Source: Loigolactobacillus backii
GTDB taxonomy: Bacteria; Bacillota; Bacilli; Lactobacillales; Lactobacillaceae
Direction of reading: 5' to 3'
DNA: 32,895 nt
NCBI RefSeq assembly: GCF_003946275.1
Contig: NZ_RHNQ01000028.1
Span: 1-32,895 of the forward strand
In this document: in pieces, positions 1 through 32,895 of the stretch
Position numbering within the stretch: position 1 is the first letter of the stretch
Layout of the letters: the number at the start of each line of letters is the position of its first letter
The notes under the pieces: generated by a model
What the model was told of the DNA's origin: nothing
What the model saw: the letters and a program-made list of their open reading frames with translations, nothing else
The model's database searches: none
Program-made: the position numbers and the translations under genes

Positions 1-15
1 ATGAGTAAACAAAAA

Positions 16-39
16 GCACATTCACCGAAGTGAATGTGC
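16..39 (-). terminator. Perfect 10-bp hairpin, terminator-like for leftward transcription
   Basis: GCACATTCAC and GTGAATGTGC pair perfectly around a CGAA loop. An A5 run lies directly to the left, so read leftward the hairpin is followed by a T5 run, like an intrinsic terminator. No minus-strand gene lies immediately to its right, so what it would terminate is unclear. It may be a remnant or may act on a transcript ending here. Confidence 0.45.
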
Positions 40-64
40 CGTTCAAAATCTCCACCAATACGAT

Positions 65-286
65 TTGACAGAGACCCGTAAAAGGGCAGTGTACATTGTG
101 CAACACTATTACGAGCGAACGCAGACACAAACAAATGTAGATCAGTATCAATTCTTAGGAAAAAAGCGTGATGATACTGAAAGTCTAGTGTACGAAGTTG
201 GTGGTTTTCAAAATAATACGGGCCAGTTACAACAAATTCATGACTATGAAGTCCATAGCGACGGTAAATTTGACGAAATTTATTAA
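65..286 (+). CDS. Small hypothetical protein, possibly 5'-truncated or frameshifted
   Basis: An open frame of 73 codons from a TTG; I do not recognise the family. The composition is that of a soluble, polar protein (rich in Q, T, D and Y) with no signal peptide or membrane segment. Neither the TTG at 65 nor an in-frame GTG at 89 has a convincing ribosome binding site. The frame is open back to position 5. A different frame begins ATG at position 1 and stops at 31-33, so a single-base shift within the hairpin at 16-39 would join the two into a protein of about 95 residues. It may therefore be a broken gene. It ends 158 bp before the surface-protein gene. Confidence 0.35.
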   Translation: MTETRKRAVYIVQHYYERTQTQTNVDQYQFLGKKRDDTESLVYEVGGFQNNTGQLQQIHDYEVHSDGKFDEIY

Positions 287-444
287 AGTTGTGAAGACTT
301 TGTGAACATAATATTGATTTTTTTAGATAGATATCGTATAGTTTCAATAGGGGTAGTTTGAGTTATTATGATATAGATTTTGTCTAATGTGGCTCAAATT
401 ATTGTCATTATTATAGCTTAATTATTTTTTAGGAGGAGATTTTT

Positions 445-2524
445 ATGGTTAGAAAGAACAAACAAGTTGCTAAACTTGTTACTGCTGCTACATTTGCTGG
501 TACATTAGCTTTAGGTGGAACTGCTGTCGCTAATACACAAGCAGTTCATGCTGCTACAACACCAGATGCAGATGCCGCTTCACAAAAGACAGACGCACAA
601 ACGACTGCACCAACAACAGAACAAGCGCAGGATAAAGTAGATCAGGCTACTGGTGATCAGGCTGCTGCAACACAAAACGTGTCGAACGCAACAACTAATG
701 TTTCGGCTGCATCTTCAGCTGCTGTTGATTCAGCGAAGGTTGCTTCAGATGCTAAGGATAGTGTAGACGCTGCTAACGCTGCTGCCTCACAACAGACTTC
801 AAAAGTTGTTGATGCACAAAAGGCACAAGATAACGCACAAGGTCAACTCAATACTGCTGAAAATGCACAAGGTGCCTTACATCAGAACACGCTTAACAAG
901 CAAAATGAACAATCTAATGCGCAACAACGTTTTGCTACTGCAAGTGATGGTCTTAGCGATGCAACGACTGGTTTACAACAATATTATACTCAAAAAGATG
1001 GCGTTAACCAACCAAGTCAAAGCTATACTGATAAGACTGCACAGATCCAAAACGTTTCAGACGATCAGGCTGCCGCAACCAAGGCTAATAGTGACTTTGA
1101 AGCTGCTAACACCGTTACAAACAAGGCTCAAACTGCTGTCGGTGATGCTCAAAAGGCAGCTGACCAAGCCACTGCTGCTCAAAAGGACGCTTCTACTGCT
1201 TTAGCAGAATTTACAACAAGCTAATACTAATGTTGATAAAGCTCAATCAGCTGCAGATTCAGCACAAGCTGACTTAACACAAAAGAGTAGCGCTGTTGCT
1301 AAAGACTTAGCGGTAGTAAATAACCTTCAACAGGCAATGGCCGCAGCAGAAGCTGACCCAGCCAACAATCCTAATTACCACGATCTTGAAAGCCAGTTAG
1401 CTACTGCAATGCAAAATGGTAAAACGGATGCTGCAATTCGTGATGCTGCACAGGCTGCACAAGCTGCTGCTGCTGATGCATTAACGAAGGCTAATGCTGC
1501 ACAAAAATTGGCTACTCAGCAGTATGATGCTCAATCTGCAGTAACTGGTACGGCTGCTAAGGCTGTTACAGCTGCTAATAATGCCCTTAAGACGGCTCAA
1601 ACTAAGTATAACTTAGCCAAAGAAAATGCTGATTCTTATTTAGCTGCTTACAACAATGCTATTAAGGCATTAGGTCAAGACAAAGCTGCATTTACTACTT
1701 TACAAGCAAATGCTAAAGCTGCAATTGATAATTATGAAGCTGCTAAGACAGAAGTAGCTAATTCAAAGGATAACTTGAATAAGGCTATTGCTGCTGTTGG
1801 AACTGCTGTTGGTGCTGAAACCAGTAACTTGGCTGTTGTCAACAATGATATGAAGGCAGTTACTACTGCTACAACTGCTGTCACAACGGCTAAGACAAGC
1901 GCTAAGGCTGCTTTAGATTCATATAATCAGGCATTGAAGACATACGGCGATGCACAGGCTGCTGCTGATACAGATGCTACTGCAGTAACAACTGCTAAAC
2001 AAGCTGTAACAGATGCTCAGGCTAAATTAGATGCAGCTAACTCTGCTTTAGCAACGGCTAAGACTGAATTGGCTACTGCCAAAGCTGCAGAAGATGCTGA
2101 CAAGGGTGGTACCACTACCGATGGCGATAAAGGTGGTACAACTACCACAGACACTGATGGCGATAAGGGTGGCACTACAACCACTACAACAGGTACTGAC
2201 GCTGATAAGGGCGCCGCAACTACTACGGCTGCTAAAGGTACAGAAGTTGCAGGTAATACCACTACAACAGTTGCTAATAACGGTGCAGCTGCAGTAACTG
2301 TTGCTGCCAAGAAGAACGCTTCTGCTCCTGTTACAACAAGCTTAACGGCTGCTACTCCAGCTACAACAACTCGTAAACAATATCAGGCTGCTAAAAATGG
2401 CGTTACCGCTGCTGCATTACCACAAACTGGCGAAGCAAATGATAACCTTGCTGCTTTAGGTTTCTTAAGCGCAATGGGTGCATTATTCGGCTTAGTTGGT
2501 CTCAAACGCAAGCGTGAATTTTAA
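445..2524 (+). pseudogene. LPXTG-anchored Ala/Thr-rich surface protein, split by a frameshift
   Basis: A cell-wall-anchored surface protein in two frames. Frame one (445-1224) starts at ATG behind AGGAGGAGA and has a signal peptide of about 36 residues ending AVHA. A long Ala/Gln/Asp/Lys helical, probably coiled-coil, region follows. Frame two continues from about 1205 to 2524 with the same composition. It contains a low-complexity linker of GDKGGTTTT-type units at about 2100-2260 and ends in a sorting signal: LPQTG (from 2417), a hydrophobic helix and KRKREF. The frames overlap only at 1205-1221. Removing one T from the TTT at 1210-1212 gives LAELQQANTNV and a single 692-residue protein. The shift may be a real mutation, phase variation or a sequencing error. 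If real, the N-terminal piece would be secreted unanchored and the C-terminal piece would lack a signal peptide. The role is probably adhesion or cell-surface structure; no binding domain is recognisable. Confidence 0.85.
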
Positions 2525-2588
2525 CCGACTGACATAAATCTAGATATTAGTTAATTTTTATGACTAATTGGTTGATATTAACGTATGA

Positions 2589-2621
2589 CACGAAATCAGT
2601 TTTCTGGTTTCGTGTTTTTTT
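2589..2621 (+). terminator. Intrinsic terminator of the surface-protein gene
   Basis: An 11-bp stem, CACGAAATCAG with CTGGTTTCGTG (one G-U pair), around a TTTT loop and followed by T7. It lies 65 bp after the stop codon at 2524. Confidence 0.9.
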
Positions 2622-2630
2622 AATTGAATA

Positions 2631-2683
2631 AAAACGGTAACTAGCTACTTATTTCGAAAAAATTAGTAGTTGGTTACCGTTTA
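2631..2683 (-). terminator. Terminator of the GNAT gene (probably bidirectional)
   Basis: AAACGGTAAC at 2632-2641 pairs with GTTACCGTTT, with further pairing of CTACTTA and TTAGTAG inside. Read leftward it overlaps the stop of the minus-strand acetyltransferase gene and ends in TTTTTATT. Read rightward it ends in ATTTTTTT. Confidence 0.75.
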
Positions 2684-3124
2684 TTTTTTTGTGAACAATA
2701 TTTTACTAACTAAAACACAAGGGATACCATCTTCAATAAAAGTACCAGAGACAGGTTGGTAGCCAAGTTGTTCGTAGAAGCCTTGCGCTGTTCTTTCACT
2801 ATGAATTAGAGATTTTTGATAGCCTTGGTGTTGACCTACTTCTTCTAAAGCATTAATAACCTGCGCACCTAAACCTTGTCCCCGGTACTCGCTAAGCGTT
2901 GCAATTCGACCAGGTTGGATAGTTGCGGCATCAATGAATTGTAGTCGTCCAGTGGCCACTGGCTGCTCATTGTCCGCGTAAATAACGGCGTAGGATGTTT
3001 TTGACGTGTCGTGTTGATCGAATTCATCAATTAGGGCAATGTGACGTTCTTGAACGAAGACCTGCATTCTGACATATAGTGCGGCGGCACGCTGCCAAGG
3101 CTCTGAGCCGACATGTAATTTCAA
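2681..3124 (-). CDS. GNAT family N-acetyltransferase (YjcF/ElaA-like)
   Basis: A 147-residue, single-domain acetyltransferase that would move an acetyl group from acetyl-CoA to an unknown amine. The N-terminal part contains VRMQVFVQERH, matching the R-x-x-VFV-x-E segment of YjcF/ElaA-type GNATs. The acetyl-CoA-binding loop is seen as RGQGLGAQVI at about residues 80-89. The C-terminal FYEQLGYQPVSG and EDGIPC strands are also typical of the subgroup. The ATG follows GGAAAGCAGG about 12 bp upstream. It is transcribed convergently with the surface-protein gene and shares a terminator region with it. The substrate cannot be read from the sequence. Confidence 0.85.
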   Translation of the reverse strand: MKLHVGSEPWQRAAALYVRMQVFVQERHIALIDEFDQHDTSKTSYAVIYADNEQPVATGRLQFIDAATIQPGRIATLSEYRGQGLGAQVINALEEVGQHQGYQKSLIHSERTAQGFYEQLGYQPVSGTFIEDGIPCVLVSKILFTKK

Positions 3125-3159
3125 CTTATGGACCTGCTTTCCTTATCAATATTGATTTT

Positions 3160-3191
3160 AGTATAGCATGAGTTAAATTAAAGTGGGTCAA
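3160..3191 (-). promoter_or_regulatory. Probable promoter of the GNAT gene
   Basis: On the minus strand TTGACC is followed after 17 bases by TGCTAT. An overlapping TATACT three bases further on is an alternative -10. The start codon is about 36 bp downstream. Confidence 0.5.
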
Positions 3192-3291
3192 GTAATCTTT
3201 GTTTCAAAATTATTTTTATAGGGGCTTGCAGGCGGACCACTCTATAAAAAGGCCTTTAACCTGCACACAAACGCTGGAATCTAAATACTTT

Positions 3292-4704
3292 TTAATGGTC
3301 AGTATCATTTTCATCAGTTAGATTTTGCCGGTTCAGGTGCCAGTTTAGGCTAATATTTCGTAATGTATAACCGCCAATACCGATTAAGAAACCAACGGCG
3401 GCGAAAGGAATCCAATCAAAACCTAATTTGAATAAAGGCAGATAATGTGTGGCGAAGGCTGTCATGCTACGAGCGAAGGCCGTTTGGGCCAATAATGGTG
3501 GTAAAGCGTGAATCATGTCAAAAATTGCCGGAATTAAGGTGAAAATTGTGGTCACGCGGTAGACAAAGCTGCTTTGCTTAAATAGTGGTGATAGGATGGC
3601 CAAAATAATAAGCGTAATTGCTAAGGGATAAAGGAACATTAAAACTGGTGTTGACCAAGCAATAATCTGAGTTAGGCCAATATTTGCGATCAAAAAGGAA
3701 ATACCACAAGTGAAACGTAAAAAGGCTAGGTAACTAATTTTAGGAAAATGTTTGTGAAAATCTTGGGCAAAGGCGGTGACCAGGCCCATTGCTGTGGTTA
3801 TACAAGTTACCGTTGCTAACGTGGCCAAAATAGCGTCACCAACGGCGCCCATATAGTGATTAGCAATTTGGGCAAAGACAATACCACCGTTTGCTGATAG
3901 TTTAAATTGATTTAGACTGGTAGCGCCAATTAGGATTAACGCGAGATAAATCAAGGCTTCAATTCCCATGCTGAGCGCACCTGATTTAGCGGTGGCCAAG
4001 GCAATGTTCTTTGGTTTATGCGTTCCTAATAGTTTAATTGAAGTAACAACAGTAACACCAAAAGCTAGGCCGGCCAAAGCATCCATCGTGTTGTAGCCCT
4101 GAAGAAAGCCATTAGTGAGTGCACCATGTGTGTAGGCAGTAGTTGCGGTGGCGTGACTGGCTTGTCCCATTGGACTTAAAAACGCGAACAAAAAAATGAT
4201 TGCCAATAAAACTAAGAATAGTGGGTTTAGTAAGCGACCGATTACATCAATAATACGTGATTGGCGGCTGGATAAACGATAGGTGATCAGAAAGAAAATT
4301 GCTGAATAAATGGCCAGGTAAAGGCTAGTTTGGTCTGCCGGGATATGTGGGGCAATTCCTAATTCAAAAGGAACAGTGGCCGTTCTGGGAGTGGCAAATA
4401 ACGGGCCCAAAGTTGCGTGAACAAGGATCAAAAAAATGAGCGCGTAGTGTTTGCCGATCGGGCGAGCAACATCGTAGATACCTTCACTACGTGTGATACT
4501 AATAGCGATAATTGAAAGTAGTGGCAGCAGGGTACCGGACAATAGAAAACCGATCGTTGCCAACCCCCAATGATTTCCAGCGAGTTGACCAAGGTGCAGT
4601 GGAAAAATTAAATTACCGGCACCAAAAAACATTCCAAATAGCATTGAACCAATCATTAAATAGTTTTTCCAAGTTAAGCGACGTTCTTTTTGTTCTAATT
4701 CCAT
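3292..4704 (-). CDS. brnQ: Branched-chain amino acid transporter BrnQ (LIVCS family)
   Basis: A 470-residue polytopic membrane protein predicted to import leucine, isoleucine and valine with a cation. GAGNLIFPLHLG at residues 28-39 is the family's N-terminal signature, and about twelve hydrophobic segments follow. I chose the ATG at 4704, giving MELEQKERRL, because AGGAGG lies 9 bases upstream of it. A longer reading from 4740 adds 12 residues that overlap this site. The gene sits alone behind a T-box leader, so expression should rise when the matching tRNA is uncharged. There is a clear promoter upstream of that leader. A weak GC-rich inverted repeat lies beyond its stop at about 3229-3262, but I see no convincing terminator. 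Confidence 0.93.
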   Translation of the reverse strand: MELEQKERRLTWKNYLMIGSMLFGMFFGAGNLIFPLHLGQLAGNHWGLATIGFLLSGTLLPLLSIIAISITRSEGIYDVARPIGKHYALIFLILVHATLGPLFATPRTATVPFELGIAPHIPADQTSLYLAIYSAIFFLITYRLSSRQSRIIDVIGRLLNPLFLVLLAIIFLFAFLSPMGQASHATATTAYTHGALTNGFLQGYNTMDALAGLAFGVTVVTSIKLLGTHKPKNIALATAKSGALSMGIEALIYLALILIGATSLNQFKLSANGGIVFAQIANHYMGAVGDAILATLATVTCITTAMGLVTAFAQDFHKHFPKISYLAFLRFTCGISFLIANIGLTQIIAWSTPVLMFLYPLAITLIILAILSPLFKQSSFVYRVTTIFTLIPAIFDMIHALPPLLAQTAFARSMTAFATHYLPLFKLGFDWIPFAAVGFLIGIGGYTLRNISLNWHLNRQNLTDENDTDH

Positions 4705-4789
4705 AAACGAAAACCTCCTATGTTTTGGCCGCAGGTACAAATATAATTACGAAATACAAATCTGAATGCGATTATTAGTGGTTGACCAA

Positions 4790-5100
4790 ATAAAAAAAGC
4801 GTCCTTTAAAAGCAAATGCTTTTAAAGGACGCTGAATTGCGTGTTACCACCTTAAATTTACTATTACTTCGCAGTAATAGCCTTACCCCGTGCTGAGAAA
4901 GCATTAAAATACTTTTTCAAGACGTTGGCGCAATAATGGGCGCTCCCAACGGACACTTCATAAACGTCGCATCCGCCACTCCGAGGCTACTTTCACAATT
5001 ACCTACTTTTACTTCCTTGCACTAATCGAAGCTCGCTTGAAAAATAAGTAGTTGCTACTCTCCCCATCACGGTGTTTTAATAATAATCTCATCTATCTTT
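4790..5100 (-). promoter_or_regulatory. T-box leader of brnQ, specifier probably GUA (Val)
   Basis: On the minus strand, the leader of brnQ holds the T-box AAGGTGGTAACACGC at 4839-4853, just before a strong terminator. Stem I elements are visible: GAGAGTA, the AGCGAGC distal motif and the specifier side GTGAAAGTAGCCTC. The triplet placed as in the other T-boxes of this window, between A-rich bases and one purine before the lower helix, is GTA at 4988-4990, which reads valine. CTC, a leucine codon two bases on, is an alternative. The TAACACGC T-box deviates from the common TACCGCG. Confidence 0.88.
4792..4832 (-). terminator. Terminator of the brnQ T-box
   Basis: A perfect 16-bp stem, GCGTCCTTTAAAAGCA with its complement, around a 2-base loop. 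Read leftward it is followed by T7. The alternative antiterminator would use the T-box sequence at 4839-4853. Confidence 0.92.
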
Positions 5101-5111
5101 AACTTAAAAAC

Positions 5112-5140
5112 ACTTTACCCCGTTTCTTTTTAAATGTCAA
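5112..5140 (-). promoter_or_regulatory. Promoter of the brnQ leader
   Basis: Minus-strand TTGACA, 17-base spacer, TAAAGT. Transcription would begin near 5105, immediately before the T-box stem I region. Confidence 0.75.
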
Positions 5141-5274
5141 GTAGGTCCTAGAATAGCAGTTCCTATTAGCTAAAACTTAACTAGACAATTAAATAAAGCA
5201 TATTTCGTGTTTTGGCTCCCACATCTTGGTAAGCTTAAATTAAATCTTATTAGGATTAAAGGGGGCGATTAAAC

Positions 5275-5427
5275 ATGAAAGAATACCAAGTGATTGTAGA
5301 TGCAAAGGGACGAATTGTCATTCCCGTAGCGTTACGTGGCATTTTGAAAATGCATCCGGGGCAGCGAGTTAAGATTAAAAATAAAAAGGATAAAATTGTT
5401 GTTAAACGAAAAAAAGTTGAAGAATAA
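5275..5427 (+). CDS. 50-residue AbrB/MazE-type DNA-binding protein
   Basis: A short gene whose 50-residue product is a single SpoVT/AbrB swapped-hairpin domain. It has the typical V-D-x-K-G-R-I-V-I-P core (VDAKGRIVIPVALRG, residues 8-22) and then HPGQRVKIK. Proteins of this fold dimerise and bind DNA as transition-state regulators or antitoxins. Here the C terminus is only a basic KRKKVEE tail with no toxin-binding extension, and no toxin gene follows. The ATG lies 8 bases after a GGGGG Shine-Dalgarno. The gene stands alone between the divergent brnQ leader and a strong terminator, so a free-standing regulator is the best guess. Confidence 0.85.
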   Translation: MKEYQVIVDAKGRIVIPVALRGILKMHPGQRVKIKNKKDKIVVKRKKVEE

Positions 5428-5436
5428 GGCAATAAA

Positions 5437-5487
5437 AACAGGTATGAAGTGATTTGTTTACAAACAATCACTTCATACCTGTTTTTT
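5437..5487. terminator. Strong bidirectional terminator
   Basis: A perfect 18-bp stem (AACAGGTATGAAGTGATT with its complement) around a 12-base loop. T6 follows on the right and A-rich sequence lies on the left. It can end both the AbrB-type gene and the convergent EamA transporter gene. Confidence 0.92.
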
Positions 5488-5496
5488 AATGCAACT

Positions 5497-6603
5497 CTAG
5501 GATAAATTTTCATTTGATGACTTGTTTACTAATTTTTCCTTGGTAAGCTTAGCATCGTCACGGAGCTTTTGGCGATCGGCACTAATCTTTTGTTGTAACT
5601 CATTTGGGCTACCAGGTTTGCGTAATAGTTTAGCAAAAATACCCTGATACTGCATTGAGTTAACTTGGTCAGCGTAACGATTACCTAAGAACATAACGAT
5701 TGAACCGAGTACAATGACAACGATTCCGATGATGGTTGGCAGCACAATACGTTCGTGCAAAACAATCATAGCCATGATTGGTGCCAGCGCCGGTTTAATG
5801 AAGAACACAAGGGAAGCAGTTGAAACGTCTGAAGTTTCCATTGCAAGAAAGTAAAAACCAAAGCCGCCAGCAGTAACCCCGATACATATGTAGGCCAGTA
5901 ATAATAAATTATTTGGTGCAATTCCTTGAACGAACGGTATGTTTGCAAATGATTTAAGCCCATTAACGCTATTTAATCGATTAGCGATTGCTGAAACGTG
6001 TGATAGACCCATTAAAATCCCTAGTTCCAGTGCGCCGGCCAAGAAAGAAAGGCTGGTCATTGTAAGTCCATTAAAGTGTCCACGCATAGAACCCCAGCGT
6101 GAAACAATTGAGTAAAGGCCAAAAGTAACGGCGGAAGTAATCGCCAGAGTTAACCCAACTGGATTAGTGAGGTGGGTTGGATTAACAATGATTAGCAACC
6201 CGATTAGGGAAATAATGACGGCAATTAAATTTGTTCGGCTGAGCTTTTCTCGTAAAATTAAGTAAGAGAAGATTAGTGCAAATATTGGGTTACAGCTGAA
6301 TAAAACGGCTACGGTTGAAGCTTGATCGACCTCGACAGCAATTTGGTAGAAGGTCATGCTAATCACGATGCCAACTAAACCAGTTAGTAAAAAGATACCT
6401 AAGTCTTTAAAGTCTAATCGGTGTTTCTGCTTACGCAAGGCCCTTACCGCAAACGGTAGTAAGAAACCACCGACTAAGAAACGTAAGAAGTTAAGCTGGA
6501 TACCATTGAAGGCACTGCCAGCTAATTTAAGTGAAATTTCCATTGAGCTGAATAAGAAAGTTGAAATTAAGACGTAAATATATGTTTTTTTCATGTGAAA
6601 CAA
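5497..6603 (-). CDS. EamA/DMT-family transporter
   Basis: A membrane protein of up to 368 residues with about ten hydrophobic helices in two related halves, the EamA arrangement. SCNPIFALIFSYLILREKLS in the first half and FFIKPALAPIMAMIVLHERI in the second are the characteristic E-R/K-loop repeats. Family members export amino acids, drugs or other small metabolites; the substrate is not visible. A charged cytoplasmic tail of about 55 residues, rich in K, D, N and S, follows the last helix. The TTG at 6603 lies 4-6 bases after GAGGGAG. An ATG three codons in, at 6594, is an alternative start with wider spacing. It ends at the shared terminator with the AbrB-type gene. Confidence 0.88.
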   Translation of the reverse strand: MFHMKKTYIYVLISTFLFSSMEISLKLAGSAFNGIQLNFLRFLVGGFLLPFAVRALRKQKHRLDFKDLGIFLLTGLVGIVISMTFYQIAVEVDQASTVAVLFSCNPIFALIFSYLILREKLSRTNLIAVIISLIGLLIIVNPTHLTNPVGLTLAITSAVTFGLYSIVSRWGSMRGHFNGLTMTSLSFLAGALELGILMGLSHVSAIANRLNSVNGLKSFANIPFVQGIAPNNLLLLAYICIGVTAGGFGFYFLAMETSDVSTASLVFFIKPALAPIMAMIVLHERIVLPTIIGIVVIVLGSIVMFLGNRYADQVNSMQYQGIFAKLLRKPGSPNELQQKISADRQKLRDDAKLTKEKLVNKSSNENLS

Positions 6604-6987
6604 TCGTCTCCCTCACGATTAAGTAGCTGCCAATAATTAAAAAGTGTTTTCAAATTAAAAGTAGCCCTTTATAATAACTAACATAAGATGTAACGCCAAT
6701 CTTTTATTAATGCTTTCTAAGAGTCGTTAGAAAGCTAACTGACCCACACGATACTTTGTAAGTTACTAACAACCCTAAATATAATTATATTTTGTCGAAA
6801 CAGTATAATTACTATTATATTTAAAAATGAAAACTTGTCAATGAAAAGAGCGACATAAAAAGGATGATTTGGCTACGAATCGCTCGTTGGTTGCCCGAAA
6901 ATTATTTTTAATCCTATTTTTGAACAGGCGAGAACAAGCTAATCATTCTTTAAACACTCTTTCAATTGATTTAGAAAGGAACAATGG
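6604..6987. other. Divergent intergenic region with inverted repeats
   Basis: No gene here. It separates the EamA gene (leftward) from the PaaX-like gene (rightward). GCTTTCTAA at 6712-6720 pairs with TTAGAAAGC at 6727-6735 over a 6-base loop. AAATATAAT at 6777-6785 is mirrored by ATTATATTT at 6814-6822 in very AT-rich DNA that also holds promoter-like TATAAT and TATATT hexamers. These could be regulator-binding sites and divergent promoters, but no site can be assigned. Confidence 0.4.
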
Positions 6988-7785
6988 ATGCAATCAGTTG
7001 AAAAACAAATTTTACATTTAATCGACGTTGGTGAGGAAGTGCACGCCAAAACTTTGGTCGCAATTTACACTAAGCGTAATTATACGGAGATGACCGTTCG
7101 CAACACGTTATCCAAGTTAAAGAACCAGGGCCGAATTATTTCCCGCCGCCGGGGGCTTTATGCGCTAACGGCCGAAGGGAAAAAAAGATTATCCGACATT
7201 AATTTAAAATACAATAATTATCAAATGGCCTTTGATGGGAATTGGACGTTTGTTTTCATTCGAATTCCGGAAGAAAAGCGTAAGGCAAAAGCGGCCTTTA
7301 AAACGGCCTTACAGGAGTATGGTTTTGCACCATATCAATCCTCGGTTTACGTGTCACCTTGGCATTACGGGAATGATGTTTTGGCATTGGCACAGGAAAT
7401 TGGTGTCACTAGTGACGTAAAGGTTGTGAAAGGAACCTTTTTTAAAACGCGCCTAACGCGGCAAGAGGCCTTTCAAATGTGGCATTTAAAAACTTTGACC
7501 CAAACTTATCAAACTGAATATGCTTGGATTAAGGAAAAAATGGCTCACACCTCACAAGTTGTGGCCAGTGGGGATGATCAGGCTCTATTAAATTTATATT
7601 TGGACATTGGTAATCATATCAATACGATGTTTTTACTCGATCCAATTCTACCGCAGAGTTTATTACCACCAGATTGGATTGGCCAGAAAACACTTCAGTT
7701 ATTAATTACTGGCTACAACAGTATTGCTGAGATCTTTCCTAAACAAAGTCCCTACGCAAAATTTATGACACCGATGTTCACTTGA
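6988..7785 (+). CDS. PaaX-like transcriptional regulator
   Basis: A 265-residue protein with a winged-helix N terminus (about residues 1-75: AKTLVAIY, MTVRNTLSKLKNQGRIISRRRGLYALT). It continues with the PaaX central pattern DGNWTFVFIRIPEEKRKAK, a GFAPYQSSVYVSPW segment and a C-terminal helical domain. PaaX of Gram-negative bacteria represses phenylacetate degradation and responds to phenylacetyl-CoA. No such pathway is here, so this is a family-level assignment. The ATG follows AAAGGA at 7 bases. An AEC-type transporter gene lies 151 bp downstream on the same strand and is a plausible target or partner. The intergenic inverted repeats upstream may be its operators. Confidence 0.8.
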   Translation: MQSVEKQILHLIDVGEEVHAKTLVAIYTKRNYTEMTVRNTLSKLKNQGRIISRRRGLYALTAEGKKRLSDINLKYNNYQMAFDGNWTFVFIRIPEEKRKAKAAFKTALQEYGFAPYQSSVYVSPWHYGNDVLALAQEIGVTSDVKVVKGTFFKTRLTRQEAFQMWHLKTLTQTYQTEYAWIKEKMAHTSQVVASGDDQALLNLYLDIGNHINTMFLLDPILPQSLLPPDWIGQKTLQLLITGYNSIAEIFPKQSPYAKFMTPMFT

Positions 7786-7936
7786 GTATCAAGTACTGGG
7801 CTATATTTAGGCTAAGGTTGTTAAATGCTGATTTTTGAAACAGAATTCACCGTTAAATTAGAACAATCTCAAAAATAGTGGCGATCATTTTTTAAGGATA
7901 AAGTAAATTATAGTAGAAAAAAGATTGGGTGAGTAA

Positions 7937-8866
7937 ATGGGATTCGTAACATCGTTAAATCAGGTTAGCTTAATGTTTTTATTAATGGCAGTTGGTTTTT
8001 TAGCTAACCGAGTGGGCTTTATCCATGAACAAACTTCCAAAGACTTAACGGCCATCTTGCTGTACATTGTTTCGCCGTGTTTAATTATTAAAGCGTTCGA
8101 GCAACCCTTTTCCGTGCATCAGCTAACCCAATTGAGCTTGGCCTTTGTTGGAACTGTGTTGTCTTATCTTGTTGCAATTATTGTAGGTCGACTGGCTTTT
8201 CACCGTGTTAAAAATACTGAACAACGAACGGCGCTTCAATTCGGAACAGTTTATTCAAATGCTGGTTTTATGGGAATACCGCTAACTAATGCGTTATTTG
8301 GTTCAGCGGGCGTTTTTTACTCGGTACCTTATTTAGCGGTATTTAATTTATTTAATTGGACCCATGGCATTAATTTATTTAAATCAGAGAAAAATCAATC
8401 CAGCCGCCGTTACATGGTGCGTAGTGTGTTGACTAATCCCAATATTATTGCCATTGTTATTGGACTGATTGTTTTTTTGGCGTCGTTTAAACTGCCGACA
8501 ATTTTACAATCAGGGGTCAATTATATTAGTGGGATCAATACACCACTTTCAATGATGGTAATTGGAAATAGTATTGCCAGCATTAAATGGCGGGAATTAT
8601 TTAGCGATCACTTAATTTGGCCGGGAATTTTACTGCGAAATATTGTTATGCCGTTTTTAACGTTACTAATACTGGCCGTCATTGGTTTGCACGGGACTGC
8701 GTTACTGGCAACCGCGACGATGGCAGCTTGCCCAGTAGCAGGGATTGTTGTTTTATTTACCCTATTAAACGACGGTGACCCGGCCTTTGCGGTTAAACTG
8801 ATGAGTTTATCAACTTTATTTTCAATCGTCTCACTGCCGCTAATGATCGCAATAGCGGCGTTATAG
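7937..8866 (+). CDS. AEC (auxin efflux carrier) family transporter
   Basis: A 309-residue membrane protein with about ten hydrophobic segments. It shows the family's NRVGFI near residue 25, a central YSNAGFMGIPLTNALFG motif and a C-terminal CPVAGIVVLFTLLNDGDP segment. Bacterial relatives include malate permease MleP and other organic-acid carriers, so a carboxylate substrate is likely but not shown. The ATG follows a weak GGGTGAG ribosome binding site. Its downstream DNA is occupied by two long palindromic elements. The regulator just upstream may control it. Confidence 0.87.
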   Translation: MGFVTSLNQVSLMFLLMAVGFLANRVGFIHEQTSKDLTAILLYIVSPCLIIKAFEQPFSVHQLTQLSLAFVGTVLSYLVAIIVGRLAFHRVKNTEQRTALQFGTVYSNAGFMGIPLTNALFGSAGVFYSVPYLAVFNLFNWTHGINLFKSEKNQSSRRYMVRSVLTNPNIIAIVIGLIVFLASFKLPTILQSGVNYISGINTPLSMMVIGNSIASIKWRELFSDHLIWPGILLRNIVMPFLTLLILAVIGLHGTALLATATMAACPVAGIVVLFTLLNDGDPAFAVKLMSLSTLFSIVSLPLMIAIAAL

Positions 8867-8896
8867 AATTAGAGTGATTTATGATACTAAAAAAGA

Positions 8897-9013
8897 GAGT
8901 GTTTGAAAAAGCGGTTAGATTCTGAGGATTAGCCTAAACAGCCGAATTACCTTTGAAAAAGGTGATTTGGCTGTTGTAGCTAACCGCAGGAATCTGCTTT
9001 TTCAAACACGTTT
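8897..9013. repeat. Palindromic element, family 1 (117 bp)
   Basis: GTGTTTGAAAAAGC at the left end is mirrored by GCTTTTTCAAACAC at the right. Inside, AGATTC pairs with GAATCT, GGATTAGC with GCTAACC, and AACAGCCGAATTACC with GGTGATTTGGCTGTT. The whole element can fold into one long imperfect hairpin with a 6-8 base loop. It carries no ORF, so it resembles a MITE or large REP-type element. It starts 31 bp after the AEC gene. Confidence 0.9.
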
Positions 9014-9018
9014 AAACC

Positions 9019-9358
9019 AGAGTGTTTGAAAAAGCGGTTAGATTCTACTTCGCAATTGAGGATTATTACTGGCTTCGCTGACGAATGTCGATCGGACTAA
9101 GATAACCCAAAGTCCGAATCGCAGCCCAAATAGCCGAATTACCCTTGAAAAAGGTAATTCGGCTATTTTAACTACTATTTTGCAAATAACTTATGATACT
9201 TCGATGTTGTCTATTCTTGTGGTGAAACCAAGGAACACAGTTATAAAGTCCATAACTGCTCGCGACTAAGTTCGCCTCGTTCACCGCAAGAACTAGCAAG
9301 GCAAAAACCGCCAAGTTGAAATAAGGTAATTGCAGTAATCTGCTTTTTCCAAACACGT
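9019..9358. repeat. Palindromic element, family 1 (expanded copy, about 340 bp)
   Basis: It has the same GTGTTTGAAAAAGCGGTTAGATTC left end and a GAATCTGC-like right end (AATCTGCTTTTTCCAAACACGTTT), but a much longer interior. Inside are ATCGGACTAAG..AGTCCGAATCGCAGCC, shared in reverse with the copy at 20733-20895, and AATAGCCGAATTACC paired with GGTAATTCGGCTATT. Part of the right half (about 9180-9310) has no match in the other copies and may be inserted DNA. With the preceding element it fills the gap between the AEC gene and the UvrA-like gene. Confidence 0.8.
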
Positions 9359-9411
9359 TTGCACTAAATTAATCAGGAAAGTACTAAATAAAGCGATTTT
9401 TCAAACCTTCC

Positions 9412-11919
9412 CTAGTCAACCCCAAATTGTTTAAGGTGTTTGGCCAAGTATTGCCCCGTAATACTATTTTTTTGGTTGGCCACCTCACGTGGTGTACCAG
9501 TTGCCACAATTTTACCGCCGGCAGTACCGCCACGAGGGCCGACATCAACAACGTAATCCGCGTTGGCGATGATGTCCAAGTCATGCTCAATGGTTATGAT
9601 CGTTGCGCCGGTGGCTAATAATTGATCAAAAACGTGAATTAAGGTACGAATGTCTAACGGATGTAGACCGACAGAAGGTTCATCAAAAACAAAAAGGGTT
9701 CCCATTTGTTTCTGGCCCATTGAACTGACTAACTTAAGCCGTTGCGCCTCACCACCAGATAAGGTTGGGGTAGCCTCACCTAATTTTAGATAGCCCAGGC
9801 CCATGTCCTGTAAGGATTTTAGGCGACTAACAACGCTGGTCAAAGTTTTTAATTTAGGGATGGCTTCATCAACGGATAATGTTAAAACGTCCGCGATAGT
9901 CATGTCGTGCCATTTTACCGTTAAAGTTTCTGGATTATAGCGGCTTCCCTTACAAGTTGGGCAGGTTTCCACGATATCCGGCAAGTACTGAACATCCAGC
10001 GAAATTTGGCCAGTACCATGACAGGTGGGGCAAGCGCCAGTTAAGGTATTGTAAGAAAAATGGGCCGCACCAAAATGTTGTTGTTTAGCCGTTGTAGTTG
10101 CCGCAAAGGCCTGGCGAATTTTATCAAAAACACCAGAATAGGTAGCGACAGTTGAGCGGACGTTTTTACCCACAGGTGTTGAATCAATCATCACTGCACG
10201 TTTGATACCACCACTTTCCAACTGGTCAACGTGTTGTGGTAGTGGCTGCTCTTGTGCCTGGGCCTGAATTGCCGGTAGTAGGCTGTCCAAAATAAGCGTG
10301 GTTTTACCAGCGCCAGAAAAGCCACTAACGGCGGTCAACTGTCCAACTGGAAAGCTAGCGGTGACGTTATTCAAATTGAAGCGCCGTTTAACGTGTAGTT
10401 TGATCGTTCCTTGATCAAATATGTGTTCCTTAGGGACTTGTTTGCGCGTAATTAAGGGTGTTTTGCCGGTTAAAAAGGGACCAATCAATGAATGGGGATT
10501 TTTCTTAATTTCGGCGACACTTCCTTGATCAAGAATCGTTCCTCCTTTTTTACCGGCACCGGGACCAATCTCAATAATTTGATCAGCGGCGCCAATTAGG
10601 CCAGTGTTGTGGTCAACGGCAATTAGCGAATTGCCCTGTGCGACTAATTGACGAAGAATTTTGACCAGACCAGTAACGTTGGCGGGATGTAGTCCAATTG
10701 AAGGTTCATCCAGTACGTAAAGCACACCAGTCGTTTCTGAACGCAGGGTGCGACTAAGCTGAATTCGCTGTAATTCACCAGTAGATAGGGTCATGCCCGG
10801 ACGACCTAAAGTTAAATAATCTAGTCCAAGATCAAGTAATGGTGCGAGACTAGTTTTAAACTCACCAACCAAGTTAGTACCAATCTTGGCCATATTAGCT
10901 GGCAATTGGGGAACGATCGTTGCCGCAAACGCCGGTAAATCTTTAATTTCGATTGCACACACTTCTGCAATATTTTTTCCAGCCAACTGACTTTGTAAAA
11001 GCTTTGGGTTAAATCGATTGCCGTGACAAGTTGGGCAGGTAGTGAAATCATAAAAACGGTTGAGTCGCTGGATAGCGCGTTCGTTATGCGTAGTGGCCAG
11101 GCTATCTTCTACCGCAGCAAACGCATTTTCAAATTGAGCATTATCCATGTGAAAGATTTTGCCAGTTGAAGTTGGAATGTTAATAGCGTACTTTTTCTTT
11201 TCGCCGTACAAAACAATTGCCTGATCTTTTTTACTTAGATCACGAAAAGGGGTGTCGATGTTAACACCGATTGTTTGCACAACAAACTGCATAAAGTTAC
11301 GCCCGGGCAATTTCCAAGAGGCGATAGCACCTTGGCGAATTGTTAGCCGGTCATCAGGAATGAGTCGTGCCGCAATGATCTGACGAATTTGGCCAGTACC
11401 GTGGCAAGTCGGGCAGGCACCGGTTGAATTAAACGCGAAGCTTTCGGCACCAGGTGGCTGGAAGGTTGTTCCATCACCTGCTTTTAGAGTCAAACCCTCC
11501 GCAACTCGTAGGCTAGGTTTGACGCGTTGACCATTTGGTGAAACGTGTGAACCAAGGCGAGAAAATAATAGCCGTAAAATATTGAAACTCTCGGTCATTG
11601 TTCCAACGGTGCTTCGTAAATTAGGAACATTTGGCCGCTGGCGTAGAGCCAGGGCCGCTGGAAGATGGCGGACGGAATCAACATCTGCCTTGCCAACTTG
11701 GCTGATTCGGCGGCGTGTATAGGTTGAAAGCGAATCTAAGTATCGCCGGGCACCCTCAGCGTAAAGAACGCCCATTGCTAAAGAGGATTTTCCAGATCCA
11801 GATAGACCACTGATTGCAACGAATTGATTGAGTGGAATTGAAACCGAAAGATTTTTAAGGTTATTGACGTGGGCACCGGAGACTTCGATTTGTTTTGGGA
11901 TGGAAGTTACTTTTGCCAT
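9412..11919 (-). CDS. UvrA-like ABC ATPase (short, UvrA2 type)
   Basis: An 835-residue relative of the excinuclease damage sensor UvrA. It has two ABC modules: Walker A GLSGSGKSS (38-46) with LDEPSIGLHP (403-412), and GFSGAGKTT (533-541) with LSGGEAQR (720-727) and FDEPSVGLHP. Zinc-binding CxxC pairs are seen at 169/172, 295/298, 630/633 and 653/656. Housekeeping UvrA has about 940-950 residues. The shortfall falls in the first half, where the UvrB-interaction region normally lies, as in UvrA2 and drug-resistance paralogues. The first ABC signature reads STGELQR rather than SGGE. I therefore infer an accessory DNA-damage or drug-tolerance protein rather than the main repair UvrA; no uvrB is adjacent. 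The start follows GGAGCAACTACT. Confidence 0.88.
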   Translation of the reverse strand: MAKVTSIPKQIEVSGAHVNNLKNLSVSIPLNQFVAISGLSGSGKSSLAMGVLYAEGARRYLDSLSTYTRRRISQVGKADVDSVRHLPAALALRQRPNVPNLRSTVGTMTESFNILRLLFSRLGSHVSPNGQRVKPSLRVAEGLTLKAGDGTTFQPPGAESFAFNSTGACPTCHGTGQIRQIIAARLIPDDRLTIRQGAIASWKLPGRNFMQFVVQTIGVNIDTPFRDLSKKDQAIVLYGEKKKYAINIPTSTGKIFHMDNAQFENAFAAVEDSLATTHNERAIQRLNRFYDFTTCPTCHGNRFNPKLLQSQLAGKNIAEVCAIEIKDLPAFAATIVPQLPANMAKIGTNLVGEFKTSLAPLLDLGLDYLTLGRPGMTLSTGELQRIQLSRTLRSETTGVLYVLDEPSIGLHPANVTGLVKILRQLVAQGNSLIAVDHNTGLIGAADQIIEIGPGAGKKGGTILDQGSVAEIKKNPHSLIGPFLTGKTPLITRKQVPKEHIFDQGTIKLHVKRRFNLNNVTASFPVGQLTAVSGFSGAGKTTLILDSLLPAIQAQAQEQPLPQHVDQLESGGIKRAVMIDSTPVGKNVRSTVATYSGVFDKIRQAFAATTTAKQQHFGAAHFSYNTLTGACPTCHGTGQISLDVQYLPDIVETCPTCKGSRYNPETLTVKWHDMTIADVLTLSVDEAIPKLKTLTSVVSRLKSLQDMGLGYLKLGEATPTLSGGEAQRLKLVSSMGQKQMGTLFVFDEPSVGLHPLDIRTLIHVFDQLLATGATIITIEHDLDIIANADYVVDVGPRGGTAGGKIVATGTPREVANQKNSITGQYLAKHLKQFGVD

Positions 11920-11940
11920 AGTAGTTGCTCCTTTTCACTA

Positions 11941-12050
11941 ATAATTAACTTAAATGAAGTAGACTTAAAAAGTGTTCAAAGAATTTTTTGGCCACATATT
12001 TTAGCAGCCATTAAGTTAATTATAAGCTGATTTAAGGCAGTTTTGAACAC
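11941..12050. repeat. Two interleaved inverted repeats upstream of the UvrA-like gene
   Basis: ATAATTAACTTAA (11941-11953) is a perfect 13-bp inverted repeat of TTAAGTTAATTAT (12011-12023). GTGTTCAAA (11972-11980) mirrors TTTGAACAC (12042-12050). The arms interleave, so both cannot form a simple nested hairpin. The gap holds the divergent promoters of the UvrA-like gene and the gene at 12205; operator sites or a pseudoknot are possible. Confidence 0.55.
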
Positions 12051-12081
12051 GAGTTCATCTTAGCACAAATCAAATCTGGGG

Positions 12082-12106
12082 GAGTGCTTGAAAAAGCGGT
12101 TAGATT
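12082..12106. repeat. Family 1 element, left-end fragment
   Basis: GAGTGCTTGAAAAAGCGG followed by TTAGATT matches the left arm of the family 1 palindromes with one change. No right arm follows, so this is a truncated copy. Confidence 0.7.
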
Positions 12107-12204
12107 AAATCTAGGTGATCCAATCGTTAACTTCTTCCTTCAGTACGAACTATATGGTATGATGATATGTCAATAATAAACGGAATAGTCAGGGAGTGAG
12201 AACG

Positions 12205-12528
12205 ATGCAGTTAACGGTGCCAAACAAACATTTTTTTAAGCGATTAAAACAGGGGAATGTTTTTTTCCTTAAGGATACAATGGTATTAGTGCCTTACCCA
12301 GAAGATTACACGCAAACACTTGATTTGATTTCCTTAGATTACCAGATCATGCGGGATGAATTGGCCACACAAACGGATTTGACCAAGGTTAATTGTGTGT
12401 ATCAAATCGATCCTGATGCTGACATGGCAATGGCAGATATTAAACTGCAGTTTGTACCTAAAACAGCCGGTGAAAAAGAATTTCAAATCGAAAAAAGTTA
12501 TCACGTTTTTCTAGATAATGTTGATTAA
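12205..12528 (+). CDS. Hypothetical protein, 107 residues
   Basis: An intact gene of unknown function. The ATG at 12205 lies 8 bases after GGGAG; a GTG three codons upstream overlaps that ribosome binding site and is rejected. The product starts MQLTVPNKHFFKRLKQG, is soluble and acidic overall, and alternates charged and hydrophobic residues as a small alpha/beta domain would. No signal peptide, membrane segment or known motif is visible. It is monocistronic, followed by a hairpin terminator at 12587-12669, and divergent from the UvrA-like gene. Confidence 0.75.
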   Translation: MQLTVPNKHFFKRLKQGNVFFLKDTMVLVPYPEDYTQTLDLISLDYQIMRDELATQTDLTKVNCVYQIDPDADMAMADIKLQFVPKTAGEKEFQIEKSYHVFLDNVD

Positions 12529-12586
12529 AAAAGTTGTCCCTAAACAAAATGGAAACTCATAACGTAATTGAAATATTATTAAAAAT

Positions 12587-12669
12587 AAAATAGAGCCTGA
12601 AGCCGTACCCCTTTTTCACCATTAAAATTATTTGGTGTAAAAAAGTAGCAGCCTCGAGCTCTATTTTTT
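12587..12669 (+). terminator. Terminator of the 12205 gene
   Basis: AAAATAGAGC pairs with GCTCTATTTT across an inner hairpin (TTTTTCACC with GGTGTAAAAA), followed by TT. The folding is long and multi-part but ends in a T run. Confidence 0.65.
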
Positions 12670-12748
12670 AATAATTAGGAATTGCGTCGCAACATAAAAT
12701 TTGCTAGTATGAAAACTAAATTAAAATTAAAGTTAGCAGGTAATGCCT

Positions 12749-13222
12749 ATGCAAATACGACCAATTGAACCAAAGGATGATCTAGCAGTTAAGAAGCTTG
12801 TTCAGGATTGCTTAGCAGAATATCAATTAAATTTGCCGGGAACTGCCTACTTTGATCCGCAATTAACAGTTTTGGCCGAATACTACGCAAATTTAGAGTA
12901 TGGCTTTTATTGGGTACTTGAAGAAGATCAACAAGTTGTTGGTGGCGTGGGTATTGGACCCTATGCACATACTTTTGGTACCTGTGAGTTACAAAAGCTC
13001 TATATTCAGAAGGCATCCCGAGGTAAAGGCTATTCAAATCAGCTAATAAAAAAAGCGCTGGATTTTGCGGCGCAGCACTACCAACAAGTTTACTTAGAAA
13101 CCTTCGCCAAGCTTAAGGTTGCCAATCAAATCTACCCCCGCTATGATTTTAAAAGGTTAGCTAAACCACTGGCTGGAACTGAGCATACAGCTTGTGATAC
13201 GTGGTACTTAAAGCAACTCTAA
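12749..13222 (+). CDS. GNAT family N-acetyltransferase
   Basis: A 157-residue single-domain acetyltransferase using acetyl-CoA; substrate unknown. It has the N-terminal IRPIEPKDDLAVKKLV strand-helix and VVGGVGIGPY in the middle. The acetyl-CoA-binding loop is ASRGKGYSNQLIKKAL at about residues 91-106, and the C-terminal ANQIYPRYDFKRL is typical. I prefer the ATG at 12749, which lies 8 bases after AGG. The ATG two codons upstream is only 2 bases from it. Its last 4 bases overlap the end of the convergent gene at 13219-13482. Confidence 0.88.
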   Translation: MQIRPIEPKDDLAVKKLVQDCLAEYQLNLPGTAYFDPQLTVLAEYYANLEYGFYWVLEEDQQVVGGVGIGPYAHTFGTCELQKLYIQKASRGKGYSNQLIKKALDFAAQHYQQVYLETFAKLKVANQIYPRYDFKRLAKPLAGTEHTACDTWYLKQL

Positions 13223-13482
13223 TCAAATAGCTGCACATCAAGACCGTTAGCCGTTGATCTTAGCGGCATATCCAGGTTAGGGCTTATTTGGTGTAGCGCG
13301 TGCGTAATAGTATTGTGATCAGTAACCAGTAAGGCTGCCAATTCAAGCGAGGAAACGTAATTAAATTTTTTACCGTGGAAGATTGCTGCACTAAAAGCAG
13401 CAGTTTGTTTTCCTTGGGCTTGATTTAATTTTTGACCGGTTTGTTTTAAGCCTAACAAAAGGCGTTCTAATAACTTGGTCAT
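13219..13482 (-). CDS. Small protein with a winged-helix-like C terminus
   Basis: An 87-residue product that I cannot assign to a named family. The C-terminal half (SSLELAALLVTDHNTITHALHQI, then MPLRSTANGLDVQLFD, split here for length) has the spacing of a BirA-type helix-turn-helix and wing: S-x-x-E-L-A, a recognition helix, then N-G-x-x-V. The N-terminal half is basic and helical. The ATG follows AGGAGG at 9 bases. That Shine-Dalgarno belongs to the last unit of the 101-bp tandem array, so the array forms its 5' region. A DNA-binding regulator acting on the repeats is an inference only. The gene ends convergent with the upstream GNAT gene. Confidence 0.65.
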   Translation of the reverse strand: MTKLLERLLLGLKQTGQKLNQAQGKQTAAFSAAIFHGKKFNYVSSLELAALLVTDHNTITHALHQISPNLDMPLRSTANGLDVQLFD

Positions 13483-13490
13483 GCTAGACT

Positions 13491-14252
13491 ACCTCCTAAG
13501 TGCTCTAATGTCCATTTTGTGCGAGCACAAAATCCAATACACGGCGGATGTCCATTCTCCTAACGCGAAGTACGCGAACTCGAAACATGGCACCTCCTAA
13601 GTGCTCTAATGTCTATTTTGTGCGGGCACAAAATCTTATACACGGCGGATGTCCATTCTCCTAACGCGAAGTACGCGAACTCGAAGCATGGCACCTCCTA
13701 AGTACTCTAATGTCTATTTTGTGCAGGCACAAAATCCAATACACGGCGGATGTCCATTCTCCTAACGCGAAGTACGCGAACTCGAAGCATGGCACCTCCT
13801 AAGTGCTCTAATGTCCATTTTGTGCGGGCACAAAATCTTATACACGGCGGATGTCCATTCTCCTAACGCGAAGTACGCGAACTCGAAACATGGCACCTCC
13901 TAAGTGCTCTAATGTCTATTTTGTGCGGGCACAAAATCTTATACACGGCGGATGTCCATTCTCCTAACGCGAAGTACGCGAACTCGAAGCATGGCACCTC
14001 CTAAGTACTCTAATGTCTATTTTGTGCAGGCACAAAATCCAATACACGGCGGATGTCCATTCTCCTAACGCGAAGTACGCGAACTCGAAGCATGGCACCT
14101 CCTAAGTGCTCTAATGTCCATTTTGTGCGGGCACAAAATCTTATACACGGCGGATGTCCATTCTCCTAACGCGAAGTACGCGAACTCGAAACATGGCACC
14201 TCCTAAGTGCTCTAATGTCTATTTTGTGTGGGCACAAAATCCAATACACGGC
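13491..14252. repeat. 101-bp tandem repeat array, seven full units plus a 55-bp partial
   Basis: Units start at 13491, 13592, 13693, 13794, 13895, 13996 and 14097; a partial unit covers 14198-14252. All share ACCTCCTAAGT, ATTTTGTGC..GCACAAAAT (a 9-bp hairpin), ACACGGCGGATGTCCATTC and CGCGAAGTACGCG. Variants are CAATAC or CTTATAC after AAAAT, GTGCTC or GTACTC, and GAAACATGG or GAAGCATGG. Units 2-3-4 and 5-6-7 have the same variant pattern, a 303-bp higher-order repeat. On the minus strand each full unit reads TTAGGAGGTGCCATG, opening a 17- or 27-codon ORF beginning MFRVRVLRVRRMDIRRV. The array lies between two minus-strand genes, starting 12 bp after the RimJ-like gene and ending inside the ribosome binding site of the next. 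Confidence 0.95.
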
Positions 14253-14264
14253 TGTTTTTAATCT

Positions 14265-14810
14265 TTATTGTTTGTTAGCAAGGTATTGAACTAGTTCAAT
14301 TTTTTGTTTTTCTAAACTATACGTGTTTTCGTGGAAAGAGGGATCCTGCTTAAGACCGACTTTTTCTAAAAGTTTACGGGAGGGTTGATTGGTGGCTGCA
14401 GTTACGGCCTTTAGCTGCTTCAAATTAAGCTCGTTGAAGCTAAAGTGAATCAATTCGGTTAAGATTTCAGTCATGATACCGTGCCGCTGCCAGCTAGGAA
14501 GAATTTCGTAGCCAATTTCAACTGAGTTTTGTTTAGTATTAAAATTCCAAAGCTGCACTAAACCTACAAATTCGTTTGTTTCCTTAGTCATAATTCCCCA
14601 CATTAAAAAGTCCTGGCGACTAACGCCAGTCATCATTTTATAAATATAAACCATTGTTTGCTCAAGAGTTTGATCGGTGTTACGGCCAGAAGCCGCAGCA
14701 ACGCTTGAATCATGGCGCAATGAAAAGATGTCCTTAGCGGCCACGGTGTTCAAAAAGCGTAATTGATAATTGGGTAGGTTCAAAGTTGAAAATGCTTGAA
14801 AAGATTTCAT
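14265..14810 (-). CDS. RimJ/RimL-type GNAT acetyltransferase
   Basis: A 181-residue acetyltransferase of the ribosomal-protein N-acetyltransferase subgroup. It has an N-terminal LRFLNTVAAKDIFSLR, a central VGLVQLWNF, then SVEIGYEILPSWQRHGIMTEIL (shown whole it exceeds the limit; key parts are EIGYEI and WQRHGIMTE) with the acetyl-CoA loop. NQPSRKLLEKVGL follows near the C terminus. These are the usual RimJ/L features; the real substrate is unknown and family members are often antibiotic- or peptide-modifying. I chose the ATG at 14810, which has GGGAG 6 bases upstream. An upstream ATG at 14840 lacks one. It is followed after 12 bp by the 101-bp array. Confidence 0.88.
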   Translation of the reverse strand: MKSFQAFSTLNLPNYQLRFLNTVAAKDIFSLRHDSSVAAASGRNTDQTLEQTMVYIYKMMTGVSRQDFLMWGIMTKETNEFVGLVQLWNFNTKQNSVEIGYEILPSWQRHGIMTEILTELIHFSFNELNLKQLKAVTAATNQPSRKLLEKVGLKQDPSFHENTYSLEKQKIELVQYLANKQ

Positions 14811-14871
14811 AATTAGCTCCCGGTGGGTTATTAGCTTCATTTTAAATCTAGCGGATTAAAATTAAAAGGAA

Positions 14872-15303
14872 ATGATAGGCGTGACTCCTGAAATAGCGAA
14901 ACAACAAGTTCTAAATTTACTGCAACAGGTTATTCAAAAACAACAATTAGAACAAGTGGAACAATATCTTAGCAACGAACTGATTGTCGTTTTAAACGGG
15001 CAGAATATTAACTACACCCGTTATTTAGAACGACTACACCATTTGGCCGCCGCACCTAAGGCAACGATTAACGAACTTGTTGTCCATGATTGTATTTTTG
15101 CCGAAGACGAGCAGGCGGTCACTGTTCATTACATTGTAAAAATAACAACTAAATTAACGCAAGAAGATCAAATTGATGTCTTGAGTTTATGGCGTTTCAA
15201 GGACGAACAATTGATTTTCTGTAATGAAGTTGCCTGGCCGCTAACGCCAGTAGCCGAACGCTTTCAAGCCGATCAACAGTTTATTCGTGATTATATTATT
15301 TAG
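14872..15303 (+). CDS. NTF2/SnoaL-like fold protein, function unknown
   Basis: A product of about 143 residues that I place tentatively in the NTF2-like superfamily. It has N-terminal helices (QVLNLLQQVIQKQQ, VEQYLSNEL) followed by curved-sheet strands with alternating hydrophobics (AVTVHYIVKI, IDVLSLWRFKDEQLIFCNEV). The last pattern, W-x-F-x-D-x-x-I, is common in SnoaL-like proteins. There are no membrane segments. The ATG at 14872 is only 1-2 bases from AAAGGA, so the GTG at 14881, 10 bases from it, may be the real start. It is divergent from the RimJ-like gene and nearly touches the convergent HAD gene. Confidence 0.7.
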   Translation: MIGVTPEIAKQQVLNLLQQVIQKQQLEQVEQYLSNELIVVLNGQNINYTRYLERLHHLAAAPKATINELVVHDCIFAEDEQAVTVHYIVKITTKLTQEDQIDVLSLWRFKDEQLIFCNEVAWPLTPVAERFQADQQFIRDYII

Positions 15304-15304
15304 T

Positions 15305-16114
15305 TTATAGGGCTAGATAATTTCGTAAGTAGTTAGCAACGCCGTCTTCGTCATTTGTTTCCGCAATCACAGTATTGGCGGCGGCCTTCACCGCTGGTTG
15401 AGCGTTAGCCATAGCGACACCCCAGCCGGCAGATTCTAGCATATCTTGATCATTAAAATCATCACCAAACGCAATGACGTTGTTGGCCGTCATATTGAAA
15501 TGATTAAGTAAGTAATGAATACCAGTAGACTTGCGAGTAGCCTTTTTTACGATTTCTAAGGCCGCATTATCACCGTTCCAGGCACCCCAAGTTTGCGCAA
15601 CAACCATTGGAAACTCTGATTGGATTGTTTGCTGAAGTGCGGGGAAGGTTAGTGCATTAGTAAAAAGAGTGACTGAAATTGGCTCTTGCTTTAAACTCGC
15701 CGAATTGAGCAGTACTTTTGGGTGTAGCATATTTGGCATAAACGGAATGTCCTGAAAAGGTCGATCAGTTAGAATAAACTGCTTTCCCTCAGCTACAATG
15801 GCCTTTAAGGCAAAGCGTTTCTTGAGCTCTAGTAAAGCGAGTACTAGTTTGGTTTGCAAAGTTGCTTGGTACTCTGCGGCCCAGTGGTGATGAGGAATGT
15901 GGATTAAACCACCGTTAAAATTAATCATCGGGGTTGTCAGGTCGAGTTCATCGTAAAAGTTTTCGCTGATATTGTCCGGGCGGCCAGTTGTAATCACAAC
16001 TTTATGACCGGCATGACTAGCTGCCTTAAGTATCCGGGTTGTTTTTTGGCTAAGCTGTCCGTTATTATTAAGCGTTGTGCCGTCAAGGTCTAATGCAATA
16101 AGTTTGGCTGTCAT
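15305..16114 (-). CDS. Cof-type HAD-IIB phosphatase
   Basis: A 269-residue haloacid dehalogenase-superfamily hydrolase of the Cof class, probably acting on sugar phosphates or similar small phosphoesters. Motif I is DLDGT at residues 9-13 (nucleophile Asp9, acid/base Asp11). Motif II is ITTGR at 41-45, motif III a Lys in the 190-196 region, and motif IV GDDFND at 217-222. The large C2-type cap lies between about 85 and 185. The ATG follows AGGAGG at 7 bases. It is a single gene whose stop is one base from the end of the convergent NTF2-like gene. The substrate cannot be predicted for this class. Confidence 0.92.
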   Translation of the reverse strand: MTAKLIALDLDGTTLNNNGQLSQKTTRILKAASHAGHKVVITTGRPDNISENFYDELDLTTPMINFNGGLIHIPHHHWAAEYQATLQTKLVLALLELKKRFALKAIVAEGKQFILTDRPFQDIPFMPNMLHPKVLLNSASLKQEPISVTLFTNALTFPALQQTIQSEFPMVVAQTWGAWNGDNAALEIVKKATRKSTGIHYLLNHFNMTANNVIAFGDDFNDQDMLESAGWGVAMANAQPAVKAAANTVIAETNDEDGVANYLRNYLAL

Positions 16115-16184
16115 TTGAATGCCTCCTGAGTAGTCTTCATTTTACCGAAAAACATTAAAAAAGTTAAGTAACTTGCAAAAGAAA

Positions 16185-16242
16185 TGACCCAGGAAGCGTA
16201 GAAATTAGTTGTCTAATTCTTACGCTTCCTGGGTCACTTTTT
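16185..16242 (-). terminator. Terminator of the Mga-type regulator gene (bidirectional form)
   Basis: A perfect 16-bp stem, TGACCCAGGAAGCGTA with its complement, around a 20-base loop. Leftward it ends in TTTCTTTT, suited to the minus-strand regulator gene that stops at 16319. Rightward it ends in CTTTTT. Confidence 0.85.
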
Positions 16243-16318
16243 AGATTGTCGTGTGAAGTCAATTATTATTATAAAAAGTTTGGTAAAATGCAGAAATCTA
16301 GTTCTTCAAAAGTGATTT

Positions 16319-17878
16319 CTAATTTTCCGAAGAAGTATCATCTTGGCCAGCGGGTTTTGTTTTACTAGCTGAGGTGCTGTTCTTTAAATGTCCGCCTAAG
16401 ATGTGCTTAGCGTAGTAGGTCTGCAATTGCTGGTACAAACCGCCTAAAATATCGCTAGTTTCAACATCAAAGAAGAAGTAGTTACCGCGCTGGGCGTGTT
16501 TTCGATAAAGTGATGCAGAAGTTGTTACAACCACATCATATTGTTCGGCGAATTTTGTGAAGTAAGGTGCTACTTTAAAGTAAGGAATACCGTTTAACAG
16601 GTCGCGATAGTCCTGGTACGTCAGATTACTTTCTTCCATGTAAAGGCCAATTTTCAGCTGGTAATTCTTATCGTAACTAACATAATTACGCATGATGAAT
16701 TGATAGAAAGCGTTAATTAATTGATCCTTAACGGAAGAAAATGCGCGAAAATTCTGCGGTAGATGATTAAAATAATAATCAATATCTAGGTACAATTTGT
16801 TTTTTCCGAAACGAAGAACTGAATCATTAATTGGCACATAAGTAAATGCAGGAAAAGGTCCCCGTAAAATGTATGAACCTAAAGTTGTATTTAATAAATT
16901 ACCTAGAAGGAGTCGATCTTGAGTTAAGTCAACTTCGTCGTTAAAATCATTATGTTGTATCACTTTAAGGCAGTCGGTAACTAGTGACCAAATAATGTTT
17001 TCTGTACGTGAATAAAATCTCAAAGTTCGTTGCAAAAAGTTGCTGTTAGCATCACGGAAAATTGGCGGATAATTCAGTAAGAAGAAAGCAAAATTAAGTT
17101 CACCAGCCAGTCGATTTTCGGGAACATCTAGCATTGGAGCCAAGACATCGATATTATAATTAGGATTTTCGGCCGTTAGTGCTTGGTAGCGAGAATCATT
17201 ATTAACGTAAAAGCCGTGGTGCTCACGAAGTAAAAAGATTGCAACAACAAAGTCAATATCCTCAGTGTCATGTAATTCTTCAAACACATCAATATTTTGA
17301 AAGATAAGGTTGTGGACTTGTTGAACTTCTTCGCGCAGCTCTGGTGGAAAAATGTTAATGGACTGTTCCCGTGCAGTAATACGCATAACTTGATAAAGCA
17401 CCAACCGAGTATAGCGTTCGTCACCGACAATTGCTAAATTTTTATAGCGCATGTGTAGTTTAAAACGTTTTAGAAAATCATTGAATAACTTAAGTTTACG
17501 AAAAACAGTCGATTTACTAACATCATTGTCCTTACAAAAGATTTCAATGGTGGGGTTCTCCGTGGTCAGCATGTACCAAAGCAATTTGAATGGTAGGTTA
17601 GCCTGAATAATTTCAAAACGGTAACGATCTAATGATACAAATAGTTTGCGTGTATCCACGCCACCATGTTCAGTCAAAAATGATTTTTGTTCTGGCAAAT
17701 AGGCTTGTACTTGCTGATTGATGTCTTGCACCATGTTATAAGTCTTCTGATAAGACATCTCGGTACGTTCCGCCAATTCATTGACGGTATAGACTGCCGG
17801 CCGAATTTTATCTAATAATTCATAAAACTGATAGAATGAATAATCAGTCTTTGTCAGCATTAATTGTTCATAGTCCAA
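16319..17878 (-). CDS. Mga/AtxA-type transcriptional regulator
   Basis: A 519-residue regulator resembling Mga of streptococci and AtxA. Two N-terminal helix-turn-helix regions are visible (VNELAERTEMSYQKTYNMVQ, then IEIFCKDNDVSKSTVFRKL), followed by a helical region like a PRD. The C-terminal domain (YQLKIGLYMEESN, then EQYDVVVTTSASLY) looks like the EIIB-like fold of this class. The last 25 residues are a polar Ser/Thr/Lys tail. I choose the TTG at 17878 because AGGAGG lies 7 bases upstream. The longer reading from ATG 17911 runs through that Shine-Dalgarno. Such proteins often respond to sugar-PTS phosphorylation, so a link to the neighbouring fbp gene is conceivable but not shown. The target genes are unknown. 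Confidence 0.85.
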   Translation of the reverse strand: MDYEQLMLTKTDYSFYQFYELLDKIRPAVYTVNELAERTEMSYQKTYNMVQDINQQVQAYLPEQKSFLTEHGGVDTRKLFVSLDRYRFEIIQANLPFKLLWYMLTTENPTIEIFCKDNDVSKSTVFRKLKLFNDFLKRFKLHMRYKNLAIVGDERYTRLVLYQVMRITAREQSINIFPPELREEVQQVHNLIFQNIDVFEELHDTEDIDFVVAIFLLREHHGFYVNNDSRYQALTAENPNYNIDVLAPMLDVPENRLAGELNFAFFLLNYPPIFRDANSNFLQRTLRFYSRTENIIWSLVTDCLKVIQHNDFNDEVDLTQDRLLLGNLLNTTLGSYILRGPFPAFTYVPINDSVLRFGKNKLYLDIDYYFNHLPQNFRAFSSVKDQLINAFYQFIMRNYVSYDKNYQLKIGLYMEESNLTYQDYRDLLNGIPYFKVAPYFTKFAEQYDVVVTTSASLYRKHAQRGNYFFFDVETSDILGGLYQQLQTYYAKHILGGHLKNSTSASKTKPAGQDDTSSEN

Positions 17879-18002
17879 AACTAGACCTCCTGTTGTTGGA
17901 AACATGTTCATTTATTTTTAGTTTATCTTATAGTAATTGTGTAAACAATTAACGAAGACACCTAGAAAGAATACCATAAGTTCCAATAGATAAACAGAAT
18001 AA

Positions 18003-18030
18003 ACAAAATAATAATTAATTCTTATTTTGT
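18003..18030 (-). terminator. Weak AT-rich terminator at the end of fbp
   Basis: ACAAAATAA and TTATTTTGT form a 9-bp stem that includes the fbp stop codon. Read leftward it is followed by TTTATT. The stem is almost all A-T, so its strength is doubtful. Confidence 0.45.
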
Positions 18031-19941
18031 GAGCATTAGTTCCTTTAACAGGCGAACTTGTTTAATGAGCTTTTTTCCAATATCGGTTTGGGCCACCATT
18101 TTACGGTGACTGACTTGATCTACAACTCGTTTAGTGGAAATAATATCGGTTAGATTTGCAATTGCATCTGCTCGTGAAGTGAATGGCTGGTGGGTCACCA
18201 ATTGCATTCCGTAAGAATTATATAGCAGTGTGTAGCCACCAATGCCGGTTGTTTTGTGGTAAGGCTTAGAAAAGCCACCATCAATAACTAGCATTTTTCG
18301 ATCCGCCATAATTGGACTCTGGCCCTTTTTGACAGGTGTGTGACCGTTAATAATGTGGCCAGTGTTTGGATCAAGTCCAAAGGCTTCTAATAGTTGGTCC
18401 ATAAACCAAGTTTCGTGGCGTAATCGATAGTAAGCGTTCGGCGCTTCAAAGTGCGTTTCTTTGTCCGCAATAAAATAGCGCTCAAACGTGGTCATGTCAT
18501 GTTTGCCAAATAGTGGTGATAAAGGTCCAGTCCATAAATACCAAAGGAGATCAGTTGCCTGGTCGTTTGTCGTATGTGGGTGCGCAAAGCTTTCGCGCAA
18601 ATTTTTTTCGAAAACGGTTAGTAGTTCTGGACCTGCGTAATCTTTTCCGTTTAGGCGGAAAGTTTGAAACTTGCCTTTATCGTCCACGGGAATACAGCCG
18701 TGAAAAATCAAATTATCGTTGTAAGTGAGGTACATACTACCTTTTTTTACCAAGAATGCCATGTGCCGGCGTAATTTATCGGACTGCATGAACGCAGTTG
18801 TAAGCTGATCAATTAAATCTTGTTCTTCTGGGGTTAATTGATAGGGTGCTTTAGGATCAATGGTTTGAAAACAGGTATTCTCTAACTGGTAAGTTTTGCC
18901 TTTTAGCTCAATTGTTTGCTTGGCGTAGTCGATTTTATCTAACATCGCGCGGTGGGCCATGTTGAATTCAGGTCGCCGGGCAATGGCCGGGCCTTCTAGC
19001 TTAAATTGAATTACGGCAATTGCTTGGTGAATTTGTGTTATCTGCAATTTTTCGGCGGCCGATAATGGGCGCTCATTGTGCATTAGCTTTGGTTGAAATG
19101 CTGGATTATCTTGGTAATGTTTTTCGGCAAACAACGCTAAGTGGCGTAAATTAATGCCGTAAGCGTCCTCGATAATACTTAAATTATTGTAACGTGCACA
19201 GATTCGCAGTAAATTTGCTAAACAAAGCTGCGAGCCAGAGACGGCACCCAGCCAAAGAATATCATGATTACCCCACTGAATATCTAAGGAATGATGCTGC
19301 ATTAGTCGTTCCATGATCTTGTCCGGGTAAGGCCCACGATCATAAATGTCACCAACAATGTGTAAATGATCAACGACCAATTGTTGAATGCTATGGCAAG
19401 TTGCGATAATAAAGGCGTCGGCCTGACCTAAAGTAATGATATTTTCGGTGATTTTGCTATAGTACTGTAATTTATCAACGCTATCTAAATCGGCGTAGAG
19501 TAGCTCCTCAGTGATGTAAACAAACTCTGGTTTTAATGCCTTTCGAACTTTAGAGCGGGTGTACTTTGTTGAGACAAAGTGGAGTAATGAGATTAGACGT
19601 GTAAAGGTGTCTAGGTACCACTGGCAAAGCTCTTCGTTACTAGCGTAGCGCTTTTTAATGGCCGTTAACCGTTCTTTCGGGTAATAGATCAAAAATGAAA
19701 AGTTGCTAATTTTATTTTTTGTCATTTTTCCAGCAAAAAGGGCCGCAACTTTTTGTTTGACGTTACCAGAGCCACTGCGTAAAACGTGTTGAAATGCATC
19801 GTATTCACCGTGGATATCACTTATAAAGGCCTCAGTACTTTTTGGTAAATTCAAAATTGCCTCGAGGTTAATGAGCTCGGTGGCAAGTGCAGTCTTAGTT
19901 GGGTACTTAGCTTTTAGTAAAGCAAGATCAGTTTCATTCAT
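18022..19941 (-). CDS. fbp: Class III fructose-1,6-bisphosphatase
   Basis: A 639-residue Firmicutes-type fructose-1,6-bisphosphatase, the gluconeogenic enzyme that dephosphorylates fructose 1,6-bisphosphate in the cytoplasm. It is a metallophosphoesterase. SDIHGEYDAF (41-50), GDIYDRGPYP (197-206) and WGNHDILW (223-230) carry the metal-binding Asp/His/Asn residues. NGHTPVKKGQSP and DGGFSKPYHKTTG near the C terminus are also characteristic. The length matches the family. The ATG follows AAGGAG at 10 bases. A promoter whose -10 overlaps a cre-like box lies upstream, consistent with carbon catabolite repression of gluconeogenesis. It is a single gene ahead of the Mga-type regulator on the same strand. 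Confidence 0.95.
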   Translation of the reverse strand: MNETDLALLKAKYPTKTALATELINLEAILNLPKSTEAFISDIHGEYDAFQHVLRSGSGNVKQKVAALFAGKMTKNKISNFSFLIYYPKERLTAIKKRYASNEELCQWYLDTFTRLISLLHFVSTKYTRSKVRKALKPEFVYITEELLYADLDSVDKLQYYSKITENIITLGQADAFIIATCHSIQQLVVDHLHIVGDIYDRGPYPDKIMERLMQHHSLDIQWGNHDILWLGAVSGSQLCLANLLRICARYNNLSIIEDAYGINLRHLALFAEKHYQDNPAFQPKLMHNERPLSAAEKLQITQIHQAIAVIQFKLEGPAIARRPEFNMAHRAMLDKIDYAKQTIELKGKTYQLENTCFQTIDPKAPYQLTPEEQDLIDQLTTAFMQSDKLRRHMAFLVKKGSMYLTYNDNLIFHGCIPVDDKGKFQTFRLNGKDYAGPELLTVFEKNLRESFAHPHTTNDQATDLLWYLWTGPLSPLFGKHDMTTFERYFIADKETHFEAPNAYYRLRHETWFMDQLLEAFGLDPNTGHIINGHTPVKKGQSPIMADRKMLVIDGGFSKPYHKTTGIGGYTLLYNSYGMQLVTHQPFTSRADAIANLTDIISTKRVVDQVSHRKMVAQTDIGKKLIKQVRLLKELMLTK

Positions 19942-19985
19942 AAAGTGAAAACTCCTTAAATTTTTAAATTCATATTTATAAGGCC

Positions 19986-20014
19986 ATTATAGCGCTTTCT
20001 TTTTAGGATACCAA
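19986..20014 (-). promoter_or_regulatory. fbp promoter with overlapping cre-like CcpA site
   Basis: On the minus strand TTGGTA, 17 bases, TATAAT. On the plus strand ATTATAGCGCTTTCT at 19986-20000 matches the cre consensus WTGAAARCGYTWWCW at 13 of 15 positions, including the central CG. It covers the -10 hexamer, so CcpA bound there would block transcription. That would switch fbp off in the presence of preferred sugars. Confidence 0.7.
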
Positions 20015-20103
20015 TTATACGATGATATCCACTCAACGGCTGTTGGTCTTGATAATGGGGTATATACCAATAATAAATGCTGAATTTGTTTTATAAAAAA
20101 TAG

Positions 20104-20132
20104 TTGACAAAGAGTTAGTAGTCTTCTATGCT
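20104..20132 (+). promoter_or_regulatory. Promoter of the trpEG unit
   Basis: TTGACA, 17-base spacer, TATGCT. Transcription should start near 20139, just before the T-box stem I at 20160. Confidence 0.85.
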
Positions 20133-20268
20133 TTGAAACAATAAATAGCATCAAAAACCGATGAGGTGGAGATCAAGATTGTTGTGCACGTAAAGAGAGT
20201 TGCCGGTGCTGAGAATGGCAGTCGAACGCAGACAATTAAATGGACCACCGAGGGCAAACTCGAAAAGA

Positions 20269-20379
20269 GTGGACCAAAAGACGGTTAGATTACGGAGAAT
20301 AGCCTAGTTTGCCGAATTATTCGCGAAGCGGATGATTTGGTGAACGTCGCTATTCGGAGTAATCTGTCTTTTGGGCCAC
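20269..20379 (+). repeat. Hairpin module A in trp T-box copy 1
   Basis: Outer arms GTGGACCAAAAGAC and GTCTTTTGGGCCAC enclose the core GGTTAGATTACGGAGAATAGCC...GGCTATTC-type halves (here GCTATTCGGAGTAATCT). The core also occurs in family 1 elements, notably at 23721-23836 in inverted order, but there the outer arms are GTGTTTGAAAAGGC. So the same core sits on a different stem. The 111-bp module is present in both trp leaders. Confidence 0.85.
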
Positions 20380-20422
20380 GTTTCCATAATCCAGGTAGAG
20401 GCAGTTTCACCGGAATGGAAAC

Positions 20423-20483
20423 GTGAGAAAAAAGCTAACTTCTTCCAGCTAGCCTAGAAGAAGTTGAGCAGCTTTTTTCTCAC
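20423..20483 (+). repeat. Hairpin module B in trp T-box copy 1 (short form)
   Basis: GTGAGAAAAAAGC pairs with GCTTTTTTCTCAC; inside, AACTTCTTC pairs with GAAGAAGTT over a short loop. In the other trp leader the same outer arms carry a different, longer core at 23389-23499. Confidence 0.85.
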
Positions 20484-20622
20484 TCTTATTACAGTTTGAC
20501 GTCAGGCACGCGTCAGTTGCCGGAGGGATGTTTGTCCCTTGCTAAGCGTAGTGACGAGATTAGTTAGTTTATCTTTTTTTGGAATAGACTAATTTCGTGA
20601 CTGAATTAAGGTGGCACCGCGG

Positions 20623-20667
20623 AAAAATCCGTCCTTAACAAGAGATTGTTATGGGCGGATTTTTTTC
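20623..20667 (+). terminator. Terminator of trp T-box copy 1
   Basis: AAATCCGTCC with GGGCGGATTT and an inner TAACAA/TTGTTA stem over GAGA, followed by T7. The flanking CACCGCGG..CGCGGTG can extend the stem. The T-box sequence overlaps the start, as expected for the switch. Confidence 0.92.
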
Positions 20668-20732
20668 GCGGTGTTTTTTTAATGAATCATTAGTTTGAAA
20701 CTAGTTTAATGATTTTTTTAAGAGATTCGACG

Positions 20733-20895
20733 TAAACGTGTTTGAAAAGGCAGATTCCTGCGGTTAGCTACAACAGCCAAATCACCTTTTTCAAAGGTAA
20801 TTCGTCTGTTTAGGCTGCGATTCGGACTTCGGTTCACCTTAGTCCGATCGACATCGTTAGTAATCCTCAGAATCTAACCGCCTTTTCAAACACTA
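20733..20895. repeat. Palindromic element, family 1 (between T-box 1 and trpE)
   Basis: AAACGTGTTTGAAAAGGC at the left is mirrored by GCCTTTTCAAACACT at the right. The left half reads CAGATTCCTGCGGTTAGC and the right half ATCCTCAGAATCTAACC. The interior contains ATTCGGACTTCGG..CTTAGTCCGATCGACAT, shared with the 9019-9358 copy in reverse. It separates the T-box terminator from the leader ORF of trpE. Confidence 0.9.
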
Positions 20896-20916
20896 TCTAA
20901 CTAAGGAGTGAAAACT

Positions 20917-20967
20917 ATGCAGCAATTACCTGGAAAACGATGGCGTTTACAATTGATGGCAACTTAG
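20917..20967 (+). CDS. Short Trp-containing leader ORF upstream of trpE (16 residues)
   Basis: ATG with an AAGGAG Shine-Dalgarno 8 bases upstream opens MQQLPGKRWRLQLMAT and a TAG stop, 26 bases before the trpE start. The first nine codons encode the same residues as the ORF before trpD (23859-23921). The three base differences there are all synonymous third positions (CAG/CAA, CCT/CCC, CGA/CGG). After the Trp codon the two copies diverge, apparently by small indels. I infer that the ORF is translated and that its Trp codon or nascent chain may add to T-box control of trpE. It is not a known family. Confidence 0.6.
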   Translation: MQQLPGKRWRLQLMAT

Positions 20968-20993
20968 AAAAATCAATTGTGAGGCGATTAAAA

Positions 20994-22466
20994 ATGAAAA
21001 AAGAAGATTTAGCAATTTATGCTGATTATCCAGCAGTTCCAGTAACGATGCAGTTTAAAGTATTGCAGTTTAACCCACTTAATTTGGTCAGCCACTTGCG
21101 CCAACAGGGACATACTAGTTATTTACTAACGGGTGCACCAAAGCCGAAGTTAGATGGTTATACCTTTATTGGCTATCAACCTAAAATGAAAATCCATTAC
21201 CGCAACGGGCAATTAACGGTAATCAAAAATGGAAAGACAACAACTAAAAAGACAGCAATTAAACCTTACCTAGAAGAATTATTGAACAGGTTTAGAACGC
21301 CTAAATTACCAGATTCACCACCTTTTCAAGGGGGACTGGTAGGTTACTTTGCCTACGATTATGGTCAGTACGCTAACCCAACGTTATCGTCCAGTGTCAG
21401 TGATCCTTATCAATTGGATGATGTTGATCTGTTATTGGCCGATCAAGTTATTGCTTATAATCAACGGACTAAAATTGTGACGTTAAGCCAGATTGTACCA
21501 ACAAATGAATTAAATAATCGATTTGAACAGGTACAGGTGCAACTTGGTAAATTAAAACGAACTATTCTACAATTACAACAGAGTTTTGTCCCGGTAACTT
21601 TACAACTAAAATCAGCCTTACAACTGCAGTTTAATTTGCCAACCTTTACGAATTTAGTTGAACAAACCAAACAACATATTGTCGCGGGAGATATTTTTCA
21701 GTTAATTCTATCTAATCCACAGCACGCGGATATGGCCGGTAGTTTATTTGCCGCAGCACCAACCTTATTTCACCAAAGCCCATCGCCGTATCAATTCTAT
21801 TTTCAGGATGGTGATTTTGAAGCATTAGGGGCCTCACCAGAAACTTTAATTAGTCGACAGGGAACACAATTAGTGACCTATCCGTTGGCTGGCACTCGAC
21901 GTCGCGGTAAAACGGAGGCCGAAGATCGACGCCTGGCTGCAGAGCTGCAACATAGTGAAAAGGAATTATCTGAGCACAATATGTTAATCGATTTAGGCCG
22001 AAACGATTTAGGCCGGGTTAGTCGTTTTGGTAGTGTTAAGGTTACTAGCTGTCGCCAATTATTACGGTTTAGCCAAGTGATGCACCTTGGTTCAACAATT
22101 GAAAGCGAGGTCAGATCAGATCAATCTAGCATTGATATTCTCGATGCCTTGATGCCAGCAGGGACCTTATCCGGAGCGCCTAAAGTTCGTGCCATGCAGT
22201 TGATCAATGAACTGGAACAAAATAAGCGTGGCTTGTACGGTGGTTGTCTTGGTTATTTGGATTTTGATGGTGACTTGGACTTATGTATTGGCATTCGTTT
22301 GGCTTATCGAAAAGGAACTAATCTAGTGGTCCATTCCGGTGCTGGTATTGTGGCGGACAGCATTGCCAAATACGAATATCAAGAATTTAACAATAAGGCA
22401 CGGTCAGTTGTGACGGCTTTGCAACAAGTCGCAAAACAGGAGGTGCACTATGCTGTTAATAATTGA
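20994..22466 (+). CDS. trpE: Anthranilate synthase component I
   Basis: A 490-residue chorismate-binding enzyme. With TrpG it makes anthranilate from chorismate and glutamine, the first step of tryptophan synthesis. The C-terminal half carries the signature (LGASPETL; YPLAGTRRRGKTEAED; SEHNMLIDLGRNDLGRV; MPAGTLSGAPKVRAM; GCLGYLDFDGDLD). The feedback motif LLES of typical TrpE reads LLTG at residues 44-47, so tryptophan inhibition may be altered. The ATG at 20994 has GAGG 9 bases upstream. An in-frame ATG at 20940 would add 18 residues but lies inside the leader ORF and lacks a good ribosome binding site. trpG overlaps its 3' end by 17 bases. Confidence 0.95.
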   Translation: MKKEDLAIYADYPAVPVTMQFKVLQFNPLNLVSHLRQQGHTSYLLTGAPKPKLDGYTFIGYQPKMKIHYRNGQLTVIKNGKTTTKKTAIKPYLEELLNRFRTPKLPDSPPFQGGLVGYFAYDYGQYANPTLSSSVSDPYQLDDVDLLLADQVIAYNQRTKIVTLSQIVPTNELNNRFEQVQVQLGKLKRTILQLQQSFVPVTLQLKSALQLQFNLPTFTNLVEQTKQHIVAGDIFQLILSNPQHADMAGSLFAAAPTLFHQSPSPYQFYFQDGDFEALGASPETLISRQGTQLVTYPLAGTRRRGKTEAEDRRLAAELQHSEKELSEHNMLIDLGRNDLGRVSRFGSVKVTSCRQLLRFSQVMHLGSTIESEVRSDQSSIDILDALMPAGTLSGAPKVRAMQLINELEQNKRGLYGGCLGYLDFDGDLDLCIGIRLAYRKGTNLVVHSGAGIVADSIAKYEYQEFNNKARSVVTALQQVAKQEVHYAVNN

Positions 22467-23034
22467 TAATTACGATAGTTTTACTTATAATTTGTACCAA
22501 CTTGTTGGTCAAATGACCCAAGAAGAAGTTCGTGTGGTAAAAAATGATCAACTGACGACAACACAGATTGCGGACCTGAACCCAAGCGGTATTATTCTTT
22601 CTCCAGGGCCTGGCCGACCAGAGGATGCTGGAGTGACCTTGGCAGTTGTTGAAAAGTTTGCTGGTAAAATACCATTATTTGGTGTTTGCCTCGGACACCA
22701 AGCCATTTGTGTCGCGTATGGTGGGCAGGTCGTCGCCGCGGCACAATTGATGCACGGTAAGCCATCAGAAATTATGGTACAACAAGCAAGTACGTTGTTT
22801 AATGCTTGTCCTACTAAATTTCAGGCTGCGCGCTATCATTCGTTAATTGCGGCGCAGGCAAATTTTCCAACTAACTTACAGATTACGGCAAAAACGGCCA
22901 AGGGTGAGATTATGGCCTTAGCCGATGAAGAACACCAAGTTTATGGTGTTCAGTTCCATCCCGAATCAATCATGACTGATGAAACGGTGGGTCGCCAAAT
23001 TGTGAGAAACTTTTTGGCTGTTTGTGAAAGTTGA
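22450..23034 (+). CDS. trpG: Anthranilate synthase component II (glutamine amidotransferase)
   Basis: A 194-residue class I glutamine amidotransferase that supplies ammonia to TrpE. The triad is visible: Cys80 in FGVCLGHQAI, and His170 and Glu172 in QFHPES. MLLIIDNYDSFTYNL and SPGPGRPEDAG are the usual N-terminal segments. It overlaps trpE by 17 bases, and AGGAGG lies 6 bases upstream of its ATG inside trpE, so the two are probably translationally coupled. It could also serve para-aminobenzoate synthesis, as TrpG does in some Firmicutes, but the context favours tryptophan. No clear terminator follows; the second trp promoter starts 34 bp later. Confidence 0.95.
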   Translation: MLLIIDNYDSFTYNLYQLVGQMTQEEVRVVKNDQLTTTQIADLNPSGIILSPGPGRPEDAGVTLAVVEKFAGKIPLFGVCLGHQAICVAYGGQVVAAAQLMHGKPSEIMVQQASTLFNACPTKFQAARYHSLIAAQANFPTNLQITAKTAKGEIMALADEEHQVYGVQFHPESIMTDETVGRQIVRNFLAVCES

Positions 23035-23067
23035 AAGATTAATATTAAATTAGTTTTTAAAAATATA

Positions 23068-23096
23068 TTGACAAATTACACAGTTAGTTTTAATGT
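23068..23096 (+). promoter_or_regulatory. Promoter of the trpDCFBA unit
   Basis: TTGACA, 17-base spacer, TAATGT, placed ahead of the second T-box exactly as in copy 1. The flanking promoter sequence differs from copy 1 although the leaders are near-identical. Confidence 0.85.
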
Positions 23097-23234
23097 TAGT
23101 GTCAATCAAATATCGTTCAAAAACCGATGAGGTGGAGATCAAGATTGTTGTGCACGTAAAGAGAGTTGCCGGTGCTGAGAATGGCAGTCGAACGCAGACA
23201 ATTAAATGGACCACCGAGGGCAAACTCGAAAAGA

Positions 23235-23345
23235 GTGGACCAAAAGACGGTTAGATTACGGAGAATAGCCTTGTTTGCTGAATTATTCGCGAAGCGGATG
23301 ATTTGGTGAACGTCGCTATTCGGAGTAATCTGTCTTTTGGGCCAC
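23235..23345 (+). repeat. Hairpin module A in trp T-box copy 2
   Basis: The same GTGGACCAAAAGAC arms and 111-bp length as in copy 1, with two base changes in the core (CCTTGTTTGCTG against CCTAGTTTGCCG). Confidence 0.85.
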
Positions 23346-23388
23346 GTTTCCACAATCTAGGTAGAAGCAGTTTCACCGGAATGGAAAC

Positions 23389-23499
23389 GTGAGAAAAAAG
23401 ACAGCTTCCTGCGGTTAGCTACATAAGTCGTCTCGGTCATTGCATGACCAAGCCGCCTTATTAGGCTAATCCTCAGAAGCTAACCGTCTTTTTTCTCAC
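23389..23499 (+). repeat. Hairpin module B in trp T-box copy 2 (long form)
   Basis: GTGAGAAAAAAGAC and GTCTTTTTTCTCAC enclose a core of AGCTTCCTGCGGTTAGC and TAATCCTCAGAAGCTAACC. A GGTCATTGCATGACC hairpin sits at the tip. CCTGCGGTTAGCTAC and GGCTAATCCTCAGAA also form the halves of family 1 elements (8897-9013, 20733-20895). In copy 1 the same arms hold a different short core. Confidence 0.88.
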
Positions 23500-23638
23500 T
23501 CTTATTACAGTTTGACGTCAGGCACGCGTCAGTTGCCGGAGGGATGTTTGTCCCTTGCTAAGCGTAGTGACGAGATTAGTTAGTTTATCTTTTTTTGGAA
23601 TAGACTAATTTCGTGACTGAATTAAGGTGGCACCGCGG

Positions 23639-23683
23639 AAAAATCCGTCCTTAACAAGAAATTGTTATGGGCGGATTTTTTTA
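23639..23683 (+). terminator. Terminator of trp T-box copy 2
   Basis: AAATCCGTCC with GGGCGGATTT and an inner TAACAA/TTGTTA stem over GAAA, followed by T7. One base in the loop differs from copy 1. Confidence 0.92.
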
Positions 23684-23720
23684 GCGGTGTTTTTAATGAT
23701 TTTTTCAAGAGACTCGGCGT

Positions 23721-23836
23721 AAACGTGTTTGAAAAGGCAGATTACTCCGAATAGCGACGTTCACCAAATCATCCGCTTTGCGAATAATTCGGCAAACTAG
23801 GCTATTCTCCGTAATCTAACCGCCTTTTCAAACACT
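23721..23836. repeat. Palindromic element, family 1 (between T-box 2 and trpD)
   Basis: AAACGTGTTTGAAAAGGC and GCCTTTTCAAACACT arms enclose CAGATTACTCCGAATAGCG...GGCTATTCTCCGTAATCT. This core is the reverse complement of the module A core in the T-box just upstream. It occupies the same place as the 20733-20895 element does before trpE, but its interior is different. Confidence 0.9.
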
Positions 23837-23858
23837 ATCTAACTAAGGAGTGAAAACC

Positions 23859-23921
23859 ATGCAACAATTACCCGGAAAACGGTGGCAACGCATCATTGAA
23901 TCGACTAATAGACAGACATGA
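23859..23921 (+). CDS. Short Trp-containing leader ORF upstream of trpD (20 residues)
   Basis: ATG with AAGGAG 8 bases upstream opens MQQLPGKRWQRIIESTNRQT and a TGA stop, 29 bases before trpD. Residues 1-9 match the ORF before trpE with only synonymous differences. The single Trp codon is codon 9. This copy may be closer to the original, since the trpE copy looks shifted after the Trp codon. A regulatory leader peptide is an inference. Confidence 0.6.
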   Translation: MQQLPGKRWQRIIESTNRQT

Positions 23922-23950
23922 TAATGTAAAACAAAATTGGAGGAATTAGT

Positions 23951-24970
23951 ATGATTAAAGAAGCGATTAAAACAGTAACTGACCAACAGGATTTGACTTT
24001 TGAACAGGCAGAACAAGTGATTGATGAAATTATGAGTGGTAAAGCGGTGGATAGCCAGATTGCCAGTCTTCTAACGGCCTTGGCAATGAAACACGAAACG
24101 ATCGCGGAGATTGCTGGTTCAGCCAGTGCAATGCGTGCCCATGCGTTGCAATTTGATGCTCAGGAACCTGTTTTAGAAATTGTCGGAACTGGCGGTGATC
24201 ATTCTAATTCTTTCAATATTTCAACAACTTCTGCCTTAGTGATTGCGGCCGCTGGAACTCCGGTTGCTAAACACGGTAACCGGGCAGCTTCAAGTCGTAG
24301 CGGTGCCGCTGATGTCCTAGAAGCACTGGGTGTTAAAATCGACGTTACCCCAGAAGCGAGTGAAGCCATTTTACACAAAATTGGAATTTGTTTCTTGTTT
24401 GCTCAGGAATATCATCAGGCGATGAAATACGTTGCACCAGTACGTAAGAGTTTGGGCATTCATACTTTATTCAACATCCTTGGGCCGCTAGCAAATCCAG
24501 CAGGGGCAACAATGCAGCTTTTAGGTGTTTATGATCAATCACTCTTAGAACCAATGGCTCACGTATTACAACAGCTTGGGGTTAAGAACGCAATGGTTGT
24601 TCACGGTGCCGATGGATTGGATGAGGTTTCGTTAACTGGGCCAACACAGGTTTGTGAATTGCAACAAGGAGAATTTAGTTCTTACGCTATTACTCCTGAA
24701 CAATTTGGTTTGAAACGTTGTCAACCGGCCGATTTAGTTGGGGGTACGCCAGCCGATAATGCCCAAATCACGCGGGATATTTTAGCCGGTAAAAAAGGAC
24801 CACAACGGGATGTTGTTTTAATGAACGCTGGCTGTGCATTGCACATTGCGCATCCTGAGTTAACGCTTCAACAGGCCATTGATTTAGCGGCCAAAACCAT
24901 TGATTCCGGTAAGGCTGCAGCTAAACTTGCTGCCTTTATTCAACTTAGCCAGGAAGCGGTGGCCGCATGA
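23951..24970 (+). CDS. trpD: Anthranilate phosphoribosyltransferase
   Basis: A 339-residue enzyme joining anthranilate to phosphoribosyl pyrophosphate, the second tryptophan step. The PRPP-binding GTGGD is at residues 79-83, followed by [32 protein letters not shown] begins at 107 (key part KHGNRAASS), and an anthranilate-site HPAxR-like segment reads VAPVRKSLG. It is a single-domain enzyme, not fused to TrpG. The ATG lies 7 bases after GGAGG. It is the first gene of the second trp unit and overlaps trpC by 4 bases (ATGA). Confidence 0.96.
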
Positions 24971-25755
24971 TTTTAGATGATTTAGTTAAAGTCACTAAGG
25001 TGCGAGTTACAAGGGATAAACAACATTTACCATTGGCGAAATTACAACAACAGGTTGCAAAAATACCTAAAACAACTAACTTCCCTTTTGAGAAAATGTT
25101 GCACCAACCTGGTTTACATTTTATTTGCGAAATCAAAAAGGCTTCCCCTTCAAAGGGCGAAATTGCTGCCGATTTTCCTTATCTGCAAATTGCTCAAGAC
25201 TATGTAGCCGCCGGAGTTGAAGCAATTTCAGTTTTAACTGAGCCCACTTATTTTAAAGGTCAGTTGAAGTATTTAAAGGAAGTTGCCGCTCAGGTGCCAG
25301 TGCCAGTTTTGCGCAAAGATTTTACGATTGATTCTTACATGATCTATCAAGCAAAGGCTAATGGTGCTCAAGTCATCTTGTTGATTTGTGCGATTTTAAG
25401 CCCAGAGCAGTTAAAAAACTATTTAGAATTGGCAACGAGTTTAGGGCTTTCAGCGATTGTTGAGGCTCATGATGAACAAGAAGTACAACAAGCCCTAACA
25501 GCCGGTGCACGGATCATCGGCGTAAATAATCGTAATTTAAAGGACTTTACGGTAGATTTACAAACGAGTTTACGTTTACGGCGTTTAGTGCCAAGTCAAA
25601 TTGCCTTTATTTCGGAAAGCGGCGTTAAGACTGCCGCCGATGTTGACCGCCTGCGCCAAGACGGTATTAACGGCGTTTTAATTGGTGAGACCATGATGCG
25701 GGCAACGAATAAGGTACAAATGTTGGCCCAATTAAAAGGCCAGGTGCTGGCATGA
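24967..25755 (+). CDS. trpC: Indole-3-glycerol phosphate synthase
   Basis: A 262-residue (beta/alpha)8-barrel enzyme that closes the indole ring of carboxyphenylamino-deoxyribulose phosphate. Visible are [10 protein letters not shown] (55-64, catalytic Glu and Lys), [20 protein letters not shown] (catalytic Lys in RKDF), [15 protein letters not shown] and the phosphate-binding ISESGV and GVLIGETMM. It is monofunctional and not fused to TrpF. It overlaps trpD by 4 bases upstream and trpF by 4 bases downstream, so translation is probably coupled. Confidence 0.96.
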
Positions 25756-26339
25756 CCAAGGTTAAGTTATGTGGATTATTTCGACCGCAGGATATTAGTG
25801 CGGCAAACGCGGTCCAACCAGATTATGCCGGGTTCGTCTTTGCTAAAAGTCACCGGCAAATTAATTTAGCGACTGCGCTGAAGTTCCGGCAACAATTAGC
25901 GGCACAGATTAAAAGTGTTGGGGTGTTTGTTAACGCGCCAATTGCAACTATGTTGGCGGCCTACCAAAGTGGAGCAATTACAATTATCCAATTGCACGGG
26001 CAAGAAGATGAGACGACCGTTCAAACTTTGCAGCAAGCTGGCGCAAAGGTGATTCAGGTTGTTAATCTACAACAACAAACCTATCAATCAACTAGGGCCG
26101 ATGCTGTAATGTTTGATGGTGGTAAAGGTGCTGGCAAAACGTTTGCCTGGCAGAAAATACCGGCAAACGTTAAGCAACCAATCTTTTTAGCTGGCGGCAT
26201 TACACTGGCCAATGTGAAACAAGCAATCACGACAGTTGCGCCAGCTGTGATTGATGTCTCTAGCGGGATTGAAACAGCAAACGTTAAAGATCCGGTTAAA
26301 ATGCAGCAAATGGTTCAATTAGTCCACGGAAACCATTAA
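25752..26339 (+). CDS. trpF: Phosphoribosylanthranilate isomerase
   Basis: A 195-residue barrel enzyme isomerising phosphoribosylanthranilate, the third step. The catalytic base Cys7 is in KLCGL and the general acid Asp122 in VMFDGGKG. FLAGGIT and IDVSSGIE are the phosphate-binding ends of the barrel. KLCGLF replaces the commoner KICGL or KFCGI. It overlaps trpC by 4 bases. trpB begins 17 bases after its stop. Confidence 0.95.
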   Translation: MTKVKLCGLFRPQDISAANAVQPDYAGFVFAKSHRQINLATALKFRQQLAAQIKSVGVFVNAPIATMLAAYQSGAITIIQLHGQEDETTVQTLQQAGAKVIQVVNLQQQTYQSTRADAVMFDGGKGAGKTFAWQKIPANVKQPIFLAGGITLANVKQAITTVAPAVIDVSSGIETANVKDPVKMQQMVQLVHGNH

Positions 26340-26356
26340 TAAAGGGGAACGAAAAA

Positions 26357-27554
26357 ATGATTGAAAAACAAAAAAAAGGACGTTACGGCATTTATGGTGG
26401 TCAATATATTCCAGAAACGCTAATGACTGAATTAGAACGAATTGAGACAACCTATTAATGAAGCAAAAAATGACCCTAAATTTCAAAAAGAGTTAACCGA
26501 CCTACTAAATAACTACGCCAATCGACCATCACTGTTGTACCACGCAAAGCGAATGAGTGATGATTTAGGGGGTGCGCAAATCTACTTTAAGCGTGAGGAT
26601 TTAAATCACACTGGGGCTCATAAAATCAATAATGTTATCGGTCAAGCATTGTTGGCTAAGCGTTTGGGAAAAACACGTTTAATCGCTGAAACGGGCGCCG
26701 GTCAACACGGTGTTGCTACGGCCACAATTGCAGCCTTGTTCGGTATGTCCTGTGAAATTTACATGGGTAAAATGGATACTGACAGGCAAAAATTAAACGT
26801 TTACCGAATGGAGTTATTAGGTGCTAAAGTTCATTCGGTGACGAGCGGTTCAATGGTCTTAAAGGACGCAATTAACGCGGCGATGCAGGAATGGGCTAGT
26901 CGGGTAGATGATACTTTTTACGTCATTGGCTCGGCTGTTGGACCCCATCCGTTTCCCGAGATGGTCCGTGATTTTCAAAGTGTTATCAGTCGTGAGGCAC
27001 GAGCACAAATTTTAAAGGAAACCGGTAAGCTGCCAGATGCGATTGTTGCTTGTGTTGGCGGCGGTAGTAACGCCATTGGGAGCTTCGCGGAATTTATTAA
27101 CGATCCTAGCGTGCAGCTCATTGGTTGTGAAGCAGCCGGCCGTGGTGTTGATACCGATCAAACGGCAGCAACGCTAGAGAGAGGTTCCACAGGTATTTTT
27201 CACGGTATGAAATCTGTATTCCTACAAGATAAGTTTGGCCAAATTGATAAAGTCTATTCCATTTCTGCTGGGCTTGATTATCCAGGTGTTGGACCAGAAC
27301 ATGCTGCTTTAAATGCAAGTGGTCGGGCCCAGTACGTCGGTATTACTGATGATGAGGCCGTTGATGCGTTCGAATACATTGCTAAAACGGAAGGAATCAT
27401 TGCGGCAATTGAAAGTTCCCATGCAGTTGCATACGTTGAAAAGATGGCACCAAAAATGCGTAAGGACCAAGTAATCATTTGCACTTTATCTGGACGCGGG
27501 GACAAAGATGTTGCCTCAATCGCAAAATATCGGGGAGTTGATATTAATGAGTGA
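26357..27554 (+). pseudogene. trpB: Tryptophan synthase beta subunit with one-base frameshift
   Basis: The enzyme condenses indole with serine using PLP, as the partner of TrpA. The gene begins at ATG 26357 behind AAAGGGG. Its first frame reads MIEKQKKGRYGIYGGQYIPE onward and stops at 26456-26458. The rest, with [14 protein letters not shown] (catalytic Lys89 in the repaired numbering), [18 protein letters not shown] and CEAAGRG, is in another frame to 27554. Deleting one T at 26455-26456 gives [16 protein letters not shown] and a normal 398-residue TrpB. As written, only a product from a TTG at 26442 lacking the N-terminal region would be made. It is either a real lesion, causing tryptophan auxotrophy, or a base-calling error. 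Everything downstream is intact, which favours error or a recent event. Confidence 0.92.
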
Positions 27555-28332
27555 ACTAGCGAAAGTTTTTCAAAATAAAAAAGCGTTTATCGGTTTTGTT
27601 GTTGCCGATGATCCAGACGCAGACAGCACGGTGAAAAATGTGGTTGCTTTAGCAGAGGGCGGTGCCGATTTAGTTGAATTAGGTATTCCTTTTTCTGATC
27701 CAGTAGCAGATGGCCCGGTTATCCAAGAGGCTGATTTACGTGCTTTTAAAGTCGGCGTAACCCCGGATAAGATTTTTGAAATTGTTGCGGCAATTCGCAA
27801 GGAAACGACTGTGCCGTTAGTCTTTTTAACGTACTTAAATATTGTCTTTAAATACGGCTATGATAAATTTTGCGCTCGCTGTCAAAAATTAGGGGTGTCT
27901 GGTTTAATCATTCCCGATATGCCGTACGAAGAAAAGGGTGATCTAGCGCCAATTGCGGCCAAGTATGCTGTTGACTTAATTCCGCTAGTAACACCAACTT
28001 CAGGCCATCGAATTGAGAAAATTGTGAAGCACGCTACCGGTTTTATTTACGTCGTTTCATCAATGGGCGTTACCGGTACGCGAAATACAATCAAAACGGA
28101 TTTACATCAACTGATTCAACAAATTCGGCAATATACTGACACGCCAACTGCAATTGGTTTTGGTGTTCATACGCCAGAACAAGCAAGTGAGCTTGGGGCA
28201 ATTGCTGACGGCGTGATTGTTGGCAGCGCGATCGTAAAACTTGTGGCCCAAAATGGCACTAACGCGGCACCAGCCTTAAAAAAGTACGCTCAGGAAATGA
28301 AAGCAGCCCTACCAGTTTTAAGTGCTGAATAG
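27547..28332 (+). CDS. trpA: Tryptophan synthase alpha subunit
   Basis: A 261-residue barrel enzyme that cleaves indole-3-glycerol phosphate to indole for Trp[15 protein letters not shown] at residues 44-57 carries the catalytic Glu44 and Asp55. [20 protein letters not shown] and [10 protein letters not shown] are typical, as is the phosphate-binding [18 protein letters not shown] end. Residues 15-23 read IGFVVADDP where IPFITAGDP is usual. I chose the ATG at 27547, which overlaps the trpB stop by 8 bases and has GGGGAG about 11 bases upstream. It is the last gene of the unit, followed by a terminator. Confidence 0.95.
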
Positions 28333-28340
28333 CGTAACCT

Positions 28341-28396
28341 AAAAAAGGTAATTGCTCAAGCCCATTTTGAAGGGTTTAAACAATTATCTTTTTTAT
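28341..28396 (+). terminator. Terminator of trpDCFBA
   Basis: AAAAAAGGTAATTG pairs with CAATTATCTTTTTT (one G-U pair); GCCC and GGGT pair inside around ATTTTGAA. It begins 9 bases after the trpA stop. Confidence 0.85.
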
Positions 28397-28424
28397 TTGG
28401 ATTAGATTGAATAGAAAGTATTTA

Positions 28425-28464
28425 CCTGACTAAGTTAGTGTAAACGTGTATGAAAAATACTAGT
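28425..28464 (-). repeat. Degenerate family 1 end fragment
   Basis: Read on the minus strand, TTTTTCATACACGTTTACACTAA matches, with a few changes, the right end and flank of the element at 30026-30073. It lies just beyond the VTT gene stop. Confidence 0.5.
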
Positions 28465-28465
28465 T

Positions 28466-29059
28466 CTAAATAAAGTGGCTCAATAAGGTACCACCGTAAA
28501 CTAACACGTAGCTATAGGCAAGAATGGTGGCCGGTTTACCTAAGATAATAATTAAGCTAAAGGTTTTAAGTGACATTTTTGTCAGGCCGGCTAGTAAACA
28601 CAAAACGTCATCTGGTGCCACTGGTAAGAAAATGGCAATGGCGAATAGCTTAGTAAAGCGATTTTGATTATCAAGCCAACCAATATATTTGTTGTAAATT
28701 TTATCGTTGATTAAATGATGGACAAGTGGTTTGCCAAAACGACGTCCTAAAAGAAAGGCAATGATTGAACCGAGAACAATGCCAATGTAGTTGTAGACAA
28801 ATCCTTCAACTGGCCCAAAGATCAGGACACCAGCCGCCAAACTGATTCCACCTGGAATGATAGGAATCACAACTTGGACAATTTGGAGAACAATAAAAAG
28901 CAGTGGACCAAAAAACTTAGCTTGTTCAACTAGGCCCTGTAAGGCAGAAGTATTCTTGAAAACGCCTAATTGAAAACAATAAATTGTAAACCAAATGGAA
29001 ATTCCAAGACCGGCAAGTGAAATCAAATTAATTAAACGGCGTGACGTCGCTGTACTCAT
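28466..29059 (-). CDS. TVP38/TMEM64 (VTT domain) membrane protein
   Basis: A 197-residue integral membrane protein with about five hydrophobic segments. It has the VTT/SNARE-associated core: IPGGISLAAGVLIFGPVEGF, a conserved G-R-R-F-G-K-P stretch (LLGRRFGKPLV) and FLPVAPDDVLCLLAGLTKM. DedA/VTT proteins of this type are lipid scramblases or membrane-homeostasis factors; the substrate here is not known. I chose the ATG at 29059, 7 bases after GGGGG. A longer reading from 29098 runs through that site. It converges with trpA and has palindromic repeats upstream. Confidence 0.87.
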   Translation of the reverse strand: MSTATSRRLINLISLAGLGISIWFTIYCFQLGVFKNTSALQGLVEQAKFFGPLLFIVLQIVQVVIPIIPGGISLAAGVLIFGPVEGFVYNYIGIVLGSIIAFLLGRRFGKPLVHHLINDKIYNKYIGWLDNQNRFTKLFAIAIFLPVAPDDVLCLLAGLTKMSLKTFSLIIILGKPATILAYSYVLVYGGTLLSHFI

Positions 29060-29133
29060 AGGCTTTCCCCCATCCAATGAAAGTAGCGGCCGGGACAAAA
29101 GTCCTAGCTTCTTATTTTTTTGCGAATATTGCT

Positions 29134-29357
29134 CTAGAACGTGGGCTAAAAGTCGGGGTTCGCATGCCTAACGGAAGTGTTTGAAAAAGCGATTAGATTC
29201 TACTTCACAATTGGGGATTATTAGCCTAGACCGCTAATAATCTTGATGCTACGAACGATGGCCATTCTTGTGGCAAAGTTCGTGCCGCAAGAAACATGGC
29301 TCTGAGGATTAGCCTACGTTACGCAGTAAACCCAAAACCGACTTTTAGCACACTCCG
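29134..29357. repeat. Palindromic element, family 2, with a nested family 1 piece
   Basis: CTAGAACGTGGGCTAAAAGTCGG at the left (first 18 bases match best) and CCCAAAACCGACTTTTAGCACACTCC-type DNA at the right (key part AACCGACTTTTAGCACA) form inverted ends. The same ends, in the opposite orientation, bound 31932-32051. From 29177 the interior starts GTGTTTGAAAAAGCGATTAGATTC and later has TCTGAGGATTAGCC, family 1 sequences, so one element lies inside the other. No ORF is visible. It fills the gap between the VTT gene and the gene at 29421. Confidence 0.75.
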
Positions 29358-29420
29358 TTTTAAAATTTATACCATATTTTAGCAGCCTGCGCAGCAAATA
29401 TGCTCAGTCCAAAGTTGGAT

Positions 29421-29945
29421 TTATAATTGATCTAAAGTATAGATCGGTAAACCATTTAGCCAGTCCTTGGGCCGTTGTTTTTTGAGCAATTGCTCCAGTC
29501 GCTGATTGTAAGTTTCTGGTTGCATTAATTGTTGTTGGCCGATGAGGCGGCTCAAACGTTGCCAGTAGGCAGGTGCCAGTTGGAGGACTTTGTAATCAAG
29601 TAGAATACCAGTACTTCCATCAACAAAGATAAAATCAGCGTTTAATTGGTTATGATTAGCCTCGGTAGTAAACTTTTTGACATCAAAATTGGTTTCTAAA
29701 AAGCGATTATAGGGAGCCAACATCCAATTGAGCGGTGTAAATTGTAGTAGATTAAGGATAATGTTATCAGACTTCGTGACAGTATAGTTGATTTTGCCAG
29801 TGTGGACGGCGGTACGTTCACTTAATGTGGGTTGATTTAAAGCCAGAAAAATATTTAAACCATCGTTATTAATTTCGTAAGTGATTTGTTCCTGATAATG
29901 AGTAACTGAATCTGTAAGCAAATAACCAATTTTAAATTGAGGCAT
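29421..29945 (-). CDS. Hypothetical protein, 174 residues
   Basis: An intact gene of unknown function. The ATG follows AAAGGAAC at about 8 bases. The product starts MPQFKIGYLLTDSVTHYQEQ and is soluble with no signal peptide or membrane segment. Alternating polar and hydrophobic stretches in the first two thirds suggest beta strands (ITYEINNDGLNIFLALN, KINYTVTKSDNIILNLLQF). The last third is helical and Gln/Leu-rich. I recognise no motif. It is divergent from the metI-like gene, sharing the promoter region around 29946-30030. Confidence 0.7.
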   Translation of the reverse strand: MPQFKIGYLLTDSVTHYQEQITYEINNDGLNIFLALNQPTLSERTAVHTGKINYTVTKSDNIILNLLQFTPLNWMLAPYNRFLETNFDVKKFTTEANHNQLNADFIFVDGSTGILLDYKVLQLAPAYWQRLSRLIGQQQLMQPETYNQRLEQLLKKQRPKDWLNGLPIYTLDQL

Positions 29946-29990
29946 TTAATATGTTCCTTTCTTAAATGAAATTAATTTAATCTGTCTCAT

Positions 29991-30018
29991 TTACTTTTCA
30001 TTTTAACAGTCCTATAAT
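29991..30018 (+). promoter_or_regulatory. Possible promoter of the metI leader
   Basis: TTACTT, 16 bases, TATAAT. It lies upstream of a short palindromic element and the T-box. The -35 is poor and the assignment tentative. Confidence 0.4.
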
Positions 30019-30025
30019 AACGCTA

Positions 30026-30073
30026 GAGAGTGTTTGAAAAAGCACAGGAAGCTGTTTTTTCAAACATGTTTAC
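30026..30073. repeat. Palindromic element, family 1 (minimal form)
   Basis: GTGTTTGAAAAAGCACAGGAAGC is mirrored by GCTGTTTTTTCAAACAT, keeping only the outer arms and a short loop. The right flank (TTTACACTAAATTAAT) also follows the 9019-9358 element, so the repeated unit may extend about 60 bp beyond the palindrome. Confidence 0.75.
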
Positions 30074-30124
30074 ACTAAATTAATTAGATAAACACTATTA
30101 AAAGTATTTTCCAAACAGAACGCT

Positions 30125-30371
30125 AGGAAGTTTTGCTGAAGAGATAAGTACGGTTGCCTTATGAGCTAGAGAGTCCACGTTGCTGGAAGTGGGTAGGCGG
30201 CGGCCGAAAAATGGTCTTGGAGAAACCAATTACAGAAAGTTAAGTAGTTGCGGTAACCGCCGTTATCAGGTTAAGGATTGTTAGATCCGAAGAGAAAGAT
30301 AACTTTCTAAAATAAAGGTGGTACCGCGCAGTTGCGCCCTTTGGCATTAATTTGCTGAGGGGCTTTTTTTA
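30125..30371 (+). promoter_or_regulatory. Methionine T-box leader of the metI-like gene
   Basis: Stem I shows GATAAGTACGGTTGCC, AGAGAGTCC and the specifier side GGCGGCCGAAAAATGGTCTT. The triplet before the lower helix is ATG at 30211-30213, followed by G, so it reads methionine. The T-box AAGGTGGTACCGCG is at 30315-30328, then a terminator. The arrangement of A-rich bases, triplet and purine matches the trp leaders. Uncharged tRNA-Met should turn the downstream gene on. Confidence 0.92.
30334..30369 (+). terminator. Terminator of the metI T-box
   Basis: GCGCCCTTTGGC with GCTGAGGGGC (one G-U pair), followed by T7. Confidence 0.85.
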
Positions 30372-30391
30372 TTTTAAAGGAGCGAAAAAAG

Positions 30392-31513
30392 ATGGCAAAA
30401 GAAAGTAATAAACGATCAATTGAAACAATTTTAGCACAGGCAGGCAATCGAACGGATGATGTAAAAACAGGAGTTGTCTCAACACCACTGTATCTATCAA
30501 CGGCGTTTCGTCACGCTGGCCTAGGGCAATCAACGGGTTACGACTATTCCCGCGTAACGACACCAACGCGGGATGTTTTGGAACAAACATTAGCTAAATT
30601 GGAAGATGCCACTGATGCGTTTGCCCTAACTTCAGGGATGGCGGCAATTCAATTAGTGTTATCACAATTTAAAACGGGTGACCGAATTATTACGTCCGAT
30701 GATCTTTACGGTGGATCTTTTCGCTTTTTTGATCTGTTAACGAAGAATTATGGCATTCAATTTGATTTATGGGATGGACAAGATTTTGATAAGCTACAAG
30801 ACTTATTACAGCCGACCACAAAGGCAGTTTGGATTGAGACGCCATCGAATCCAACGATGAAGATTATTAGTATTGAAAAGACCGCCCAGCTCGCTCACGC
30901 CCAAGGCTCAGTGCAAGTAATTGTTGATAACACGTTTTACACCCCATTGTTGCAGCAGCCACTAAATGAAGGGGCCGATGTCGTCTTACATAGCGCAACG
31001 AAATACCTTGGCGGGCATAACGATTTGTTGGCCGGAGCTGTCATGACGCGCAACAACGAGATTGCTGATAAATTACGGTTTAACTTTATAACGACTGGTG
31101 CCAATCTCGATCCTTTTGACTGTTGGCTCTTAATTCGTAGTTTGAAAACGTTACCCCTACGTTTGGCGAAACAAGAAGAAAACGCCCAAGCAATTGTCCA
31201 AATATTAAAGAAAAATAACGCAATTGACAAGGTTCTTTACCCCGGACATGGTGGAATGATTAGTTTTTACTTAAATGAAAATTATAGTGTTGATCAATTC
31301 TTACAACATTTAGAGGTCGTTTCGTTTGCTGAAAGTCTAGGTGGCGTGGAAAGCTTACTAACTGTACCTGCAGTTCAAACACACGCTGATATGACGGAGA
31401 AACGGCGTCAAGCTCTAGGAATTACGCCTAATTTGTTGCGATTATCCGTTGGTATTGAAGGAACGGCCGATTTGATTGATGATTTAGCTCAAGCAATTGC
31501 TGCGGCAAAGTAG
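30392..31513 (+). CDS. metI: Cystathionine gamma-synthase / O-acetylhomoserine thiolyase (MetI-like)
   Basis: A 373-residue PLP enzyme of the Cys/Met metabolism family, cytoplasmic. The PLP lysine is Lys204 in [52 protein letters not shown] and [13 protein letters not shown] are family signatures. [20 protein letters not shown] and LLRLSVGIE complete the C-terminal domain. The N-terminal and GGHNDLLAG segments closely resemble B. subtilis MetI, which makes cystathionine, or homocysteine directly, from O-acetylhomoserine. A lyase role (MetC-like) cannot be fully excluded. The Met T-box upstream supports a methionine-biosynthetic role. The ATG follows AAAGGAG at 9 bases. Confidence 0.9.
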
Positions 31514-31591
31514 TATGGTATGATGGCTTATGGAGCGACCCAACCTGTGGTTTAGGCCAGCCGCTCAATAAAATTTTAAAGAGGTTATTTA

Positions 31592-31918
31592 ATGAAACTT
31601 TCTGAATTTTTTCAAACGGCTTTAATTGAGGGCCAGCCAGTCATGCGGACGGATTACGAACTAGTAGCTGATCGCAAGGCGGCACTGCACATTCCTTTAA
31701 CAGTTCTTGCGCAGATTTACGATAATTATTTTTATACGACACGTTACGTTACCCAAAATTTTGAATTGAATAAAATGGAAATTGCTGATATTCGTGCCGA
31801 AACAGGTGCTTCAATTACCAACGAAAGTTTTCAAAAAGATTTAAAACGAATCGTGGTTGAAGTGGACACTAAGCCGAGCACTAAGCAAGTCAACTTGATG
31901 TTTCAAGATACACTCTAA
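31592..31918 (+). CDS. Hypothetical protein, 108 residues
   Basis: An intact small gene of unknown function. The ATG lies 8 bases after AAAGAGG. The product starts MKLSEFFQTALIEGQPVMRTD, is soluble, mixes helices and strands, and has no cysteines, signal peptide or membrane segment. It begins 78 bp after metI on the same strand. The gap contains a small GC-rich hairpin (GAGCG..CGCTC), so it may be on the same transcript or have its own. I recognise no motif. A family 2 palindrome and a strong terminator follow. Confidence 0.7.
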   Translation: MKLSEFFQTALIEGQPVMRTDYELVADRKAALHIPLTVLAQIYDNYFYTTRYVTQNFELNKMEIADIRAETGASITNESFQKDLKRIVVEVDTKPSTKQVNLMFQDTL

Positions 31919-31931
31919 ATAAAAGAAAGCT

Positions 31932-32051
31932 GGGAGTGGGATAAAAGTCGGTTTTGGGCTTACTGCGTAACGTAGGCTAATCTAATAACCGTATTATGAT
32001 TATTGGATTGGCTGTAGTCGTGTGAACTCGGACTTTTGGCACATGTTCTAG
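31932..32051. repeat. Palindromic element, family 2
   Basis: GGGAGTGGGATAAAAGTCGG at the left is an imperfect inverted repeat of CTCGGACTTTTGGCACATG at the right. The stretch TTTTGGGCTTACTGCGTAAC, then GTAGGCTAATC, is the reverse complement of 29310-29340 with one change. It is the second copy of the element at 29134-29357, in opposite orientation and without the nested insert. Confidence 0.75.
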
Positions 32052-32067
32052 CGTAATGTTCGGAAAT

Positions 32068-32121
32068 AAAAAAGAAGGCTGGGCCAAAATTTGATTTTGG
32101 TCCAGTCTTCTTTTTTAGTGT
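32068..32121. terminator. Strong bidirectional terminator
   Basis: AAAAAAGAAGGCTGGGCC and AAAAT pair with ATTTT and GGTCCAGTCTTCTTTTTT (wobbles only) over a TTG loop, a 23-bp stem. It can end both the 31592 gene and the minus-strand gene that stops at 32135. Confidence 0.88.
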
Positions 32122-32134
32122 AGATAATTTAATT

Positions 32135-32599
32135 TTAACGAACAACTAATGAAACTTCCGTTGGTAAATTTGGACGTAGTGCATCAATTAAAACTTCCGT
32201 TGATTGACCAAAATTTAAGCGAACGTTACGACCACGTTTTAGGGTAAAAATGGCAATAACTAAATGGCGTTGACCAGGCATTGGTTGATTGGTTAATGTG
32301 ATGGTGGCAAGATCACTGAAGCGGACGATCGTTGGGTAAAAGAAGCCATTACCGATAATCCGGTTTGTAGTCAGACCGCCAACACCAGAAATAATATTCA
32401 TCAGAATAAAACCGGCAACTAAAACTAACCAGATTAAACCTGGTGATGGATACATCATTAATAGAACACCAAAAATCATACCGTAAATCAGTGAGCTGAA
32501 ATTATATTTAGCACGGATGGTAATCTGTGATTGCCAGTAAACTGAGACGGCAATACTGATTAAGATTAAAACATCAAAAAATAGCCAAAAAAAAGTCAT
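32135..32599 (-). CDS. Small membrane protein (possibly UPF0266/DUF986-like)
   Basis: A 154-residue protein with three N-terminal hydrophobic helices (about residues 3-22, 37-55 and 57-72). A soluble tail with beta-type strands follows (GNGFFYPTIVRFSDLATITL, then HLVIAIFTLKRGRNVRLNFG). This resembles UPF0266 (YobD-type) proteins in layout, a weak resemblance judged by eye only. Function is unknown. The ATG at 32599 follows AGGAGG at 6 bases. The longer reading from 32668 starts inside a palindromic element and is rejected. Confidence 0.75.
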   Translation of the reverse strand: MTFFWLFFDVLILISIAVSVYWQSQITIRAKYNFSSLIYGMIFGVLLMMYPSPGLIWLVLVAGFILMNIISGVGGLTTNRIIGNGFFYPTIVRFSDLATITLTNQPMPGQRHLVIAIFTLKRGRNVRLNFGQSTEVLIDALRPNLPTEVSLVVR

Positions 32600-32630
32600 G
32601 TTTGTCCTCCTTGTAAATAGGTTAAAGCTA

Positions 32631-32679
32631 GGGAGTGTTTGGAAATGCACAGGAAGCAGCTCTTTCAAATACGTTTAGG
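32631..32679. repeat. Palindromic element, family 1 (minimal, degenerate)
   Basis: GGGAGTGTTTGGAAATGCACAGGAAGC-type left arm (key part AGTGTTTGGAAATGC) with GCAGCTCTTTCAAATACGTTT at the right. It is close in size and layout to the minimal element at 30026-30073. Confidence 0.65.
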
Positions 32680-32895
32680 CCAAAATGGGTAGAAAAACTA
32701 ACAAAAGTAATTTTTAGTACGGCCTGGGGAGCACTTCCTAGTTTGTTATTTATCATTTTAAATACTGAAGAATAAAGTTAGTTGTAAATGTTATATTGCG
32801 GAGCAGCAAAAATTAAAAGAGAGTGTCAAATTTTATGTGTAAATGAAAAAGCCTCTCACCTTTGAACTAAAACATTGATTCTAAAGTGTCTTGAA
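32680..32895. other. Right-end non-coding region; possible insertion-element end
   Basis: No gene is visible. From 32819, GAGAGTGTCAAATTTTATGT followed by GTAAA resembles in character the terminal repeats of IS256-group insertion sequences, which often run G-x-GTGTCxAAATTTT-x-TGTGTAAA. No transposase coding can be seen in the 77 bases that remain, so this is only a suggestion. Confidence 0.2.

Follow-up and report, generated by a model that had tools for sequence, protein, structure and literature searches.

Two trp leaders in Loigolactobacillus backii

The analyzed stretch of L. backii DNA (32,895 nt of contig NZ_RHNQ01000028.1, referred to here as the window) harbors trpE, trpG and trpD, and both trpE and trpD are preceded by a long leader with a Trp T-box (Table 1). 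The RF00230 matches of both T-boxes span positions 1-219 of the model, including the T-box core, and contain long palindromic inserts. As read from the RF00230 alignment, UGG appears to be located in the specifier loop of both, and the T-box parts of the two leaders are 96-97% identical.

Table 1. Features of the two trp leaders and the adjoining genes in the window.
Feature	Position	Strand	Basis
Trp T-box 1, 5' of trpE, with palindromic insert	20152..20639	+	RF00230, 60.7 bits, E 6.3e-12; gathering score 93 not reached
T-box 1 terminator hairpin, then T run	20623..20664	+	inverted repeat I8; sequence
Leader ORF 1 Shine-Dalgarno AAGGAG	20903..20908	+	sequence; also scored in leader survey
Leader ORF 1, MQQLPGKRWRLQLMAT*	20917..20967	+	sequence; related frames in relatives
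Leader ORF 1 CGA-TGG codon pair (Arg-Trp)	20938..20943	+	sequence; codon survey
Upstream ATG in frame with trpE, overlapping leader ORF 1 TGG	20940	+	reading frames
Anti-Shine-Dalgarno arm, first base directly 3' of TGG of leader ORF 1	20944..20957	+	predicted 14-bp helix, -14.4 kcal/mol
Pairing arm containing trpE Shine-Dalgarno GAGG (20981-20984)	20972..20986	+	helix prediction
trpE (anthranilate synthase component I)	20994..22466	+	best NCBIfam model TIGR00564, E 2.9e-120, under its curated cut-off
trpG (glutamine amidotransferase subunit)	22450..23034	+	TIGR00566, over cut-off
Trp T-box 2, 5' of trpD, with palindromic inserts	23118..23655	+	RF00230, 56.1 bits, E 9.7e-11; gathering score 93 not reached
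T-box 2 terminator hairpin, then T run	23639..23680	+	inverted repeat I9
Leader ORF 2 Shine-Dalgarno AAGGAG	23845..23850	+	sequence; also scored in leader survey
Leader ORF 2, MQQLPGKRWQRIIESTNRQT*	23859..23921	+	sequence
Leader ORF 2 CGG-TGG codon pair	23880..23885	+	sequence; codon survey
trpD Shine-Dalgarno GGAGGA	23939..23944	+	predicted pairing with leader ORF 2 not significant
trpD (anthranilate phosphoribosyltransferase)	23951..24970	+	TIGR01245, over cut-off

A preliminary description of this DNA had pointed out the two short ORFs, each led by AAGGAG, downstream of the T-boxes; its coordinates, start codons and peptides were correct, and so was its count of three base differences in the nine common codons (CAG/CAA, CCT/CCC and CGA/CGG), each of them synonymous. 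Among the possible single substitutions in these codons 15 of 81 are synonymous, and three of three would be expected by chance with a probability of about 0.006. However, a single duplicated pair with three changes is poor evidence when taken alone, and we do not treat the changes as proof. Both frames also occur in Loigolactobacillus iwatensis (L013), but with nine codons identical to those of the window in each, so that no independent change is added. Further, the difference between CGA and CGG was not counted as evidence for selection on the peptide, since this codon is nearly invariant elsewhere. Support beyond chance for the leader ORFs comes from relatives and not from the pair in the window.

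Conservation of the leader ORF

The survey comprised 117 distinct trpE/trpD T-box leaders, 116 from Lactobacillaceae and one from a member of the Clostridiaceae, with identical leaders entered once. Genes without a T-box core within 800 nt (1 of 66 trpE and 21 of 81 trpD) were left out, as were locus L202, in which no trp gene was found, and the trpE leader of L122, for which the gene start lies outside the locus. Where T-box and gene are separated by 113-417 nt, 90 of 93 leaders were found to contain an ORF led by a Shine-Dalgarno sequence (SD) and encoding (K)-R-W-(Q), vs 2 SD-led ORFs with CG[AG]-TGG in 4650 trials with shuffled leaders. In the 23 leaders with at most 112 nt between T-box and gene, no SD-led R-W ORF was detected. 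The preliminary description had called for a check in relatives, and its outcome follows this division: the frame is present in relatives with long leaders, including G002, G005 and G007 of the same genus, and absent from those with short leaders, such as G001, which belongs to the genus of the window as well. Two cases need a comment, since the Trp-containing ORF of L224 is a chance ORF led by GTG and the gene start of L048 was mis-assigned.

Several observations suggest that the ORF is translated and that its Trp codon matters. The motif is in frame with an upstream SD-ATG in all 88 scorable leaders, at eight different distances (9-30 nt); the remaining TGG triplets of the leaders are in frame in 6 of 22 cases. 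Across the trp genes of the surveyed loci, only 6 of 60,862 counted codons are TGG, yet the leader ORF has this codon. As a control, 30 loci with other T-boxes were considered, 5 of which were not scorable. An SD-ATG ORF was present in one of the 25 scored, and CG[AG]TGG in two, both in stretches of more than 900 nt where the script picked a later gene start.

The preliminary description had proposed that the peptide MQQLPGKRW is translated and conserved, providing a second Trp-dependent step after the T-box. The sequence comparison supports such a step across Lactobacillaceae, probably mediated by a conserved, translated ORF with a Trp codon, but the peptide itself is not conserved. The conserved unit consists of SD, ATG, a variable number of variable codons and CGA-TGG, while the remaining residues vary except for a majority of Lys before Arg and of Gln after Trp.

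Conservation extends to the codon of the Arg residue. CGA makes up 86 of the 88 Arg codons preceding TGG (44 of 45 cluster representatives), against a background of 14.1% of the 2187 Arg codons in trp genes. The only two CGG cases in the survey are the trpD leaders of the window and of L. iwatensis.

Pattern searches were extended beyond the survey. With MQL..KRW in 397 Lactobacillaceae, 40 regions picked as in-frame were taken among the matches listed; five of them (L117, L118, L122, L123 and L151) are located 3' of a T-box, all directly 5' of trpD, and 35 have no T-box core within 600 nt. The pattern ATGCA..MRNTGG, searched in the genus, was too loose. An order-wide search matched at least 235 of 345 genomes, and these matches are taken as mostly due to chance, because the reversed-pattern control matches too; 5 of the 11 regions picked by eye among the matches listed stood 5' of trpX. 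For trpD of family f3 (105 genomes), none of 30 fetched upstream regions had a T-box core or CG[AG]TGG within 200 nt, and two of the 30 contained a different SD-led ORF with Trp.

In family f2 a CGA-TGG ORF is located upstream of trpX and 3' of the trpB motif RF04312, a transcription attenuator described as a riboswitch candidate (PMC11109978). This motif resembles the T-box leaders in being a Trp-related leader in Lactobacillales; in the upstream ORF of the motif itself, however, codons other than CGA precede TGG in the f2 loci. The 12 trpX leaders tested, which belong to a family other than Lactobacillaceae, retain CGA-TGG 45-59 nt 5' of the gene (L311 and L312 also contain the trpX motif but were missed by the trpX pairing script). 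No T-box match up to E 0.5 was obtained in the five trpX loci scanned. Pairing of the CGAUGG flank elsewhere in the leader was also considered as a general explanation. Its best site was T-box core +16 (mean -5.7 kcal/mol), a constant sequence, and it was rejected because these five loci have no T-box match.

Pairing between the leader ORF and the SD of the structural gene

The overall folding energy of the interval between ORF and gene is not unusual (mean z -0.10); a signal emerged only from a position-by-position profile of pairing with the SD region. Pairing was tested in 86 of the 92 leaders with a Trp-containing ORF, namely those with 45-95 nt between TGG and the gene ATG. The other six are L210, L048, L224 and L069, L070 and L071, the last three being identical to G002, G005 and G007, which were tested separately.

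We found that the segment just 3' of the Trp codon is complementary to the SD of the gene. In the 86 leaders, 12-nt windows with their first base at +4 to +7, counted from the first base of TGG, had mean duplex energies of -5.9 to -6.1 kcal/mol with the SD region, and windows elsewhere in the leader had means of -1.9 to -3.4 kcal/mol. The two arms co-vary: in the 45 representatives, own partners scored -8.80 vs -5.82 +/- 0.31 for permuted ones, and none of 5000 permutations was as low. The own partner was better than the median swapped partner in 62 of 86 leaders. A stem of -8 kcal/mol or lower was predicted in 48 of 86, and in these the first paired base is 0-6 nt 3' of TGG in a search confined to the 19 nt 3' of TGG. 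Among the representatives, 26 of 45 reach -8 kcal/mol and 22 of 45 have an individually significant stem (p<=0.05). When a ribosome was placed at TGG, the predicted openness of the SD increased by more than 0.2 in 27 of 86 leaders, vs 4 of 86 when it was placed 28 nt upstream.

A co-varying anti-SD arm that would lie under the stalled ribosome was thus found for the set as a whole, and in the window for the trpE leader, the SD of which has a predicted openness of 0.15 when free and 0.46 with a ribosome at TGG. It was not found in the trpD leader of the window, where even the most stable predicted stem lacks significance (p 0.11) and the SD is predicted to be 0.80 unpaired without a ribosome and 0.71 with a ribosome at TGG. 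The stem of G007 reaches -18.4 kcal/mol, and those of G002 and G005 are not significant (p 0.07 and 0.13). An anti-SD peak was absent from the 12 trpX leaders tested.

A probable translational attenuator 3' of the T-box

Taken together, we consider it probable that the ORFs encode Trp leader peptides, which act as a translational attenuator 3' of each Trp T-box. The comparison shows the T-box, the SD-led frame and its conservation, CGA-TGG, the co-varying anti-SD pairing and the spacing, with the gene ATG 49-91 nt 3' of the Trp codon in 86 of 92 leaders; from these we infer stalling, release of the SD, regulation by Trp and a role for CGA. An increase in uncharged tRNA-Trp would allow RNA polymerase to pass the T-box terminator. 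On the read-through mRNA, the SD of trpE, and in many relatives also that of trpD, would be paired with the segment beginning 0-6 nt past the leader Trp codon. A ribosome waiting at UGG for Trp-tRNA would cover this segment and melt the stem, leaving the start site of the structural gene free. With plentiful Trp-tRNA the ribosome would continue, and either the stem would re-form or the moving or terminating ribosome would occlude the SD. Several results count against this reading: an individually significant stem in only 22 of 45 representatives, the unremarkable overall folding energy, CGG and the lack of a significant stem in the trpD leader of the window, non-significant stems in G002 and G005, no anti-SD peak in the trpX leaders tested, and a single Trp codon in the ORF of 87 of 92 leaders, vs three in rtpLP.

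CGA before UGG and a pyrimidine (mostly C) after it could provide a codon context that prolongs the pause. Poor reading of CGA with increased stalling is described for the his leader of Salmonella (PMC4046918); these data refer to CGA as the codon under reading and not as the codon preceding the hungry one. A more far-reaching idea, which we offer as tentative and are inclined to doubt, is that CGA-UGG-Y is a dedicated codon-context sensor, in which weak inosine wobble at the Arg codon and an unfavorable 3' base heighten the sensitivity of the Trp codon to shortage of Trp-tRNA. It would then be a portable second checkpoint approximately 45-90 nt 5' of genes for Trp biosynthesis and transport in Lactobacillales, under the T-box or the trpB motif alike, and the anti-SD stem would be an elaboration of Lactobacillaceae.

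Alternative explanations

In rtpLP-type systems the stop codon is positioned so that the terminating ribosome covers the SD of the gene. It is quite possible that the stem is unnecessary here too, and that a ribosome at the leader stop blocks the SD while a ribosome stalled at the Trp codon leaves it free; both mechanisms may also act jointly. This is the logic of B. subtilis rtpLP, complete translation of which prevents RtpA translation (PMC2311275). By geometry, the stop of 41 of 86 leaders is so placed that a ribosome terminating there would extend to the SD or beyond it, and occlusion also fits the trpX leaders tested and the trpD leader of the window, which have no significant stem. However, the position of the stop is loose (23.2 +/- 25.1 nt to the gene ATG in the 86 leaders), whereas that of TGG is tighter (61.9 +/- 9.0 nt, a spread narrowed by the preselection at 45-95 nt), and occlusion does not predict that an arm next to the Trp codon should co-vary with the SD region.

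The stem could also be opened by any ribosome on the leader ORF, as in plain translational coupling without sensing of Trp. In line with this, the SD-sequestering stem adjoins an ORF predicted to be translated, and some leader ORFs overlap the gene start, four of them with ATGA. Nevertheless we regard coupling alone as unlikely: TGG borders the arm on its 5' side, in spite of the near absence of Trp codons from the trp genes, CGA is nearly invariant, and an SD-ATG ORF was rare among the other T-boxes scored.

Slightly less probable still is an arrest by the nascent chain, in which free Trp or uncharged tRNA would cause the (K)RW(Q) peptide itself to jam the ribosome. The residues around Trp (Arg in 88, Lys in 69 and Gln in 71 of 89) would be compatible with it. 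But Arg is kept as a codon and not merely as an amino acid, and the 18 of 89 next codons that do not specify Gln (including a stop and a codon from the L224 chance ORF) all start with C or T and encode unlike residues, which argues for a constraint on nucleotides or codons. Moreover, the chain is short, with Trp as residue 4-11, and no codon-independent conserved stretch past the sensor codon was found, only R-W being near-invariant. Since the conserved unit is SD, ATG and CGA-TGG rather than the peptide as such, stalling at the Trp codon with an effect on the SD-sequestering stem is favored over recognition of a long nascent chain.

We give little credence to the idea that CGAUGGC is a binding site for RNA or protein, or an overlapping AUG start, with the ORF being incidental. 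The nucleotide conservation does exceed the needs of the peptide, and CGA-TGG creates an AUG, which in the trpE leader of the window is in frame with trpE. On the other hand, the invariably in-frame position at variable distance from SD-ATG points to translation, the trpD leaders of the window and L. iwatensis have CGG and hence no AUG, and the best complement within the leader is the T-box core, while the five trpX loci scanned have no T-box match. Finally, the notion that the leader ORF is a relic of a trpE start was set aside.

Comparison with known systems

Chen and Yanofsky reportedly described rtpLP, the leader peptide of the B. subtilis rtpA (anti-TRAP) operon, in 2003 and 2004 (cited in PMC11255114). 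According to PMC2311275, this ORF has three Trp codons, follows a Trp T-box and controls the anti-TRAP gene rtpA; the assumption of the preliminary description that T-boxes normally act alone overlooks this combination of T-box and Trp leader peptide. In both cases a short ORF with Trp codons follows a Trp T-box 5' of a structural gene, so that transcriptional and translational sensors would act in succession. Unlike rtpLP, which acts on a regulator, the ORF in Lactobacillaceae would act directly on trpE and/or trpD; it contains a single Trp codon in most leaders, within a fixed CGA-TGG-Y context, and this codon is often bordered by an anti-SD arm.

The erm leader peptides mediate translational attenuation by drug-dependent stalling. 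Similarly, in the mechanism proposed here a stalled leader ribosome would open a stem hiding the downstream ribosome binding site, but the expected signal is shortage of Trp-tRNA. In enteric trpL, which lacks a T-box, the leader peptide controls a transcription terminator. The leader-peptide Trp codon would serve as sensor in both, whereas the terminator here is that of the T-box, upstream of the ORF.

Significance

A T-box together with a Trp leader peptide is known from rtpLP, and the sequences analyzed here suggest that the same combination is applied directly to trp biosynthetic genes across Lactobacillaceae. For annotation in this family, a Trp T-box more than approximately 112 nt from trpE or trpD nearly always implies an intervening leader ORF. 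If the proposed mechanism is true, Lactobacillaceae, a whole family of bacteria with industrial importance, would check their tryptophan supply twice on one mRNA, first with the T-box and then with the ribosome, and the near-invariant CGA would be a natural case of a codon-pair context that tunes the response of the ribosome to a scarce tRNA.

The trp leaders of the window

The trp operon has the order trpE-trpG, second leader, trpD-C-F-B-A. Its TrpE shares 99% identity with the protein of Loigolactobacillus iwatensis JCM 18838 (L013), which places the window in Loigolactobacillus; the best model for trpE was trpE_most (NCBIfam), with a score under the curated cut-off. Each of the two leaders is a Trp T-box (RF00230) interrupted by palindromic inserts, and their T-box parts are 96-97% identical. 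In each, the terminator is followed by one further palindrome, a Shine-Dalgarno (SD) sequence and a short ORF (see the table). The two SD-preceded ORFs behind the terminators had been noted in the preliminary description, together with three base differences, all synonymous, in their nine shared codons; both observations were confirmed in the sequence. The probability that three random substitutions in these codons are all synonymous is about 0.006. Three differences are, however, too few to bear the claim of a conserved peptide that had been built on them.

Features of the window discussed in the text
Feature	Position	Strand	Basis
Leader ORF 1	20917-20967	+	sequence
Leader ORF 2	23859-23921	+	sequence
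Palindromic elements, ~108 nt, one inverted	20276-20383, 23242-23349, 23721-23828		sequence
Third T-box	4822-5079	-	RF00230, 97.4 bits
Branched-chain amino acid carrier gene, downstream of the third T-box	3292-4740		TIGR00796, above cut-off

The palindromes of about 108 nt occur within each of the two T-boxes and also in the stretch that separates a terminator from the leader ORF. Queries holding their ends gave 48 matches in the genome and the inner part gave 22, many of them short; in L. iwatensis other palindromes occupy the identical leader sites. Perhaps they are a mobile or recombining hairpin family which inserts into riboswitch loops.

The Arg-Trp pair CGA-TGG of leader 1 contains an AUG in frame with trpE, and this frame is open across 20940-20993, so that an N-terminally extended TrpE of 508 aa is possible. 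This AUG is probably fortuitous.

Distribution and probable translation of the leader ORF

L. iwatensis carries both frames. In more distant congeners the peptide preceding trpD is related but different (MQLDKRWRFLIS... in G002, MQLNQRWQILVS... in G005, MQLIKRWQSLVS... in G007), and in the congener G001, whose two T-boxes have their cores 87 and 94 nt before the genes, the ORF is absent. The same arrangement of T-box and ORF was found in Lentilactobacillus, Secundilactobacillus, Companilactobacillus and Lacticaseibacillus genomes. From these and further genomes of the family, the ORF-bearing ones among the latter spanning 12 genus labels by our own count, 118 distinct T-box-to-gene leaders were collected, including one from a Clostridiaceae MAG (L046); one leader with the gene start outside the locus was left out. 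Where 113-417 nt separate the T-box core from the gene, 90 of 93 leaders have an SD-led ORF that reads CG[AG]-TGG in frame (the exceptions are L034 trpE, L216 trpD and L046); at 112 nt or less, none of 23 does. The 117th leader, outside both groups, has the ORF and a mis-assigned gene start.

The motif CG[AG]TGG occurs in 94 distinct contexts in the surveyed leaders. An SD-led ATG lies at most 45 nt upstream in 88 of them and is in frame in all 88, at eight distances between 9 and 30 nt; the same SD rule found no such ATG in the other six. Other TGG triplets with an SD-led ATG in the same leaders were in frame in 6 of 22 cases. Among 4650 shuffled leaders, an SD-led ORF with CG[AG]TGG arose twice, and one with a Trp codon anywhere among its first 12 codons arose 68 times. 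Since the counted trp genes hold only 6 Trp codons among 60,862, a Trp codon kept before them stands out. Thus, as far as sequence can say, the leader ORF is translated.

Conserved codons around TGG

In a set of 89 different 27-mers with TGG at the centre, Arg precedes Trp in 88, the sole exception (L224) being a chance GTG-led ORF. Lys stands before Arg in 69 and Gln follows Trp in 71, while the remaining peptide positions are variable. Of the 88 Arg codons, 86 are CGA and two, in the window trpD leader and its L. iwatensis counterpart, are CGG; within the trp genes of these loci, CGA makes up 14.1% of 2187 Arg codons. TGG is followed by C (80/89) or T (9/89), never by a purine. Because CGA and the base after TGG are kept and other positions vary, the constraint appears to act on codons or nucleotides around TGG and not on a long peptide. 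According to the available text of PMC4046918, CGA is poorly read in the Salmonella his leader and increases stalling, and by analogy it is plausible that the conserved CGA lengthens the ribosome pause at TGG.

Pairing with the SD region and proposed mechanism

When 86 leaders were aligned on TGG and 12-nt windows were paired with the SD region of the gene, energies were mostly -1.9 to -3.4 kcal/mol, but fell to -5.9 to -6.1 kcal/mol where the window began 4-7 nt from the first base of TGG. The helix sequences vary from genus to genus. With one leader per similarity cluster (n=45), the mean energy with the own partner was -8.80 kcal/mol versus -5.82 +/- 0.31 with permuted partners, and none of 5000 permutations was as low as the own-partner mean; individually, 22 of the 45 arms beat shuffles at p<=0.05. 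Pairing of -8 kcal/mol or better is present in 48 of the 86 leaders, and in these, with the search covering 19 nt after TGG, it starts 0-6 nt after this codon. In the trpE leader of the window, 14 pairs are predicted between 20944-20957, from the first base after TGG, and 20972-20986, the arm that includes the trpE SD. When a ribosome was placed at TGG in a folding model, the predicted openness of the SD rose by over 0.2 in 27 of the 86 leaders (window trpE, 0.15 to 0.46), as against 4 of 86 for a ribosome placed 28 nt upstream. The distance to the gene ATG is 61.9 +/- 9.0 nt from TGG, in leaders preselected for 45-95 nt, and 23.2 +/- 25.1 nt from the ORF stop; the position of the sensor codon seems to be held more firmly than that of the stop.

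This layout is that of a translational attenuator, from which we infer that at Trp shortage the ribosome would stall at TGG, the stem hiding the SD would melt, and initiation on trpE or trpD would follow.

The stem is not universal. In the window trpD leader, which has the CGG codon, it is not significant (p 0.11) and the SD is predicted to be open; among same-genus trpD leaders it is significant in G007 only. In family f2, CGA-TGG lies 45-71 nt before the gene in 14 of 18 leaders (L308-L325) of trpX, which by NCBIfam encodes a tryptophan ABC transporter binding protein. Here the CGA-TGG ORF is the second short ORF, downstream of a different attenuator, which in the loci scanned is the trpB motif (RF04312) with its own Trp leader ORF and not a T-box. 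An SD-led in-frame ATG was found by script in 10 of the 14 and, by eye, behind a GGGG-type site in the other four; the anti-SD peak was absent in the 12 of these leaders tested. Occlusion by a finishing ribosome, as for rtpLP, the Trp leader peptide of the B. subtilis rtpA leader, may replace or accompany the stem.

Leader ORFs of the trpB motif

In the available text of PMC11109978, the orphan trpB motif is regarded as a strong candidate for a riboswitch, with a classic attenuator left as a possible alternative. In all 30 loci analyzed (L338-L367; the best-scoring of 70 genomes with a match, some closely related), an SD-led ORF containing one or two Trp codons precedes the motif within a region of about -130 to 0, its stop lying 5-26 nt upstream of the RNA match. 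Frequent endings are WQ-x-WRR and WQSQ[DN]R (..WQSWRR, ..WQNWRR, ..WQSQNR). Since such ORFs were found in only 3 of 90 control windows, and on the opposite strand in 2 of 30, this suggests that the trpB motif is a ribosome-mediated Trp leader-peptide attenuator.

Five loci of family f7 (L352, L356, L357, L358, L362) have a different second leader ORF between trpB motif and gene, 108-144 nt after the motif; its two Trp codons lie in ..SDWEWLNKKR or a similar sequence. Thus, tandem Trp leader peptides recur.

Comparison with known systems and other T-boxes

The combination of T-box and Trp leader peptide is already known from B. subtilis rtpA (available text of PMC2311275). For trp biosynthetic operons of lactobacilli no report was found in the literature searched, which lay mostly outside subscription journals, and the term "leader peptide" is absent from the available text of the T-box survey PMC2494555.

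In family f3, the 200 nt before thirty trpD genes contained no T-box core and no copy of the motif, and two of these regions had another SD-led Trp ORF. For comparison with other T-boxes, the thirty best-scoring loci from eight genomes were taken, 25 of which were scorable. An SD-ATG ORF, containing Trp and lacking the motif, is present in one of these (L283); CG[AG]TGG was present in two, only through a gene start taken more than 900 nt away. No SD-ATG ORF was found behind four trpS T-boxes, from four genomes, located 75-169 nt from the gene (L288, identified by NCBIfam, and L279, L294 and L296, by the same first residues as L288). The second step may be reserved for biosynthesis and transport genes.
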